Shown one piece after another: positions 1 through 64,000 of a DNA stretch of 64,000 nt. The notes beneath the pieces were generated by a model. It was not told where the DNA came from, did no database searches, and saw nothing but the letters and a program-made list of their open reading frames with translations. The position numbers and the translations under genes were made by a program. Position 1 is the first letter of the stretch. Each line of letters begins with the position of its first letter. Source of the stretch: Devosia sp. FJ2-5-3. Its GTDB lineage: Bacteria; Pseudomonadota; Alphaproteobacteria; Rhizobiales; Devosiaceae. The stretch is from positions 654,501 through 718,500 of the forward strand of contig NZ_CP104007.1 in the NCBI RefSeq assembly GCF_029201545.1. Reading direction: 5' to 3'.

Positions 1-1383
1 GTCGCCATAGAGCTGGGCGGCAGAGCCGAAGGCGTCGGTGGCGATATAAACGGTCTTGCCGTCTTCCGAGACCAGTACGTCGCGATAGCGGTTCTGCGTG
101 CCCAGCCAGGCAACGGGCAGGCCCTCTGCGGCAGTGCCGTCTTCACTCATCTTCTGGACGTAGAGAACGCCATGCTTGAGGGTGGGGAGAAGGAGGGAAT
201 TGTCCCATTCGGGAATGCCGTCCTCGCCCGCATCGTAGAAGAGTATCGAAGATGGCGCGATGGTGGGGTTACAGACAAAGCCGCACTGTTCGCCGAAGGG
301 GAAATCGCTCTCGACGGTGAAATAGGTCGCCAGCGGATCGACCATCTCGCCCTGGAACGCGGATTCGAGGGTTTCCGGCACGCCTTCGGGTGTGGGCGTG
401 GTGATGCGCTGCACGCTTTCGGGCGCCTCGCTCCAGTTGATGTAGGAATAGGCCTTGTCGTCGATAAAGCCGGCCACCAGCGGCCAGCCATAATTGCCGC
501 CCGGCTGGATGATGTTGATCTCGTCATCGCTCGAGGGGCCGTGCTCGGTTTCGTAGAGCACGCCATTGGGGCCGAAGGCGATGCCCTGAGGATTGCGGTG
601 GCCATAGGAATAAATATGGCTCTTCACCCCGTTAATTTCAGGATTGTCCTCGGGGATCGAGCCATCGAGCTCGAGTCTAAGGATCTTGCCCGAATAGGTC
701 TGCCAGTCCTCGGCCTCCACCTGCTCGGCGGTGGGCAGGTCCTGCGCCCGATTGTGCAGGCGGAAATTGCGCCCGAAATTGGCGCCCTGTTCGCCGATGG
801 AATAATAAAGCTTGTTGTCAGGTCCGAAGACGACGCGACCGGCATTGTGGTCATTGCCGCCGGGCAGGCCGGAGATCAGCACTTCGGGCGAGCCCAGCTG
901 GCCGGTGGCCGCATCATAGGTGTAGCGCACGATCTGGGCGGAGGCTTGGGGTGTGGTCTCGTCGCCGACATTGACGGTGTAGCCGATATAGACGAAGTCG
1001 TTGCCGGTGCCTTCGCCAAGCTCGGGATGCAGCGCCAGGCCAAGAAGGCCTTCGTGCTGGGGCCCGGTATAGACATCGCTCAACGTCAGGATGACCTGCT
1101 GGGCACCGGTTACGGGGTCGACCTTGGTGACCTCGCCGCTGGTGCGCTCGGTCAGCCAGATCTGGCCGTCGGGACCCCAGTGCATGGCCCATGGATTGCT
1201 CAGCGCGGTGGTCAGGACCCGCGATGAGAACAATTCGTTCTGTCCTTTTTCGATCTCGACCGGCGTTTCCTGTGCGGTCACGATCATGGGGTGCGCAAGC
1301 AGCAAACTGCCCATTGCGACACTCGCCCATAATCCGATCTGATTGTTCCTGCCAGCACGACGCATGGTTATAACACTAGCCAT
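1..1383 (-). CDS. PQQ-dependent sugar dehydrogenase (C-terminus beyond window edge)
   Basis: Secreted beta-propeller dehydrogenase of the glucose/sorbosone type, expected to oxidise aldose sugars in the periplasm with PQQ as cofactor. 461 codons are visible and the frame is still open at base 1, so the C-terminus is missing. A signal peptide covers about residues 1-38 and ends TAQ/ETP. Family motifs are present: NPWAMHWGPDG near the N-terminus, HNAGRVVFGPD, YGHRNPQGIAF and EHGPSSDDEIN. The ATG at 1383 is preceded by GAGGA at good spacing; a second in-frame ATG at 1365 is possible. It is divergent from the DUF72 gene. The family is clear; the substrate is not. Confidence 0.88.
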   Translation of the reverse strand, partial: MASVITMRRAGRNNQIGLWASVAMGSLLLAHPMIVTAQETPVEIEKGQNELFSSRVLTTALSNPWAMHWGPDGQIWLTERTSGEVTKVDPVTGAQQVILTLSDVYTGPQHEGLLGLALHPELGEGTGNDFVYIGYTVNVGDETTPQASAQIVRYTYDAATGQLGSPEVLISGLPGGNDHNAGRVVFGPDNKLYYSIGEQGANFGRNFRLHNRAQDLPTAEQVEAEDWQTYSGKILRLELDGSIPEDNPEINGVKSHIYSYGHRNPQGIAFGPNGVLYETEHGPSSDDEINIIQPGGNYGWPLVAGFIDDKAYSYINWSEAPESVQRITTPTPEGVPETLESAFQGEMVDPLATYFTVESDFPFGEQCGFVCNPTIAPSSILFYDAGEDGIPEWDNSLLLPTLKHGVLYVQKMSEDGTAAEGLPVAWLGTQNRYRDVLVSEDGKTVYIATDAFGSAAQLYGD

Positions 1384-1648
1384 TGGGGTTTTCCTCGGAA
1401 GTGGTTCGGATAGGGAAGGCCGCAGCGCAGACATGCCGGGTCTGACGGACCAACGCCCGGCAAGGGAGTTTGGTTCACCGGCGGCCCGGCTCTTTTCAGC
1501 TTTCCGTGAACGCCCGGCGTCTTTCGCCTCCCCCGACGCGTCGCGCGCCTGCGCACCATCCTTGATCGGAACGGGGCTACACCTAAAACGTTATCGCCAG
1601 CGCGGAGGCCTCGGCTGGCCGTCATTCTTGTGGCAAGGAGCGCCTAGC

Positions 1649-2371
1649 ATGGCTACGCGCAAGCACATCGGCACCGCCGGTTGGGGCATCTCGGGCGAGT
1701 TGTCGCAGCGCTTTTCGGGCGCCGGCAGTGCCTTGGCGCGCTATGCCAGAGTGTTCGACGCCGTCGAGATCAATTCCAGCTTTTACCGCCGCCACCGCCC
1801 GTCCACCTGGCAGAACTGGCACGATGCGGTGCCCGCTCATTTCCGCTTTTCCGTGAAACTGCCCAGAACCATCACGCATGAGCGGCAGCTCGTGGATGCG
1901 GAGGAGGAGATCGCTGCCTTCGCCGACGACGTTGCCCTGCTCGGCGAAAAGCTCGGACCGATCCTCGTGCAATTGCCGCCTTCCCTGGCGTTCGAGCGCG
2001 CCCGGGCGGCCCTCTTCTTCACCCTGCTGCGCCGACGGCTCAGCGGCCAGGTGGTGATCGAGCCCCGACATGTCAGCTGGGGCCAGCCCGATGTCGATGC
2101 CGTGCTCGCCGAATCCGATATCGGCAGGGTGTTCGCCGATCCGCAAAAGCCGGAACTGCGGCGCGAGCCGCGCGCAAGGAGTTTCACCTATCTGCGCCTG
2201 CACGGCGCGCCACGGGTCTATTTTTCGGCCTATTCGGTCCAGGAGCTAACCCGTTATGCCCAGATCATGCGCGAAGCCCAGGCCGATATCTGGTGCATCT
2301 TCGACAATACCGCTTCCGGCGCCGCACTGCGCAATGGCCTCGAACTCCAGGCCATCCTGGCGCGGATGTGA
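1649..2371 (+). CDS. DUF72 domain-containing protein
   Basis: 240-residue TIM-barrel-like protein of the DUF72 (YecE) family, whose biochemical role is unknown. Family signatures are visible: HIGTAGW at residues 6-12, FDAVEINSSFYRRH in the first third, LGPILVQLPPS in the middle and TYLRLHG near the C-terminus. The frame is open upstream, but I chose the ATG at 1649 because AAGGAG sits 9 bases ahead and homology-like sequence begins there; the upstream extension has unrelated composition. It stands alone, divergent from the sugar dehydrogenase. The 265 bases between the two genes show no feature I can name. Confidence 0.85.
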   Translation: MATRKHIGTAGWGISGELSQRFSGAGSALARYARVFDAVEINSSFYRRHRPSTWQNWHDAVPAHFRFSVKLPRTITHERQLVDAEEEIAAFADDVALLGEKLGPILVQLPPSLAFERARAALFFTLLRRRLSGQVVIEPRHVSWGQPDVDAVLAESDIGRVFADPQKPELRREPRARSFTYLRLHGAPRVYFSAYSVQELTRYAQIMREAQADIWCIFDNTASGAALRNGLELQAILARM

Positions 2372-2450
2372 CGGGCAGGCCCGTCCAGCCCGATTTTCGC
2401 CTCGATCGGAACGAATAATCTCGGCGATATTTTCGTAACCTACGGACCCT

Positions 2451-2466
2451 AAAGAGAATTCTCTTT
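2451..2466. promoter_or_regulatory. 16-bp perfect palindrome between DUF72 and the RTX gene
   Basis: AAAGAGAATTCTCTTT is identical to its reverse complement over 16 bases. It lies 80 bases after the DUF72 stop and 6 bases before the apparent TTG start of the repeat protein. There is no loop and no T-tract, so it fits a dimeric-repressor operator better than a terminator. No regulator can be assigned. Confidence 0.45.
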
Positions 2467-2472
2467 GACTAA

Positions 2473-3417
2473 TTGTATACCGATGCAGCGTCTATTGCGC
2501 GCGATTTTCTGGGCACGATCACCGATGCTGCCAGTTCGATCGCCAATCTGGACCTGATCGTGGCCAAGGCCGTTGCCGATGCCACCGGCACGGGGCAGTT
2601 GCCGCCACCAGCACCTCCGGTGTTTTCGGCAGTGCTTTCGGGCAACACAATCAGCTTCAACCATCCTGGCGAAGACATCGTCCTCACGGTAAGCGGCACC
2701 GCGCCGAAGACTTATGAATTTACCACGTCTGGAGCGATGACGGGCACATCCAGTGTCCAGGTCACGAGCGCGGTGACGGATATCGTCGTGCCCGCAGGCA
2801 AGACCCTAACCATCCGGGAAGCCGATTTTGCCGGGATCAGCGCCTTTAGTGGGCCTGGTACCATCAAGATCACCGATCCGGATGGCAGCGAGATCCTCGC
2901 CACCGAACTGCAGGGCCATCAGGATGCCGTGGCCGGCCTGCTCGATGCGACGGCCTATTCGAAAATCATCGGCACAGTCGCTGATTTGACTGCACTTCTC
3001 GTGACCAATCAGGGAATTTCGGGCAACAAGATCAAGACGGCCGACAATGTTGGTGTGCTGATCACGGGCACGACGACGGCGACGGCCGCCGAGCTCAGGG
3101 CGCTGGAGGCTGCGACCACAGGGTTCGTCGATGCAAGTGCGATTACGACCCTGTCTGGAACGATCGCGGATACCAAGCTGATGCTCGTGACCAACAAGGG
3201 CACGACGGGCGACACGATCAGAACGGCCGACAATGTTGTCGTGACGCTCTCAGACAGCGGTACGGCGGAGGCCAGTGATCTCAACGCGATCAACACCGCC
3301 ACGGGGGGGAAGATCACTGCCGGTTCAATTACGACGATTACCGGGGTGAACGCGGATCAGTTCTGCGCTGTCGGCCATTCGAAGCGATATGTCTCTCAGC
3401 GTACTCAATCTCACTGA
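2473..3417 (+). pseudogene. N-terminal part of a frameshifted beta-strand-repeat / RTX protein
   Basis: 314-codon frame, Thr/Ala/Gly/Val-rich and almost free of Lys and Cys until its last 20 residues, as in secreted bacterial beta-strand repeat proteins. It begins at TTG 2473, directly after an in-frame stop, with no convincing ribosome site, so the true N-terminus is uncertain or lost. Residues 167-228 and 229-290 are two copies of a 62-residue repeat. From about codon 296 the sequence changes to a basic, unrelated tail (GHSKRYVSQRTQSH) and stops. At that point the +1 frame, open from 3350, continues into the RTX segment. Dropping one T of TTCT at 3361-3364 joins the two smoothly. I therefore read this and the next entry as one gene broken by a one-base insertion or sequencing error. 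Confidence 0.6.
2971..3342 (+). repeat. Two tandem 186-bp coding repeats
   Basis: The segments 2971-3156 and 3157-3342 encode two 62-residue repeats with matching landmarks: GT(V/I)AD at the start, LLVTN or MLVTN, then K(T/I)(R/K)TADNV, and a closing ITTLS or ITTIT. A third copy seems to begin at 3343 (GVNAD) and is interrupted by the proposed frameshift. Such repeats are typical of surface-exposed beta-solenoid or adhesin-like proteins. Confidence 0.7.
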
Positions 3418-4201
3418 AGTAATTTATACGGACGCTGCGAGTTTAGGTACTGCTCTCTTCCGGCAAGACACGACGATTAAGCTCGCCGATGCTCCGGGCA
3501 ACTACGTGGCGGTCACCTCAGGTATGGTCGCAAGCGGTAAAGTTTTGACGGTCGATGGTTCGGCCGTCACCGCGACCAATGCCATCACCATGAACGTGTC
3601 GTCGCTGGCCTCATCAACTCATGTTTTCATTGGCGGCGCAGGTAATGACTCGTTCCGAGGCGGTTACGGCTTCGACACCATCTACGGTGGTGGTGGCGAT
3701 GACGAAATCAGGGGCGACGACGGAAACGATGTGCTCAACGGCGAGGCGGGCAACGACACGATCTTCGGCGGTGCAGGCAATGACACCATCAATGGCGGCG
3801 ATGGTAACGACAGGATCGACGGCGGGAACGGCGCTGACATCCTCACCGGCGGCGCCGGCGCGGACATCTTCCGCTACTTTGAGCCGATGGAGGGCGGTGA
3901 CACGATCACCGATTTCTCCAGCGAGGACAGGATCGCCATCAGTGAGCTGGATTTCCCGGGATATGGCACTGTCATCGAACGCTCGGGAGCTGGAGCATAT
4001 ACGGACTCGGTGCTTCCGGACGCGCAAGGCGCTCTGCTCCTTTACACCAATACCGACACAGGCATCATGCAGTTGATTGCCGACTATAACGGCAATGGTG
4101 GCGGCTATTCCTACATCGTCGTCACCTTTGCGGAGGGCACAATGGCCACGGTCGGGCAGATCCTGTTCCACTACTATACGGGCGACGGCTGGGGCTCCTG
4201 A
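3389..4201 (+). CDS. RTX calcium-binding repeat protein (C-terminal part)
   Basis: 270 residues. Residues 1-70 are beta-strand-rich. Residues 82-160 hold about eight glycine/aspartate RTX nonapeptides of the form GGxGNDxI, which bind calcium and form a parallel beta-roll after type I secretion. A DTITDFSSEDRI motif at 171-182 is the usual cap after RTX arrays, followed by a C-terminal beta region that would carry the uncleaved secretion signal. The ATG at 3389 overlaps the previous frame by 29 bases, has no clear ribosome site and lies inside what looks like continuous sequence, so this is probably the 3' part of the frameshifted gene. No type I ABC exporter is nearby. An extracellular or surface role is inferred from the repeats only. 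Confidence 0.75.
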   Translation: MSLSVLNLTEVIYTDAASLGTALFRQDTTIKLADAPGNYVAVTSGMVASGKVLTVDGSAVTATNAITMNVSSLASSTHVFIGGAGNDSFRGGYGFDTIYGGGGDDEIRGDDGNDVLNGEAGNDTIFGGAGNDTINGGDGNDRIDGGNGADILTGGAGADIFRYFEPMEGGDTITDFSSEDRIAISELDFPGYGTVIERSGAGAYTDSVLPDAQGALLLYTNTDTGIMQLIADYNGNGGGYSYIVVTFAEGTMATVGQILFHYYTGDGWGS

Positions 4202-4457
4202 CCGCTCCTTTTCAAGTTGTCTGCCGCTTGGGCGCTACCCGCCCAGGCGGAAATTGCACCAGCGTGCCGCCGTCCTCGATGGATCCGGCACGCACCGTCC
4301 GCTCCCGGCGCAGCACGCGCTGGGAGGGGGACATGAACGCCCTCTCATGGGCCGTCGGCAAAGCCGGTCAGTCCAATCTGTGGTCACAGTCAGACGAGTG
4401 CACCATCCCCAGGCGGGATGCAGCTGGTCGCGCGATGTCTCGGTTTATTGGAGATTT

Positions 4458-4531
4458 TGGAGCGGGTGAAGGGAATCGAACCCTCGTCGTAAGCTTGGGA
4501 AGCTTCTGCTCTACCATTGAGCTACACCCGC
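4458..4531 (-). tRNA. tRNA-Gly (anticodon CCC)
   Basis: 74-nt cloverleaf on the minus strand with encoded CCA. Acceptor arms GCGGGTG and CACCCGC pair perfectly; the D arm is GCTC/GAGC; the anticodon loop TTCCCAA gives CCC; the T arm is GAGGG-TTCGATT-CCCTT. The first anticodon-stem pair is a G-A mismatch, the other four pair. The 256 bases between the RTX gene and this tRNA, and the 188 bases from it to the dCTP deaminase gene, show no further feature. Confidence 0.95.
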
Positions 4532-4719
4532 ATTGCCGGGATCAATGCGCGAAAAGTTTGGGGGCGTCAAGATGTCTGCGATGGTGGACGCGATGATGCC
4601 CGCATGGGACGGTGGAGAGGCCGGATCGAGCGGGGAGGGGACGCGCCCGGCTCGGCTCGACGCGCCCGATCAGGGTCTGCGGGGCGCAAGATCCCCGCAG
4701 AATATGCTCGAAGAAATGC

Positions 4720-5826
4720 TCAGCCCTCGAACGGCTTGAAGTGCTTGGACAGCTTGAGCGTCTGGGCCTGGTAGTTGGAGCCGAGCGCGGTGCCGTAGAG
4801 CCGGTCGGGGGCTTCGGCGAGCTCTTCATAGACCAGCCGGCCGATGGTCTGGCCGTGGCCGAGCAGGAACGGCACTTCGCGGCTGCGCACTTCGAGCACG
4901 GCGCGGCTGCCGGTGCCGCCGGCCTCCGAGTGGCCGAAGCCGGGATCGAAAAAGCCCGCATAGTGGACGCGGAATTCACCCACCAGCGGATCGAATGGCA
5001 CCATTTCAGCCGCGTGGGTCGGGGGCACATGCACGGCTTCGAGGCTGACGAGAATGTAGAATTCATCCGGGTCGAGGATCAGCTCGGCGCGGTCACGGCT
5101 ATAGATCGGCTCCCAGAAATCGAGCACGTCGAGCGCGCCCTTCTTGTCGACATCGACCACGGCGGTGTGACGTTTGGAGCGGAAGCCGACAAGCCCGTTG
5201 CGGCCTTCGCCGCGCAAATCGATGGAGAGCGCAACGCCTTCGCCGACCGGCTGTTGGCCGTCGACGACGAGGGTCTGGCTCTGGTGGAGGGCAAGGTGCT
5301 CGGCGGCGTTGAGGCGGCTGTCCCCCGAGCGGAACCGCATCTGGCTGAGGCGCGAGCCCGTGCGCACCAGGATCGGGAAGGTGCGGGGGCTGACTTCGAG
5401 ATAGAGCGGGCCTTCGTAGCCGGCCGGCATCTGGTCAAAGCCCCGCGCCCGGTCACCGATAACGCGGGTGAAGACGTCCAGGCGCCCGGTCGAGCTTTTC
5501 GGATTGGCCGAGGCGCTGACATCGGCGGGGAGTTTGAGGCTTTCCTGCAGCGGCACGAGATAGACACAGCCGCGCTCGAGCACCGCGCCCTGGCTGAGGT
5601 CGATTTCGTGGAGTTTCAGCGCTTCGATGCGTTCGGCCACCGAATGGGAGGGACCGGGCAGAAAGCTCGAGCGCACGCGAAAGGCTTTTGCGCCGAGGCG
5701 CAGATCGAGGCTGGCCGGCTGGACCTGGTCGACATCGAATGGCGTCGTCGAGACGATCGCCGCTTCCTTATGGAGCTTTTCGATCAGTCGCGCCGGGAAA
5801 ACGCCCTTGGGCCAAAGCTCGGTCAT
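4720..5826 (-). CDS. Double-domain 2'-deoxycytidine 5'-triphosphate deaminase
   Basis: 368-residue protein of the Dcd/dUTPase fold, about twice the usual 185-190 residue Dcd. It would deaminate dCTP to dUTP for thymidylate synthesis. The N-terminal half carries QPASLDLRLG (36-45), SSTGRLDV (111-118), GYEGPLYLEVSP (136-147) and RTGSRLSQMRF. The second half repeats the fold with DPGFGH (294-299), RAVLEVRS (308-315) and GQTIGRLVYE (325-334). Long tandem forms like this are common in rhizobial relatives. The two halves may divide catalysis and trimer packing; that is inference. ATG at 5826. It is divergent from the SAM-II/metZ leader. Confidence 0.85.
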   Translation of the reverse strand: MTELWPKGVFPARLIEKLHKEAAIVSTTPFDVDQVQPASLDLRLGAKAFRVRSSFLPGPSHSVAERIEALKLHEIDLSQGAVLERGCVYLVPLQESLKLPADVSASANPKSSTGRLDVFTRVIGDRARGFDQMPAGYEGPLYLEVSPRTFPILVRTGSRLSQMRFRSGDSRLNAAEHLALHQSQTLVVDGQQPVGEGVALSIDLRGEGRNGLVGFRSKRHTAVVDVDKKGALDVLDFWEPIYSRDRAELILDPDEFYILVSLEAVHVPPTHAAEMVPFDPLVGEFRVHYAGFFDPGFGHSEAGGTGSRAVLEVRSREVPFLLGHGQTIGRLVYEELAEAPDRLYGTALGSNYQAQTLKLSKHFKPFEG

Positions 5827-5936
5827 GGTGCCCCATCAATCCGGTACAAAAATGCTTGCACTCCCCTAGCAAAGGCAAGCGCATTGCGCCACCGTCATTG
5901 ACGCGCCCCGGCAATTGCCGTTAAATCGCGCCCCAT

Positions 5937-5990
5937 AGTGGTGATTTGGCCGGTCGCTTGCAGCCACTCAAAACAAATAGCTAAAGACCG
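5937..5990 (+). promoter_or_regulatory. SAM-II riboswitch (metA-type) upstream of metZ
   Basis: The leader matches the compact SAM-II aptamer of alphaproteobacteria: P1 strands AGTGG (5937-5941) and CCACT around 5964, the conserved GTGATTTGG segment, the A-rich CAAAACAAATAGCTAAA linker and the closing pseudoknot. Pseudoknot helix P2 is visible as CGGTC (5951-5955) with GACCG (5986-5990). It senses S-adenosylmethionine and represses methionine biosynthesis genes. It lies 50 bases before the metZ start, the expected target gene. Confidence 0.93.
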
Positions 5991-5993
5991 TCG

Positions 5994-6023
5994 AACCGGC
6001 CGCCCTTGCGCGCCGGTTTTTTT
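5994..6023 (+). terminator. Intrinsic terminator / attenuator after the SAM-II aptamer
   Basis: AACCGGC (5994-6000) and GCCGGTT (6012-6018) form a 7-bp stem with an 11-nt loop, followed directly by a T-run ending at 6023. It ends 17 bases before the metZ start. The 5' arm ACCGGCC (5995-6001) is also the exact complement of GGCCGGT (5948-5954) inside the aptamer, so aptamer, terminator and an antiterminator are mutually exclusive. Confidence 0.8.
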
Positions 6024-6040
6024 GTTGAAAGCGACGCGCG

Positions 6041-7249
6041 ATGACCAAAGCCCACAACCCGCTCCTTGACCCCAAGCGCCGCGCGGCGGCGACACAAATG
6101 GTCCATGGCGGGGGCAAGCGAACCGCCTTCAACGAGACCAGCGAGGCGCTTTTCCTCAATTCGGGATATTCCTATCCGTCCTCCGAGCATGCCGAGCTGC
6201 TGTTCCAGAACAAGATCGAGGGCGCGCACAATTACTCGCGCTTTGCCAACCCGACCATGGATATGTTCCAGGACCGGATGGCGCTGCTCGAAGGGGCTGA
6301 AGCGGCCCGCGCCTTTGCCACCGGCATGGCTGCGGTGACCAATGCGATCATGAGCCAGGTGCGCGCCGGCGACCATATCGTGGCCGCGCAGGCCCTGTTC
6401 GGCGGCTGCCGCTATGTGGTGGAAGATTACGCGCCGCGCTTTGGCGTAGAATCCACCCTGGTCGACGGGCGCGATCCCGAGAATTTCGCCCGCGCCATGC
6501 GCCCCAATACCAAGGTCGTGTTCCTCGAAACCCCGACCAATCCGACGCTGGAGCTGGTCGACATCGCGGCGGTGGCGGAAATCGCCCATGCCCACGGCGC
6601 CAAGCTGATCGTGGACAATGTGTTTTCGACCGCGCTCTGGCAGAAGCCGCTCGAGCTGGGGGCCGATCTCGTCACCTATTCGGCCACCAAGCATATTGAC
6701 GGGCAGGGCCGGGTGCTGGGCGGCGTCGTGCTGGGGTCGAAGGCGCTCATTGAAGGGGAGGTGCACACTTTCCTGCGCCAGACCGGGGCAACGCTCTCAC
6801 CCTTCAATGCCTGGGTGCTGCTCAAGGGGCTCGAAACCTATGCGCTGCGCGTCCAGCACATGACGGACAGCGCCGAAAAGATCGCCAATGCCCTGGCCGG
6901 TCATCCCAAGATCGCCCGCGTGGTCTATCCGCACCACGAGAGCCATCCGCAATACGAATTGGCCAAGCGGCAGATGAAGCGCGGCTCGACGCTGATGGCG
7001 ATCGATCTCAAGGGCGGTCAGGAGGCGGCGTTCACGCTGTCCGACAGCCTTGCCGTGGTGCTGATCTCCAACAATCTGGGCGATTCGAAATCGCTGATCA
7101 CCCATCCGCGCACCACCACCCATGCGCGCCTCACCGAAGAGGTGCGCCTCGAAACCGGCGTCACCCCGGGGCTCTTGCGCCTGTCGGTCGGGTTGGAAGA
7201 CGCCGACGATCTGATTGCCGATCTGATGTACGGGCTGGATCAGGTGTGA
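6041..7249 (+). CDS. metZ: O-succinylhomoserine sulfhydrylase
   Basis: 402-residue PLP enzyme of the Cys/Met metabolism family. It converts O-succinylhomoserine and sulfide into homocysteine, the direct-sulfhydrylation route to methionine. The PLP lysine is K217 in SATKHIDGQGR; ETPTNPTLELVDI (163-175), VDNVFSTALWQKP (191-203) and RFANPTMDMFQ are family motifs. The length is normal. It is placed under the SAM-II riboswitch and attenuator, which supports a methionine role. The start ATG at 6041 has only a weak GAAAG ribosome site. It could use the O-acetyl substrate instead; MetZ is favoured by length and the riboswitch context. Confidence 0.93.
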   Translation: MTKAHNPLLDPKRRAAATQMVHGGGKRTAFNETSEALFLNSGYSYPSSEHAELLFQNKIEGAHNYSRFANPTMDMFQDRMALLEGAEAARAFATGMAAVTNAIMSQVRAGDHIVAAQALFGGCRYVVEDYAPRFGVESTLVDGRDPENFARAMRPNTKVVFLETPTNPTLELVDIAAVAEIAHAHGAKLIVDNVFSTALWQKPLELGADLVTYSATKHIDGQGRVLGGVVLGSKALIEGEVHTFLRQTGATLSPFNAWVLLKGLETYALRVQHMTDSAEKIANALAGHPKIARVVYPHHESHPQYELAKRQMKRGSTLMAIDLKGGQEAAFTLSDSLAVVLISNNLGDSKSLITHPRTTTHARLTEEVRLETGVTPGLLRLSVGLEDADDLIADLMYGLDQV

Positions 7250-7277
7250 TGACGGGGGTGGTGGTTCCTGCCTGCCA

Positions 7278-7397
7278 TGCCCCCCCTCCCAACCTCCCCC
7301 GCCAGGGGGGAGGAGCCGCATCGCGTCTTTGGCGGGCTATTGCCGCGCGCACGGGCCTCGCTCCCTCCCCCTCGCGGGGAGGGATGGGGTGGGGGGA
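7278..7397. repeat. GC-rich nested palindromic repeat, copy 1
   Basis: Two hairpins in tandem: CCTCCCCC-gcca-GGGGGGAGG and CTCCCTCCCCC-tcg-cgGGGAGGGATGGGG, flanked by C-rich and G-rich tails. It belongs to a family found at six other intergenic sites in the window. It fills the space between metZ and the solute-binding protein and overlaps the latter's possible start codon. Confidence 0.75.
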
Positions 7398-8238
7398 TGT
7401 TCGGCGCGGCGCAGTGGGATTTGCGGTCATTGCCTCCATCCTCCTCTCCCTCTCCCTCTCCCTCTCCCTCGCCCCCGCCCATGCGCAAAACCTGCCCTAT
7501 CACGCCGACCCGGACGCACGCGAAATCCTGCCGGTGCAGGGTTCGGTGCCCGCGATCCGCTTTCTCACCACGGCCGATTTCCCGCCCTTCAATTTTCGCG
7601 ATGAGACCGGGGAGCTGATCGGGTTCAATGTCGATCTGGCGCGCCGCATCTGCGCCGAGGTCAATGTCGCCTGCACGCTCCAGGCCTGGCCCTGGGACCA
7701 GGCGGCCAATGCCCTGGCCGATAGCCAGGGCGACGCGCTGATTGCCGGGCTCGCCATCACCCCGGAAAATGGCGAGCGTTTCGATTTTTCATCGACCTAT
7801 CTGGCCCTGCCCGGGCGCTTCGTCACCCGCGCCGATGCGGTGTCCGGTTTCTCGCCCGAGGCGCTGGGCGGCAAGAGCGTGTCCGTGCGCGTTGCGAGCG
7901 CCCATGCCCAGTTCATGGCGCGCTACCTGCCGGAAGTCGATGTGCGGCCGTTCCCCACCGAGATCGAAGCGCTCGACGCGGTGCGCACCGGCGCTGTCGA
8001 CGCCTATTTCGGCGATGGCATGCGCGCGGCGTTCTGGCTCAACGAAAATCTGGCCTGTTGCAGCTTTGCCGGCGACGCCTATTTCCGGCCCGCCCTTTTC
8101 GGCGATGGCCTCACCATCGCCGTCCCTGCCGGGCAGGACGCGGTGCGCCATGCCATCGATTGGGCGCTGGTGCGGCTCAAGACCAATGGCACGCTGGACG
8201 AGCTTTACCTGCGCTGGTTCCCTGTCGGGTTCTACTAG
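7384..8238 (+). CDS. Periplasmic amino-acid-type solute-binding protein
   Basis: 284-residue substrate-binding protein of the SBP_bac_3 (polar amino acid / opine) family. It has an N-terminal signal peptide ending APAHAQ, then IRFLTTADFPPFNFRD, GFNVDLARRIC, DALIAGLAITPE and a C-terminal TLDELYLRWF. No permease or ATPase gene is adjacent, so it either works with a distant transporter or serves as a periplasmic sensor. The signal-peptide core is written as four perfect TCCCTC hexamers (7447-7470) coding for alternating Ser and Leu. The start is uncertain: ATG 7384 gives an Arg-Arg n-region but lies inside the palindromic repeat; GTG 7414 is also in frame. Confidence 0.8.
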   Translation: MGWGDVRRGAVGFAVIASILLSLSLSLSLAPAHAQNLPYHADPDAREILPVQGSVPAIRFLTTADFPPFNFRDETGELIGFNVDLARRICAEVNVACTLQAWPWDQAANALADSQGDALIAGLAITPENGERFDFSSTYLALPGRFVTRADAVSGFSPEALGGKSVSVRVASAHAQFMARYLPEVDVRPFPTEIEALDAVRTGAVDAYFGDGMRAAFWLNENLACCSFAGDAYFRPALFGDGLTIAVPAGQDAVRHAIDWALVRLKTNGTLDELYLRWFPVGFY

Positions 8239-8265
8239 AGCGTTTCAGCGAAACCGGGATCCGCT

Positions 8266-8679
8266 CTAAGCGGGAACGCGGCGGTGCCTAGCGCGGGCGG
8301 CCACTTCGATGGCAGCGGTGGTCAACCGGTCGAGGTTCAGCCCGTCGCGCAGCATTTCGAGAAAGCGCAGTTCTTCCTGCTCGAGCCGCAGATCGACCGC
8401 CGTCACCTCCACCGCCAGCGCATAGGCGGTGTCATGCAGCTTGTCCGGCAGGGCGGCAATGGCCGCGTCGAGCACGCCGTCCAGCCCGTGATCCCCGTTC
8501 AGCCGATCGGCACAATCATTGGCCACAGTGCCGAGGCGGTTCCGGTCGAACCCTTCGAACACCGGCAGCCGGTCGATCAGCGCCTTGATGCGCACCAGCT
8601 CGCTCTCGGTCATGGTGCTGTCGGAGGAGGCGGCGACGATCATCAAATCGATCAGGGCGTCGTGGATCTGGGCGGTCAT
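8266..8679 (-). CDS. TerB-family protein
   Basis: 137-residue acidic, all-helical protein resembling the TerB tellurite-resistance domain: HDALIDLMIVAASSDSTMTESEL at the N-terminus and repeated Asp/Glu-rich helices, ending with LRLEQEELRFLEMLRDGL. TerB domains bind metals at acidic clusters and occur in stress and envelope systems, but no ter operon is nearby. I placed the start at ATG 8679, with GGAA 7 bases upstream, rather than at the longer upstream option at 8736. It is convergent with the solute-binding protein. Confidence 0.75.
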   Translation of the reverse strand: MTAQIHDALIDLMIVAASSDSTMTESELVRIKALIDRLPVFEGFDRNRLGTVANDCADRLNGDHGLDGVLDAAIAALPDKLHDTAYALAVEVTAVDLRLEQEELRFLEMLRDGLNLDRLTTAAIEVAARARHRRVPA

Positions 8680-8820
8680 GGCAGTTTCCAGCTGTAGAAC
8701 TCGACAATAGCTAGGCTGCCCGCTTGCGTGGCGCAACCACCTGCGTCATTGACGCGGGCCGACGGGAATGTAACACACCAGACCTTGCTTTCTTCCGCCC
8801 TCCAGAAAGGCTGTCAGCCC

Positions 8821-10464
8821 GTGTCGTCTGCCGCTTTGCCCGCCCTCGATCCCTCATTCTTTGAGCCCGCGCAGAATGCCCGCGCCTGGCCATTCGAAGA
8901 AGCGCGCAAGATCGTCAAACGGCTCGAAAAGTCGGGCAAGGGCGAAGCCCTGTTCGAGACCGGCTATGGCCCCTCGGGCCTGCCCCATATCGGCACGTTC
9001 GGCGAAGTGGCCCGCACCACCATGGTGCGCACGGCTTTCCGCCTTTTGACGCGCGACCAGATCCCGACCCGGCTCCTCTGCTTTTCGGACGATCTCGACG
9101 GCATGCGCAAGATCCCGGACACCGTCCCCTCCAAGGAGGCGATGGAGCCGCATCTGCAAAAGCCGCTGACCTCGGTGCCGGATCCGTGGACCAATGAATA
9201 TGAGAGCTTTGGCCACCACAACAACGCCATGCTCCGTCGCTTCCTCGACACCTTCAATTTCGACTACGAATTCGCCAGCGCCACCGATTATTATCGCTCC
9301 GGCAAGTTCGACACCGTGCTGCTGCGCGCTGCCGAACGTTATCAGGACATCATGGATGTGATGCTGCCCAGCCTCGGCGCCGAGCGGCAGGCGACCTATT
9401 CGCCCTTCCTGCCGATCTCGCCGATTTCGGGCCGCGTGCTCTATGTGCCGATGAAGGAAGTCGACGCCAAGGACGGCACGATCACCTTCACCGACGAAGA
9501 CGGGCGCGACACCACCGTTCCGGTCACCGGCGGCCATGTGAAGCTGCAGTGGAAGCCCGATTTCGGCATGCGCTGGGCTGCCCTCGGCGTCGATTTCGAG
9601 ATGTTCGGCAAGGACCACCAGACCAACCAGCACATCTACGACAAGATCTGCGCGATCCTCGGCGGCACCCCGCCCGAGCATTATGTCTATGAGCTGTTCC
9701 TCGACGCCGAAGGCCAGAAGATCTCAAAGTCGAAGGGCAATGGCCTGACCATCGACGAATGGCTGACCTATGCGCCGACGGAGAGCCTGGGGCTCTACAT
9801 GTTCCAGAAGCCGCGCGTCGCCAAGCGCCTGCATTTCGATGTCATCCCGCGCGCCGTCGACGAATATTTCGCCCATGTCGCCGCCTACCAGAAGCAGGAT
9901 GCGGCCGCACGGCTCGAAAATCCGGCCTTCCATGTCCATTTCGGCGATGTGCCCGCGGTCGACATGCCGGTCACCTTCGGCCTCTTGCTCAACCTCGCCA
10001 CGGCGTCCAATCCGGAAACGCCCGAGGTTATGTGGGGCTATATCTCGGCCTATGCGCCGGGCGTTTCGGCTGCCACCCATCCGCAGCTCGATGCGCTGGT
10101 CGGCTACGCGATGCGCTATTTCCGCGATTTCGTCGAAAAGACCTATCGGGCTCCCGACGCCGAAGAGCGCGCTGCGCTCGAAGCCCTGTCGGAAACCTTC
10201 GCCACGTTGCCGGCCGATGCCAGCAACGAAGATATCCAGAACGCTGCGCTCGACGTTGCGCGCACGTTCGAGCGCTACCAGGACCACACCAAGAAGAGCC
10301 CCAATGGCGGCCCCGGTGTGTCCGGCGAGTTCTTCCAGATGCTCTACCAGGTGCTGATCGGCCAGGAACGCGGCCCCCGCTTCGGTTCGTTCGCGGCGCT
10401 CTACGGCATCGAAAACACCCGCAAGCTTATCGCCCGGGCCCTGGCCGGCGAGCTGCAGGGCTGA
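8821..10464 (+). CDS. lysK: Lysine--tRNA ligase, class I
   Basis: 547-residue class I lysyl-tRNA synthetase, the archaeal-type enzyme that replaces class II LysRS in many alphaproteobacteria. It charges tRNA-Lys with lysine. Class I signatures are PHIG at 55-58 (HIGH motif) and KISKSK at 300-305 (KMSKS motif). GTG 8821 was chosen because GAAAGG lies upstream and the family sequence begins there ([16 protein letters not shown]); the frame stays open to 8728. A strong terminator follows. Monocistronic. Confidence 0.93.
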
Positions 10465-10485
10465 TTTTTTAGGGTTTGCAGTTTG

Positions 10486-10513
10486 GGGCCCCGCGGTTCG
10501 CGGGGCCCTTTTT
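10486..10513 (+). terminator. Intrinsic terminator of lysK
   Basis: GGGCCCCGCG (10486-10495), loop GTT, CGCGGGGCCC (10499-10508), then TTTTT (10509-10513): a perfect 10-bp GC stem plus T-run, 21 bases after the stop codon. Confidence 0.92.
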
Positions 10514-10530
10514 GGTTCTTGGGCGATGAG

Positions 10531-10643
10531 ACCCCCACCCAGCCTCCCCCTGAAGTAGGGGGAGGGGCCGGCCGGTGTATGAGGAGAGATAGGAAACCCT
10601 CTCTTCTCCTCCCCCTTTTCAGGGGGAAGGCCGGGTGGGGGTG
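10531..10643. repeat. GC-rich nested palindromic repeat, copy 2 (most complete)
   Basis: Outer arms ACCCCCACCC (10531-10540) and GGGTGGGGGT (10633-10642) are perfect 10-bp inverted repeats. Each arm continues into its own hairpin: CCTCCCCCTgaagtAGGGGGAGG on the left and CTCCCCCTtttcAGGGGGA on the right. It lies between the lysK terminator and the convergent hydrolase gene. Confidence 0.85.
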
Positions 10644-10748
10644 TTTTGCGGCATGATCTCTCTCCTCGCCCCGACAAGTTGCCGTGCCGCACACATCGCA
10701 AAAAGATTGCTCGACAATCGCTCAGCCCAGTCTGTGGCGACGGTCTTG

Positions 10749-11648
10749 TTACTCGCAGGGCTCTGGTGCGTTCTCTACCCAAAGCGCCGCCATGGCGATT
10801 ATGTCAGGCAAATACGCGGTGCCGTCCGGGGCCGCCAGGCCATGGTCGAGGCCCGGAAACTCCCAATAGGTCAGGGCGCAAGAGCCCCTTTCGGCAAATG
10901 CCTCCAGCGCTCGGCGCGAGGCCGAAGGTGGGCTCGACGCGTCGCGCCCACCCTGGATCTGGAGGAATGGCCCCTCGGCCTCCAGCATGTAATCGAGGCT
11001 GATTTGACCCAAAATATCCGCCCAGAAGCGATGGGAGGAACCGGCAAAGAGCGTCGTGCCCTCCGGGTCGAGACTGGCCGCGTCAAAGCCCGCCGATACG
11101 CTGGCCTTTCCTTCGGGCGGCACTGTTTCGAGCACCAAGTCCCGCAAGCTCATGCCCGTGGCCGATGAGAGGATGATGCTCGCCTGCGGCCCTTCGGTGA
11201 CAGCCAGCCGCGCGACGGCCAACCCGCCCTCCGAGCCGCCGAACAGAACGAGCCGACGTAAGAGGTCCGGCGCCTCTTGCCGGACATGGGCGATGAGGGC
11301 GCGATAATCCGCCACTCTTTGCGAGATCGTGTAGCCGGCGTGAAATTCGGGCGGACAGTCGGTAAAACCTTCGATGATCCCGGCATCCGGCATCACGCCG
11401 GATTTTTCCATCATCAGCGCCGCATAATTTGGGAAGGCGGCGCGCACAGTAGCGAGCGAGGGGTTCTTGGCAGTGGGCAAACACCCCGAGCCCTGGGCAA
11501 TCAGGATCAGCCCTTCAACCGCGCCTTCGGGCCGGTCGAGTGTGTAGTGGATAATCGTGCCATCCGCCCGCGTGAGGGGGGCGGCCGGAATGGCGGATGC
11601 GGAAATCAGGGCGAGACCCATCGCGGCGGCGCAAGACAATGTCCGCAT
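10749..11648 (-). CDS. Secreted alpha/beta-hydrolase
   Basis: 299 residues with a signal peptide (residues 1-22, cut near IPAAP). The nucleophile elbow GGSEG is at 137-141 (Ser139) and a likely catalytic His is at 269 in GLDHGL. The fold and a serine-hydrolase mechanism are clear; the substrate is not. The strand before the nucleophile reads RLVLFGG, and a GSGC segment near residue 53 probably forms the oxyanion region. It stands downstream of, and on the same strand as, the XRE gene, 23 bases away, so it may be the last gene of that transcript. Confidence 0.78.
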   Translation of the reverse strand: MRTLSCAAAMGLALISASAIPAAPLTRADGTIIHYTLDRPEGAVEGLILIAQGSGCLPTAKNPSLATVRAAFPNYAALMMEKSGVMPDAGIIEGFTDCPPEFHAGYTISQRVADYRALIAHVRQEAPDLLRRLVLFGGSEGGLAVARLAVTEGPQASIILSSATGMSLRDLVLETVPPEGKASVSAGFDAASLDPEGTTLFAGSSHRFWADILGQISLDYMLEAEGPFLQIQGGRDASSPPSASRRALEAFAERGSCALTYWEFPGLDHGLAAPDGTAYLPDIIAMAALWVENAPEPCE

Positions 11649-11671
11649 ATCTTTTCTCCATGGTGCAGTTT

Positions 11672-11896
11672 TTATTCCGGTGCGGCCGGGGGATCGTCCT
11701 CGAAAACGAGGATGTCACCGGGTTGGCAATCGAGATAGCGGCAGATGGCGCCGAGCGTGTCGAACCGCACCCCTTTCACTTTGCCCTGCCGGAGAAGGCT
11801 GAGATTGGCTTCGGTGATCCCGATATACTCGGCCAATTCCTTGGACTTCACGTTCCGTCGCGCCAGCATTTCGGACAGATTGACCTTGATGCCCAT
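11672..11896 (-). CDS. Small XRE-family HTH regulator (YozG-like)
   Basis: 74-residue Cro/C1-type DNA-binding protein. The helix-turn-helix covers about residues 16-42 (KSKELAEYIGITEANLSLL), followed by the usual C-terminal GDILVFEDD. Regulators of this short type usually sit directly after a DUF2975 membrane protein, as here, where a single base separates the genes. It probably controls the pair through the direct-repeat operator at 12514-12548. High confidence in the family; the target is inferred. Confidence 0.9.
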   Translation of the reverse strand: MGIKVNLSEMLARRNVKSKELAEYIGITEANLSLLRQGKVKGVRFDTLGAICRYLDCQPGDILVFEDDPPAAPE

Positions 11897-11897
11897 G

Positions 11898-12470
11898 TCA
11901 GACGAACTGGCTGTTTTCTTCGGCGATCAGGCTGGCCCGCTCCAGCGCCCAGACGAGGGACGCGACGATCCCGGCAAAGAGCGCGAGCAGCAGCATCTCG
12001 GCGTCGATCCGCACGATCACCTGCCGGTGGCCGGGCACCGCATTCATCGTCAGCACGAGACCCATCAGCGTGTGGCCGATCAACTGGGCCAGCGCCGCCA
12101 GCATTGCCCCGAGGGCAAAGCCGCGGAGGCCCGAAATTCCCTCCGTGGCGAAGGGATGGCCGGAGGCAAAACAGGAAAGGCAGGTCCGAAGCCGCGAGAG
12201 GCCCCAGGCGAGCGGGATGACGGTGGAGAGGCCGACGATCGCGGCCATCAGGCGCTGGCCGAGCGAAATGTCGGGCAGGACATCGGCTGTCAGCGCCAAG
12301 AGGGCCCGAATGTCCTCCGGCGCGATGGTCAGCCAGTAGAGCACGACTGCCGGCGGCAGGAGCGCTGCAAACGCCACGGCGGTGACGCCAAGGCCGTTGA
12401 ACAGCAGGATCTGCCGGGGGGTAAAGTCGATTACGCTCGCCGTGCCGAATGCATCAATGGGGGTGGACAT
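11898..12470 (-). CDS. DUF2975 membrane protein
   Basis: 190 residues with four predicted membrane segments: about 22-48, 68-90, 115-142 and 158-182. The family is of unknown function and typically pairs with a YozG-like XRE regulator, the gene that follows after one base. The organisation suggests a membrane-associated partner that modulates the regulator, but nothing in the sequence shows the signal. ATG 12470. Confidence 0.82.
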   Translation of the reverse strand: MSTPIDAFGTASVIDFTPRQILLFNGLGVTAVAFAALLPPAVVLYWLTIAPEDIRALLALTADVLPDISLGQRLMAAIVGLSTVIPLAWGLSRLRTCLSCFASGHPFATEGISGLRGFALGAMLAALAQLIGHTLMGLVLTMNAVPGHRQVIVRIDAEMLLLALFAGIVASLVWALERASLIAEENSQFV

Positions 12471-12513
12471 GCCGGGGATCTCCGCGCTGAACGATGGAAA
12501 TATGACATGAGAA

Positions 12514-12548
12514 TTATCGTTTCACAATGATTATTATCGTAAAACAAT
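12514..12548. promoter_or_regulatory. Tandem direct repeats upstream of DUF2975/XRE (operator candidate)
   Basis: TTATCGTTTCACAAT (12514-12528) and TTATCGTAAAACAAT (12534-12548) match at 12 of 15 positions and start exactly 20 bp apart, about two DNA turns. The stretch is strikingly AT-rich against its surroundings and lies 43 bases upstream of the DUF2975 start. Confidence 0.6.
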
Positions 12549-12568
12549 AATCTGACGGGGCGACGCGC

Positions 12569-13018
12569 CTACGCCAGCACCTTGCGGAAAAAGACGGCGC
12601 GCTGGGTTTCCGCGAACCCCAGCGCATTATGCATCTGATGGCTCCGGATATTGTCGAGCGCGGCATCGGAAGCCAGTTCCGTGCAGCCCCGTTCAATGGT
12701 CCAGGCTTCCACTCCGGCAATCAAATCCCGCGCGACGCTGCGACGTCGATACTCCGGATCGACATAGATCCCTTCGAGGAACCCAACAGGCGAGGTCTTG
12801 CATCCGTTGACATAGTCATGCCGGATCGCTGCCTCGGCAAAGCCGATGGCTTTGCCGGCCGCATCGCGGGCGAGCAGGTTGAGCAGCTTGTCTGGTTCGG
12901 CCAGCGCCGCGATATTTTCAGCTCGATATTCGGCAATGCTTCCCTTGGGCCACAGCTCAAGCCGCAATGCTGCCCATTCGTCGACATCGGCCAATGTGCA
13001 GTTGCGGATCGTTGTCAC
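12569..13018 (-). CDS. GNAT acetyltransferase, AAC(6')-like
   Basis: 149-residue N-acetyltransferase resembling aminoglycoside 6'-N-acetyltransferases: WAALRLELWPKGS near the N-terminus, FLEGIYVDPEYRRRSVARDLI as the acetyl-CoA-binding core, and a C-terminal GFAETQRAVFFRKVL. The start GTG 13018 overlaps the stop of the S24 gene by four bases (GTGA), so translation is probably coupled. Chromosomal members of this family often have substrates other than antibiotics, so resistance should not be assumed. Confidence 0.85.
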   Translation of the reverse strand: MTTIRNCTLADVDEWAALRLELWPKGSIAEYRAENIAALAEPDKLLNLLARDAAGKAIGFAEAAIRHDYVNGCKTSPVGFLEGIYVDPEYRRRSVARDLIAGVEAWTIERGCTELASDAALDNIRSHQMHNALGFAETQRAVFFRKVLA

Positions 13019-13665
13019 TGGCTGGCCCAGATGATCCGCGCCATCCATTCGACATCGACGAGATCAATGAAGCGGGGTTCATAGGCGGGGTTGAGAGAAT
13101 GCAGCTCGATCTGCTTGGCGGTCTGGCGCGCGAGGATTTTCGCCATCACTTCGCCATCGCGTGTGCGCACCACGACGCGGTCGCCGCGCCGCACCTGTTC
13201 GGTGGGGGAGACGACGATACGGTCGCCCTCGCGATAGAGCGGCTCCATGCTGTCGCCCTGCACTTCGAGCGCATAGATGCCGGGATCGACCGGGGAGGGC
13301 AGGGCCACTTCGTCCCAGCCCTGGCCCGCAGGAAAGCCCGCGCTGTCGAAAAAACCACCTGCGCCGGCCTGGGCAAGTCCCAGCAAAGGCACGATCGACA
13401 TGCGCGGCGGCTCGGACAGGCCGTGGTCCGGCATGAAGGCACCGCTGCCGGTCAGAAAACTGTCCAATGTCTCGCCGGTCGCCTCCAGGATCTTGGAAAT
13501 GCTCTCGGTCGATGGCCAGCGCTCCCGACCGTCCTTGTTGACCCGCTTGGAGATGTTGAAAGCCGTCGCGTCGAGACCGGCCAGCTTGGCAAGCGCCGAC
13601 ACCGACACGCCATGTCGGCGGGCCAGGGCGTCAATGCCATCCCAAATTGACCGATGTGAGAGCAT
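13015..13665 (-). CDS. S24-family HTH repressor with self-cleaving peptidase domain
   Basis: 216-residue LexA/CI-type protein. Residues 1-65 form a helix-turn-helix. An AG/GG-type cleavage region lies near 99-104. The catalytic dyad is Ser139 in GDSM and Lys176 in VMAKIL. Such proteins repress until autocleavage. Non-phage versions are conserved in Hyphomicrobiales, and there are no phage genes here. Its only co-transcribed partner is the overlapping GNAT gene. Targets unknown. Confidence 0.85.
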   Translation of the reverse strand: MLSHRSIWDGIDALARRHGVSVSALAKLAGLDATAFNISKRVNKDGRERWPSTESISKILEATGETLDSFLTGSGAFMPDHGLSEPPRMSIVPLLGLAQAGAGGFFDSAGFPAGQGWDEVALPSPVDPGIYALEVQGDSMEPLYREGDRIVVSPTEQVRRGDRVVVRTRDGEVMAKILARQTAKQIELHSLNPAYEPRFIDLVDVEWMARIIWASQ

Positions 13666-13795
13666 GCGTGGCGGCGTCCCGAGGAAATTTGTCTTGATGT
13701 ATGGAATGCAGTCCTATTTTACGACTGGGTGGAGCGCGTGTAAAGAGTGCCTCAGGCGCTTGCGGCGCCGGTCCGGCAAGACTAGGTTCCCGCCC

Positions 13796-14164
13796 ATGTC
13801 GACAGCATCCGCCACACCTGAATTCATCTACAAGATCGCCACCGCATCGGCCTATGCCCCGGCGCGCCTCGTCGGGCATTTCGAGGGCATGCCCATCGAT
13901 GCCGAGGATGGCTACATGCATTTTTCGACCGCCTACCAGCTGGCCGAAACCCTGCGGCTGCATTTTGCCGGACAGTCCGACCTGGTGCTGCTCGCCGTGC
14001 GGACCGATGATCTGGGCAGCGATATCGTCTGGGAGCCCTCGCGCGGGGGCGAACTGTTCCCCCATTATTATGGCGGCCCGCTCGCCCTTGCCTCCATCGT
14101 CTGGGAGGCGCCGATATCGGTCGCTGCCGACGGGTCCTGCCAATTGCCCGGAGATGTCAAATGA
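13796..14164 (+). CDS. DUF952 domain-containing protein
   Basis: 122-residue protein of the DUF952 family (ADP-ribosyltransferase-like fold). It has EFIYKIATAS at the start, DAEDGYMHFSTAYQLAET and a central LVLLAVRTDDL followed by FPHYYGGPL. The ATG at 13796 begins the homologous region; the frame is open far upstream only because of base composition. Its stop overlaps the pyrD start (ATGA), so the two genes are translationally coupled, an arrangement seen in related genomes without a known functional link. Confidence 0.83.
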   Translation: MSTASATPEFIYKIATASAYAPARLVGHFEGMPIDAEDGYMHFSTAYQLAETLRLHFAGQSDLVLLAVRTDDLGSDIVWEPSRGGELFPHYYGGPLALASIVWEAPISVAADGSCQLPGDVK

Positions 14165-15267
14165 TCCTGTCCGCCTTTTCCCCGCTGCTGCGCCTGCCGG
14201 GCCTTGCCAATCTCACGCGCGATTCCCTTTTGCGCATGGATGCCGAAACCGCCCATGGCGCCACCATCACCGCGCTGCGCCTGGGCCTTGCGCCCCAGCA
14301 GGAGGGCATGGATGCGCCCGAGCTCGCGACCAATCTGGCCGGGCTCAGCCTCACCAATCCGGTGGGCATGGCCGCCGGCTTCGACAAGAATGCCGAAGTG
14401 CCCCGCCAGCTGGCCCTGATGGGTTTTGGCATGGTCGAGATCGGCACCGTCACCCCGCGCCCGCAGGCGGGCAATGCCAAGCCGCGTCTCTTCCGCATCG
14501 CCGCGGCCGATGGCGTGGTCAATCGCATGGGCTTTAACAATGAGGGCCACGAGGCCGCGTTCGAGCGCCTCAAGGGCCTGCGCGTGCCCGCGGCGCTGGG
14601 CGTCAATATCGGGGCCAACAAGGACAGCGAGGATTTCGTCGCCGATTACGTCGCCGGCGTCACCCGCTTTGCCGATCTGGCCGATTACCTCACCGTCAAT
14701 ATTTCCTCGCCCAATACGCCGGGCCTGCGCAATCTGCAGGCCGATGAGGCGCTGCGGCGCCTGCTCGGCGACGTGCTGGTGGCCCGCGCCAAGGCGAAAA
14801 CGCGCGTTCCGGTGTTCCTCAAGATCGCGCCCGATCTCGACGAGGCCGGGCTCGACACCATTGCGCGGGTCGTGCTCGACACCGATCTCGATGGGCTCAT
14901 CGTTTCCAACACCACGATCTCGCGCGATGCGGTGGCGGGTCTCGAAAACGCCAACGAAACCGGCGGTCTCTCGGGCAAGCCGCTCTTTGCGCTCTCCACC
15001 CAGCGTCTCGCGCAGATGCGCCAGCGCGTCGGCGGCCTGCCGATCATCGGGGTCGGCGGCATCCATTCGCCGCAATCGGCGCTGGCCAAGTACGAGGCGG
15101 GCGCCGATGCCATCCAGCTTTATTCGGCGCTGGTCTTTGGCGGGCTCGACCTGCTCGACCGCATCAAGAGCGGCCTCGTCAGCGCCATCCGGGCCCAGGG
15201 CAAGACCAATATCTCCCAGCTCGTGGGGACGAAGGTCGATGACTGGGCTTCAGGCCGTGCCGAATAG
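14161..15267 (+). CDS. pyrD: Dihydroorotate dehydrogenase (quinone), class 2
   Basis: 368-residue membrane-associated flavoenzyme that oxidises dihydroorotate to orotate with quinone in pyrimidine synthesis. The class 2 N-terminal amphipathic extension is present (LLRLPGLANLTRDSLLRM), then NPVGMAAGFDKN, TVTPRPQAGN, NRMGFNNEG, NISSPNTPGLR with the catalytic Ser in that loop, and VGGIHSPQSALAKYEAGA. The length is typical. It overlaps DUF952 by four bases. Confidence 0.95.
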   Translation: MILSAFSPLLRLPGLANLTRDSLLRMDAETAHGATITALRLGLAPQQEGMDAPELATNLAGLSLTNPVGMAAGFDKNAEVPRQLALMGFGMVEIGTVTPRPQAGNAKPRLFRIAAADGVVNRMGFNNEGHEAAFERLKGLRVPAALGVNIGANKDSEDFVADYVAGVTRFADLADYLTVNISSPNTPGLRNLQADEALRRLLGDVLVARAKAKTRVPVFLKIAPDLDEAGLDTIARVVLDTDLDGLIVSNTTISRDAVAGLENANETGGLSGKPLFALSTQRLAQMRQRVGGLPIIGVGGIHSPQSALAKYEAGADAIQLYSALVFGGLDLLDRIKSGLVSAIRAQGKTNISQLVGTKVDDWASGRAE

Positions 15268-15269
15268 GC

Positions 15270-15294
15270 AAAATCGCTCCGGTGGAGCGATTTT
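15270..15294 (+). terminator. Bidirectional hairpin terminator after pyrD
   Basis: AAAATCGCTCC (15270-15280), loop GGT, GGAGCGATTTT (15284-15294): a perfect 11-bp stem with A/T ends on both sides, two bases after the pyrD stop. Confidence 0.85.
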
Positions 15295-15369
15295 AGGCCT
15301 GAAGGCCATGAGAGCTATGCTCGAATGGCGGGGGACTCCGGGACGAATAGGCCGCCTTTCGCCTGGGCT

Positions 15370-16716
15370 TCAGGCCGGGGCGAATAGGCTCGCCTTCTTG
15401 CGCTCCAGCGCCCACCAATAGATCAGCCCGCGCGCGATGAACCACAAATGCATCGCGCCCCAGAGGCCCCAATTGCCGAGCATGGGCTGTAGGAGCAGCG
15501 CGGCCGTCAGGAACACGCCGAGCGAAACGATCATGCCATTGCGCATGATGACGTTCTGCGTCGTGCCGATGAGAATGCCGTCATAGACAAAGGCCGGCAT
15601 GAAGACGAGCGTACAGGCCGCCGCGATGGGCAGATAGGTCAGCGCATAGTCCTGCACTTCGGCATTGGTGGTCATGAAGCCGATCACAAAGGGCCCGCCG
15701 AGATACCAGACGAGCCCGAGGCTCACCGCAATGACGAGGCCCCAGAGCATGGAGAGCCCATAGGCGCGCTCGAAGGCCGGCCGCCAATTGGCGCCGACGG
15801 CCTTGCCGGTCAATTGCTCGGCCGCCTGGGCGATCCCGTCGAGAAAGAAGGCCACCACCATAAGCAGGTTCAGCAGCACCGCGTTCGCCGCCAGCGGCAC
15901 CTCGCCCATGCGCGAGCCCTGCGCGGCAAACCAGGCATAGGCGCCCATCAGCGCCAGCGAGCGGATCATGATATCGCGGCTGAGCCCGAACATGCGGGTC
16001 ACGGCCGTGGCATCGCCCAGTTCGCCCGGCTTGATCCGCGCCAGCAGCGATTTCAGCCCGCCATAGTGTCGCGCGAGGAGGAACAGCCCGACAATGGCCG
16101 CCATGCCCTGGGCGATGACGGTGCCGAAGGCCGCGCCGGGCACGCCCCAGCCCAGACCATGCACGAACCAGACCGACAGGGTGATATCGATCAGGTGCAG
16201 CAGAAGCTGCAGCATCATGCCGGTCTTGGCCGAGGCCCGTCCATAGAACCAGCCGAGCAGCGAATAATTGATCAGCGCAAAGGGTGCCGCCCAGATGCGC
16301 CAGTGGAGATAATCGCCCAGCGCCGCCTCGACCCCGGCATCGGGCGCGAGGAATTTGACCGCGAGCCAGAGAATGGGCGCGGCCAGCACGATCATCAGCG
16401 CACCGATGACGACGCCAATCACGAGGGCCCGGCTGACATGGAGCAATCCGTCGCGCGGGTCTTTTGCGCCGATCGACTGGGCCACCAGCCCCGCCGTGCC
16501 GATGCGCAGGAAATAGGCCATCGAAAACAGCACATCGAAGACCAGCGCGCCGAGCACCAGCCCACCCAGCAGCGCCGCCTCGCCCAGCCGGCCGATCACG
16601 GCGATATCGACAAGGCCGACCATCGGCTCGGTGATGAAGGCAATCGAAGCGGGCAGGGCGATCTTCCACACATCGGCGGATCGCACCTGAAACGGATGCT
16701 GGGGGCGGGTATTCAT
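15370..16716 (-). CDS. MATE-family efflux transporter
   Basis: 448 residues with about 12 hydrophobic segments in two related halves. N-terminal MATE features: ALPASIAFITEPMVGLVDIAVIG then LGGLVLGALVFDVLF; the second half shows a related EVPLAANAVLLNLLMVVAFFLDGIAQAAEQLTG pattern. This DinF-like branch exports cationic or acidic compounds by Na+ or H+ antiport; the substrate cannot be read. ATG 16716. It is convergent with pyrD; the last 29 bases of its coding region resemble the pyrD 3' end in direct orientation. Confidence 0.88.
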   Translation of the reverse strand: MNTRPQHPFQVRSADVWKIALPASIAFITEPMVGLVDIAVIGRLGEAALLGGLVLGALVFDVLFSMAYFLRIGTAGLVAQSIGAKDPRDGLLHVSRALVIGVVIGALMIVLAAPILWLAVKFLAPDAGVEAALGDYLHWRIWAAPFALINYSLLGWFYGRASAKTGMMLQLLLHLIDITLSVWFVHGLGWGVPGAAFGTVIAQGMAAIVGLFLLARHYGGLKSLLARIKPGELGDATAVTRMFGLSRDIMIRSLALMGAYAWFAAQGSRMGEVPLAANAVLLNLLMVVAFFLDGIAQAAEQLTGKAVGANWRPAFERAYGLSMLWGLVIAVSLGLVWYLGGPFVIGFMTTNAEVQDYALTYLPIAAACTLVFMPAFVYDGILIGTTQNVIMRNGMIVSLGVFLTAALLLQPMLGNWGLWGAMHLWFIARGLIYWWALERKKASLFAPA

Positions 16717-16794
16717 GAAAGGACTCGAGGCGGGCGGAACGCCCTTATAGCAAGGGTTTTTCCGGTTCGGCTAGGGACGGTCCTCGGTCCCTAT

Positions 16795-16940
16795 GCACCA
16801 AAAGACCCCCCTCCCCAGCCCTCCCCTCAAGGGGGAGGGTGTCTGCCGGTGGGTGGGGATGCCGCTTCGCCCATTTTCGGCATTGGCACAAAGCTGCCAC
16901 ACACACTATGCCACCCTCCCCTTGAAGGGAGGGCAAGCAG
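16795..16940. repeat. GC-rich nested palindromic repeat, copy 3
   Basis: Contains CCCTCCCCTcaaGGGGGAGGG, a GGTGGGTGGGG tail, and a second hairpin CCACCCTCCCCTtgaAGGGAGGG. It fills most of the space between the MATE gene start and the kinase gene end (16717-16983). Confidence 0.75.
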
Positions 16941-16983
16941 AGCTTGGCCGAAGGCCTAGCGGCGCTCGGGAGGGGAATTCTGT

Positions 16984-17655
16984 TTAGATCTCCACCACCA
17001 TCTCGAAAATCACATCGGCCCGATCTTTCGAACCATCCACCAGATCGTAATTGGGCAAATCATTGCGGGCGATATGGGCGCGGTTGCGCTCCTCGGAAAA
17101 CAGTCCCTCTTCCCCATGCCGCCTCAGCAGTCGCCTCTCGATGACATTGCGCGGCACATCCAGGAACACCGCATAATCGAGCAGGGCCTTCACCCCCGCC
17201 CAGGGGCCCTCCGTCAGCAGCAGATAATTGCCCTCGACGACAAGAACCCTGGCCTCGGGCTGGATTGTGAAGGCGTTTTCCACCACGTCTTCGATCTTTC
17301 GGGAATATCCCGGCCCGCTCACCGGCCCGGTCGCGTGCTTGAGATGGTGCAGAAAACTCACAAAGGCCGCGCCCTCGAATGTGTGCGGGGCGCCCTTGTA
17401 GTCGGCCTGGCCCATGGCCTCGATTTTGGCGTGCTTCATGTGGAAGCCGTCCATGGGCACCAGGGCGGCGCTGCCGGGCTTGACGGCGTTGAGCATGGTC
17501 ACGAGTTCGGCCGCCAGCGTCGACTTGCCCGAGCCGGGACCTCCGGCAAGGCCGATGGCGATCCGCTGCCCGTTCGCCGCGCTTTCCATTTCAAGACTAT
17601 GCGGCACCAGTCGCGCCAATGCTTCCTGGGGCGTCAGCGCGATGATCTCCGCCAT
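16984..17655 (-). CDS. Nucleoside/nucleotide kinase family protein
   Basis: 223-residue P-loop kinase of the uridine kinase / pantothenate kinase / phosphoribulokinase superfamily. Walker A is GGPGSGKST (38-46); ALVPMDGFHMKH and RVLVVEGNYLLL are typical of this fold, as is RLLRRHGEEG in the lid. The substrate may be a nucleoside, a sugar such as fructose, or another small alcohol; sequence alone does not decide. The start ATG 17655 overlaps the stop of the upstream DUF6460 gene by one base (TAATG), with GGAGG well placed. Confidence 0.85.
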   Translation of the reverse strand: MAEIIALTPQEALARLVPHSLEMESAANGQRIAIGLAGGPGSGKSTLAAELVTMLNAVKPGSAALVPMDGFHMKHAKIEAMGQADYKGAPHTFEGAAFVSFLHHLKHATGPVSGPGYSRKIEDVVENAFTIQPEARVLVVEGNYLLLTEGPWAGVKALLDYAVFLDVPRNVIERRLLRRHGEEGLFSEERNRAHIARNDLPNYDLVDGSKDRADVIFEMVVEI

Positions 17656-17945
17656 TATCGCCTCCGGCTCAGCCGCATCAGGAGCCAGATCGGCACGACA
17701 AGGGCAGCGCCGGCCAGCACATAGGCGCCCATCTGGCGGAAAATTCCGGCGCCATCGCGGAAGGCATCGCGCACCAGGTCGACGGCGCCATTGACCAGAT
17801 CGAGGGCATTGAAGCCGAAGACCGACATGACGAAGCCGACGAACAGCGAGACGAGGGCGAGCTTGACCACCACCCAGACCGGCCTGCCGCCCATTAGTTT
17901 TTCGAGCGGGGAACGCTCTTCGGGCCTGTAGTCTTCTGTCATCAC
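17655..17945 (-). CDS. DUF6460 small membrane protein
   Basis: 96 residues with two membrane segments (about 25-46 and 73-91), a short N-terminal cytosolic part rich in Glu/Pro (EDYRPEERSPLEKL) and an Arg-rich C-terminus. It resembles the DUF6460 family of Hyphomicrobiales membrane proteins, function unknown. First gene of a two-gene operon with the kinase. Confidence 0.7.
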   Translation of the reverse strand: MMTEDYRPEERSPLEKLMGGRPVWVVVKLALVSLFVGFVMSVFGFNALDLVNGAVDLVRDAFRDGAGIFRQMGAYVLAGAALVVPIWLLMRLSRRR

Positions 17946-18113
17946 GCCGCTCCGTTTGGCAGGGTCCGGCCCATCATATAGGCTGTTTGAGACTTTTCGT
18001 TAGGTGCTCTGTGTCAGTTTTCCGTGCAGGCTCATTCCTCCATGCTCAATCCCTCCCCAAAAGGGGGAGAGAGGCTGAGCAGGACTTGCCGAGGAACAGT
18101 TCATTTTCACCTA

Positions 18114-18174
18114 GTCATCCCCGCGAAAGCGGGGACCTCCGTTCAACAGGGGTTCCCGCTTGCGCGGGAATGAC
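18114..18174. repeat. Palindromic intergenic repeat of the CGCGAAAGCG type
   Basis: GTCATCCCCGCGAAAGCGGGGA on the left and TTCCCGCTTGCGCGGGAATGAC on the right: each arm is a hairpin, and the outer ends GTCAT/ATGAC are inverted. This is the widespread proteobacterial intergenic palindrome with the GTCATyCCCGC end. An unrelated short hairpin (CCCTCCCC-aaaa-GGGGGAGAG) lies at 18049-18071. Confidence 0.75.
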
Positions 18175-18212
18175 ACGGCGAACCTCTCGGGGGCTTGGGA
18201 CTGGTGGCCAGA

Positions 18213-18259
18213 GCCCCCCACCCAACCTCCCCCTCCCAGGGGGAGGCTAGGTGGGGGTG
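18213..18259. repeat. GC-rich nested palindromic repeat, copy 4, abutting the lhr start
   Basis: CCCCCCACCCAACCTCCCCC - tccca - GGGGGAGGCTAGGTGGGGGTG: almost the whole element folds into one long hairpin. The candidate GTG start codons of the helicase gene (18251 and 18257) are inside its right arm. With the repeat above, it fills the 311-base gap before the helicase. Confidence 0.8.
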
Positions 18260-20752
18260 AGCTTGAGCACCGCACTCCCGCCCGTCATCTCGTCCTGGTT
18301 CGCCTCGCGCGGCTGGGCGCCGCGCCAGCACCAGCTCGATGTGCTTGCCTCCTATGCGGATGGGGCGAGCCAGCTGCTGATCGCCCCCACCGGCGCGGGC
18401 AAGACGCTGGCGGGGTTTCTCCCTACGCTGACCGATCTCGTCGACGGCAAGTTCGATGGCCTCCACACGCTTTATCTCTCGCCCTTGAAAGCCCTCGCGG
18501 TGGACGTCGAGCGCAATCTTTCCACCCCCATTGCCGAAATGGGCCTGCCCATCCGCGTTGAGGCCCGCACCGGCGATACCCCGGCATCCAAGCGCGCCCG
18601 CCAGCGCACCCGTCCGCCGCATGTGCTCTTGACCACGCCCGAGCAATTGGCCCTGCTCATTTCTCACCCCCGGGCAGAGCTGATGTTTTCCTCGCTCCGC
18701 CGGGTGGTGCTGGACGAGCTCCATTCCCTCGTCGCCTCCAAGCGCGGCGATCTCCTGGCGCTCGGCCTTGCCCGGCTGGCGCGCATGGCGCCCGATCTGC
18801 GCATCACCGCGCTCTCGGCCACCATCGCCCAGCCCGAAATCCTCCGCGACTGGATCGCCGAGCCGCTGCCGCAGCGCCGCACCGATCTCCTGCACATGGT
18901 CGGCGGCGCGCGCCCCGAGCTCGCTATTCTTCAAACCGAAGAGCGCCTGCCCTGGGCCGGCCATTCAGCCATCTATGCCCATCATGAGCTCTACGAGATC
19001 ATCAAGCAGCACAAGACGACGCTGCTCTTCGTCAACACCCGCTCCCAGGCCGAAATGCTGTTCCAGGGGCTCTGGAATATCAATGACGAATTGCTGCCCA
19101 TTGCGCTGCACCACGGCTCGCTCTCGGTGGAGCAGCGCCGCAAGGTCGAGGCGGCCATGGCCTCGGGCGATCTGAAAGCTGTTGTCTGCACCTCGACGCT
19201 GGATCTCGGCATCGACTGGGGCGATGTCGATCTCGTCGTCCAGGTGGGCGCTCCAAAGGGCTCCTCGCGCATGCTGCAGCGCATCGGCCGCGCCAATCAT
19301 CGGCTCGATGACCCCTCAAAAGCCCTGCTCGTGCCCTCCAACCGGTTCGAAGTGCTCGAATGCGAGGCCGCCGTCGAGGCCGTGGCCGAGGGGCATCAGG
19401 ATAGCGAAGACCCACTCCCCGGCGGCTATGACGTGCTTGCCCAGCATGTGCTGGGCATGGCCTGCGCCGAGCCCTTCCATGCAGACGATCTCTATGCCGA
19501 GGTGATCCGCTCCTGGCCTTATCGCGATCTGCCCCGGGCAAAATTCGACCGCATCCTCGATTTCGTCGCCACCGGCGGCTATGCCCTGCGCGCCTATGAG
19601 CGCTATGCCCGGCTCCGTCAGACCGAAGACGGTTTGTGGCGCATCGCCAATCCGCAGGTGGCCCAGCAATACCGGCTCAATATCGGCACCATCGTCGAAG
19701 AGCCCATGGTGCGGGTGCGCCTCGTGCGGGGCAGGGGGCAGAAGCAGGGCCGCACCACTGGCCCCATCGGCGCGGGCGGCCGGGTCCTGGGCGAAATGGA
19801 GGAATATTTCTTCGGCACGCTCACCCTGGGCGACACATTTGTCTTTGGCGGGGAAATCGTCGCCTTCGAGGGCATGAAGGACAATGAGGCCTTCGTCTCC
19901 CGCGCCTTCGCCAAGGACCCGAAAATTCCCTCCTATATGGGCGGGCGTTTCCCGCTCTCGACCTATCTGGCCGAGCGTGTCCGCCGCATCATGGACAGCC
20001 CCGACGATTGGCACAAACTGCCCGACCAGGTCGCCGATTGGCTGCGCCTGCAGCGCGATTTTTCCGTCCTGCCGCGCCGCGACAGCCTGCTGGTCGAAAC
20101 CTTTGCGCGCGGCAGCAATCATTTCCTCGTCTGCTACCCGTTCGAGGGGCGGCTCGCCCACCAGACGCTGGGCATGCTGCTCACCCGAAGGCTCGAGCGC
20201 ATGCGTGCGCGTCCGCTCGGCTTTGTCGCCTCCGAATATGCGCTGGCCATCTGGGGGCTGGGCGATCTCTCGGCCCTCATCCGCACCGACCGGCTCTCGC
20301 TCGACGAACTTTTCGACGAGGATATGCTGGGCGATGACCTTGAATCCTGGCTCGATGAATCGGCCCTGATGAAGCGCACCTTCCGCAATTGCGCGATCAT
20401 CGCCGGCCTCATCGAGCGCCGTCACCCCGGCAAGGAAAAGACCGGGCGCCAGATCACCATGAGCTCGGACCTCATCTACGACGTGCTCTACCAGCATGAG
20501 CCCGACCACATTCTCATCGAGGCCACAAGACGCGATGCCGCGCGCGGCCTGCTCGACATCGAGCGCCTTGGCCAGATGCTCGCCCGGGTCCGCACCCACA
20601 TTGTCCACAAGCCCCTCGAACGCGTCTCTCCCCTCGCCGTGCCCATCCTCCTCGACATCGGCAAGGAGCCGATCTTCGGCGAAGCCCGCGAGAGTGCCAT
20701 GGCCGAAGCCGCCGACGAACTGCTGCGCGAATCCATGGGCGAAGTCTTTTAG
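18257..20752 (+). CDS. lhr: Ligase-associated DNA damage response DEXH-box helicase (Lhr-like)
   Basis: 831-residue superfamily 2 helicase of the Lhr type associated with LigD-independent repair clusters. Walker A APTGAGKT is at 43-50, the DExH box is DELH at 153-156, motif III is SATIAQ, and the RecA2 part has LFVNTRSQAEML and QRIGRANH. The Lhr C-terminal core (winged helix and DUF1998-like part) extends to the end. In relatives the set is helicase, PdeM nuclease, ATP ligase and a MBL exonuclease; here only PdeM follows. The start is GTG 18257 (or GTG 18251), both inside a palindromic repeat. Confidence 0.9.
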   Translation: MSLSTALPPVISSWFASRGWAPRQHQLDVLASYADGASQLLIAPTGAGKTLAGFLPTLTDLVDGKFDGLHTLYLSPLKALAVDVERNLSTPIAEMGLPIRVEARTGDTPASKRARQRTRPPHVLLTTPEQLALLISHPRAELMFSSLRRVVLDELHSLVASKRGDLLALGLARLARMAPDLRITALSATIAQPEILRDWIAEPLPQRRTDLLHMVGGARPELAILQTEERLPWAGHSAIYAHHELYEIIKQHKTTLLFVNTRSQAEMLFQGLWNINDELLPIALHHGSLSVEQRRKVEAAMASGDLKAVVCTSTLDLGIDWGDVDLVVQVGAPKGSSRMLQRIGRANHRLDDPSKALLVPSNRFEVLECEAAVEAVAEGHQDSEDPLPGGYDVLAQHVLGMACAEPFHADDLYAEVIRSWPYRDLPRAKFDRILDFVATGGYALRAYERYARLRQTEDGLWRIANPQVAQQYRLNIGTIVEEPMVRVRLVRGRGQKQGRTTGPIGAGGRVLGEMEEYFFGTLTLGDTFVFGGEIVAFEGMKDNEAFVSRAFAKDPKIPSYMGGRFPLSTYLAERVRRIMDSPDDWHKLPDQVADWLRLQRDFSVLPRRDSLLVETFARGSNHFLVCYPFEGRLAHQTLGMLLTRRLERMRARPLGFVASEYALAIWGLGDLSALIRTDRLSLDELFDEDMLGDDLESWLDESALMKRTFRNCAIIAGLIERRHPGKEKTGRQITMSSDLIYDVLYQHEPDHILIEATRRDAARGLLDIERLGQMLARVRTHIVHKPLERVSPLAVPILLDIGKEPIFGEARESAMAEAADELLRESMGEVF

Positions 20753-20802
20753 GGTTTTGGGGTTTTTGGTCTTTTGGCACTGGCTAAGCCTGCGCACCGC
20801 GT

Positions 20803-20893
20803 TTCCCTCGGGCTCGACCCGAGGGCCATTCGGGGAGCCTCGATTCCTGCAATGTGCGCGCGGATAGTGGCCCTCGGGTCAGGCCCGAGGGAA
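20803..20893. repeat. 26-bp inverted repeat enclosing CCCTCGGG palindromes
   Basis: The left arm 20803-20828 and right arm 20868-20893 are inverted copies matching at 24 of 26 positions; each arm is itself a small palindrome (CCCTCGGGcTCGaCCCGAGGG). It lies after the helicase stop and is a different family from the CCTCCCCC elements. Confidence 0.7.
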
Positions 20894-20908
20894 GCCGCCG
20901 AGGAGGAC

Positions 20909-21020
20909 CTTCACCCCACCCGGCCTCCCCATGAAGAAGGAGGAGAGTATTGGGCTCCCAATCTCTCCGCCGCACCGCACGGTCCCTCCCCCTGCTTCAG
21001 GGGGAGACTAGGTGGGGGCG
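20909..21020. repeat. GC-rich nested palindromic repeat, copy 5
   Basis: Left arm CACCCCACCCGGCCTCCCCatgaagAAGGAGGAG, right arm CCCTCCCCCTgcttcAGGGGGAGACTAGGTGGGGGCG. With the inverted repeat at 20803-20893 it makes up most of the 405-base gap between lhr and pdeM; the rest (21021-21157) shows no feature apart from the GGAG ribosome site of pdeM. Confidence 0.78.
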
Positions 21021-21157
21021 TCCCGCGACCATTGGAACACTTCGGGAACATTTCCGAATCTGCTAGAAGGCGGCAAACGCTCCATTGCGGGCAGACAGAT
21101 GCGCGGGCGAAATTGAACTATTCGTTTTCACGAGCCGAGATCACGGAGACACAGATC

Positions 21158-21820
21158 TTGCGCTTTGCCGGTCACAATTTCGAACCACTCCCCTCTGGCG
21201 GGCTCTATTGGCATGCGCGCGAAACGCTGCTGGTGGCCGATCTCCATTTCGAAAAAATGGCCAGCTTCGCCCGCAAGGGGCAGATGCTGCCCCCCTATGA
21301 TACCGGGCTCACCCTTGCCCGCCTCGAAGCCGATCTCAGCCGCACCCGGGCGAAGCGCCTTGTTTCGCTGGGTGACAGTTTTCACCGGCCAGATGCTAGC
21401 ATTCTGCTAACCAATTCCGACCGAATGCGACTCGATGCGATTACGAAAATGGTCGATTGCATCTGGCTGTCGGGCAATCACGACCCCGTGCCGCACGCCA
21501 TTGGCGGCACCTGTCTCTCAGTGCTGGAGCTGGATGGCCTCACCCTCGCGCATGAGCCGCAAAAGGGCGCCAAGGGCTTGATATCAGGGCATCTTCACCC
21601 GGCGGCGCGACTGCTCATCAATGGCCGCTCAACGCGAAAACCCTGCTTCGTGCACGATAATCGCCTGATGATCCTGCCCGCCTATGGCGCCTCGACCGGG
21701 GCGATCAATATCTTGTCCCCGGCCTTTTCGGGCCTGCTAAACTGGCCCTCGGTGGAAGTGACCATGCTGGGCCGGGATCGCGCCTATCCCGTCTCGCCGC
21801 GACGTCTGATCGCGGGATAA
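21158..21820 (+). CDS. pdeM: Ligase-associated DNA damage response endonuclease PdeM
   Basis: 220-residue calcineurin-like metallophosphoesterase. Metal-ligand motifs appear in order: ADLHFEK, LGDSFHR, GNHD and SGHLHPAA. PdeM acts as a DNA endonuclease with the Lhr-like helicase encoded just upstream on the same strand. The start is uncertain: no ATG lies near the beginning of the fold; TTG 21158 has GGAG 9 bases ahead and gives the normal N-terminus (LRFAGHNFEPLPSGG). The gene is 405 bases from lhr, so it is less tightly coupled than usual. Confidence 0.85.
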   Translation: MRFAGHNFEPLPSGGLYWHARETLLVADLHFEKMASFARKGQMLPPYDTGLTLARLEADLSRTRAKRLVSLGDSFHRPDASILLTNSDRMRLDAITKMVDCIWLSGNHDPVPHAIGGTCLSVLELDGLTLAHEPQKGAKGLISGHLHPAARLLINGRSTRKPCFVHDNRLMILPAYGASTGAINILSPAFSGLLNWPSVEVTMLGRDRAYPVSPRRLIAG

Positions 21821-21845
21821 GCGGGATAAGTTCGCTCAACTGCTT

Positions 21846-22613
21846 TCAGCGCCTGAACAAAACGCCGCCGAGCCAGCCGGTGAAGAGGGCGAGGATGACG
21901 CAGCAAATGCCGTAGATCAGCGGATATTGAGTGGCCGACTGGGCGAGGAAGCGCTCGAAGCCGATCTTGCGCACGGCAAAGCCTTCGGATTTGCGGGCGA
22001 TGATCTCGCCATTCCGGAACACATAGGTCTGGGCGATATAGGGCCCGGGCGGGGCGTTGCTGGGCAGGATCAGCTGCGCCGAATAGAAGGTGTCGGAGAG
22101 GAAATTGACGCCGTTTTCCTGCACCCCGAACAGGTTTTCCTCGGTCATCAGGCGAATGAGTTCGCGCCCGAACACCAGGGTTTTCCACCAGCCGGCCGGA
22201 TTGGGCACCATGGCATGGGCCTCGGGCAGGATGAAATTGCTGGTCAGGGTGGTGGCATCGGAAATCTCGCGCAGCCGCCCGCTGGCCAGCACGTGGAAAT
22301 AGCTGGGAAAGCGCGGGAAGGCCACTTCGTCGGTGTTGAGCCAGATGCCGAAATTATGCGTCATCTGCCGGGCCACCCGGTCCTGGGTGGGGCCGAGAAT
22401 GACGACGATGACGTGGAACGGCCCCTCGATAAAGCGCTGCCCCGAGCCGGCCTCGGGGGCGATATTGCCGAAAAAGGTCATCCGCTCGCCATCAAAGCTC
22501 GAGGTGATCTCGATCGTGTCATTGGACAGGGTCGAGACCAGCCGGGCGTTCTGCGCCGCCGCCGGCGTCAGAAGGGCGAGACAAAAGCCAATGATGACGA
22601 GGATTTTGGTCAT
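21846..22613 (-). CDS. TIGR02186 family membrane-anchored protein
   Basis: 255 residues: signal peptide (1-20), a large periplasmic domain, and one C-terminal membrane helix (about 233-251) ending LFRR. The family TIGR02186 is restricted mainly to alphaproteobacteria and is nearly always next to a TauE/SafE permease, as here, with a four-base ATGA overlap. A role as periplasmic partner of the permease is inferred from that constant pairing. Confidence 0.85.
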   Translation of the reverse strand: MTKILVIIGFCLALLTPAAAQNARLVSTLSNDTIEITSSFDGERMTFFGNIAPEAGSGQRFIEGPFHVIVVILGPTQDRVARQMTHNFGIWLNTDEVAFPRFPSYFHVLASGRLREISDATTLTSNFILPEAHAMVPNPAGWWKTLVFGRELIRLMTEENLFGVQENGVNFLSDTFYSAQLILPSNAPPGPYIAQTYVFRNGEIIARKSEGFAVRKIGFERFLAQSATQYPLIYGICCVILALFTGWLGGVLFRR

Positions 22614-23536
22614 CGCGCCGCCCCCATGACCGCCATGGAGAAGACATCGGACGGGGTCAGCACCAGCGAGAGACCAAAGCGGATGGCGACGGCCAGGACC
22701 AACAGGGCGAGCAGGCCGCGCAGCTGCTCGCCGCGCAGATGTTTACCCGCTGCGGCGCCGAACTGGGCCCCGGCGGTACCGCCCACCATCAGGCAGAAGG
22801 CGAGCAGGATATCGACGCTCTGGCTCTGCACGGCGTGCAGGATCGTGGTCGCCGCCATCATCGCCACCACCTGGGCCAGCGAGGTGCCGATCACCACATT
22901 GCCGGGCACGCGCAACAGATAGACCAGCGCCGGCACCATGATGAAGCCGCCACCGACGCCGAGCAGCGAGCCGACAAAGCCGATGAAGAGGCCGATGGCG
23001 AGGACCGGCAGCACCGAAATATAGAGCCGGCTTTTCTTGAAGCGGACGCGCCAGGGCAGGCCATGGATCCAGCTGTGCTGGTGCGGCATGCGCTCGCGCA
23101 CGACGATCCCCTGGCGCTGCTTGAGAATGGCGCGCACCGCCTCCTGCAGCATCAGAAGGCCGACAAAACCCAGCAAAATCAAAAAGCCGAGGGCAATGAC
23201 GAGATCGAGCTGGCCGGCCTGGCGCAGCAGCGAAAAGGCGGCGACGCCGCCAAAGGCCCCCAATATGCCGGAGAGCACGAGATAGAGCGCTAGATGCAGA
23301 TCGATGCCGCCGCGCCGATAATGGCTGAGCGCCCCCGAGGTCGAGGCGGCCACCACCTGGCCGGTCACCGAGGCCACCGCCACCGAAGTCGGCACGCCCG
23401 AAAAGATCAGCAGCGGGGTCAGCAAAAATCCGCCGCCCACCCCGAACAGGCCCGACAAAAACCCCACCGCCCCTCCGATCCCCACGAGAAAGAAGAGGTT
23501 CACGGAAAGCTCGGCGATCGGCAGATAGACCTGCAA
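22610..23536 (-). CDS. TauE/SafE-family sulfite/organosulfonate exporter-like permease
   Basis: 308 residues, eight or nine membrane segments in two repeats. Both halves carry the family glycine motif: GFLSGLFGVGGGFLLTP and GFVGSLLGVGGGFIMVP. A cytosolic linker (about residues 125-165) is basic. TauE/SafE proteins move sulfite, sulfonates or related anions. The start is TTG 23536; the N-terminus QVYLPIAELSVN is the conserved beginning of this subfamily, so the rare start is credible. Coupled to TIGR02186. Confidence 0.87.
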   Translation of the reverse strand: MQVYLPIAELSVNLFFLVGIGGAVGFLSGLFGVGGGFLLTPLLIFSGVPTSVAVASVTGQVVAASTSGALSHYRRGGIDLHLALYLVLSGILGAFGGVAAFSLLRQAGQLDLVIALGFLILLGFVGLLMLQEAVRAILKQRQGIVVRERMPHQHSWIHGLPWRVRFKKSRLYISVLPVLAIGLFIGFVGSLLGVGGGFIMVPALVYLLRVPGNVVIGTSLAQVVAMMAATTILHAVQSQSVDILLAFCLMVGGTAGAQFGAAAGKHLRGEQLRGLLALLVLAVAIRFGLSLVLTPSDVFSMAVMGAAR

Positions 23537-23665
23537 GACCCTGGGTCCCGTTCAGAAAATGCGTATAGGGCCCTATTCTAGCGGGCAGTCTGTCAACAAG
23601 AGGTCAAGAACGGCAGTTTTTGGCGATATCCCGGCTAAATCATCAGCGAGGCCGGCGCTGCGGGA

Positions 23666-24064
23666 TCAATTGGCGGTCGGGGTGGCCATCAATTCCCAGA
23701 TATTGCCTTCCGTATCCTCGAAATAGGCCGAATAGCCCCATTCGGATTCGGTGCCCGGCGTGATGATGGTGCCGCCGGCGATCAGTACGCGTTCGAGAAT
23801 GGCGTCCACAGCCTCGGGCGATTCGGCCCGATGGCTGAGCACGAAACCGGGCGTGCCTTCCAGCGCTTCGGGCTTGCCGGCCGTCTGGGCGATTTGCTCG
23901 CGCGGGAACAGCACGAAGGAAAAATCCTCGTCGAAGAAGAAGGCCACATGGTCTTCCCCGGCGCCGATCTGCTCGTCGGCAATCTCGAACAGGGCCCGAT
24001 AGAACACGAATGCCCGTTCCAGTTCGTCGACGCCAATGGTGATGATGGAAATCTTGGGCTTCAT
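23666..24064 (-). CDS. VOC family protein (glyoxalase-like)
   Basis: 132-residue protein with two beta-alpha-beta-beta-beta units of the vicinal oxygen chelate fold: SIITIGVDELERAFVFYRAL at the start and a second unit ending AYFEDTEGNIWELMATP, where the Glu is a usual metal ligand. The enzyme activity is not predictable. ATG 24064 is favoured over GTG 24070 because of the GAGG spacing. Single gene between TauE and a response regulator. Confidence 0.85.
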   Translation of the reverse strand: MKPKISIITIGVDELERAFVFYRALFEIADEQIGAGEDHVAFFFDEDFSFVLFPREQIAQTAGKPEALEGTPGFVLSHRAESPEAVDAILERVLIAGGTIITPGTESEWGYSAYFEDTEGNIWELMATPTAN

Positions 24065-24120
24065 GGCCACCTCTTGCTGCTGGCCACGCGCGGCGGCAAA
24101 TCGCTCTACTGACGGACAGG

Positions 24121-24801
24121 TTAGGACTTTTCGCCGCCCGTCGCAAACAGCGCCTCGAACTGGCCATCCTCGATGCGCGCTGCCGCGATCACGGCCTGGG
24201 TGCGGCTGTCGACATCCAGTTTCTGCAAAATGGCCGAGACGTGGGCCTTCACAGTGGCCTCCGAGATCGTCAGCTCATAGGCGATCTGTTTGTTCATAAG
24301 TCCGTCGCTGAGCATCATCAGCACGCGAACCTGCTGGGGGGTCAGGGTCGCCAGACGCTTCATCAGCGCCGATTGCTCGTCCTCGGCGCCCAGCGTCGTG
24401 CCCTTGGGGACGAAAACCTCGCCGGCGAGAACCGTCTCGATGGCGCGACGGATTTCGGTCGGGCCTTCGGATTTATGGAGATAGCCCGAAGCGCCCAGCT
24501 CGAAAGCCCGGCGCACGACGGTTGCGTCTTCCACGGCCGAAATGATCATTACCGGAATATCGGGATATTGGGCGCGCAGCAGCAGCAGGCCCGAAAAGCC
24601 CCGCACGCCGGGCATGTTGAGGTCGAGCAGGACGAGATCGCAATCGCGTTCGGCGTCGAGCGACTGGCTCAAGCTGTTGAGGTCTCCGGCTTCCTCGACA
24701 TTGACCGTCGCATCGCCCACGGCAAGGGTCTGCCGCAGGGCAGCCCGGAACAGCGGGTGGTCATCCACGATGATGATACGTCGACGTGTCATGAGCCTCA
24801 T
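24121..24801 (-). CDS. NarL/FixJ-type response regulator
   Basis: 226 residues. Receiver domain with acidic pair D13-D14, phospho-acceptor Asp60 in LLDLNMPG and Lys110 in YLHKSEG; C-terminal LuxR HTH with LTPQQVRVLMMLSDGLMNKQI and SEATVKAHV. Expected to bind DNA after phosphorylation. No histidine kinase gene is adjacent, so it is an orphan here. Starts at 24801 or 24792 are both possible. It is divergent from the podJ-like gene and shares its 166-base intergenic region, which holds a CtrA-like box. Confidence 0.9.
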   Translation of the reverse strand: MRLMTRRRIIIVDDHPLFRAALRQTLAVGDATVNVEEAGDLNSLSQSLDAERDCDLVLLDLNMPGVRGFSGLLLLRAQYPDIPVMIISAVEDATVVRRAFELGASGYLHKSEGPTEIRRAIETVLAGEVFVPKGTTLGAEDEQSALMKRLATLTPQQVRVLMMLSDGLMNKQIAYELTISEATVKAHVSAILQKLDVDSRTQAVIAAARIEDGQFEALFATGGEKS

Positions 24802-24874
24802 ACTCTCCAAAAAACACCAGACCGCACGAAAATCACTGATTCACGGCCAGGGCACTTGCATATTGCGGCAATCC

Positions 24875-24889
24875 TTAACGGGTTCTTTA
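24875..24889. promoter_or_regulatory. CtrA-like box (TTAA-N7-TTTA)
   Basis: TTAACGGGTTCTTTA matches the CtrA consensus TTAA-N7-TTAA with one mismatch. It lies 79 bases before the podJ-like start and 74 bases before the divergent response-regulator start. One-mismatch sites occur by chance a few times per window of this size, so only the position supports it. Confidence 0.4.
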
Positions 24890-24967
24890 CCATGTTTTCC
24901 CAAGAGTGACCGCTAGACCTTCGTGATGCATCGCGGGGGAGATGTCTAGATTTGACAGGGACTGAAC

Positions 24968-27900
24968 ATGGCCCGCGCTTATCCTCAATCGGATTACGCC
25001 GACACACCCCGAAACGCCAGTGGCGGGGAGTGGCAGGCGCTGCGTGGCGAGTTGGTCGCGCTGCTCGATCAAGTTGAAAGCCGCTTTGCCCGCCCCGCCG
25101 GGGATGAAAGTGCATTGGGTGGTCTCTCCCAGCGCGTTCGGTATCTCCGCGATCAGGTGGAAGCGCCCGAGCCGGCGCTGCGGCGTCGCGAGGCGCTGCG
25201 CACGGTCAAGCGCGCCGTCGATCGTTTCAGCCCGCGCGACGATCGCCATGACGATGATGACGACGCCCTGACCTCGGCCATTGCCGAAATCCGCAGCCGC
25301 CAGGGCGCGGCAAATATTTCCGCAATCGACCGTCGTCCGGCCGACGCACCGGAATTCCGCGAATTGAGTGGCCTGGTCCACGGTATCAGCGACCGGCTGG
25401 GGCGGCTCGAAGGCGATCTGCGCCAGCAGCGGGGCAATTCCAGCCAGGTCATGGAAGTCGCCAGCCAGGTTGAGCAGCTGACCCAGGTGGTCGAGCTCCT
25501 TGCGGGCGCGGTCGGGGAGACGGGCCAGGTCAAGCGCCTCGAGGCCCAGATTGCCGGCCTCGGCGCCATGATCGAAAAGGGGGCCCAGGTCGATCTCGGC
25601 GCCATCAATGCGCGGCTCGACGATGTGTCCGCCACGGTGGGCAAGCTCGCCGAATTGCAGGCCCAGCAGATGGAGCGCGAAATCGTGCGCCAGGAGCGCG
25701 AAGACGCTGCGCCAAAAGGCAAGGGCGCGGCCAAGCTCGAACCGGCCATGCACGCCATCGAAGACAGCGTGCGCAGCGTCTACGATCGCATCGACGCCAT
25801 CGAAAAAAGCCTTGCGCTGTCCTCGGGCGATTTCGAGCGCCTGACGTCCGAAATGGCGGCCTTTACCCAGGCAATGCGGGACCAGGCCGGATCGCCCGAT
25901 ATCCTCGTCGATCGGGTTGAGGCTCTGGTCGCCCGCATGGACGGCGTCGACAGCGGCAATGGCGATGTCCTCGCGCTCAAAACCGAAATCGTCGGCCTGC
26001 AGAACGCCGTGCTGCAAGGGATGGAGCCGCGGTTCCTGCGCATCGAAAGCAAGATCGAAGCGCTCAGCGACCGCATCGCGCCTGTCGATACCAGCGCCGT
26101 CGAAGGCCAGCTCAAGCAATTGATGTCGCGCATGGACGAGGCCGGGTCCCAGCTCGATGGCCTTGCCCGGCTCTATCACGATGCCAGCGAGCGCTCGGAT
26201 TTCGAATCGCTGGCCACGATGGTGGCCGAGCGCACCAGCGATGCCGTGACCCGCAAGTCGCCGGCGCCGGTCGCCATGTTCGGTCCGGAGAGCCTCAAGA
26301 GCATCGAAGATCGCATTTCGAGCCTCGTCCGCTCAGTCAACAAGCAGCCCGATATCGAGACGCTGGCCGACATCGTCGCCGAAAAGACCTCGCTGGCCGT
26401 CGCCCAGGCGCGCGGCCCGGCTGCCGGCATGGACGGAACCAGCATGGACGCGCTCGAAAAGCGCATGACCGCGCTGCTCAACACGGCGGGCCGCGATACG
26501 GCCGAGCGACTGGCCCGGCTGGAGGCGACCCTGGCGTCCCGCTCCGCCCAGCCTGCGCAATCTTCGGCTTCAATTGCGGCGCCCGAAGCGGCCGATCCTT
26601 TCCATCTGCCGCAGGAAGACAGCCTGCGCCTCGATACTATTTTGTCGCGCCTTTCGGGCGGCAGCAGTGATGCCATGCCGGACAATCCGGTCGAAGAGGT
26701 CCCGTTGATCGACAAGGGCTTCAAGGATGTGCCGGCGCGCCAACCCGCTCCCGCGGCCCAGACGGCTGTCCCGGTCGCCCGGCATGCTCCGGCAGAAAAG
26801 AAAGCCGAGCCGGATCGCCCGCATTTCGACCCCAATCACGTCGAGCGGCCGCCCCGTCCACAGTCGAGCTTCGCGCTGAGCGAAAAAGAACCCTTCACGC
26901 CCATGCCATCCGCTCCGGTGGTCCCGGGGGTGGAGCCACCGGTCAGCAATACCAGTACCTTCGTTGCCGCGGCCCGTCGGGCTCAGCGCGCGCGCCAGGA
27001 ACAGGTTGTCGTCGAGGCGCCGGGTGGTTCGCTGATCAGCCGGGCGCTGGCCCGCGTTCGGCCAGTCGCAAAGCCCGAAAGCCTCGGTGAGCCCGCTGCG
27101 GCCGAGCCTGCCCCCGCCGCCGAAGCTGCGCTACACAAAAAGCCGAAGCGCGCAGAGCCCTCTATCGCCGATGAATTCGTGCCCCCAGCCGCTTCGGATA
27201 GCGACGTGGAAGCGCTCGACGCCGCCCAGCCGAGCTTCCTCCAGCGCCATCGTCGGCCGCTGCTGCTGGCCGCCGCCCTCGTGGCCGTCTCGCTCCTGAC
27301 GCTCAATCTGGTGCTGCAGCGGAGTGCCGCCCAGCGCGTCGGAACGCAGCCCGTCGCCGAGGCCGCGCCTCAGGCCCCGCTGCCGGCCAATCCGGCACCC
27401 TCGGACGACCAGTCCTTCGTCGCCCCCCGTATCATCGACATGATCGACGCCACCACTGTGGGCTCGATCAATCCTGCACCGGCCAGTTTCTCCAAGGATC
27501 CGCTGGCGGTGCCGATGCCTGGCCTGTTGTCGTCGGCAGAAACCAACGAACCCATCGCCCTGGCATCGATCGCTCCAGACGAGGCCGAAGAGGCCGTCGC
27601 AAGCTTTGATCTGCCAGCAGAGGGCGTCGGGCCGCTCGAGTTGCGCCAGGCCGCTGCCGATGGCGACGCCCGCGCCCAGTTCGAGATTGGCGCCATCTTT
27701 ACCGAGGGTCGCGCCGTCGGCCAGAATATCGAAGAGGCCGCCCGCTGGTATGAGCGGTCGGCCGCGCAGGGCTTCGCGCCGGCCCAGTATCGTCTGGGCA
27801 ATCTCTACGAAGCCGGCACCGGGGTGGAGAAGGACCTCGAAATGGCCCGACTCTGGTATCAGCGCGCCGCCGAAGCGGGCAACCGCATGGCCATGCACAA

Positions 27901-28459
27901 TCTGGCCGCGCTCTATGCCGGCGGCGAATTGGGCGAACAGCAATTCGAAGCTGCCGCGCAGTGGTTCACCGAGGCCGCCGGCCTGGGGATGACGGACAGC
28001 CAGTTCAATCTGGGAATGCTCTATGCCCGCGGGCTGGGCATCGAGCAGGATTTCGAGCAATCGTATAAATGGTTCTCGCTGGCAGCGCTGAGCGGGGACA
28101 AGGACGCTGCCCAGGCCCGCGACGACATCGCCAAATCCCTGTCCGCCGAGGCGGTCAGCCGCATCGGCGAAGCGGTACAGGACTGGTCGATCAAGCCGGT
28201 GGTGCTCGACGTCAATTTTGCTCCGATCGGCACCTGGATGGCCAATTTCAATCCTGGCGAGACCATATCGGCGCGCGACGTAACGACCCGCGTGCAGCAG
28301 GCCCTCGGCAAGCTGGGCTTTGATGTCGGCACGCCCGATGGCGTTGCCGGCCCGAAGACCGCCGAGGCCATCCGCGCCTTCGAGCGGGGCACCGGCATGT
28401 CCGAAAGCGGCGTGATCAACCCGCGCCTGCTCGCCGTGCTCGGCAGCCAGCCGGTCTGA
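24968..28459 (+). CDS. podJ: PodJ-like polar localization protein with Sel1 repeats and peptidoglycan-binding domain
   Basis: 1163 residues with the PodJ layout of Caulobacter and Agrobacterium: a long cytosolic coiled-coil region (about 1-520), a Pro-rich linker (about 540-750), one membrane helix at about 761-785, four Sel1-type repeats in the periplasm (about 895-1058, e.g. EAARWYERSAAQG, MARLWYQRAAEAG) and a C-terminal PG_binding_1 domain (about 1107-1160, LGKLGFDVGTPDGVAGPKT). PodJ organises the new pole and directs pilus and holdfast or growth-pole factors. ATG 24968 follows AGGGA. A Tad pilus locus lies 27 kb downstream. Orthology is inferred from architecture; other SEL1/PG-binding polar proteins exist. 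Confidence 0.78.
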   Translation: MARAYPQSDYADTPRNASGGEWQALRGELVALLDQVESRFARPAGDESALGGLSQRVRYLRDQVEAPEPALRRREALRTVKRAVDRFSPRDDRHDDDDDALTSAIAEIRSRQGAANISAIDRRPADAPEFRELSGLVHGISDRLGRLEGDLRQQRGNSSQVMEVASQVEQLTQVVELLAGAVGETGQVKRLEAQIAGLGAMIEKGAQVDLGAINARLDDVSATVGKLAELQAQQMEREIVRQEREDAAPKGKGAAKLEPAMHAIEDSVRSVYDRIDAIEKSLALSSGDFERLTSEMAAFTQAMRDQAGSPDILVDRVEALVARMDGVDSGNGDVLALKTEIVGLQNAVLQGMEPRFLRIESKIEALSDRIAPVDTSAVEGQLKQLMSRMDEAGSQLDGLARLYHDASERSDFESLATMVAERTSDAVTRKSPAPVAMFGPESLKSIEDRISSLVRSVNKQPDIETLADIVAEKTSLAVAQARGPAAGMDGTSMDALEKRMTALLNTAGRDTAERLARLEATLASRSAQPAQSSASIAAPEAADPFHLPQEDSLRLDTILSRLSGGSSDAMPDNPVEEVPLIDKGFKDVPARQPAPAAQTAVPVARHAPAEKKAEPDRPHFDPNHVERPPRPQSSFALSEKEPFTPMPSAPVVPGVEPPVSNTSTFVAAARRAQRARQEQVVVEAPGGSLISRALARVRPVAKPESLGEPAAAEPAPAAEAALHKKPKRAEPSIADEFVPPAASDSDVEALDAAQPSFLQRHRRPLLLAAALVAVSLLTLNLVLQRSAAQRVGTQPVAEAAPQAPLPANPAPSDDQSFVAPRIIDMIDATTVGSINPAPASFSKDPLAVPMPGLLSSAETNEPIALASIAPDEAEEAVASFDLPAEGVGPLELRQAAADGDARAQFEIGAIFTEGRAVGQNIEEAARWYERSAAQGFAPAQYRLGNLYEAGTGVEKDLEMARLWYQRAAEAGNRMAMHNLAALYAGGELGEQQFEAAAQWFTEAAGLGMTDSQFNLGMLYARGLGIEQDFEQSYKWFSLAALSGDKDAAQARDDIAKSLSAEAVSRIGEAVQDWSIKPVVLDVNFAPIGTWMANFNPGETISARDVTTRVQQALGKLGFDVGTPDGVAGPKTAEAIRAFERGTGMSESGVINPRLLAVLGSQPV

Positions 28460-28477
28460 TCGCAAAGTCAAAGAATG

Positions 28478-28518
28478 AAAAGGGGCTCCTCGGCAGCAAT
28501 CCGAGGAGCCCCTTTTTT
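28478..28518 (+). terminator. Strong intrinsic terminator after podJ
   Basis: Arms AAAAGGGGCTCCTCGG (28478-28493) and CCGAGGAGCCCC (28501-28512), a 7-nt loop, then TTTTTT (28513-28518). It also serves the convergent operon that ends at 28574. Confidence 0.93.
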
Positions 28519-28573
28519 CGTCTTGGGAGGCGATGCCGGCAGAGGCCGTTCCATCGCGCCAATCACGAGAGAT

Positions 28574-30112
28574 CTAGAACCCGCCGCCTGTCTTGAAGCC
28601 GGAATTCTTGCGCGTTCCCGAGCTGCCGGTGCGCGGGCGGGAGAAACCGCCGCCGCCGCTCGATCCGCTGCCCCAGCCGCCACCAAAGCCGCCGGTCGGC
28701 TTGTTCTTGCGGGATGAACCGCCGCCGAAGCTGGTGTCGGGCCACTGGAAGGTGCTGCCGCCATTCTCCGCCCAGGGCGATGCCTTGGCGGGGCGATGGG
28801 AGCCAGCATTGGCCCCCCAATCGCTACCCGGAGACCAGTCCTGGCTGCGGCGCCAATGATCCCAATAGCTGGCGGCCGAAATGCCGCCACGCAGGAAATC
28901 GTTGAGCAGATCGCCCACCAGCTTGTCTTCGCGGAAACTCGAGCGGGGGTCGTCGAAGCGCTGCTTCTTGAACTCCCACTGAATGTCCTCAAGCTCGCGT
29001 CGGCGGGCCGCCAGGATCTTGAGCCGCTCGCGCTGGTCGCGCGTTTCCCCGTCTTCTTCGCGCAGCCGGGCCCGCGCCTCGTCGATCTGGGCGATGATGG
29101 TGTCGTCGTGGCCGGTGCGGGTCAGCCGCGCCTCGGCAAGGAGCGTTTTCATGTCTTCCCGTTCCAGTGCGGCGGCCAATTCGCTGGCCGCGGTCTCGAA
29201 TGCGGGATCTCGACCCTCGGCCAGGTCCTGCAGGCTCCGTGCGGCTTCGTCGCGCCGGTCCTCGCAGGCAAGGATCTGGGCATCGACCGCCTCGATCTCA
29301 GCCTGGACGCGCACGATCTCGTCGCGCAGGGGCTTGCCCCCCGCGGCGTCGACAGCGGCGTCGCGCATGTTTTCCAGCTGGGCCTCGGCGGCCTGGGCGT
29401 TCTGCTCCTGGCGCTCGGCGTGCTCGCGCAGACGCAGTGGAATTTCATTCAGCATGGCGAAATTGGGCCGCGCCTTGTGAAAGTCGACCAGGCGCGCAAC
29501 CATGCCGTCAAAATAGCGAACCAGATTGTTGGCGCGATAGCCCGAAGTGCCATATCCGGCGTCCCACAGATACATGAACAGCGGGTCGTCCCGGTAGACA
29601 TGGCCCTTCTGGTCGCGATCGGTCTCGGCCAATTCGGTCTTGCGGATCGACTGCTCGGCGATTTCGCCCAATTCTTCGGCGGTCCGGCGCAGGGTCTGGA
29701 ATTCAGGCGAGGCGGCGAGCCTTTCGGCCTGCTCATTGCCCATGGCCTTGAGCCTGTCCTGGCGGTCGCCGAGACGGATCGTGGCCTGGCGGCGTTGCTC
29801 GACCAGTGCCGTGCGCTCGGTTTCGAGTTCGGCGATGGCCCGCTCGGCCTTTTCCACGGCCTTGGCGTGGCCCTTGAGCGTTTCGCGTGCCTTCAGTTCT
29901 GCCGTGGAGAGGCGCCCGTCGAGGTCGGGTTGGACGGTTGGATCAAGGCGCAGCTTGGCCAGCTGGCGGAACAGTTCCGCCTCGCTTTCCTTGGTCTTGG
30001 CGATTCGCTCGGAGGAGCGGGCGAGCCGGCGGGAAATCTCGTCTTCCTCGCGGCGAATGTCGCGCATGGCCTCTTCGAGGCTGGCGAGGGCTTCTGGACC
30101 ACGAATACTCAT
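28574..30112 (-). CDS. Coiled-coil protein with Gly/Ser-rich C-terminal tail, partner of TelA/DUF6384
   Basis: 512 residues, no signal peptide and no membrane segment. Residues 1-150 and about 225-400 are charged heptad helices (Glu/Arg/Gln-rich), separated by a globular patch near 170-220 containing YLWDAGYGTSGYRANNLVRYFDG. Residues about 440-512 are a low-complexity Gly/Ser/Arg/Trp tail with GGFGGGWGSGSSGGGGFSR, expected to be disordered. Third gene of an operon: it starts 4 bases after the DUF6384 stop. I do not know a functional assignment; the layout suggests a cytosolic scaffold or filament-forming partner of TelA. The nearest named analogues are other coiled-coil stress proteins, but no specific family match is visible to me. 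Confidence 0.75.
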   Translation of the reverse strand: MSIRGPEALASLEEAMRDIRREEDEISRRLARSSERIAKTKESEAELFRQLAKLRLDPTVQPDLDGRLSTAELKARETLKGHAKAVEKAERAIAELETERTALVEQRRQATIRLGDRQDRLKAMGNEQAERLAASPEFQTLRRTAEELGEIAEQSIRKTELAETDRDQKGHVYRDDPLFMYLWDAGYGTSGYRANNLVRYFDGMVARLVDFHKARPNFAMLNEIPLRLREHAERQEQNAQAAEAQLENMRDAAVDAAGGKPLRDEIVRVQAEIEAVDAQILACEDRRDEAARSLQDLAEGRDPAFETAASELAAALEREDMKTLLAEARLTRTGHDDTIIAQIDEARARLREEDGETRDQRERLKILAARRRELEDIQWEFKKQRFDDPRSSFREDKLVGDLLNDFLRGGISAASYWDHWRRSQDWSPGSDWGANAGSHRPAKASPWAENGGSTFQWPDTSFGGGSSRKNKPTGGFGGGWGSGSSGGGGFSRPRTGSSGTRKNSGFKTGGGF

Positions 30113-30116
30113 CGCA

Positions 30117-31055
30117 TCACCACCGGGTCACCGCGCCACCCTGGACGGGCATAAGATATTCCACATCGAGGAAGCCATCCGATTTGCGGCCGACTTCATT
30201 GGCCTGGATGATCCCGTCATCGCGCTTGTCGGCGGCCACGGCATTGTAAACGCTCTCGGGCACACGGACGCCCCAGATGGGCACCGTCTCGGTCTCGCCC
30301 GTCTCCTCGTTGAGGATGGGCAGTGACAGCACCTGGCCGTCCGGCGCCAGGGCCTCGACGACGATGTAGTAATTGGTGGCTGCGGTGTTGATTTCGGGAA
30401 ACGTCCAGAAACCCGACTGCACATCCGGGCGGTTGACGACCCGCAGCACATATTCCTGCCGCAACTGGTCGCGCAGGGCGGTCAGGCTTTCAACGGCCTC
30501 GACGGCTCCAGCGCGATTGCCTTCCTGGGCAAAGGCCTTGCCGCGGGCCACCAGGGCATCGGCCTGCACAACGGCCTGCTGGACCTTGGTTTCCTCGAAA
30601 ATGGTTTCGCGCAGCGCGTCCATCCGGGCGGGCAGGCCCTCGGTCAATTCGATGCGGGCCCGTGCCGCCTGGCCGGCCGTATAAGGCTGCCAGACGCCGA
30701 AATAGCCTATGCCCAGGACGAGAAGGGCGAGCAGCGCCGCGCCGACGGGCTTGCCCCAGCGCTTGCGACCGACATAGAGCCGAGCCAGGGTCGTGCCCAG
30801 GCCCGGTGCAGGCGGAACATAGGTAAAGCGGCTTTCGGCCAGGGCCGAGACACCTTCCTTGAGGATATGGTCGGGAACCTCGATACCCTGCTGGTGATAG
30901 ATGTCCCGCAAGCGCTCGATGAGCTGAGCCTCGCGGGCCGCACCGTCGAGTTCGCGGATCGCCAGGTCCTGCCGGTGACGGAGCGTGTCGACCACGTCCA
31001 TCGCCAGCATGACTTCATCGAGGGGAGCAGCGGGCTTGGCCGTCGCGTCACTCAT
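30117..31055 (-). CDS. DUF6384 family membrane protein
   Basis: 312 residues. N-terminal cytosolic helices (1-80; LDEVMLAMDVVDTLRHRQDLA), one membrane helix at about 103-122 (GAALLALLVLGIGYFGVW), then a periplasmic or outer part with a coiled helix (TEGLPARMDALRETIFEE) and a beta-rich C-terminal domain containing NYYIVVEAL and RKSDGFLDVEYLMP. DUF6384 has no established function. It lies 32 bases after telA and 4 bases before the coiled-coil gene, so the three are one operon. It would link the cytosolic partners to the envelope; this is inference from topology. Confidence 0.78.
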   Translation of the reverse strand: MSDATAKPAAPLDEVMLAMDVVDTLRHRQDLAIRELDGAAREAQLIERLRDIYHQQGIEVPDHILKEGVSALAESRFTYVPPAPGLGTTLARLYVGRKRWGKPVGAALLALLVLGIGYFGVWQPYTAGQAARARIELTEGLPARMDALRETIFEETKVQQAVVQADALVARGKAFAQEGNRAGAVEAVESLTALRDQLRQEYVLRVVNRPDVQSGFWTFPEINTAATNYYIVVEALAPDGQVLSLPILNEETGETETVPIWGVRVPESVYNAVAADKRDDGIIQANEVGRKSDGFLDVEYLMPVQGGAVTRW

Positions 31056-31087
31056 CCTGCGCCTATATTCCCTTGGATAGCCGTGTC

Positions 31088-32305
31088 TCAGTTCCGGGTT
31101 TCGAGCAGCAGCGCATTGCCTTCGGCGGCAAGCGTTGCAAGGCGCCGCTTGCCGTCTTCGACGGCGTCACGGATTTCCGCCGAATTCTTGGTCGAGGCGA
31201 CACGCATCTCGTTGATGATGGTGCGGCTCTTCTCCTGGAAGTTCACCACCGAATCCACAAGTTTCTTGACCGCGTCGGCGCGCACGGTGGGACCGTAGCC
31301 GGCCTTGACCGCTTCTTCCTGCACCTTGTCACCGATTTCCGAGAGCGTCTCGAGGCTCTTGGACATGCCTTCCTTCATCGCGTTCAGCGTCTGGGTGGAT
31401 TCATGCAGGCCGAACATGCCGGTGAAGGAGGCCGACAGGGCAGTCAGAACGGTCTCGTTGGTCGAGAAGAAGGAGATCGACTGCTGGTAGACGCGTTCCT
31501 TGGCGTTGGTGGTCTGCATCAGGCGCGCCATCACCACTTCCGAGGTATTGTAGGAAATGGTCAGATTGTCCGACAGATCCTTGGCGATCTGGTAGCGCTT
31601 TTCCTCGTTCTGCATTTCGCGCAGGCGCTCGTCGCGCGCCATTTCGAGGCGGGCGCGATCGGCCGGGACGTTGCCGGCATAGGCGGCAAGCTCGTCGGCG
31701 GATTTTTGCAGGATGTTCTTCTTTTCTTCGAGCCGCCCTTCTGCGGTGTGCAGCACTTCGAGCGCCATCACTTCGGACTGCTTGAGGGCGCCGCGGAAGT
31801 CCCGATAGGCCTCGAGGATGGTCTGCTCGCGGTCGATCTGATCCTTGGTGTCCTTGGTGACATCCAGATAGGTGTCACGGATCTTGTTGAAGCGCGTGGC
31901 GATGTCGCCGCGGCTGACCTTCATCCAGACATTGGAAACGCGCTCCACCAGGTCCAGCTTATTGTCCTGGAGCTGGTCGACCATCATCTTGGCGTCATCG
32001 CGAATCGAGTCGAAACCCTTGGTGATCTCCTCGTAGCGCTCGCCGATCTTCATGGCGGCGACTTGTTCGCGCACCACTTCATTGAAGGCAGAAGCCTGGC
32101 TGAGGGTGCGGCCGATGAGGATAACGCGGGTTTCGTCGAGTTCGGTAATCTGGCTCAAAAGACCGGTGATCGGCTGCTCGCCCTGGTTCTCCGGCCAGAT
32201 GCCCAGATCGCGGATGGCGTTGACCGCCTTGTCCAGATACTGCAGGGGCCGTTCGGCGATCGCCGAGCTGGTTGAGGCAGTGGCAGTGGTCACTTGATCG
32301 GTCAT
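31088..32305 (-). CDS. telA: TelA/KlaA-family toxic anion resistance protein
   Basis: 405 residues, soluble and largely helical. It matches the TelA family, named from plasmid tellurite-resistance operons but mostly chromosomal and of uncertain role, with links to envelope stress and antimicrobial tolerance. Typical segments: LSQASAFNEVVREQVAAMK, DLVERVSNVWMKVSRGD, QTILEAYRDFRGALKQSE and TISYNTSEVVMARLMQTTNA. AGGGAG precedes the ATG at good distance. First gene of the telA/DUF6384/coiled-coil operon. No terC/terD genes are in view, so metal resistance is not supported locally. Confidence 0.88.
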   Translation of the reverse strand: MTDQVTTATASTSSAIAERPLQYLDKAVNAIRDLGIWPENQGEQPITGLLSQITELDETRVILIGRTLSQASAFNEVVREQVAAMKIGERYEEITKGFDSIRDDAKMMVDQLQDNKLDLVERVSNVWMKVSRGDIATRFNKIRDTYLDVTKDTKDQIDREQTILEAYRDFRGALKQSEVMALEVLHTAEGRLEEKKNILQKSADELAAYAGNVPADRARLEMARDERLREMQNEEKRYQIAKDLSDNLTISYNTSEVVMARLMQTTNAKERVYQQSISFFSTNETVLTALSASFTGMFGLHESTQTLNAMKEGMSKSLETLSEIGDKVQEEAVKAGYGPTVRADAVKKLVDSVVNFQEKSRTIINEMRVASTKNSAEIRDAVEDGKRRLATLAAEGNALLLETRN

Positions 32306-32514
32306 TCGTCGCTCCCTGAGAGTACCGCCCTTGTGGGCAAGCAGCGCCTATGCGCCCTAGATTGCTGCTGCCGACCCCGCTGACAATTGCGTCAGCGCCA
32401 TTCGGCAACTATTTAGTCCATATTGGTGCGAAAAAGCCGCAGGTAAAGAGCGCCGAATGAACATGCGATAGAACGTTGTTTTTTCGCATCATATTCGTTT
32501 CCGAGGAGAGCCGG

Positions 32515-32991
32515 ATGGACTTTGGTGGGCGCTATCGTATAGGGGCGCGGCGCGACGCCGTCTGGGCTGCGCTCAACGATCCCGACATGCTCAAGGCAGC
32601 AATTCCGGGATGCAGCCATATCGCCTGGTCGGGGGAGGGCACGCTCGATCTCGAGATCAAGGTCAATCTCGGCATCATGCAGCCTGTCTTCAAAGGCGAG
32701 CTGGCCCTTTCCAATGTGACGCCTGCCGAGCGCTACAGGCTTTCCGGCCGGGGCAAGGGCGGCCTGATGGGCCTCGCCGAGGGTGCGGCCGATGTCGTGC
32801 TGTCCGATGCGGGCGAGGATACGCTGCTCGACTTTGCCGCCGAAGGCGGTGCCTCGGGCCAGATCATGAAGATGGGCAAGGCGCTGATCGGCAATTCGGC
32901 GCAACGGGTCATCGATGGGTTCTTCGAGCGTTTTGCTGCGGCAATGGGTGCCGATATCGAAGCGCTGGAGCGTGCCGACCCTGCCCAATAA
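32515..32991 (+). CDS. CoxG-like SRPBCC domain protein
   Basis: 158-residue member of the START/Bet v1-like fold (CoxG, carbon monoxide dehydrogenase subunit G family): FGGRYRIGARRDAVWAALND and MLKAAIPGCSHI are hallmark N-terminal segments. CoxG anchors CO dehydrogenase to the membrane in a few bacteria, but stand-alone copies are common and no cox genes are near, so a lipid or small-molecule binding role is as likely. ATG 32515 has GAGGAG ahead. It is divergent from telA; the 209 bases between them show nothing further I can name. Confidence 0.82.
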   Translation: MDFGGRYRIGARRDAVWAALNDPDMLKAAIPGCSHIAWSGEGTLDLEIKVNLGIMQPVFKGELALSNVTPAERYRLSGRGKGGLMGLAEGAADVVLSDAGEDTLLDFAAEGGASGQIMKMGKALIGNSAQRVIDGFFERFAAAMGADIEALERADPAQ

Positions 32992-32998
32992 GCCCGTT

Positions 32999-33013
32999 TT
33001 AACAAGAGCTTAA
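32999..33013. promoter_or_regulatory. Perfect CtrA box (TTAA-N7-TTAA)
   Basis: TTAACAAGAGCTTAA, followed by CC, is an exact match to the CtrA consensus TTAA-N7-TTAAC. It begins 7 bases after the CoxG-like stop and 96 bases before the start of a 40-residue ORF. With about 63% GC, roughly 0.1 exact matches would be expected by chance in 64 kb. Confidence 0.6.
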
Positions 33014-33108
33014 CCATGCCGCAATGTGACCGCTCTCGGCCATAATCTGGCCGGAGGGGAGGGTGTAGGAACGGGACGTCCACTCCCTCCAATTTGAACT
33101 AAATTGCC

Positions 33109-33231
33109 ATGACCTCCCAGACGCGTGACAGCCTAGCCCTCTATCTCATCGCCGCAGCAGCCGTATTGGTGACGCTTTATGCGGACGCAGATCTGGGCAC
33201 GTTGCTCGCGGCGATGATCGAGCGCGTCTAG
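33109..33231 (+). CDS. 40-residue single-pass membrane microprotein (hypothetical)
   Basis: ATG 33109 to TAG 33231 encodes 40 residues: a short polar N-terminus (MTSQTRDS), a hydrophobic core LALYLIAAAAVLVTLYA (about 9-25), two acids (DADL) and a second weakly hydrophobic helix LGTLLAAMIERV. It fills most of the gap between the CoxG-like gene and the nucleoside importer. Support: a perfect CtrA box 96 bases upstream and sensible membrane-protein composition. Against: no strong ribosome site (AATTTGAACT ahead) and very short length. No family recognised. Confidence 0.4.
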   Translation: MTSQTRDSLALYLIAAAAVLVTLYADADLGTLLAAMIERV

Positions 33232-33355
33232 GGCCGCCGGCCGGTGCAATACAGGGCAAAGCGGCCGCCGCCCAATTTTGACCATCCGGAAAAATAAGCT
33301 CGCTCCCCCCTTGCAGCCGGGGACATTGCACGATTTTATCTTCCTCTAGCGCAAG

Positions 33356-33389
33356 CGGATTGTTTAGAAGCCGGGCTTCTCGCAATCCG
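33356..33389 (+). promoter_or_regulatory. Leader hairpin before the nucleoside importer operon
   Basis: CGGATTG (33356-33362) pairs with CAATCCG (33383-33389), and inside it AGAAGC (33366-33371) pairs with GCTTCT (33375-33380): 7 + 6 bp with a small internal loop and a CGG triloop. It ends 26 bases before the start codon, and GGGAGA follows it. There is no T-run, so it is more likely a mRNA stability or processing element, or a binding site, than a terminator. Confidence 0.5.
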
Positions 33390-33415
33390 GGTGCGAGACA
33401 GGGAGATTGAAAACA

Positions 33416-34420
33416 ATGAAATTCTCGACCCTTACGAAGGCTGTCGCCGGTGGCGTTGCCCTGAGTGCGGTGCTCACGGGCGCGGCGCTGGCCGATCCTG
33501 CCCTGATCTATGATCTGGGTGGCAAGTTCGACAAGTCGTTCAACGAGGCTGCCTACAATGGCGGCCAGGCCTGGAAAGAGGCAACGGGCGGCAATTTCGC
33601 CGATCTCGAACTGCAGAACGATGCCCAGCGCGAGCAGGCCCTGCGCCGCTTCGCTGGCCAGGGTGCCAATCCGGTCGTGATGGCTGGTTTCTCCTGGACC
33701 GCTGCACTTTCGGCCGTGGCTCCTGAATTTCCCGATACCAATTTCGTCGTGATCGACACCGTCGTCGAAGCGCCGAATGTGCAGTCGATCCTGTTCGACG
33801 AGCACACCGGCTCGTTCCTCGTCGGCGTTCTGGCGGCTCTCAAGTCCGAGACCGGCACCGTCGCCTTCGTGGGTGGCATGGACGTCCCGCTGATCCACAA
33901 ATTCTACTGCGGCTATGCCCAGGGCGCCAAGGCGGCCAATCCGGACATCAAGCTGATCGAAAACTACACCGGCACCACTCCGGCCGCCTGGAATGACCCG
34001 GTCACCGCCGGCGAATTGACCAAGGGTGCCATCGACGCCGGCGCCGACGTGATCTTTGCCGCTGCTGGCGGCTCGGGCATCGGCGTGCTGCAGGCTGCCA
34101 AGGATGCCGGCAAGTTCTCCATCGGCGTGGACAGCAACCAGAACTACATGCAGCCCGGCTCTGTGCTGACCTCGATGCTCAAGCGCGTCGACGTCGCCGT
34201 CCAGAACGCCCTGACCGAAGCTGCCGATGACGCGACCTTCAAGCCGGGCGTCACCATTCTCGGCCTCGCCGAAGATGGTGTCGGCTATGCCGTCGACGAG
34301 AACAACGAAGCCCTGATCACCCCCGAAATGGCGGCCGCCGCCGAGGACTACAAGGCCAAGATCATCGCTGGCGAGATCTCGGTCCACGACTACACCGCCG
34401 ACTCGACCTGTCCGCTCTAA
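33416..34420 (+). CDS. BMP family nucleoside ABC transporter, substrate-binding protein
   Basis: 334 residues. Signal peptide cut after GAALA (residue 26), no lipobox, then the BMP/PnrA fold: LIYDLGGKFDKSFNEAAYNG, VVIDTVVEAPNVQSILF, FVGGMDVPLIHKF, and ADVIFAAAGGSGIGVLQAA. PnrA-type proteins bind purine nucleosides. It is first in an operon with its ATPase, two permeases and nucleoside-degrading enzymes, which supports a nucleoside substrate. ATG 33416 (GGGAGA 9 bases ahead) rather than TTG 33407. Confidence 0.92.
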   Translation: MKFSTLTKAVAGGVALSAVLTGAALADPALIYDLGGKFDKSFNEAAYNGGQAWKEATGGNFADLELQNDAQREQALRRFAGQGANPVVMAGFSWTAALSAVAPEFPDTNFVVIDTVVEAPNVQSILFDEHTGSFLVGVLAALKSETGTVAFVGGMDVPLIHKFYCGYAQGAKAANPDIKLIENYTGTTPAAWNDPVTAGELTKGAIDAGADVIFAAAGGSGIGVLQAAKDAGKFSIGVDSNQNYMQPGSVLTSMLKRVDVAVQNALTEAADDATFKPGVTILGLAEDGVGYAVDENNEALITPEMAAAAEDYKAKIIAGEISVHDYTADSTCPL

Positions 34421-34429
34421 GCGTTCGGC

Positions 34430-36054
<1,625 letters not shown>

Positions 36055-36058
<4 letters not shown>

Positions 36059-37185
36059 GCGCCCGCAGACCCCTTCCGCGCTGGGCCGATATTGCCCTCC
36101 TGCCGGCGATCAATCTGGCGCTTGCCTTCCTGGTTTCCGGCCTTGTGGTGTTGCTGGTCGGCGAGAACCCGCTCCATGCCATCCAGGTGATCATCTATGG
36201 CGCCTTCGGCTATGGCGATGGGCTCGGCTACACGCTCTACTACGCCACGAATTTCATCTTTACCGGGCTGGCGGTCGCGGTCGCGGCCCATGCGGGGCTT
36301 TTCAATATCGGTGGTGACGGCCAGGCCTATGTCGCCGGCCTCGGCGCCATCGTCGTCGCCTTGGCGCTGGACCAGACCCATTGGCTGATCGCCATGCCGC
36401 TGGCGATGATCGCCGCCGGCGCAATGGGCGGATTGTGGGCGTTTATCCCGGGCTGGCTGCAAGCCAAGCGCGGCAGCCATGTTGTCATCACCACCATCAT
36501 GTTCAATTTCATCGCCGCCGCGCTGATGGTCTACATGGTCAATCGCGTTCTCAAGCCAGCGTCGACCATGGCTCCGGAATCCGAGACCATCGATGTGGCC
36601 GGCCGCGTGCCGCAATTGCGGCAATTCTTCTCCTTCTTCGGCTATTCGCCGGTCAATCTCTCCATCGTCATCGCCATATTGGCGCTGATCGGGGTCTATA
36701 TCCTCATTTGGCACACCAAGTTCGGCTATGCCATGCGCGTGCTCGGGGCCAATCCCACGGCGTCGCGCTATGCCGGCATTTCCAACTCAAAGATGATCAT
36801 GATCACCATGACCATTTCCGGCGCGCTCGCCGGCATGGTGGCGATCAACGAGGTGATGGGCGTGCAGAACCGCCTCGTGCTCGACTATGTGGCCGGGGCC
36901 GGCTTTGTCGGCATCGCCGTGGCGCTGATGGGGCGCAACCATCCGGTCGGCATCTTGCTGGCCGCGCTCTTGTTCGGGGCGCTCTACCAGGGCGGGCAGG
37001 AATTGCAGTTCGTCATTCCCGGCATTACCCGCGAGATGATCGTGGTCATCCAGGCGCTCGTCATCCTCTTTACCGGCGCCATGGAAGGGCTGTTCCGCCC
37101 GGCACTGGAGCGCGCCTTCATGCTCGCCTCGCCCGAGCAGAAGGCCGAGGCCATTGCCGTCTCCACGGCCAAGTCGGAGAGCTGA
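36055..37185 (+). CDS. Nucleoside ABC transporter permease (YufP-like)
   Basis: 376 residues with about ten membrane helices of the BPD_transp_2 family. Landmarks: LFNIGGDGQAYVAGLGA near residue 82, the EAA-like region LGANPTASRYAGISNSKMI, and VALMGRNHPVGILLAALLFG. It forms a heterodimeric channel with the next gene product. GTG start at 36055 overlaps the ATPase stop (GTGA), indicating coupled translation. Confidence 0.92.
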
Positions 37186-37188
37186 CCC

Positions 37189-38154
37189 ATGGATCTGGCC
37201 GCCATCCTCTCCATTCTCGACGCCACCATCCGCCTGTCGACCCCGCTTTTGCTGGCGTGCCTCGCCGGCATGTATTCCGAGCGGGCCGGCATTTTCGACA
37301 TCGGCCTTGAGGGCAAGATGCTGGCGGCGGCCTTTGCCGCCGGTGCCGTCGCCGCCGTCACCGGATCGGCCTGGCTGGGACTTCTCGCCGGCATGGCGGT
37401 GTCGCTGGGCACGACGCTGCTCCAGGGGGCGGCCGCCATCAGCCTCAAGGGCAATCAGCTGATTGCGGGCGTCGCCATAAACATGCTGGCCGCCGGCCTC
37501 ACGACCTTCCTTGGTCAGACCTGGTTCCGCCAGGGCGGGCGCACGCCGCCGCTGGCGCCGGGCGGTCGGTTCGAGCCGATCACATTGCCATTCGCCAATG
37601 AGCTGCAGGGCGTGCCGATCATCGGCCCGATCTATTACGAACTGATCTCAGGCCATTATATTCTCGTCTATATCGCCTTCATCATGGTGGCGGTAACAGC
37701 CTATGTGCTCTACCGCACCCGCTTCGGCCTCCGCCTGCGCGCCGTCGGCGAAAACCCAAAGGCGGTGGATACGGCCGGCATTTCGGTGGTCAAGCAGCGC
37801 TATCAGGCGATCATCATCACGGGCCTGCTCTGCGGCATTGCCGGGGCCTATTTCTCGATCGCGCAGGGATCCGGCTTTGGCAACAACATGACGGCCGGCA
37901 AGGGCTACATCGCGCTGGCGGCACTGATCTTTGCCAAGTGGAAACCCATGCCGGCCATGTTCACCTGCCTGCTCTTCGGGTTTCTCGATGCGCTGCAGAT
38001 CCGTCTCCAAAGCGCGCAGCTGTTTGGCATCGACATTCCGGTTCAGGCGATCCAGGCCTTGCCCTATGTGCTGACCGTGGTTCTGCTGGCGGGCTTCATT
38101 GGCAAGGCCGTTGGCCCCAAGGCGGGTGGCGTGCCCTATACCAAAGAGCGGTAG
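37189..38154 (+). CDS. Nucleoside ABC transporter permease (YufQ-like)
   Basis: 321 residues with about nine membrane helices, BPD_transp_2 family. It contains ERAGIFDIGLEGKMLAAAFA early, LRAVGENPKAVDTAGISV as the coupling loop and GYIALAALIFAKWKPM near the end. Second permease of the importer, 3 bases after the first. A palindromic repeat separates it from cdd, but the orientation and function suggest the operon continues. Confidence 0.92.
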   Translation: MDLAAILSILDATIRLSTPLLLACLAGMYSERAGIFDIGLEGKMLAAAFAAGAVAAVTGSAWLGLLAGMAVSLGTTLLQGAAAISLKGNQLIAGVAINMLAAGLTTFLGQTWFRQGGRTPPLAPGGRFEPITLPFANELQGVPIIGPIYYELISGHYILVYIAFIMVAVTAYVLYRTRFGLRLRAVGENPKAVDTAGISVVKQRYQAIIITGLLCGIAGAYFSIAQGSGFGNNMTAGKGYIALAALIFAKWKPMPAMFTCLLFGFLDALQIRLQSAQLFGIDIPVQAIQALPYVLTVVLLAGFIGKAVGPKAGGVPYTKER

Positions 38155-38188
38155 TCTCGCCGCTGGCGGCACGGCATCCGCTCTTTTT

Positions 38189-38309
38189 CCCCTCGCCCCT
38201 TGGGGGAGAGGGATGGGATGAGGAATAAAGGCCCCAATCGATGTGGCCGCAAAGTTGACCTCCTCATCCGGCCCGCGGGCCATTTTCCCTCTTCATGGAA
38301 GAGGGGCGA
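38189..38309. repeat. Large inverted repeat of the CCCCTTGGGGGAGAGGGATG type, copy 6
   Basis: Left part CCCCTCGCCCCTTGGGGGAGAGGGATGGGATGAGGA and right part TCCTCATCCGG...CCCTCTTCATGGAAGAGGGG: TCCTCATCC pairs with GGATGAGGA-like sequence over about 9 bp, and each side is a hairpin. It is a variant of the window's GC-rich palindrome family, placed between the permease and cdd inside an operon. Confidence 0.7.
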
Positions 38310-38330
38310 CAATTAAGGCGTGAGTATTGC

Positions 38331-38741
38331 ATGACGAAGACGACAACCGACCAGGCCCTCTTTGCCGCTGCCGAAGCCATTCGGGCCAAGGCCTATGCGC
38401 CCTATTCAAAATTCCATGTCGGCGCGGCCATCCTTGCCGATGACGGCAATATCTATTCAGGCTGCAACATCGAGAACGCCGCCTATCCCCAGGGCAATTG
38501 CGCCGAGGCATCGGCCATCGCCGCGATGATCGCGGGCGGGGCGCGGCGGATTAAGCGCATCTATGTCACCGGCCCAGGCGCCGCCGCCGTTACCCCCTGC
38601 GGCGGCTGCCGCCAGCGCATCCGCGAATTTGCCGATCTCGATGTGGAGATCATCTCCCATGGGGTCGATGGCGAGCCATTGGTGCAGACCCTGGAACAGC
38701 TTCTGCCCCATAGCTTCGGCCCGGAGTTTTTGAACAAATGA
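38331..38741 (+). CDS. cdd: Cytidine deaminase
   Basis: 136-residue zinc enzyme that deaminates cytidine and deoxycytidine to uridine and deoxyuridine. The active-site motif is C57-A58-E59 and the second zinc pair is C90/C93 in PCGGC; FHVGAAI near residue 28 binds the base. Normal length for the tetrameric type. ATG 38331 begins the family sequence. Its stop overlaps the next start (ATGA). It feeds uridine-type nucleosides to DeoA. Confidence 0.95.
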   Translation: MTKTTTDQALFAAAEAIRAKAYAPYSKFHVGAAILADDGNIYSGCNIENAAYPQGNCAEASAIAAMIAGGARRIKRIYVTGPGAAAVTPCGGCRQRIREFADLDVEIISHGVDGEPLVQTLEQLLPHSFGPEFLNK

Positions 38742-39532
38742 CCAATGCCATCACCACCATCCAGACCATCGCCGGCACCGAGCCGGTCGAAATTGCGCTG
38801 GTCCTCGGCTCCGGCCTCTCTGCGCTTGGCGAACTCGTCGCGGACAGGGTCGTCATTCCCTTCTCGGATCTGGAAGGCTTTCCCGGTGGCGGTGTTTCGG
38901 GCCACGGTCGCGATCTCGTCATCGGCCGCATGGGTGGCAAGCGCATCGCCATTCTCACCGGGCGTGAGCATTATTACGAGCACGGCAATGCCGCGGCGAT
39001 GCGTCCGGCGCTCGAGGCCATGGCCGGCATCGGCGTCAAAACTCTGCTGCTGACCAATTCGGCGGGCTCGGTCGACGAGCGCTTCCGGCCCGGCGATCTG
39101 ATGCTGATTTCCGATCACATCAACTATGCCGGCATGAACCCGCTGATCGGCGAACCGACGGACCGCCGCTTTGTGAACATGGTCGATTGCTACGATCCCG
39201 GCCTGCGCGGCAAGGCCAAGGCAATCGGCGAACGGCTCGGTTTCGCGGTCGGGGAGGGGATTTACCTTTGGTATTCCGGTCCCAGCTTTGAAACCGTTGC
39301 GGAAATCCAGATGGCGATCCGCCTTGGCGCCAATGCGGTCGGCATGTCGACGGCACCGGAAGTGATCCTCGGACGTTATCTCGGCATGAAGGTCTGGGCC
39401 TGCTCGTCCGTCACCAATATGGGCGCTGGCCTGTCGAATGAAAACATCAGCCATGAGCACACCAAGACCATGGCGGTGCAGGGAGCGGACAAGCTCAAAA
39501 GGCTGATCCCGGCTCTCGTGGAGGAGCTATGA
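38738..39532 (+). CDS. punA: Purine-nucleoside phosphorylase (trimeric PNP type)
   Basis: 264 residues. It cleaves inosine/guanosine and deoxy forms with phosphate to free base and (deoxy)ribose-1-phosphate. Family motifs: LVLGSGLSALGEL (phosphate loop), GREHYYEHGN, LTNSAGSVDERFRPGDLM and GMSTAPEVILGRYLG. The low-molecular-mass trimeric class, not hexameric DeoD. It overlaps both neighbours by four bases, so it is tightly coupled with cdd and deoC. Confidence 0.92.
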   Translation: MTNAITTIQTIAGTEPVEIALVLGSGLSALGELVADRVVIPFSDLEGFPGGGVSGHGRDLVIGRMGGKRIAILTGREHYYEHGNAAAMRPALEAMAGIGVKTLLLTNSAGSVDERFRPGDLMLISDHINYAGMNPLIGEPTDRRFVNMVDCYDPGLRGKAKAIGERLGFAVGEGIYLWYSGPSFETVAEIQMAIRLGANAVGMSTAPEVILGRYLGMKVWACSSVTNMGAGLSNENISHEHTKTMAVQGADKLKRLIPALVEEL

Positions 39533-40518
39533 GTCTCAAAATCGTCGACAACAAGTCCGGCCAGATCGCCCACAAGCGAAATCCCGGCTATCCGCTCGAT
39601 CTCGACTGGGTCGGCCGCGTTCGCATGAACCGGTCAGCCCTTGAGCGCCGCGCCAGCACCATCGGCGCGCGCCGTACGGTCAAGAAGGACTATCAGCTCG
39701 CCTGGCTGCTCAAGGCGATCACCATGATCGACCTGACGACGCTCAATGCCGACGATACGCCGGGCCGGGTCGAGCGGCTCTGCGCCAAGGCGCGCAATCC
39801 GCTGCGCTCGGATATTCGCGAGAAGCTTGGCATCGGCGATCTGCGCGTTTTGCCCGGTGCCGTCTGCGTCTATCACAGTTTTGTCGGCACCGCCGTCAAG
39901 GCGCTGGAGGGAACCGGCATTCCGGTGGCCGCCGTATCGACGGCATTCCCGCATGGCCTCGCGCCAGTGGAGACAAAAATCCGCGAAATCGAAATGTCCG
40001 TGGCCGACGGGGCCAAGGAGATCGATATCGTAATCGAGCGCGGCATGGTGCTGCGCGGCGATTGGCAGGCGCTTTACGACCAGGTCCGGGCCTTCCGCAA
40101 GGCCTGTGGCGAGGCCCATATCAAGACCATTCTGGGGACCGGTGAGCTGGCCACTCAGACCAATGTGGCCAAGGCCTCGCTGGTCTGCATGCTCGCTGGG
40201 GCCGATTTCATCAAGACATCGACCGGCAAGGAAAAGACCAATGCCGATCTCGTCACCTCGCTGACGATGATCCGAATGATCCGCTGGTTTGCCGAGGAGA
40301 CCGGCGTCGAGATCGGCTACAAGCCGGCCGGTGGGATCTCCACGGCAGGTGATGCGCTCAAATATATGGCGCTGATGAAGGAAGAGCTGGGCACGCACTG
40401 GCTGCAACCGCACCTCTTCCGCTTTGGTGCCAGCAGTTTGCTCACCGATATCGAGCGTCAGCTTGAGCATGGGCTGACCGGACACTATGCGGCGGACTAC
40501 CGCCAGCCGATGGTTTGA
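39529..40518 (+). CDS. deoC: Deoxyribose-phosphate aldolase
   Basis: 329 residues. It splits 2-deoxyribose-5-phosphate into glyceraldehyde-3-phosphate and acetaldehyde. The Schiff-base lysine is K229 in ADFIKTSTGK and the proton-relay lysine is K265 in GYKPAGG. It is longer than the usual 220-260 residue bacterial enzyme because of an N-terminal extension of about 60-70 residues, as in animal DERA. The downstream ALDH gene would remove the acetaldehyde. Confidence 0.93.
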   Translation: MSLKIVDNKSGQIAHKRNPGYPLDLDWVGRVRMNRSALERRASTIGARRTVKKDYQLAWLLKAITMIDLTTLNADDTPGRVERLCAKARNPLRSDIREKLGIGDLRVLPGAVCVYHSFVGTAVKALEGTGIPVAAVSTAFPHGLAPVETKIREIEMSVADGAKEIDIVIERGMVLRGDWQALYDQVRAFRKACGEAHIKTILGTGELATQTNVAKASLVCMLAGADFIKTSTGKEKTNADLVTSLTMIRMIRWFAEETGVEIGYKPAGGISTAGDALKYMALMKEELGTHWLQPHLFRFGASSLLTDIERQLEHGLTGHYAADYRQPMV

Positions 40519-40528
40519 GGCCTCAGCG

Positions 40529-42898
40529 ATGAACAAGATCATGCAAATCTTCGATAGTCTCGACTACGGCCCGGCTCCCGAGGCACCCGATCAGGCCATC
40601 GCCTGGCTCGACAGCAAGGGGCGCAAATTCGGCCACTTCATCAATGGCTTGTGGACCGAGCCCGGCCAGACTTTTTCGGCCGATAACCCGGCCACCGGCG
40701 CGCCGCTGGCCGATATCACCAATGGCACCGCCGCCGATGTCGATGCAGCGGTGAAAGCCACCCGCGCGGCGTTTCCGGCCTGGAGCGGGCTAAAGGGATA
40801 TCAGCGCGGCAAATATCTCTACGCCATTGCCCGAATGATCCAGAAGCACAGCCGGCTGTTTGCCGTGCTCGAAACCATGGATAATGGCAAGCCGATCCGC
40901 GAGAGTCGCGACGCCGATATCCCCTTGGCCGCACGGCATTTTTATCATCACGCCGGTTGGGCGACGCACCTCGAGCGCGAGTTCCCCGATCATGTGCCCT
41001 ATGGGGTGTGTGGGCAGATCATTCCGTGGAATTTCCCGCTTTTGATGCTGGCCTGGAAGATCGCGCCGGCGCTGGCGGCGGGCAATACGGTGGTGCTGAA
41101 GCCGGCCGAGTTCACCTCGCTGACGGCGCTGCTCTTTGCCGAAATCTGCGAGCGTGTGGGCCTGCCCAAGGGTGTAGTCAATATCGTCACCGGCGAGGGC
41201 GATACCGGTGCGGCGCTGGTAAACCATTCTGATGTCGACAAGATTGCCTTTACCGGTTCCACCGAGGTGGGGAAAATCATCCGCCAGGCGACGGCCGGGA
41301 CGGGCAAGGGGCTGAGCCTCGAGCTTGGCGGCAAAAGCCCCTATATCGTCTTCGAGGATGCCGATCTCGACAGTGCGGTCGAGGGGTTGGTGGAGGCGAT
41401 CTGGTTCAATCAGGGGCAGGTATGCTGTGCCGGGTCGCGCCTTCTGGTGCAGGAGAGCATTGAGGAGCGCTTCATCGCCAAGGTGAAGGCGCGCATGGCC
41501 AAGCTCCGTGTCGGTGATCCCCTTGATAAATCTGTCGATATTGGTGCCCTGGTGGCCCAGGTGCAGGTCGAGCGTATCCGTGACCTGATGAAGCGCGGGG
41601 TCGCGGAAGGCGCGGTGGTCTATGAGCCGGATGGCGATATTCCGGGGGAAGGGTGCTTCCTCAAGCCTGCGCTCGTCACCAATGTCTCGCCGGCTAACAC
41701 GCTGGTATCCGAAGAGATTTTCGGGCCGGTGCTGGTCGCGATGAGTTTCCGGACGCCGGAGGAGGCGGTGCAGCTGGCCAACAATACCAAATATGGTCTC
41801 GCGGCGACGCTGTGGAGCGAAAACATCAATCTTGCCCTCGACATAGCGCCCAAGCTCAAGGCGGGTGTGGTGTGGATCAACGGCACCAACCAGTTCGATG
41901 CGGCGGTTGGTTTTGGCGGCTACAAGGAAAGCGGCTTTGGTCGCGAAGGTGGCCGCGAGGGCATGGCTAACTATCTGAAACCAAAGTGGGAAAAGGCGCT
42001 GAAGCCGGCTCCCGCCTTGCCGGTTGTTACTCCGGCCGCCAGTCCCAATCCGCTGGACAGCCATGGGCTCGACCAGACGGCGAAAATGTATATTGGCGGC
42101 AAGCAGGCGCGGCCGGACAGCGGCTACAACCGGCCGGTGTTCGGGCCCGATGGCAAGCTGATTGGTGAGGTTGGCGAAGGCAATCGCAAGGACATCCGCA
42201 ACGCCGTCGAGAAGGCGCGGGGCGCGCTGAGCTGGGGCACGACCGCCGCCCATAGCAGGGCGCAAGTGCTTTATTTCCTTGCAGAAAACCTCGATTACCG
42301 CCGGGACGAATTTGCGGCGCGCCTCAAGGCGCAGACCGGCCTCGATGGCGCCGAGGAGGTGGAGCAATCCATCGAGCGGATCTTCGCTTTTGCCGGCTGG
42401 GCGGACAAATATGACGGGGCGGTGCACAACCCGCCCATGCGGGCGATCGCGGCGGCGATGGTGGAGCCATTGGGGGTCATCGGCATCGTCGCACCGGATA
42501 GCAAACCACTGCTTGGTGTTAGCACATTGCTAGCATCTGCGCTGGCGATGGGGAATTGCGTGGTGCTAGTGCCATCCCAAACCGCCCCCCTCTCGGTGAC
42601 CGATCTCTACCAGGTTCTGGAAACCTCCGACGTGCCCGCCGGGGTGGTCAATATCGTCACCGGCGACAGTCTCAGCCTCGCCAAGACGCTGGCCGAACAT
42701 GACGGTGTCGACGGGATGTGGTTCTTCGGTTCGGCCGAGGGCTCGACCATGGTCGAGAGAGCCTCGGTCAGCAATCTCAAGCAGACCTGGACGAGCCGCG
42801 GGCTCGAATACGATTTCACCAGTTCGCACTTTGCCGGAGACTATCTCCTCAGCAAGGCCACCCAGGTCAAGAATGTCTGGATCCCCTACGGGGCTTGA
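40529..42898 (+). CDS. Two-domain aldehyde dehydrogenase (ALDH16-like)
   Basis: 789 residues. Residues about 25-505 are a complete ALDH: IPWNFPLLMLAWKIAPALAAG, FTGSTEVGK, LELGGKSPY and the catalytic Cys299 in NQGQVCCAG. Residues about 520-789 start a second ALDH fold (MYIGGKQARPDSG, EPLGVIGIVAPDSKPLL) that ends before any catalytic Cys region, so it is non-catalytic. This is the architecture of ALDH16. Last gene of the nucleoside operon, 10 bases after deoC; oxidation of acetaldehyde from DeoC to acetate is the natural role, by context. ATG 40529 is the first in the homologous region. Confidence 0.88.
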   Translation: MNKIMQIFDSLDYGPAPEAPDQAIAWLDSKGRKFGHFINGLWTEPGQTFSADNPATGAPLADITNGTAADVDAAVKATRAAFPAWSGLKGYQRGKYLYAIARMIQKHSRLFAVLETMDNGKPIRESRDADIPLAARHFYHHAGWATHLEREFPDHVPYGVCGQIIPWNFPLLMLAWKIAPALAAGNTVVLKPAEFTSLTALLFAEICERVGLPKGVVNIVTGEGDTGAALVNHSDVDKIAFTGSTEVGKIIRQATAGTGKGLSLELGGKSPYIVFEDADLDSAVEGLVEAIWFNQGQVCCAGSRLLVQESIEERFIAKVKARMAKLRVGDPLDKSVDIGALVAQVQVERIRDLMKRGVAEGAVVYEPDGDIPGEGCFLKPALVTNVSPANTLVSEEIFGPVLVAMSFRTPEEAVQLANNTKYGLAATLWSENINLALDIAPKLKAGVVWINGTNQFDAAVGFGGYKESGFGREGGREGMANYLKPKWEKALKPAPALPVVTPAASPNPLDSHGLDQTAKMYIGGKQARPDSGYNRPVFGPDGKLIGEVGEGNRKDIRNAVEKARGALSWGTTAAHSRAQVLYFLAENLDYRRDEFAARLKAQTGLDGAEEVEQSIERIFAFAGWADKYDGAVHNPPMRAIAAAMVEPLGVIGIVAPDSKPLLGVSTLLASALAMGNCVVLVPSQTAPLSVTDLYQVLETSDVPAGVVNIVTGDSLSLAKTLAEHDGVDGMWFFGSAEGSTMVERASVSNLKQTWTSRGLEYDFTSSHFAGDYLLSKATQVKNVWIPYGA

Positions 42899-42922
42899 TC
42901 CCTGCGAAATGCTGCAGACAGC

Positions 42923-42947
42923 AAAAAGGGCCCGTCGGGCCCTTTTT
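42923..42947. terminator. Bidirectional terminator between ALDH and DUF2955 genes
   Basis: AAAAAGGGCCC (42923-42933), loop GTC, GGGCCCTTTTT (42937-42947): a perfect 11-bp stem with A-run and T-run, between two convergent genes that end at 42898 and 42958. Confidence 0.93.
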
Positions 42948-42957
42948 CTTTATGCGG

Positions 42958-43995
42958 TCACGCTGGCACCGCAAGAGGAGGAAGCTCTTCGTCCGGTTCG
43001 AGGAAGATCGCTTCCAGCAATGCAATGGCAATGATGGCGACCAGCATGGCGCCGCCCGTCATGACGACACGTTGCAGCACCACTTCCAGGGCATCGCGGG
43101 CGCCCTGGGTCGATTGCAGGATCATCACCAGGGCGGCCGAACAGGTGTACTGATAGATCAGCGGCAGCCGCTTGCCGGTCGTCATCTTGTCGATGAGGTA
43201 GTAGGTGAGCAGAGTGCAGAGCAGGATCAGGACCGGCAGTTCCGGGATGAGGCTGTAGATCGCCAGCACCGCCGCCGCCATGAGGCCACCGACGACAGTG
43301 CCGCCGCCCCGACCGATGATCTGGTTCCATTGCGTACCCCGACGCGGTTCGCCGCAAACGAAGAGCATCATGATCACGCAGGTCATCAGGTTCATGTCGC
43401 CCGAGGCGAACAGCCAGATCAACGCGGGCACATAGATGGCGGCGCGGATCATCAGGTGGCGGAAGGGCTGCTTGCTGCGCAGCGGCGCGATGGTTTCGAC
43501 ATGCACCACCTTGGTGATCGGCGGGAACAGCATGTTGAGCCCGACAATGGCAATGCCAAGGGCCACGCCGCCCATGACCATGCTGTCGCGCATGACCGCA
43601 AGGGCGTAGTCGCTATAGATCGCCGACATGGCCATCATCAGCGGAAACACGGTGAGCATCATGCCGCCGCGCGAGCCCCTGAGGATCATCAGTGCAAGGC
43701 CGCCAATGGCGAGAGCCGCATTGATGAAGACAAAGGCCGCCGGCTCGTTCACCGTTACGGCGGCGAGCCAGCTGAAGACGATGCCGACGATCGGCAGAAT
43801 GATCGGCGTTGCAAACACACGGGGGTTAAGCGCCCCGCGCTGGTTGGACATGATGCTCATGGCCATTACCACCGGCAGCATGGGCATGGTGATGCCCAGG
43901 GGTTCGGCAAGCAACAGACAGAGCAGAACCGCCAATGCCGTTCGCAGAGCAAGATAGGGGTCGTCGCTGGCGTAGACTCTGGGCAGCTCTTCCAT
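42958..43995 (-). CDS. DUF2955 / FUSC-like membrane protein
   Basis: 345 residues with about ten membrane segments in two groups split by a short cytosolic part (MLFPPITKVVHVETIAPLR, about residues 155-180). It resembles DUF2955 proteins related to aromatic-acid exporter subunits (AaeB/FUSC type). It follows the HlyD gene by 12 bases; such pairs form efflux pumps with an inner-membrane subunit and a periplasmic adaptor. Substrate unknown. Confidence 0.8.
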   Translation of the reverse strand: MEELPRVYASDDPYLALRTALAVLLCLLLAEPLGITMPMLPVVMAMSIMSNQRGALNPRVFATPIILPIVGIVFSWLAAVTVNEPAAFVFINAALAIGGLALMILRGSRGGMMLTVFPLMMAMSAIYSDYALAVMRDSMVMGGVALGIAIVGLNMLFPPITKVVHVETIAPLRSKQPFRHLMIRAAIYVPALIWLFASGDMNLMTCVIMMLFVCGEPRRGTQWNQIIGRGGGTVVGGLMAAAVLAIYSLIPELPVLILLCTLLTYYLIDKMTTGKRLPLIYQYTCSAALVMILQSTQGARDALEVVLQRVVMTGGAMLVAIIAIALLEAIFLEPDEELPPLAVPA

Positions 43996-44007
43996 GGCGC
44001 GATGACC

Positions 44008-45231
44008 CTAGTTCAGCCCGGCCGTCAGGCCGCCGAAGGACAACAGCGCCTTGGCGATGGTCGGAATGATGCCGTCTTCGGGGACGATCAGCACGCCGGC
44101 TTCCGAGCCGAGACGGATATTGGCGGGAAGTTCCGAAATATCGTCGAGCTTGATGCGCACGGGGATCTTGCGGGCAGGGGGGAACCACCGGGTATCCGAA
44201 GTGGGCTGGGAGAGGCCATTGACAGTGGTGCGGCCGGCATTGATGCCCCAGGCAACGCTGTCCACGACGCCGGAGAATTGCTTGCCGGGTGCCGCTTCGA
44301 AAGTGACGACGGCCTTGTCGCCGGCTTTCACATTGACCAGCTGGTTCTCGCGGAAATCGGCGATGACCATCTGGGTGGCCGGATTGATGAAGGTGAGCGC
44401 CGGCGTGCCGGCGCCGACGAACTGGCCCTCGGAGAGCGTGAGATTGGTGACATAGCCGTCGGCCGGAGCGATCACGGTCGTATTGGCGAGGGCAAATTCG
44501 GCCTTCTCCAGATTGGCGCGCGCCGTGCGCAGGCTGGGATTGTTGTCGTCCACGGCGCCAATCGAGGTGCGCAGCCGTTCGATTTCCAGCTCGGCTGCCT
44601 GAACGGTCAGCGCGGCATTGTCCTGCGCGGCCTGGGCGGCGGCGAGTTTGCTGGGGGCCACGAGCCCCTTCTCGCTCAATTGCTGGGCGCGGCTCAAATC
44701 ATCGGTCGCGGTCTGGAGCGCGATCCGGGCCTGTTCGAGCTTGGCTTCCGCGCCGGGAATGCTGGCAATGCTGGAATTGACGCTATTGAGCACGGTCTGA
44801 AGCTGGGCTTTGGCCAGCTCGACATCCATGCTGTAGGTGGTCTCATCGATGCGGAAGAGCGTGTCGCCCGCCTTGACCTCGGCATTGTCCCGAATGGCCA
44901 TTTCGACGACAGGCCCAGCGACGCGAGCGGCGATCTGGGTCACGTCGGCGGTGACCGACCCCGACCCGGCATAGGGCGCGTTATGGTCCGACAGCGGATA
45001 CCAGGCGAAACAGGCAACAAGGATGAGGAGCAGCACGAGGGCGATCCGTCCGGCCTTCTTGCGCTTGGCCTTGGCGGCAGCCAAGACTGCGGGGTCAACG
45101 GGTTCGGCCGCTTCCAGCGCTTTGGACTGATCCTCTGATTTTACCACGGCGAGGGCGGAATTCTTCTCGTCCAAGGGGGTCGTTGCAGGGATAGTCTTAT
45201 CTCCCTCGCTGGCTTTTGCGGCTTGTGCCAT
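44008..45231 (-). CDS. HlyD/EmrA-family periplasmic adaptor
   Basis: 407 residues: cytosolic N-terminus (about 1-57), one membrane helix (IALVLLLILVACFAWYPL), biotinyl-lipoyl half motifs around VTQIAARVAGPVVEM and NTTVIAPADGYV, a central coiled-coil hairpin (about 130-240), and a beta-barrel end. It links an inner-membrane pump (DUF2955) to the outer membrane. The start is ATG 45231 with GGAGG upstream; ATG 45261 is an alternative. It is divergent from the MarR gene. Confidence 0.87.
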   Translation of the reverse strand: MAQAAKASEGDKTIPATTPLDEKNSALAVVKSEDQSKALEAAEPVDPAVLAAAKAKRKKAGRIALVLLLILVACFAWYPLSDHNAPYAGSGSVTADVTQIAARVAGPVVEMAIRDNAEVKAGDTLFRIDETTYSMDVELAKAQLQTVLNSVNSSIASIPGAEAKLEQARIALQTATDDLSRAQQLSEKGLVAPSKLAAAQAAQDNAALTVQAAELEIERLRTSIGAVDDNNPSLRTARANLEKAEFALANTTVIAPADGYVTNLTLSEGQFVGAGTPALTFINPATQMVIADFRENQLVNVKAGDKAVVTFEAAPGKQFSGVVDSVAWGINAGRTTVNGLSQPTSDTRWFPPARKIPVRIKLDDISELPANIRLGSEAGVLIVPEDGIIPTIAKALLSFGGLTAGLN

Positions 45232-45330
45232 AAGTGTCGGTGCCTCCGGTGCAGAGGGCATATCTAGAGACCGACATTTAACTTTGCAATAAAGATACTT
45301 TGTCGCATAGCTACGTTGAAGGGAGCGCAT

Positions 45331-45861
45331 ATGAGTGAAGGATCGGCATCGGCCATGAGCGATCTGATCCGGGAGCTCAGTTCCGAGATCACTCAAATGC
45401 ACCGCTGGCTGGCAGAATCGGCGGGCATCAATTCCACGGATTTGATGGCTCTGTATTTCGTCCGGAACCATGATGGTGAGATCACCCCGAAGAGCCTTTC
45501 GGAATATCTGGGCCTGACCAGCGGCGCGACGACCATCATGCTCAACCGCCTGGCCGATCGTGGTTATATTGAGCGGAAAGCCCATCCGACGGACCGGCGC
45601 GGGGTTCTGCTGACCCTTGGGCCGGCCGCGAATTCGGAAACTTTCCTCAATCTGCGCCAGCACCTCAAGGCGGTGAACGCCGAGGTGATCAGCGCCCTCT
45701 CCGAGGAGGAGGCGACGATCGTGCGATCCTTCCTGATCAAATATACCGAGAGCACCCGCAACGAGCTGCGCCGTCTTCGTCTGGGCATGGCCAGTGAGCA
45801 TGCGGAAAAAGCCGCTCAATCTGGATTGTCCAGCCGACATGGCGTAGATTCCGACGCATGA
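45331..45861 (+). CDS. MarR-family transcriptional regulator
   Basis: 176 residues with a winged helix: LSEYLGLTSGATTIMLNRLADRGYIERKAHPTDRRG is typical in pattern (recognition helix then wing with the DRR). It has long terminal dimer helices. The gene is divergent from the HlyD/DUF2955 pump, the usual target, yet its stop overlaps the deoA start by four bases (ATGA). The 99-base intergenic stretch contains two ACTTTG hexamers (45281-45286 and 45297-45302) 16 bp apart that could be part of its operator. GGGAG precedes ATG 45331. Confidence 0.9.
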   Translation: MSEGSASAMSDLIRELSSEITQMHRWLAESAGINSTDLMALYFVRNHDGEITPKSLSEYLGLTSGATTIMLNRLADRGYIERKAHPTDRRGVLLTLGPAANSETFLNLRQHLKAVNAEVISALSEEEATIVRSFLIKYTESTRNELRRLRLGMASEHAEKAAQSGLSSRHGVDSDA

Positions 45862-47177
45862 GCCATTTGCCCCAGGAAATCATCGCGCTCAAGCGCGATG
45901 GACATAGACTTGAAGCCGCCGATATTTCTGCATTCGTGGCGGGGTTCACCGAGGGGAGTGTTTCACACGCCCAGGCCGCAGCTTTCGCCATGGCGGTCTA
46001 TTTCCAGGGCATGGGCATGGACGAACGCGTGGCGCTGACGCTGGCCATGCGCGACAGCGGCACGGTGCTCGACTGGTCCGATCTCGACGGGCCGGTGGCC
46101 GACAAGCATTCGACCGGCGGGGTGGGCGACAATGTCTCGCTGATGCTGGCACCGATCCTGGCGGCGCTGGGCATTTACGTGCCGATGATTTCGGGGCGGG
46201 GGCTTGGGCACACCGGGGGCACGCTCGACAAGTTCGATGCCATCCCCGGATACCAGACCTCTCCCGACAACGCGCTGTTTCGGCGCGTCGTCAAGGATGT
46301 GGGCTGCGCCATTATCGGGCAGACGGCCGACCTGGCGCCCGCAGACAAGACCCTCTACGCCATTCGCGACGTCACCGGGACGGTGGAATCCATTCCCCTG
46401 ATTACCGCCTCCATTCTTTCCAAGAAGCTGGCTGCGGGGCTGGGAGCGCTGGTGCTGGATGTGAAGACCGGCAGCGGCGCCTTCATGCCGACGCTGGAAA
46501 AATCGCGGGAGCTGGCCGAAAGCCTCGTCGCGGTGGCCAATGGGGCAGGGCTGAGGACCAGTGCGCTCATAACCGACATGAACGAACCGCTGGCGAGCGC
46601 TGCGGGCAATGGCCTCGAAGTGCGCAACGCCGTCGATTTCCTCACCGGAGCGCAGCAGGATTTTCGTCTTCGCGAGGTTACGCTGGCGCTTTGTGCCGAG
46701 ATGGTGGTGATGAGCGGCAAGGCAGGCAGCGCCGAGGAGGCCCTGCAGATGGTGTCAGCGGCGCTCGATAATGGCCGGGCGGCCGAAAAATTCGGGCAGA
46801 TGGTTTCGGCGCTGGGTGGGCCCAGCGATTTCATCGCGCAGATGGACAGGCACCTGGCCGCGGCGCCAATCGTGCGCGATGTCTTTGCGTCGGGCGACGG
46901 TGTCGTCAGCGCCATCGATACGCGCGGGGTCGGCATGGCGGTGGTGGCCCTGGGCGGCGGGCGGACCAATCCGGCGGACAGTATCGATCATCGGGTTGGA
47001 TTTGACCGATTGGCGGGGCTGGGCGCGCGCGTCGACGGCAAGACGCCGATTGCGCGGATGCACGCGGCCGACGAGACCAGTGCGGCCGAAGCCGAAAAGC
47101 GGATATTGGCCGCCTATCGGTTCGGGAACGTAAACGCCGCTGCGCCGCTTATTGCAGAGCGGATCAATCCCACATAA
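45858..47177 (+). CDS. deoA: Thymidine phosphorylase
   Basis: 439-residue enzyme that phosphorolyses thymidine and deoxyuridine to base plus 2-deoxyribose-1-phosphate. The family signature DKHSTGGVGDN starts at residue 82; PMISGRGLGHTGGTLDK and VKTGSGAFM follow. Typical length. Coupled to the MarR gene by an ATGA overlap and followed by deoB and upp on the same strand. Confidence 0.95.
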   Translation: MSHLPQEIIALKRDGHRLEAADISAFVAGFTEGSVSHAQAAAFAMAVYFQGMGMDERVALTLAMRDSGTVLDWSDLDGPVADKHSTGGVGDNVSLMLAPILAALGIYVPMISGRGLGHTGGTLDKFDAIPGYQTSPDNALFRRVVKDVGCAIIGQTADLAPADKTLYAIRDVTGTVESIPLITASILSKKLAAGLGALVLDVKTGSGAFMPTLEKSRELAESLVAVANGAGLRTSALITDMNEPLASAAGNGLEVRNAVDFLTGAQQDFRLREVTLALCAEMVVMSGKAGSAEEALQMVSAALDNGRAAEKFGQMVSALGGPSDFIAQMDRHLAAAPIVRDVFASGDGVVSAIDTRGVGMAVVALGGGRTNPADSIDHRVGFDRLAGLGARVDGKTPIARMHAADETSAAEAEKRILAAYRFGNVNAAAPLIAERINPT

Positions 47178-47210
47178 AGCGAAACGCTGTCCTATTTTCC
47201 GGAGACCCCG

Positions 47211-48428
47211 ATGCCCCGCGCCATAGTCTGCCTCCTCGACAGCGTCGGCATTGGCGGCGCGCCTGACGCCGTGACCTATGGCGACGCGGGCGCCAATACG
47301 CTGGGGCACATCGCCGAATGGGCTGCCGCCGGGAAGGCGGATCGGGAGGGGTTGCGCTCTGGCGCGCTCAATGTTCCCAATATGGACGCGATGGGGCTCG
47401 GGGCCGCAGTCAAACTCTCGTCGGGCGTGACGCCGCCGGGCCTATCCGATACGCCCAAGGGCGGGCGGTTCGGCGTGGGCCGAGAAGTGTCCAGGGGCAA
47501 GGATACGCCATCGGGGCATTGGGAAATCGCCGGCGTGCCCGTGCCGTTCGAGTGGGGCTATTTTCCGCAGACCGAGCCGAGCTTTCCGCCCGATCTCATC
47601 GCCGAATTCGTGCAGCGGGCCGGGCTGCCGGGGATTTTGGGCGACAAGCATGCCTCGGGGACCGCTATCATTGCGGCGCTGGGCGAGGAGCATATCCGCA
47701 CCGGCAAGCCGATCTGCTACACCTCCATCGACAGCGTCTTCCAGATTGCGGCGCATGAAAGCCATTTCGGGCTGGAGCGGCTCTATGAGATCTGCAAAAT
47801 CGCCTTCGAGCTGACCGCGCCGCTCAAGATCGGGCGCGTCATTGCGCGGCCCTTCGTGGGCGAGGATGCGGCCAGTTTCAAACGCACCGGCAATCGGCGG
47901 GATTTTGCGATTGCACCGCCTGAGGCGACGCTGCTCGACCGCAATAGCACCGCTGGCAACCAAGTCTATGCCATCGGCAAGATTTCCGACATTTATGCCG
48001 GCTCCGGGGTGACCCACAAGATCAAGGGCACGGGCATTCCGCAGCTCTTCGACAAGACGCTCGACGCCATGGAAATGGCCGGCGACCGGGCGTTTATCAT
48101 GACCAATTTCGTCGATTTCGACAGCGAATACGGACATCGGCGCGACGTGCCCGGCTATGCGGCAGCCCTCGAATATTTCGACACGCGCCTGCCCGCGCTG
48201 ATCGCAAAATTGCGGCATGACGATCTGCTGATCCTGACCGCCGACCATGGCAATGACCCGACCTGGCCGGGCACCGATCACACCCGCGAACAAGTGCCGA
48301 TCCTCGTCTTTTCCCCAGCCCTGCCGCCGGGAGAGATTGGCATTCGCTCTTCATTCGCAGATATTGGCGAAAGCATAGCCGCATGGCTGGGCCTGGCTCC
48401 AGGCCGCCACGGCAAATCCTTCCTTTAG
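47211..48428 (+). CDS. deoB: Phosphopentomutase
   Basis: 405 residues of the alkaline-phosphatase superfamily. It converts (deoxy)ribose-1-phosphate to the 5-phosphate, the substrate of DeoC. Metal-site motifs: [13 protein letters not shown] at the N-terminus, [10 protein letters not shown] with the catalytic Thr, [12 protein letters not shown] and [24 protein letters not shown] lies six bases before the ATG. It bridges the two operons metabolically: DeoA and PNP upstream, DeoC downstream. Confidence 0.96.
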
Positions 48429-48445
48429 AGCAAGAGGTGATCGAG

Positions 48446-49087
48446 ATGAGCGTCGGTGCGGGCAATGTAACGGTCCTCGATCATCCCATGATCCAGCACA
48501 AGCTGACGATCATGCGCAACAAGGAGACCTCGATCGCGGGGTTCCGGCGGCTGCTGCGCGAGATCGCGCATCTGATGTGCTATGAGGTGACGCGCGATCT
48601 CGAACTCGAGATGATCGATATCGAGACCCCGATGGCACCGATGCGATCGCCGGCCATCAAGGGCAAGAAGCTGGTGTTTGCCTCGATCCTGCGGGCCGGC
48701 AATGGCCTGCTCGATGGCATGCTCGACCTCGTGCCCGCGGCGCGCGTCGCCCATATCGGCATGTATCGCGATCACGAGACACTCGAGCCGGTGGAATATT
48801 ACTTCAAGGCGCCGTCGAGCCTCGATGACCGCTTGATCATCGTCGTCGATCCGATGCTGGCGACCGGCAATTCGGCGACCGCGGCCATCGAAAAGCTCAA
48901 GGAGCGCGGCGCCAACAATATCCGTTTCCTGTGCCTGCTCGCGGCACCGGAAGGCATCAAGAATTTCACCGAGAGCCAGCCGGACGTGCCGGTCTATACT
49001 GCCGCCATCGACAGCCACCTCAACGAGCTGGGCTATATCGTGCCGGGCCTCGGCGATGCGGGTGATCGCATGTACGGGACGAAATAG
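48446..49087 (+). CDS. upp: Uracil phosphoribosyltransferase
   Basis: 213 residues. It salvages uracil with PRPP to UMP, using the uracil released by DeoA. The PRPP-binding loop is [10 protein letters not shown] at 135-144; [12 protein letters not shown] and the C-terminal [11 protein letters not shown] are hallmarks. ATG 48446 follows AAGAGG. 17 bases after deoB; last gene of the deoA operon. Confidence 0.95.
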
Positions 49088-49180
49088 GCCCTTTTTCCGC
49101 GATGAGTGTGCTCCGGGCGGGGCGCGCGAGGCGCGAGGTCCTCGCTTCGCTCGTCCAGACCAGACTTGAGAGAATAGAAA

Positions 49181-49576
49181 ATGGCAAAGCTTGTACATTC
49201 GATGATCCGGGTCATCGATGAAGCGCGGTCGGTTGCGTATTATGAGAAGGCCTTCGGCCTCAGGATCGCCGACCGGGTGGATTTTCCTGATTTTACGCTT
49301 CTCTATCTGACCGGCGACGACGTGGGGTTCGAGCTGGAATTGACGATCAACAAGGACCGCACCGAGCCTTATGCGATCGGTGATGGCTATGGGCATCTGG
49401 CGGTGGTGGTCGACGATGTCGAGGCCGAGCATGCCAGATTTACGGCCGAGGGGCTGACCGTGGGCAAGCTGGTGGACTTCAAGAATGGCGACGTGCCGGT
49501 GGCGAAGTTCTTTTTCGCCACGGACCCGGATGGCTACAAGATTGAAGTCATCCAGAAGGGTGGCCGCTTCAAGTGA
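49181..49576 (+). CDS. VOC family protein (lactoylglutathione-lyase-like)
   Basis: 131 residues with the two-unit VOC fold: HSMIRVIDEARSVAYYEKAFG and GVGFELELTINK-like first unit, then GHLAVVVDDVEAEHARF and FFATDPDGYKIEVIQ, close to glyoxalase I in its metal ligands (His6, Glu in FELEL, His in GHLAV, Glu near the end). Methylglyoxal detoxification is plausible; other VOC activities cannot be excluded. Single gene, terminated by a strong hairpin. Confidence 0.85.
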   Translation: MAKLVHSMIRVIDEARSVAYYEKAFGLRIADRVDFPDFTLLYLTGDDVGFELELTINKDRTEPYAIGDGYGHLAVVVDDVEAEHARFTAEGLTVGKLVDFKNGDVPVAKFFFATDPDGYKIEVIQKGGRFK

Positions 49577-49580
49577 AACA

Positions 49581-49608
49581 AAAAACCCCGGAGCGATCCG
49601 GGGTTTTT
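49581..49608. terminator. Bidirectional terminator after the VOC gene
   Basis: AAAAACCCCGGA (49581-49592), loop GCGA, TCCGGGGTTTTT (49597-49608): 12-bp perfect stem with A- and T-runs, between convergent genes. Confidence 0.94.
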
Positions 49609-49613
49609 GTTTA

Positions 49614-50234
49614 TCAGCGGGATTTCAGCGGCAGGCCCAGCGCGATCAGGTCGTCGCGCAGATGCTCGGGATTCCTGAAGTGAATGCCGTGCATGCCGAA
49701 TTTGCGGGCTGCAACGATATTGGCCTCGCTGTCATCGATGAAGACGCAGCTATCCGGAGCCATGCCATAGCGCTCGCAGAAGACGCGATAGATGCGCGGA
49801 TCGGGTTTGACGAGGCCTTCGAGGCCCGAGACGATGACGCCGTCGAATTTTTCGAGGAAGGGCCATTCGCCCAGCCGGGTCATCCACTTCTCCCACGAGA
49901 AATTGGTGATGGCGAAGGTCGGGATGTCCTGGTCGATCAGCTCATTGTGGATGTCGATCGTGCCCTGGATCAGGGGGCCGAAGGTTTCGGTCCAGCGTTC
50001 GTCGAACGCCTTGATCTCGCGCCAGTATTTGGGGAACCGGGTGACGAGCTTGGCCACGCCCTCGGCATAGATTTCGCCGGCGTCGAATTCGAGGTTCCAG
50101 TCGCCCGTGCAGATGTTCTGATGGAACCAGAGCGCGTCCTCTTCGGTCTCGAAGAGCTTGCGGAACAGATGCATCGGGTTCCAGTCGACGAAGACGCCGC
50201 CGAGGTCGAAGACGGGAATAAGTGTATCGTCCAT
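49614..50234 (-). CDS. HAD-superfamily hydrolase
   Basis: 206 residues. The nucleophile motif is FDLGGVFVDWN (Asp10); motif II Thr/Ser lies in FAITNFS; motif III/IV Lys and acids are in GLVKPDPRIY and VFIDDSEANI. This is a subfamily I HAD phosphatase or dehalogenase-like enzyme, substrate unknown. ATG 50234 gives the normal N-terminus; the longer frame to 50297 is unlikely. Confidence 0.87.
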   Translation of the reverse strand: MDDTLIPVFDLGGVFVDWNPMHLFRKLFETEEDALWFHQNICTGDWNLEFDAGEIYAEGVAKLVTRFPKYWREIKAFDERWTETFGPLIQGTIDIHNELIDQDIPTFAITNFSWEKWMTRLGEWPFLEKFDGVIVSGLEGLVKPDPRIYRVFCERYGMAPDSCVFIDDSEANIVAARKFGMHGIHFRNPEHLRDDLIALGLPLKSR

Positions 50235-50312
50235 GATGATTTTCGCGCCCGCAAACAGAAGGTCACGGCTTGTCGCATGGTGGGCGGCGCCCTGCAAGGC
50301 GGCAGCGCGGGG

Positions 50313-50900
50313 CTAGTTGACGGAGATGGTTCCGCCAAATCGCGGCAGGAAGAAATTGGACCGGTGAAGGCCGATGCTCTGGTCAAAGAAGAGGCCGAGA
50401 AGGGGCCGGTAGACGTAATCGGCTTCCGTGGCGATGACTGTCTGCCCACGGGCGATGTCGATCATCTCCTGGGGCAAGACAAAGGCGTCTTCGGGCCGGT
50501 GACGGGTGCTGTTGCGCATGACACCGCCGGCATATTCGACTGACCAGGAAACGGTCGGTACGCCACTCGTGGACACTTTTACTGCGGTTACGGTCTGCAG
50601 CAGGTCGCTCACCGTATAGGGCGACATGATGCTGGTTGATGCCAGGAAGTAATCTTCCAGATCCTCGCTCGCGAGGTTCTTGTTGGTCCTCGAGACAAGA
50701 TCGCCCACTGCGCCAGCGACGGACTGCACCTTGCGATCGGTGATGAGCAGGCCGCCGGCCTCGGTGCATCCGACATAGATCGCCAACATGATGGGGAGGA
50801 TCATGGCAAATTCGACCGCCGCCACGCCGTGGTCCGCCAATGCGAACATCCTGATCTTGCCCAGGATGGTGCGAAAATCGATCATCTCAGAAGGGCTCAT
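50313..50900 (-). CDS. TadE/TadG-family pseudopilin
   Basis: 195 residues. The N-terminal segment DHGVAAVEFAMILPIMLAIYVG is the TadE-like prepilin helix (Glu in AAVEFA), followed by a soluble domain. It overlaps the upstream TadE gene by 14 bases. In Tad systems these minor pseudopilins help start or anchor the Flp pilus and are processed by CpaA. It has no von Willebrand domain, so it is TadE-like rather than full TadG. Confidence 0.85.
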   Translation of the reverse strand: MSPSEMIDFRTILGKIRMFALADHGVAAVEFAMILPIMLAIYVGCTEAGGLLITDRKVQSVAGAVGDLVSRTNKNLASEDLEDYFLASTSIMSPYTVSDLLQTVTAVKVSTSGVPTVSWSVEYAGGVMRNSTRHRPEDAFVLPQEMIDIARGQTVIATEADYVYRPLLGLFFDQSIGLHRSNFFLPRFGGTISVN

Positions 50901-51468
50901 TGCGAAACACTGCGGCAGAACCGAGAAGGAGCGAGCCGTCGGGCAGCGCGTTGGACGTCAGCTGGGCAAACGGCAGAAGGAGGGGGAATTTATAGTGGAC
51001 TTGAACCAGTACGATATTTGAGGGCGCACCCGGCACCCATTTTTCAGTGCGGGTCCAGTCGCAATCCTCTTCGCACGCCCGGTCATAGGGTGGGCTCACA
51101 TTGGCGGCCCGGAAATTGTCGATGGTGTCGACTTCGATATGAAGGCCCGTGCAGTCAAGAAGGCCGTAAAGTCCGCCGCACACGCTGGCGCGGAAATCGG
51201 CGAGCGTCCAGTTGGTTTGCTGCGCCTGACCGGTGCGGATGGTGCGGCTGGCGTTGTGGACGGCGCTTTCCATAAACTGACTGGCCAGAAAGACCATGGC
51301 GGTCTGCAGGATTGCGGCCAGAACGCCGAAGAAGATGGGCGCAAGCAGGGCGAATTCGAGCATGGTTGCGCCGCGATCGTCCTTGCGGAACGAGCCTCTT
51401 CCATATGCGGGCTTTTTAGTTTGCCGACTTGCCACTGCCCTCGTCCCGGTTGCAAGAACTGGCGCCAT
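50887..51468 (-). CDS. TadE-family pseudopilin
   Basis: 193 residues from ATG 51468 (GTG 51480 is possible). A basic N-terminus (about 35 residues) precedes DDRGATMLEFALLAPIFFGVL, the TadE motif with the Glu in MLEFAL. The extracytoplasmic part has four Cys in CTGL, CGG, CEEDC, which may form disulfides. First gene of the two-gene pseudopilin operon, divergent in direction from the main Tad operon. Confidence 0.86.
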   Translation of the reverse strand: MAPVLATGTRAVASRQTKKPAYGRGSFRKDDRGATMLEFALLAPIFFGVLAAILQTAMVFLASQFMESAVHNASRTIRTGQAQQTNWTLADFRASVCGGLYGLLDCTGLHIEVDTIDNFRAANVSPPYDRACEEDCDWTRTEKWVPGAPSNIVLVQVHYKFPLLLPFAQLTSNALPDGSLLLGSAAVFRNEPF

Positions 51469-51587
51469 GCTAGGGCGCACCAGACTAAGTCTTGGTTACA
51501 GAACGGGATTGGAACACTGCATCCTGTGACGATGGTTTACGAGGTCTTGCCTGCCTAAGGGAAGACTATCGCAAATCGGCGCGCGGC

Positions 51588-52034
51588 CTAGTTGCCTATC
51601 GACTGCACCAATTGTGAGGAGGCCAGGGTCTGGGTGGTGAAAGTATTGTCATCGCCGACCGCAACGGTTGGCTGGCAGACGGGAGCGCAGGTCAAGGTGG
51701 TGCGAGACTGCCCCTGATAGACCGTCATGACGCCGGCCTGCATCTGCATGACTTCGATCAATGTATCGGCAATCGGCTCGCCACCGGCATCCAGGACGAT
51801 CAGATTTGTCTGGCCGTAGCTCTTGCCGGTGAGGATCAGGGTCATGGGGTCCTGAATGGTGACATCGGCAATGCCGGGATTGCCGACAATGACAGTGGCG
51901 GCAGGTGCGCTGATGCGCAACACGCGTGCCATATTCATGTTGACGGAGATCGGCGCATTGTCCTGCGCCAGCACGGGTCCCTGAAAGGCCAGGGTAGCAA
52001 GACAGAGGCTGGCAAGGACACTCAGGCGGAACAT
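51588..52034 (-). CDS. Standalone pilus-assembly N-terminal-domain protein (CpaC-N-like)
   Basis: 148 residues: signal peptide (1-24, ending VLAQ), then one T2SS/T3SS secretin N-terminal domain: ISVNMNMARVLRISAPAATVIVGNP, ADVTIQDPMTLILTGKSYG, TNLIVLDAGGEPI. The same domain is fused to the secretin in CpaC at 54599 (VEEVIVSQPS, GGDTNIFFLDDNG). Here it has no secretin part; a short Cys-containing tail (LTCAPVCQP) follows. It probably acts in the periplasm with the CpaC ring. Confidence 0.83.
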   Translation of the reverse strand: MFRLSVLASLCLATLAFQGPVLAQDNAPISVNMNMARVLRISAPAATVIVGNPGIADVTIQDPMTLILTGKSYGQTNLIVLDAGGEPIADTLIEVMQMQAGVMTVYQGQSRTTLTCAPVCQPTVAVGDDNTFTTQTLASSQLVQSIGN

Positions 52035-52221
52035 GGCGATTATCCGGTACGACGACAGGCCCACATGTTTCGCCTCGAATGGTAAAGACTTGGCAAACGC
52101 GCGCCCAAAGATTTGCAAATGGCCTGTTCAGCGATGAAGAGGCGGCTCCCTGCGCTCATGCCTCGATCTGTTTCAGCTCGTCTTCGACACTTATTTCGCG
52201 GCTGCCGATGTTCTTGCCTAA

Positions 52222-52239
52222 AATGCAACGCATTGCATT
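52222..52239. promoter_or_regulatory. Inverted repeat AATGCAA-N4-TTGCATT upstream of the pilin gene
   Basis: AATGCAA (52222-52228) and TTGCATT (52233-52239) are a perfect 7-bp inverted repeat around CGCA. A possible -35 TTGCAT (52233-52238) and -10 ATACAT (52255-52260) with 16-bp spacing overlap it. It lies in the 366-base gap (52035-52400) between the CpaC-N-like gene and the pilin. The rest of that gap holds only the strong AAAGGAG ribosome site of the pilin; two short minus-strand frames there are not credible. Confidence 0.45.
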
Positions 52240-52400
52240 AAGGTGCTGTAAGTGATACATTTTTCTTGCCCGTTTTGCTTTGCGCCGCGCTCTGCGATTA
52301 ACCCAATTGCAATGAGTGCCGGCTAGTGTCTTGGCATCTTCGTTGTGTGACGTAAGCGAACAGCCGTCACTCGGGGACGTTATACAAAGGAGCCAGGGAC

Positions 52401-52601
52401 ATGAACATTTTTGCACGCTTCGCGCAGGACGAGTCCGGCGCAACCGCTATCGAGTATGGCCTGATCGCCGCTCTTATTTCCGTTGTCATCATCACGGCCG
52501 TCACCCTCTTGGGCAACAATCTGACCACCGTGTTTGACGATATCGCCAACGCGCTGGTGCCTCCAGCTGGCGGCGGCGGTACCCCTCCAGCCGGAAACTA
52601 A
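52401..52601 (+). CDS. Flp-type IVb pilin (major)
   Basis: 66 residues. The prepilin signature SGATAIEYGLIAALIS has cleavage after Gly13, leaving Ala14 with Glu at +5 and Tyr at +6, the hallmark of Flp pilins. The hydrophobic helix runs about 17-40. The tail is Pro/Gly-rich. AAAGGAG nine bases before the ATG is the strongest ribosome site in the locus, and a GC-rich hairpin follows, fitting high expression from its own transcript. Confidence 0.94.
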   Translation: MNIFARFAQDESGATAIEYGLIAALISVVIITAVTLLGNNLTTVFDDIANALVPPAGGGGTPPAGN

Positions 52602-52625
52602 TCTATCCGTCGTGACATAGTTTTA

Positions 52626-52650
52626 GAGGGCCCCCATATTGGGGGCCCTC
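52626..52650 (+). terminator. GC-rich hairpin after the major pilin gene
   Basis: GAGGGCCCCCA (52626-52636), loop TAT, TGGGGGCCCTC (52640-52650), then GCTTTT. Very stable 11-bp stem with a weak T-run, so it may terminate partly and also protect the pilin mRNA 3' end while letting some transcription into the next genes. Confidence 0.75.
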
Positions 52651-52725
52651 GCTTTTCCAATGCTTAACCTTTCGATGGCAGCTTGGCCGAAGCGCTCTGC
52701 GTGTTCTCCGGATATTCGAGGGACG

Positions 52726-52908
52726 ATGCGACATTTGGTGTGGAAGTTTTGCAATGACGAAGGCGGCGCAACCGCGATCGAATACGCCCTGATCGCGTCC
52801 CTGATCACCGTCGCCATTGTGTCCTCGCTCGTCGTCGTCAACGAGCGCATGGTCGATCTCTTCGGCTATATCGAAAGAACCCTGGATCCGGCGCTTCGGG
52901 GACAATGA
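52726..52908 (+). CDS. Second Flp-family pilin (minor)
   Basis: 60 residues. Signature GGATAIEYALIASLITVAI with cleavage after Gly14, Glu at +5 and Tyr at +6. It is close to the major pilin in the helix but differs in its tail (ERMVDLFGYIERTLDP). Its stop overlaps the cpaA start by four bases, so it is translated with the peptidase rather than at major-pilin level, suggesting a minor pilin. The start is ATG 52726 with GAGGG just ahead; the frame is open to 52639. Confidence 0.85.
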   Translation: MRHLVWKFCNDEGGATAIEYALIASLITVAIVSSLVVVNERMVDLFGYIERTLDPALRGQ

Positions 52909-53411
52909 TCATGTCGACCATCGCCCTGTTCTTCTTTCCCGCGCTGATGGCGTTTGCCGCTTCGTCAGATCTCCTGACGATGCGCATTTCCAACAAGCTC
53001 GTGCTGTTGCTTGCGGCCGGGTTTTTTGTCGTGGCGCTGGCAATCAACATGCCCATGCAGCAATTGGCCATGCATGTCCTGTGCGCCCTCGTGGTGCTGG
53101 CCGTCGCCTTCACCTTCTTTGCCATGGGCTGGGTGGGGGGCGGAGACGCCAAGCTGGCGGCGGCGACAACGCTCTGGCTCGGCTTCGGGCTAACATTGCC
53201 CTACCTCGTCTATTCGGCGGTGTTCGGGGGCCTGCTGACCCTCCTCATCCTGGCGCTGCGTCGCCTGCCGCTTTTTCCGATGTTGGCGCGTTTTGCCTGG
53301 CTCGAGCGCCTGCATGACAAGAAGACCGGCGTTCCCTATGGCATCGCCATGGCCGCCGCGGGCGTCGTTGTCTATTCCAATACTGCCATTTTTGCCCATC
53401 TGGCAGCCTGA
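52905..53411 (+). CDS. cpaA: Prepilin peptidase CpaA (A24 family)
   Basis: 168 residues with about five membrane helices. The catalytic aspartates of A24 peptidases are Asp22 in SSDLLTMRISN and Asp81 in GGGDAKL. It lacks the cysteine methylase domain, as usual for CpaA/TadV. It processes the Flp and TadE pilins here. Overlaps the minor pilin gene by four bases. Confidence 0.93.
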   Translation: MIMSTIALFFFPALMAFAASSDLLTMRISNKLVLLLAAGFFVVALAINMPMQQLAMHVLCALVVLAVAFTFFAMGWVGGGDAKLAAATTLWLGFGLTLPYLVYSAVFGGLLTLLILALRRLPLFPMLARFAWLERLHDKKTGVPYGIAMAAAGVVVYSNTAIFAHLAA

Positions 53412-53563
53412 CCGGGCTTCATCCGTTCCGTCCCTCAGTTCCCCCACGCCGGCGCAGTGCTGAATAAAGCCTGCGCAGTTCGGGATTTGGACGTCGCACT
53501 TGTGCCCATTACTTGCAGAATGCCAAGCTTCATAAGTTGTTTACCTTATAGAGCAAGCACCGG

Positions 53564-53578
53564 TTAACCAAACTTTGA
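53564..53578. promoter_or_regulatory. CtrA-like box (TTAA-N7-TTGA) before cpaB
   Basis: TTAACCAAACTTTGA matches TTAA-N7-TTAA with one mismatch, 68 bases before the cpaB ATG, in the 235-base gap between cpaA and cpaB. The gap implies a separate promoter for cpaB onward. The rest of the gap shows no other named site. Confidence 0.45.
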
Positions 53579-53646
53579 CCCTTTAGAGACATAGTCCACC
53601 CCGTGCAATTGGGCGAAGTCGTCCGTGCAGAACCGGAGTGGGGTTA

Positions 53647-54585
53647 ATGAGTCCAGCCCGTATTATCCTTGTCGTGGTTGCCCTGGTGGCCGGCGGTCTT
53701 GCCGCGTTCCTGGTGACCCGCTCGGGCAGCGCGCCGGCACCCTCACGCGAGGTGGTGACGCAGGTCGTCGAAGAGGCCAAGACACAGATCCTCGTCGCCA
53801 AGGCGGGCATCGGCATCGGCGAGCGACTGACGGCCAACGCGCTGGAATGGCAGGACTGGCCCGAGGGCGCACTGCGTCCCGAATATGTCACCATATCGGC
53901 GATGCCCGATGCGCCGGTCGAACTCACCGGGGCAGTGGCGCGGTTTGAATTTTTCCCGGGCGAGCCCATCCGGGAGCAAAAGCTGGTGCACTCCGACCAG
54001 GGCTATCTGTCGGCCGTGCTCGCCCAGGGCATGCGCGGCGTGTCGGTGGGTGTGAGCGCCGTCTCGAGCGCCGGTGGCTTTGTCGTGCCAAACGATCATG
54101 TGGATGTCATCCTGACGACGTCCACCACTATGGGGCAGCAGTCGGAAGTGGTTCTCTCCGATGTGCGGGTGCTCGCCATCGGCAAGCGGCTGGGCGAAAT
54201 GGGCGCCAGCGGGGGCAATTCGACGAGCAGTGACAACACCGTTCCCGTAACCTTCGACAAGAGCACGATCGCAACGCTCGAACTGACGCCGGTCCAGGCA
54301 GAGTCCCTGATCAACGCGTCCATGCGCGGGCAATTGTCGCTGACCCTGCGCTCGGTCGTCGATTTCGGACGCGCGGCCGACGTGCAGCGGCCTGCCGGCT
54401 CGAGCCAGACCGTGCGGGTGATCCGGGCGGGCAAGGAGCAGAATGTTCTGGCGGGCAGCGTTGCGCAGGTCACGACGCAGCCGGAGCTCTATCCCATGGG
54501 CGAGGATTACAGCTCTTCCGACGAATATTACAGCGAATCCCAGTTTCAGGTCGATGCGGTCCAGCCGCAGATGATGCCGCAATAG
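53647..54585 (+). CDS. cpaB: Flp pilus assembly protein CpaB
   Basis: 312 residues: N-terminal membrane anchor (IILVVVALVAGGLAAFLV), then a SAF domain (about 45-110, AGIGIGERLTANALEW, GEPIREQKL), and a RcpC/CpaB beta domain with GYLSAVLAQGMRGVSV and PNDHVDVILT. It is thought to gate or stabilise the secretin channel. ATG 53647 follows GGAG. Confidence 0.93.
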   Translation: MSPARIILVVVALVAGGLAAFLVTRSGSAPAPSREVVTQVVEEAKTQILVAKAGIGIGERLTANALEWQDWPEGALRPEYVTISAMPDAPVELTGAVARFEFFPGEPIREQKLVHSDQGYLSAVLAQGMRGVSVGVSAVSSAGGFVVPNDHVDVILTTSTTMGQQSEVVLSDVRVLAIGKRLGEMGASGGNSTSSDNTVPVTFDKSTIATLELTPVQAESLINASMRGQLSLTLRSVVDFGRAADVQRPAGSSQTVRVIRAGKEQNVLAGSVAQVTTQPELYPMGEDYSSSDEYYSESQFQVDAVQPQMMPQ

Positions 54586-54598
54586 GCCGGAGTTTCCG

Positions 54599-55987
54599 AT
54601 GAATAAAGCCACCACCGCCTTGTTTCGTCCGCTTCTCCTGGCCGGCCTTGTCAGCCTTGGCGCACAGGCGCTTCCGGCCATGGGCCAAGACGCCCAGATC
54701 GCCGTTTCATCTTCTGCCTATGGCGGCGTGCGCAATATCGATCTTGAACTCAACAAATCGATGATCGTCGACCTGCCGGCGGGGGTCGCCGAGGTGATCG
54801 TGTCCCAGCCGAGCGTCGCGGCCGCGATCATGCGCACCCGCACCCGCGCCATCGTCCAGGGCATTGGCGGCGGCGACACCAATATCTTTTTCCTCGACGA
54901 CAATGGCCGCACCATCCAGGTGCTCGATCTGCGCGTCATCAAGGAGCCGTCCCAGGTCGGCAATGCGCTTGAAGAGGCGCTGGCGCGCGTGATCCCGGGA
55001 TCCAAGATCTCGGTGGAATCGGTGACGCTCAAGGACGACACCAACCGGGTTGTGCTGACGGGTTCCGTGCTCTCGTCCGATGACAAGGCGCGGGCCGAAC
55101 AGGTGGCCATCCAGTTTGCGGGCGATCCGCAAAACGTCGCCAATATTCTCGAGGTCGCCGGCGCCCAGCAGGTCATGCTGCAGGTCACGGTGTCCGAAAT
55201 CCGTCGCTCCGACGCCCTGCAGCTTGGCATTAATCTCTCCGGCATGGTCACGTTGGGGGCAGGCAGCCTCAGCTTCAATAGTGCCCAGACGACGCTGACC
55301 AACGGCGTTTCCGGAAATTTCCCGATCGGCAATACGCAGATCAATGCGGCCGTGCGGGCGCTGGAGCAACGCGGAGCCCTGCGTCTCCTGGCCCAGCCGA
55401 CGCTGACGGCCATGTCGGGGGAAAGCGCCGAGTTCCTCGTGGGCGGCGAGTTTCCCTATAGGACGACTGACTCGGATGGCAAGCAGGTCACGAGCTTCAA
55501 GCCCTATGGGGTGGAGCTGAAATTCACCCCGGTGGTGCGCTCGAACGGTTCGGTCAATATCGCCATTCAGACCGGCGTCTCGGAGGTGCAGGCTGGCTCG
55601 CAGGGCGAACCGACGCTATCGCGGCGAGACGTCAAGACCAGTGTCGAGCTGCCCGTGGGCTCGACGCTGGCAATCGGAGGCTTGCTGGATGAGCGGATGA
55701 GCCGCGCCATCGATCAGCTTCCGGGCCTCGCCAATGTACCGATCCTGGGGGCGCTGTTCCGCTCGAACAACTTCAAGCGCGAAGAAACCGAGCTGGTCAT
55801 CCTGGTAACGCCGTACCTCGTGGCTCCGAGCCCCGTGAACGCGATTGCCGTCCCGACCGATCATGTCCAGGCGTCGAGCGACGCCGAGGCCATTTTCCTC
55901 GGTCGGCTCGAAAAGCAATACAGCGTCGGTGGCGGCGCAGGGATGCGCGGCAGTTTCAGCGGTTCAGTGGGCTTCGTGCTCGATTGA
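54599..55987 (+). CDS. cpaC: Outer-membrane secretin CpaC/RcpA
   Basis: 462 residues: signal peptide (1-30), secretin N-terminal domain, BON-like region (about 118-175), and the C-terminal secretin barrel with VGGEFPYRTTDSDGKQV, GVELKFTPVV and LPVGSTLAIGGLLDE. It forms the pore through which the Flp pilus leaves the cell. 13 bases after cpaB. Normally cpaD would follow; here cpaE begins 31 bases later. Confidence 0.93.
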   Translation: MNKATTALFRPLLLAGLVSLGAQALPAMGQDAQIAVSSSAYGGVRNIDLELNKSMIVDLPAGVAEVIVSQPSVAAAIMRTRTRAIVQGIGGGDTNIFFLDDNGRTIQVLDLRVIKEPSQVGNALEEALARVIPGSKISVESVTLKDDTNRVVLTGSVLSSDDKARAEQVAIQFAGDPQNVANILEVAGAQQVMLQVTVSEIRRSDALQLGINLSGMVTLGAGSLSFNSAQTTLTNGVSGNFPIGNTQINAAVRALEQRGALRLLAQPTLTAMSGESAEFLVGGEFPYRTTDSDGKQVTSFKPYGVELKFTPVVRSNGSVNIAIQTGVSEVQAGSQGEPTLSRRDVKTSVELPVGSTLAIGGLLDERMSRAIDQLPGLANVPILGALFRSNNFKREETELVILVTPYLVAPSPVNAIAVPTDHVQASSDAEAIFLGRLEKQYSVGGGAGMRGSFSGSVGFVLD

Positions 55988-56018
55988 AATTGGGCCAGTT
56001 TGCAAGGAATTCGGCACG

Positions 56019-57293
56019 ATGAGTTTTCTGACCCCCGATCAAAATCCCAAGGCCGAAGAGCCGGCAGCCGAGATCGCCGCAGGCGCTCGGCTCGTGCCGC
56101 GCATTACCATCCAGGCTTTCTGCGAGCACTCCCAGACGGCTCAATTGGTCGAAAGCGCGATCTACGACCGGCGCATGTCCAAGGTGGCGCTGACCACGCA
56201 TAATGGCGGGCTCGACGGGGCCATCGAGACCTATCGGTCCAATCCAACGCCCAACCTCGTCATCATCGAAACCACATTGCCGCCCGATGCCATTCCGGGG
56301 GCGCTGGAGCGCCTTGCGGAGGTCTGCGACGCCAGCACGCGCGTCATCGTCCTGGGCCATGTCAATGACGTGCTGCTCTATCGCGACCTGATCCGCTCGG
56401 GCATTTCCGAATATCTGGTGCTGCCGGCGACATCGCAATTGCTGGTCACGGCGATCACCGATCTCTTTGCCGGCGATGGCGCCGCTCCCATCGGGCGCTC
56501 GATCGGTTTCGTCTCCGCCAAGGGCGGGGCAGGGGGATCCACCCTCGCCCACAACGTCGCCTGGGCTATCGCCACCGGCCTGCGCCAGGACACGCTGATC
56601 CTCGACATGGATCTCGGCTTTGGCACGGCGGGGCTCAATTTCAACCAGGACCCACCCCACGGCCTTGCCGACGCGCTTCTCGCCAACCAGAAGGTCGACC
56701 AGACCATGCTGGACCGGCTGATGAGCAAGGCGGCCAATCACGTCAACCTGCTGACTGCTCCGGCGACGCTGGACCGGACCTGGGATTTCGAGGAGCGCGA
56801 TTTCGAGCAGATCATCGAGATCTGCCAGCGCTCGGTGCCGGTGGTCATTCTGGACCTGCCGCACAGCTGGAACGGCTGGGTTCGCCATACGCTGGCGACG
56901 ATCGATGAAGTGGTCATCGTGGCCGAGCCGGACCTTGCCAATCTGCGCAATGCGAAAAACCTCAGCGACGCGATCCGCGCCCTGCGCCCGACCGAGCGCC
57001 CGGCAAGCCTCGTGATCAACAAGCAGGGCGTGCCGCGCCGGCCCGAGATCTCGGCCACTGAATTCGCCTCCTCGATCGATTGCCAGCTCATCGGCCAGAT
57101 CGGGTTCGACGCGCAGCTTTTCGGTACCGCCGCCAATAACGGGCAGATGATCGCCGAGATCTCAGCGAACCATAAGGCCAATGAAATCTATCGCAGCATC
57201 GGCATGCATGTGACCGGACGGCAGGGCGTGCACGGCGCCGCCAAGCCCGCCAGCCTCATCAGAATGCCGTCCTTCCTCAAGAAGCGTGCCTGA
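56019..57293 (+). CDS. cpaE: Pilus assembly ATPase-like protein CpaE
   Basis: 424 residues. A receiver-like N-terminal domain (about 28-150, without the usual phospho-acceptor context) is followed by a MinD/ParA-type domain with deviant Walker A KGGAGGST (168-175) and LILDMDLGFGTAGL. CpaE positions Tad pili at the pole in Caulobacter. ATG 56019 with AAGGA upstream; the longer frame overlaps cpaC and is not credible. Confidence 0.93.
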   Translation: MSFLTPDQNPKAEEPAAEIAAGARLVPRITIQAFCEHSQTAQLVESAIYDRRMSKVALTTHNGGLDGAIETYRSNPTPNLVIIETTLPPDAIPGALERLAEVCDASTRVIVLGHVNDVLLYRDLIRSGISEYLVLPATSQLLVTAITDLFAGDGAAPIGRSIGFVSAKGGAGGSTLAHNVAWAIATGLRQDTLILDMDLGFGTAGLNFNQDPPHGLADALLANQKVDQTMLDRLMSKAANHVNLLTAPATLDRTWDFEERDFEQIIEICQRSVPVVILDLPHSWNGWVRHTLATIDEVVIVAEPDLANLRNAKNLSDAIRALRPTERPASLVINKQGVPRRPEISATEFASSIDCQLIGQIGFDAQLFGTAANNGQMIAEISANHKANEIYRSIGMHVTGRQGVHGAAKPASLIRMPSFLKKRA

Positions 57294-57330
57294 TCGGCAA
57301 GGGGACTGACGAAGCAAGGAATTTTCGACA

Positions 57331-58830
57331 ATGTTTGGCAAGCGTACCAGTTTCGGCGGAAATACTCCGGGCGTCGGGGAAATCCCCCGGCCCATCTCCA
57401 GTCCGCCTCGCGCTGCGCCGATTGCGCCGACGCCCGAACAGGCGCGCCGGACATTTGACGAAGGCATGGCGGGGCGGGTCAAGACCACGGACGACGTTCT
57501 CGATGTGCGCGCGCCGGCCGATGTCCAGCGCGACCGGGAGTATTTCCAGACCAAGTCGGCCATCTTCAACGCGCTGATCGACTCCATCGATCTCAGCCAG
57601 CTGGCGACCATGGAAAGCCAGGCGGCGCGCGAGGAAATCCGCGATATCGTCGCCGAGATCATCGCGCTGAAATCCATCGTCATGTCGATCTCCGAGCAGG
57701 AAGATCTGCTCGAGGATATCTGCAACGACGTGCTCGGCTATGGTCCGCTCGAGCCGCTGCTGGCGCGGGACGACATCTCCGACATAATGGTGAACGGCAG
57801 CCAGAAATGCTACATCGAAGTCGGCGGCAAGGTGCGCCTGACCAATGTGCGCTTCCGCGACGACGCCCATCTGATGAATGTCTGCCAGCGCATCGTCAGC
57901 CAGGTCGGCCGCCGCGTCGATGAAGGCTCGCCCATATGCGACGCCCGTCTTCCCGATGGCTCGCGCGTCAACGTCATCGCGCCACCGCTGGCTATTGATG
58001 GCGCAGCGCTGACAATTCGAAAATTCAAGAAGGACAAGCTGACGCTCGCGCAGCTGGTCAAATATGGCTCCATATCGCCCGAAGGGGCCGAAGTGCTGCG
58101 CATCCTTGGCCGCGTCCGCGCCAATGTGCTGATCTCCGGCGGCACCGGCTCGGGCAAGACGACGCTCCTCAATTGCCTGACCGCCTTCATCGAAAAGGAT
58201 GAGCGCGTCATCACCTGCGAGGACTCCGCCGAGCTCCAGCTGCAGCAGCCCCATGTGGTACGCCTCGAAACCCGCCCCCCCAATCTCGAGGGCGAGGGCG
58301 AGATCACCATGCGCGATCTGATCAAGAACTGCCTGCGCATGCGTCCCGAACGCATCATCGTGGGCGAAGTGCGCGGACCCGAAAGCTTCGACCTGCTCCA
58401 GGCGATGAATACGGGCCATGACGGCTCGATGGGCACGCTGCACGCCAACAGCCCGCGCGAAGCCCTGTCGCGCCTTGAATCCATGATCACCATGGGCGGC
58501 TATAGCCTCCCCAGCCGCACGATCCGCGAGATGATCGTTTCCTCGATCGACGTCATCGTCCAGGCAGCCCGCCTGCGCGACGGCTCGCGCCGCATCACCC
58601 ACATTTCCGAAGTGCTGGGCATGGAAGGCGACGTGATCGTGACCCAGGACATCTTCGTCTATGACATCATGGGGGAAGACGGGAACGGCATGCTGCTCGG
58701 CAAGCACCGCTCGACCGGCATCACGAAGCCACAATTTACCGAGCGGGCCCGCTATTTCAACGAGGAGGCCAATCTGGTCGAGGCGCTGGAACAGTCCAAT
58801 ACCGAGCAACGCGAGATATTGGGGCGCTGA
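57331..58830 (+). CDS. cpaF: Pilus secretion ATPase CpaF/TadA
   Basis: 499 residues, hexameric motor for pilus extension and retraction. Walker A GGTGSGKT is at 270-277; Asp box TCEDSAELQL, Walker B region RPERIIVGEVRG and the His box GSMGTLHANSPREAL follow. The N-terminal CpaF domain (about 70-200) includes YGPLEPLLARDDISDIMVNG. 37 bases after cpaE. Confidence 0.95.
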   Translation: MFGKRTSFGGNTPGVGEIPRPISSPPRAAPIAPTPEQARRTFDEGMAGRVKTTDDVLDVRAPADVQRDREYFQTKSAIFNALIDSIDLSQLATMESQAAREEIRDIVAEIIALKSIVMSISEQEDLLEDICNDVLGYGPLEPLLARDDISDIMVNGSQKCYIEVGGKVRLTNVRFRDDAHLMNVCQRIVSQVGRRVDEGSPICDARLPDGSRVNVIAPPLAIDGAALTIRKFKKDKLTLAQLVKYGSISPEGAEVLRILGRVRANVLISGGTGSGKTTLLNCLTAFIEKDERVITCEDSAELQLQQPHVVRLETRPPNLEGEGEITMRDLIKNCLRMRPERIIVGEVRGPESFDLLQAMNTGHDGSMGTLHANSPREALSRLESMITMGGYSLPSRTIREMIVSSIDVIVQAARLRDGSRRITHISEVLGMEGDVIVTQDIFVYDIMGEDGNGMLLGKHRSTGITKPQFTERARYFNEEANLVEALEQSNTEQREILGR

Positions 58831-58833
58831 TCG

Positions 58834-59811
58834 ATGACCAATGTGGTGCTGCTGTTCATCCTGGCCGTGATTTCAATCGGAGCGGCCGGCGTGGCGCTCG
58901 TTCCCTCGGTTCTGGGCGATGACCGCGCGCAGAAGCGCCGCAAGGCGCTGCAGGGCGACATCCGCACCAATCGGCGCGAGGTCGATGCCGGACGCGTCCG
59001 CGACCAGCGCCGCAAGAGCGTGCAACAGGCGCTCAAGGCCCAGAACGAGGAGCTGGCGGCCAAGCGCCGCGTGCGTCTGCCCGATCTCCTGTTCCAGGCG
59101 GGCATGACCATCAGTACCGGCCATTTCATCCGCAACAGCGTGATCCTGGGAATTGTCCTGTTCCTGGTCCTGCTCGTCATCCAGGTGCCCTATTATTTCG
59201 CGGCGATCCTGGCGCTGGCTGGCGCCTATCTGCTGCCGCGGCTCTATATCGGTCGCAAGCGAAAGAAATATCAGAACGCTTTCCTCGATGAGCTGCCCAA
59301 TGCGGTGGAAGCGATCGTGCGCGGCGTCAAGACCGGCCTGCCGCTCAATGATTCCATGCGCGTCGTGGCCAAGGACACCAAAGAGCCCGTGCGCTCCGAA
59401 TTCGGCCGCGTCCTCGACCAGCAGGCCTTCGGCTTTTCCATGACCGAGGCCGTGCAGGTGCTTTATGAACGGGTGCCGCTGCCGGAGGTCAATTTCTTCG
59501 TGGTGGTGATCTCGGTCCAGCAACAGGCCGGCGGCAATCTCTCCGAAGCGTTGGGCAATCTGGCGCGGGTGCTGCGCAATCGCAAGAAGATGAAGCAGAA
59601 GGTCGCCGCCATGTCCTCGGAGGCAAAGGCATCTGCCGGCATTATCGGATCCTTGCCGGTGGTGGTCTCCATCCTCGTCTCGCTGGTATCGCCAGAATAT
59701 CTCCAGCCCTTGTTCCATACCCCGCTTGGCAATCTCTGGCTCGGCGTGGCGTTTCTCATGATGTGCCTGGGCGCGTTCGCCATGAACCGCATGATCCAGT
59801 TCGAAATCTAG
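58834..59811 (+). CDS. tadB: Pilus inner-membrane platform protein TadB
   Basis: 325 residues: N-terminal membrane helix, a basic cytosolic stretch, two hydrophobic segments near 100-140, a T2SSF domain (about 160-285, PNAVEAIVRGVKTGLPL, QQQAGGNLSEALGNLARVLR) and C-terminal helices. Together with TadC it forms the platform moved by CpaF. Three bases after cpaF. Confidence 0.92.
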   Translation: MTNVVLLFILAVISIGAAGVALVPSVLGDDRAQKRRKALQGDIRTNRREVDAGRVRDQRRKSVQQALKAQNEELAAKRRVRLPDLLFQAGMTISTGHFIRNSVILGIVLFLVLLVIQVPYYFAAILALAGAYLLPRLYIGRKRKKYQNAFLDELPNAVEAIVRGVKTGLPLNDSMRVVAKDTKEPVRSEFGRVLDQQAFGFSMTEAVQVLYERVPLPEVNFFVVVISVQQQAGGNLSEALGNLARVLRNRKKMKQKVAAMSSEAKASAGIIGSLPVVVSILVSLVSPEYLQPLFHTPLGNLWLGVAFLMMCLGAFAMNRMIQFEI

Positions 59812-59829
59812 CTTCAGGCGGGTAATGGC

Positions 59830-60825
59830 GTGAACATTGTCGAACTCTTGACCCAGCGGGAATTTCTGATCGGCATCCTGGCCGCGATCTCTGCTGCCGC
59901 CATGGTTTTCACCTTCGGCTCCAGCCTCGTCGTCAAGCAGGATATGCGCAAGCGCATCAGGCGGGTCGCTGTCGAGCGCGACCGCTTGCGCGCCGAGGAA
60001 ATGGCGCGCCTGCGCGGCGGCAATGCTGCGGATGCGCGCACAAGCGCGCGCCGGAGCGGCGAAACCAAGGCCTATATGAAGCGGGCGGTGGATCGGTTTG
60101 ATCTCAAGCGCGCCTTCCAGGACGACACCACGCTCGACAAGCTTGCCATGGCCGGCTTTCGCGGCCAGGGACATTTGACGACGTTCCTCTTCCAGCGCCT
60201 TGCCGCCCCGATCATCATCTTCGCGATTGCCGCTTTCTACCTGCTCGTCGTCATGCCGGGTGAACGGCCGGTCTTCCTCAACGTCACTTATGCAATCGGT
60301 GCCGGGCTGGTGGGCGCCTATCTGCCGGTGCTGATGCTCAAGAACGCGACGCAGAAGCGACAGGCCTCGATCCGGCGCGCCTGGCCGGATTGCCTCGACC
60401 TGCTGCTGCTCTGTGTGGAGGCGGGCATGTCGATGGAGCACGCCTTCAAGCGGGTGGCGCGGGAGATCGGGCAGCAGAGCGCCGAACTGGCAGAAGAGCT
60501 GACGCTGACCACGGCCGAACTGTCATTTCTCGAGGAGCGCAGCCGCGCCTACGACAATCTCGGGCGCCGCACCGGGCTGGACAATGTCAAAGCGGTGATG
60601 ACCGCGCTGATCCAGGCCGATCGCTACGGCACGTCCGTGGGCCAGGCGCTGCGCGTGATGGCCGAAGAGGGGCGCGAAACCCGGATGATGGACGCCGAAA
60701 AGAAGGCCGCAGCCCTGCCGCCGAAGCTGACCGTGCCGCTGATCCTGTTCTTCCTGCCGGTATTGTTCATCGTCATCATGGCCCCAGCCATCATTAAGGT
60801 GATGAGCAACGGGCTGATGGGGTAG
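59830..60825 (+). CDS. tadC: Pilus inner-membrane platform protein TadC
   Basis: 331 residues, second T2SSF platform protein: LLLLCVEAGMSMEHAFKRVARE and LIQADRYGTSVGQALRVMAEE are the domain core, with hydrophobic segments at about 8-30, 118-165 and 302-325. Starts with GTG 59830, 18 bases after tadB. Last plus-strand gene of the Tad operon. Confidence 0.92.
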   Translation: MNIVELLTQREFLIGILAAISAAAMVFTFGSSLVVKQDMRKRIRRVAVERDRLRAEEMARLRGGNAADARTSARRSGETKAYMKRAVDRFDLKRAFQDDTTLDKLAMAGFRGQGHLTTFLFQRLAAPIIIFAIAAFYLLVVMPGERPVFLNVTYAIGAGLVGAYLPVLMLKNATQKRQASIRRAWPDCLDLLLLCVEAGMSMEHAFKRVAREIGQQSAELAEELTLTTAELSFLEERSRAYDNLGRRTGLDNVKAVMTALIQADRYGTSVGQALRVMAEEGRETRMMDAEKKAAALPPKLTVPLILFFLPVLFIVIMAPAIIKVMSNGLMG

Positions 60826-60845
60826 GCGCGTTCGACGCCTTGGCG

Positions 60846-60898
60846 CGCTCCCTCCCAACCTCCGCTGGAAGGGGAAGGGATCGGTCCGGTGGGTGGGG
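60846..60898. repeat. GC-rich palindromic repeat, copy 7 (degenerate)
   Basis: CTCCCTCCCAACCTCCgctGGAAGGGGAAGGGATCGG followed by GGTGGGTGGGG. Shorter and less perfect than the other copies. Lies between the convergent tadC and tadD genes. Confidence 0.6.
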
Positions 60899-60921
60899 CC
60901 GCGGAAGCGCCCTCCGCAAAC

Positions 60922-61692
60922 TCAGCTTTTTTCGATGAGATCCCAGCGGTTCTGCTGGGTCAGCAGGGCCCGGACATAGGCCATGTTGGCCTCGACCTGC
61001 TCAGGCGGCAGCTCGGCGGAATAGAGGGCCCGGCTTTCGCTGAACCGGCCTTGCAGTCCGACGACCAGGGCCAGGTTCTGGCGGGTCCTGGTATTGGCGC
61101 CACGCATCTGCAGGGCCCGGCGCAAATGCTGCTCCGCCGAAGCGAGATCGCTCGTCATGGCATAGGACAGGCCGAGATTGGTTTCGACCGAGGCTTCGGC
61201 TGGGGCGATCAGTGCAGCCTGCTGGTAGAGCGCGCGGGCCTCGGCATGCCTGCCCATCTGGTCGAGCGCGGCGCCCTTGACGAGAAGCGCGTTCCAATCT
61301 GGCGCGTCGGGGCGGATGACCCTGTCGAGCACGCCGATGGACTGGTCGAACCGGCCCATGGCCGTCAGGGCCTTGGCGTAGGCGATGGCGAGTTCGGCGT
61401 CCCCCGGATAGGCGGACATGGCCTGTTCGAGGGCCGCGGCGGCCTGCTCGGACTGTCCGGCGGCGCGCAGGGCGGCGGTGTAGTGGATGACGAGGTTGCG
61501 GTCGCGCGGATTGGATTTGTAGCGGGCGGTCAGTTCCGCAAGCGTCTGTTGGCGGTCGCTGGCGGAGAGGCCGGCATAGTCCGTGCTGCCGAGCTGACCG
61601 CGATTGGAGGCGCAGGCCCCCAGAGCCAAAGCTGCGACGCCGGCCAGAAGCAGGACACGGCAGGATTGGACTAAGCGGTTCGATGGCAACAC
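60922..61692 (-). CDS. tadD: TadD-like tetratricopeptide lipoprotein
   Basis: 256 residues. Lipoprotein signal with lipobox ALGAC (Cys27), then at least four TPR units (for example NLVIHYTAALRAAGQSEQAA, AIAYAKALTAMGRFDQSIG, VETNLGLSYAMTSDLASAE). TadD works as a secretin pilotin-like factor in Tad systems. GTG 61692 has GGGAG 9 bases ahead; a TTG at 61737 would lengthen the signal region unreasonably. Convergent with tadC. Confidence 0.88.
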   Translation of the reverse strand: MLPSNRLVQSCRVLLLAGVAALALGACASNRGQLGSTDYAGLSASDRQQTLAELTARYKSNPRDRNLVIHYTAALRAAGQSEQAAAALEQAMSAYPGDAELAIAYAKALTAMGRFDQSIGVLDRVIRPDAPDWNALLVKGAALDQMGRHAEARALYQQAALIAPAEASVETNLGLSYAMTSDLASAEQHLRRALQMRGANTRTRQNLALVVGLQGRFSESRALYSAELPPEQVEANMAYVRALLTQQNRWDLIEKS

Positions 61693-61744
61693 GGCACGGC
61701 ACTCCCGACGCGGGCGACAAATCCACGCTTCGAGCAATAAATCA

Positions 61745-61765
61745 TTAACCCTAACAGCCGGTTAA
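61745..61765. promoter_or_regulatory. Inverted repeat TTAACC-N9-GGTTAA
   Basis: A perfect 6-bp inverted repeat (61745-61750 and 61760-61765) in the divergent region between tadD and the aminopeptidase gene. The TTAA halves are 13 apart, so it is not a CtrA box by spacing. Possible operator; regulator unknown. Confidence 0.35.
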
Positions 61766-61843
61766 ACGGAGGTTTTCTGGGGCGTTGCCGCAGCCCTGCC
61801 GGGGGGATAGAAGCGTAGCCAATTCCATATTCTGGAGATGTTC

Positions 61844-63193
61844 ATGTCCGCCCCGACTGTACTGCCCGTGCGCCTTGTGTCCGACACGGGACTCGATGCC
61901 GCCGGCCTGTCCCCCAAAAATCGTCAATGGGCCGAAGCCAACGGCTTTTCAGGCCAGCGCGGCAAGCTTCTGGCACTGCCGGATGGCGAGGGCGGGATCG
62001 AGGCCTATGTGTTCGGCATCGGGCCCGAGGACGCACGGCCCGCTTTTGTTGCCGGATTGGCCGCTGCGGCGCTGCCGCCGGGGCAATACAAGCTCGAAGG
62101 GGAAGTTGGCGACCATACGCTGGCGTCCATCGCGTTCCGTCTCGGCGCCTATCGTTTCGATCGCTATCGGGAGGCCAAGAACGTGGCCGAACTGGTGCTC
62201 GATGAGCGGGCCGATGCCGCGGAAGTGGACCGGCACGTGGTGGCCGCGACCCTCGCGCGGGATCTCATCAATACGCCGGCCAGCGATCTCGGCCCGAACG
62301 AGCTTGAGATGATCGTCGGGGATTTCGCCCGCGAGCGCTATATGGAGATCCATGTGACCCGGGGCGAGGCGCTCCTGGCTGCCAATTTCCCGATGATCCA
62401 CGCCGTCGGCCGCGCCAGTGCGCAGGAGCCGCGCCTCATCGACCTCAGCTGGGGTGATGAGAGCCACCCCAAGGTGACACTGGTGGGCAAGGGCGTCACC
62501 TTCGATACGGGTGGGCTGGATATCAAGTCCGCGGCCGGCATGCTGGCGATGAAGAAGGATATGGGCGGGGCGGCCAATGTGCTGGGCCTTGCCCATGCGA
62601 TTGTGTCCGCAAAGCTGAAGGTGCGGCTGCGCGTCTTGCTGCCGGTGGTGGAAAATGCCATTTCAGGCAATGCCTTCCGGCCCAGCGATATCCTGCACTC
62701 CCGCAAGGGGCTCACGGTCGAAATCGGCAATACCGATGCCGAAGGGCGGTTGATCCTCGCCGATGCGCTGGCGCTGGCCGACGAGGAAAGCCCCGATCTC
62801 ATTGTCGACATGGCCACTTTGACCGGCGCTGCCCGCGTCGCGCTGGGGCCGGAATTGCCGGCGCTCTATGCGACGGATGAGACATTGGCCCAGGACCTGG
62901 TAAAAACCGGCCTGACGGTGGAAGACCCGCTGTGGCACATGCCGCTCTGGGGCAATTATGACGGGCAGCTCTCGTCCAAGATCGCCGATATCAACAATAC
63001 CGGTGCGGGTGGCTTTGCCGGATCGGTGACGGCTGCGTTGTTCCTGCGCCGCTTCGTGTCGAAGGCGAAGGCCTGGGTGCATCTCGACATTTTCGGATGG
63101 GCGCCGGAAGCGCGTCCCGGGCGGCCAGTGGGCGCCACCGACCAGGCGATCCGCGCCGTCTATGGCGTGATCCGGCAACGCTACGGATCATAG
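61844..63193 (+). CDS. Leucyl aminopeptidase family protein (M17)
   Basis: 449 residues. The C-terminal M17 catalytic domain has the metal and active-site motifs VGKGVTFDTGGLDIKS and the M17 signature NTDAEGRLILADAL; DMGGAANVLG lies between. The N-terminal domain is the usual smaller alpha/beta domain. It releases N-terminal residues from peptides in the cytosol. ATG 61844 (six bases after GGAG) is favoured over ATG 61838, which abuts the ribosome site. Confidence 0.92.
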   Translation: MSAPTVLPVRLVSDTGLDAAGLSPKNRQWAEANGFSGQRGKLLALPDGEGGIEAYVFGIGPEDARPAFVAGLAAAALPPGQYKLEGEVGDHTLASIAFRLGAYRFDRYREAKNVAELVLDERADAAEVDRHVVAATLARDLINTPASDLGPNELEMIVGDFARERYMEIHVTRGEALLAANFPMIHAVGRASAQEPRLIDLSWGDESHPKVTLVGKGVTFDTGGLDIKSAAGMLAMKKDMGGAANVLGLAHAIVSAKLKVRLRVLLPVVENAISGNAFRPSDILHSRKGLTVEIGNTDAEGRLILADALALADEESPDLIVDMATLTGAARVALGPELPALYATDETLAQDLVKTGLTVEDPLWHMPLWGNYDGQLSSKIADINNTGAGGFAGSVTAALFLRRFVSKAKAWVHLDIFGWAPEARPGRPVGATDQAIRAVYGVIRQRYGS

Positions 63194-63215
63194 GCGGAGC
63201 ACAATCGCCAAAAGG

Positions 63216-63241
63216 AAACGGGGGCCTCGGCCCCCGTTTTT
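63216..63241. terminator. Terminator after the aminopeptidase gene
   Basis: AAACGGGGGCC (63216-63226), short CT loop, GGCCCCCGTTTTT: long GC stem with T-run, between convergent genes. Confidence 0.92.
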
Positions 63242-63245
63242 CATT

Positions 63246-63920
63246 TCAGCTTTCGGGCACTAGGTCGACGCCGACGGCCTGCTCGATCGGCGCATCCATC
63301 ACTGCCGTGCCGCTCTTGGGAAACAGGAGCGGGGCCATGGCAAAACCGACGACCACGAGGACGACCATGCCCCAGCCGGCCCATTTCTTGTGCTTGTCGA
63401 TAAATTCGCCGGCGATGGGGCCAAAAAAGTAGAAGAGGCCGCAGGGCACGAAATAGCGGAGACCCCGCCCGATCAGCCCGTAGATGACAAAGGTCCAGAG
63501 GTCCAATCCCGCCACGCCCGAGGTGATGGTGATCACCTTATAGGGGATGGGAGAGATGGCTCCGATGATGATCATCAGCGGGCCGTTGTCGATAAAGCTG
63601 TGGCGCAGGGATTCGAACCCGTCCCCGGCACCATAGAAATCGATGATCGGCCGCCCGACGGTATCGAAGAGAAAATAGCCGATCGCATAACCGGCGAGAC
63701 CGCCGATCACGGAGGAGATCGTGCAGATTGCGGCCAGTCTCCAGGCGCGCGTCCGGTCTGCTATGATCATCGGGGCCAGCATGATCTCCGGGAATATCGG
63801 GAGGATCATGGCTTCGAGGAAGCACAATGCTGCGAGGATCGGCTCGGCCAGCCTGTGCCGGGTCGCCCGCTTCAGGCGGTCGTACAGGCTGGTCTTGTTG
63901 GCAATCGCGGTTTCGGTCAT
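63246..63920 (-). CDS. YqaA/VTT-domain membrane protein (DedA-like)
   Basis: 224 residues with about five hydrophobic segments. VTT/SNARE-associated features: LEAMILPIFPEIMLAPMI, GGLAGYAIGYFLFDTVG, the amphipathic GAISPIPYKVITITSGVAGL and GRGLRYFVPCGLFYFFG. DedA-superfamily members flip lipids or support membrane potential; the YqaA branch is not well defined. ATG 63920. The last 80 bases of the window show no feature. Confidence 0.87.
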   Translation of the reverse strand: MTETAIANKTSLYDRLKRATRHRLAEPILAALCFLEAMILPIFPEIMLAPMIIADRTRAWRLAAICTISSVIGGLAGYAIGYFLFDTVGRPIIDFYGAGDGFESLRHSFIDNGPLMIIIGAISPIPYKVITITSGVAGLDLWTFVIYGLIGRGLRYFVPCGLFYFFGPIAGEFIDKHKKWAGWGMVVLVVVGFAMAPLLFPKSGTAVMDAPIEQAVGVDLVPES

Positions 63921-64000
63921 GCAATCTCTTGATAGTCTGGTCCTGGCACCATGCTTGCCTGCAAAAATGTCACGGCGCCAGTGAAAATTGCGTCAATAGC

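Follow-up and report, generated by a model that had tools for sequence, protein, structure and literature searches.

A probable SAM-II transcription attenuator ahead of metZ in Devosia sp. FJ2-5-3 with the P1-loop strand as candidate antiterminator

The stretch of 64,000 nucleotides analysed here (the window; Devosia sp. FJ2-5-3, contig NZ_CP104007.1) carries metZ, an open reading frame for an O-succinylhomoserine sulfhydrylase of 402 aa (6041-7249, ATG at 6041; TIGR01325, 526.7 bits at a cut-off of 510). The minus strand opposite to metZ holds ordinary neighbours, namely a tRNA gene (4461-4531) and the gene of a 2'-deoxycytidine 5'-triphosphate deaminase (4723-5826, NF005734). The metZ leader, which like the gene and all features described below lies on the plus strand, contains a match to the SAM-II (SAM_alpha) riboswitch at 5928-6003. 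With 48.5 bits for RF00521 at a gathering score of 36, it bears out the aptamer class named in the first-pass annotation, and it is the only RF00521 match at E up to 0.001 in the 4.19 Mb genome. Both structural features of the class are present: the P1 hairpin, aligned by RF00521 as AGUGGU (5937-5942) and GCCACU (5963-5968), and the P2 pseudoknot, which joins the P1 loop to the 3' tail and for which the letters and the match agree on CGGUC (5951-5955, within the P1 loop) and GACCG (5986-5990), a duplex of -7.2 kcal/mol as computed. The position ahead of a methionine/SAM biosynthesis gene is likewise that of the class, and this aptamer very probably binds SAM.

A putative -35 element, TTGACG (5898-5903), and a weak putative -10 element, TTAAAT (5921-5926), are separated by a 17-nt spacer upstream of the aptamer. 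TTGAC is common in the leaders of the family and occurs within -62 to -38 of GATTTG in 93 of the 109 distinct Devosiaceae leaders, most often at -43 and -42; in the window the offset is -45. This suggests that the two elements (5898-5926) are the promoter of the metZ leader. A sigma-70 scan of the window, which demands an A at position 2 of the -10 element, returned no promoter there.

An intrinsic terminator hairpin follows at 5993-6019, in which 5993-6003 pair with 6008-6019 around the loop 6004-6007 (GAACCGGCCGC-CCUU-GCG(C)GCCGGUUU), with a U7 tract (6017-6023) behind. Its 11-pair stem with one bulged base, C6011, amounts to -17.1 kcal/mol and is present in the MFE fold of the leader; a consensus terminator scan, taking only loops of 3-8 and no bulge, missed it. 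The terminator lies 21 nt ahead of metZ, so that an intrinsic terminator (5993-6023) stands between aptamer and start codon, as an attenuator needs. An attenuator also needs a competing pairing that is incompatible with the terminator as well as with the ligand-bound fold, and one is present: GGCCGGU (5948-5954), overlapping the P2 5' strand, is complementary to ACCGGCC (5995-6001), the core of the terminator 5' arm, and this complement is kept in relatives. The helix has 7 bp and -13.3 kcal/mol in the window and can be extended with a bulged A to up to 10 bp and -16.9 kcal/mol. The first-pass annotation had read GGCCGGT, GACCG and ACCGGCC at these positions and a terminator before metZ, all of which is correct, and the three overlapping pairings that it described (P2, alternative helix and terminator) are indeed present and mutually exclusive through shared bases. 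Aptamer, terminator, complementarity, its conservation and this mutual exclusion were computed here. In the following, wiring A denotes capture of the arm by the P2 5' strand, located within the P1 loop, and wiring B capture by the P2 3' strand.

The crystallised metX SAM-II riboswitch offers a different precedent, translational control by direct occlusion, in which P2 holds the ribosome-binding site and which is well described for metX (PMC10907184). In the window, P2 contains no Shine-Dalgarno-like (purine-rich) sequence and hence no ribosome-binding site; the candidate Shine-Dalgarno sequence, a weak GAAAG at 6027-6031, lies outside the aptamer, 3' of the terminator and 36 nt 3' of P2. As the terminator is moreover conserved throughout Devosiaceae, direct occlusion appears very unlikely at this locus.

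The metZ leader is very probably an OFF switch of the known kind in which SAM-II controls transcription, and its antiterminator is most likely wired through the P1-loop strand. We consider the combined reading, a SAM-sensing OFF switch that attenuates transcription of metZ and uses the loop strand as antiterminator, to be likely. At low SAM, the loop strand GGCCGGU would capture the arm ACCGGCC as soon as it is transcribed, about 17 nt before the 3' arm of the terminator is complete, and RNA polymerase would read into metZ. At high SAM, the P2 pseudoknot (CGGUC with GACCG) would be fixed by the ligand; with 5951-5955 held and the loop strand occupied, the terminator hairpin would form, releasing a leader RNA some 90 nt long. 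In the cell, the antiterminator helix might leave P1 intact, which would make it a second pseudoknot in the loop that also holds the P2 5' strand, or it might form after P1 has opened. It is for SAM binding, SAM-dependent termination, the kinetic order and the helix in the cell that we infer rather than compute.

Folding of growing transcripts is compatible with such an order of events. When nested folds only are allowed, the MFE structure of a transcript ending at 6001 is the wiring A helix with P1 open (-14.9 kcal/mol). At 6005, 6010 and 6014, another fold beats nested wiring A by 1.6, 0.8 and 0.4 kcal/mol in this pseudoknot-free folding; read from the brackets, it would pair P2 and open P1. 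From 6018 the terminator fold is ahead (-26.2 versus -20.5 kcal/mol for wiring A), and at 6024 the finished terminator leads by about 7 kcal/mol (-27.7 versus -20.5). In these models wiring A is competitive early and loses late, as expected of a kinetically controlled attenuator. A third pairing, of the P2 3' strand with the terminator 3' arm and U-run (8 bp, -7.1 kcal/mol; family median -8.1), was considered and is not favoured, being weaker than the hairpin that it would have to break.

In a single sequence, the complementarity of arm and loop is only moderately surprising, and a chance coincidence is conceivable. Among 209 unrelated terminators from 0.99 Mb, three pair with the window aptamer loop at least as well, for which reason the single leader is not convincing; within the window itself, 1 of 22 terminators does so. 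Replacing the arm by shuffled versions gave p ≤0.01 in only 38/107 Devosiaceae leaders and p ≤0.05 in 94/107, and the whole metZ leader folds no better than its shuffles (z -0.82; 38/200 as good). GC-rich terminators in fact often pair with the window loop, 26 of the 209 controls reaching -14 kcal/mol or better, compared with 105 of the 107 distinct Devosiaceae leaders, which are related sequences. Such numbers speak against wiring A. A rival explanation needs no dedicated antiterminator: wiring A would be a leftover from an ancestor with the self-complementary GGCCGG, and termination would be constitutive or subject only to P2, to pausing or to control of the promoter. The folds that slightly surpass wiring A between 6005 and 6014 fit this explanation, as do two points made for S. 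meliloti (PMC9373788): SAM binding is predicted to leave a metA terminator behind SAM-II unaffected, and the promoters of metA and metZ are themselves less active at high SAM.

The relatives are more informative. The aptamer was found in 118 of the 136 family genomes searched (109 above the cut-off), and all 118 loci were taken. Of 327 loci, 25 escaped the first search pattern; the five among these that belong to the family (L108, L109, L112, L115 and L117) were read individually. Terminator, P2 and arm were all found in 107 of the 109 distinct parsed Devosiaceae leaders. The arm pattern YYGGYY ahead of a U-run occurs at 116 of the 118 family loci, although one of these matches (arm word CCGGTT, by sequence L015) sits at the P2 3' strand, before the true arm; the other two loci have the arm with an interrupted U-run. 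All seven positions of the 7-base arm can pair with the loop in 99/107 leaders and six of seven in the remaining 8/107, and loci L009, L011, L099 and L114, inspected one by one, keep the antiterminator. In 94 of 107 leaders the loop strand surpasses each of three other upstream segments as a partner of the arm by 2 kcal/mol or more. Alignment A1, which comprises 55 of 100 distinct Devosiaceae leaders, has 98.7% of cells paired for wiring A and 11-62% for slid versions of the same pairing. In addition, the base before the arm core is an A or G opposite U in 99/107 leaders, which counts against a leftover; the exceptions among the 107 are four leaders with A opposite C and four with C or T opposite U.

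The first-pass annotation had proposed GGCCGGT as the antiterminator and covariation of 5948-5954 with 5995-6001 as its touchstone. The proposal holds insofar as this strand is the strongest arm partner in most family leaders, but the touchstone gave nothing: both-side changes amount to 0/385 cells in alignment A1, four of the seven pairs never vary, and the pairing is kept, not co-varied. The lack of covariation can be counted in favour of a leftover. As the aptamer strand GGCCGG is invariant, however, the covariation test is uninformative for wiring A within Devosiaceae. The terminator stem did covary in the same alignment, with double changes at 4 pairs and in 21 cells, a result matched in 12/500 shuffles for the number of pairs and in 0/500 for the number of cells; P1 had 25 such cells, all at its outermost pair. 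Double changes in the terminator stem become rare once the part complementary to the loop is reached, which argues against a leftover (20/204 cells outside the loop-complementary core versus 1/330 inside, in cells that are not independent and in a stem whose ends are more variable anyway). The 6-base arm core has 5 substitutions in 642 cells, all of which keep the loop pairing as a wobble.

The 5' arm core and its 3' partners do not differ significantly in conservation (5/642 versus 11/633 cells differ, Fisher p 0.14). The terminator alone could therefore account for much of the conservation of the arm, again in keeping with a leftover. The invariant C6001 was considered as evidence independent of the terminator and rejected, given that folding pairs it via a 1-nt bulge; its counterpart is paired through the bulge in all but 8 of the 107 leaders, and all 8 keep the C. 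The prediction of wiring A rests on the kept complementarity, the loss of wiring B and the frozen arm. With wiring B absent and wiring A kept throughout Devosiaceae, we regard a leftover as unlikely and the loop-strand antiterminator as the better account.

Some family aptamers are unusual in themselves. In nine of them (L109-L117), the distance from the P1 3' strand to GCTAAA, 12 nt in the window, measures 25 to 152 nt, and L118 has a similar insert in alignment A1. The stretches inserted in L109-L117 mostly fold into hairpins and leave P1, its loop, P2, the antiterminator complement and the terminator intact; judged by these elements, the SAM-II linker tolerates large insertions. The 152-nt linker of L112 (689-840, minus strand) is one long imperfect palindrome of -62 kcal/mol. 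It partly matches 5 further sites of the genome that it comes from, as well as 9 and 15 sites in two relatives, and has no match in the genome of the window. It looks like a palindromic dispersed repeat inserted in the aptamer. Locus L108 has a P2 variant (loop GGCCGGUUCC, P2 3' strand GGAACC), and its arm AACCGGCC could pair with the loop over 8 bp.

Outside the family, wiring B takes the form of a nested antiterminator hairpin in other families and orders, for example the P2 3' strand GGTCGG with the arm CCTGACC. The comparison covered an order sample (90 loci, 60 of them picked for spread among families, from matches in 308/397 genomes), a class sample (70 loci, 40 picked by hand, from matches in 102/191 genomes; L346 and L349 unparsed) and a named sample of at least 119 stretches that includes the Devosia records L220, L234, L236 and L248 and doubtful matches such as L306. 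Duplex energies of both wirings were obtained for 304 of 353 distinct leaders, the other 49 being without terminator, P2 or arm, and a wiring was called when stronger by at least 2 kcal/mol, the remainder lying within 2. Wiring A was stronger in 106/107 Devosiaceae, 26/52 order and 5/49 class leaders and in 53/96 named leaders among the matches listed; wiring B in 0/107, 20/52, 29/49 and, among the matches listed, 16/96, respectively. This first comparison had used a longer strand for wiring A than for wiring B and was redone with equal lengths. Wiring A then led in 106/107 Devosiaceae, 12/52 order and 2/48 class leaders and in 42/96 named leaders among the matches listed, and wiring B in 0/107, 23/52, 35/48 and, among the matches listed, 16/96. 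A wiring A helix of at least 5 bp that overlaps P2 and the terminator is available in 43/48 order and, among the matches listed, 70/91 named terminator-bearing leaders; the misses are automatic calls and may include mis-assigned P2 helices.

The specificity of the pairings was assessed by permutation of own versus foreign partners in 46 class, 90 order-plus-named and 106 Devosiaceae leaders and in a mixed set of 91. For wiring B, 0/2000 permutations were as good in the class, order-plus-named and mixed sets alike, and specificity was absent in Devosiaceae (1985/2000 as good). Wiring A had weak or no specificity in the three sets (75, 455 and 59 of 2000 as good, for class, order-plus-named and mixed), and within Devosiaceae own partners were no better than foreign ones (1961/2000). 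By this measure, wiring B co-varies with the aptamer outside Devosiaceae and wiring A does not. One might accordingly ask whether the P2 3' strand captures the arm in a nested hairpin at the window locus, too, as wiring B is the stronger one in most class leaders and the one that co-varies. Here it would have only 3 bp and -3.7 kcal/mol, against -16.9 kcal/mol for wiring A, and it is the stronger wiring in none of the 107 Devosiaceae leaders. On pairing energy it was rejected for the window, and we hold it to be extremely improbable there.

Wiring was then compared with a MetZ tree of 139 rows. A MetZ fragment could be used for 102 family leaders, all of which scored A; 23 of these are in the tree, together with 116 others. 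The wirings are clustered on this tree, with 28 changes versus 65.4 in shuffles (0/200 as low). It is a quick tree, arbitrarily rooted and weak at many of its forks, which gives no direction of wiring change and on which the energies are proxies. Of 23 rows in the clade with the named Nitrobacteraceae, 20 are B and 3 both; of 10 in the Mesorhizobium group, 9 are A and 1 both; of 17 in a metZ clade consisting mostly of Rhizobiaceae, 16 are both and 1 is A. Phyllobacterium rows have both wirings. Leaders with the self-complementary GGCCGG allow both. A path between the wirings is conceivable because this word lets one leader do both. We tentatively propose, giving it somewhat less than an even chance, that two exclusive wirings of the SAM-II attenuator exist and that lineages moved between them via GGCCGG leaders, in which one arm serves both, while control was kept. 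On this proposal, Bradyrhizobium and its kin and many other sampled Alphaproteobacteria would use the nested hairpin of wiring B, and Devosiaceae and the Mesorhizobium group would use the pseudoknotted or long-range antiterminator of wiring A.

The searches also returned matches of other kinds. Contigs titled Gemmatimonadetes or Gemmatimonadaceae (L259, L271, L214 and L284) fit the core pattern of SAM-II, have loop strands of quite another sequence (AGGCGGA, for instance) and are candidate SAM-II elements only. On four class-level contigs (G541:C10, G675:C108, G631:C8 and G656:C10), two weak SAM_alpha matches lie on the same strand at a distance of about 110-1350 nt; these are possible tandems of SAM-II or of SAM-II with SAM-V.

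Termination behind a SAM-II aptamer, which the first-pass annotation had set against the frequent description of SAM-II as acting on translation, is not new. Such terminators were reported in 2005 (PMC1273637), and this arrangement was stated in 2007 to be the commonest one of SAM-II in alpha- and beta-proteobacteria (PMC2258182). For Sinorhizobium meliloti metZ, which resembles the window in aptamer class, gene and a terminator ahead of the start codon, SAM-dependent termination has been predicted, and the effect of metK depletion agrees with that prediction (Scheuer et al. 2022, PMC9373788). At high SAM, the RZ sRNA of about 100 nt goes up there and metZ mRNA goes down (PMC9373788). Rhizobiaceae metZ leaders sampled here, among which S. 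meliloti metZ was not identified, mostly have both wirings, in contrast to the loop-strand wiring only of Devosiaceae, and often have a hairpin of P2 3' strand and arm, e.g. GACCGG/CCGGTC. In the open-licence literature we found no strand-level antiterminator model for SAM-II, while Fig. S1 of PMC9373788 may hold one for S. meliloti metZ. The whole-riboswitch covariation models of 2026 concern fluoride, ZTP, lysine and TPP (PMC13273304); the text available of that paper mentions SAM-II once, and its methods list RF00162, not RF00521.

Three further systems are instructive. In the SAM-II/SAM-V tandem of Pelagibacter (PMC9481103, PMC11508383), SAM-II is described as a terminator switch and is followed, as in the window, by a hairpin and a U-run; unlike the window, the element is a tandem with SAM-V. 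According to SHAPE data on this tandem, the linker downstream keeps P2 of SAM-II from responding to SAM (PMC9481103, PMC11508383), as would competition by an expression platform. The transcriptional preQ1 riboswitch of Bacillus subtilis likewise couples a ligand-stabilised H-type pseudoknot to a terminator and the apo state to an antiterminator (PMC11625349, PMC3905878). It differs in its ligand and in an antiterminator formed from the A-rich L3, whereas the P1-loop/P2 5' strand would serve here (PMC11625349, PMC3905878). A beta-proteobacterial metXZ element shares with the window a metX/metZ leader, a pseudoknot and an alternative pairing followed by a terminator, but is described as a new element other than SAM-II, with a mechanism that is only proposed (PMC4239095).

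The novelty of the metZ leader as read here is one of wiring and not of kind: a predicted loop-strand antiterminator, as opposed to the P2-3'-strand option of many relatives. The metX SAM-II riboswitch, whose structure is the best known, is read as a translational switch, and SAM-II of alpha- and beta-proteobacteria has been reported as linked most often to terminators (PMC2258182). A base-level model with two wirings makes testable how a small pseudoknot riboswitch may gate termination, and how an expression platform may be rewired in evolution through a palindromic intermediate. The loop-strand wiring, contrasted with the P2-3'-strand wiring, is the part that deserves experiment.
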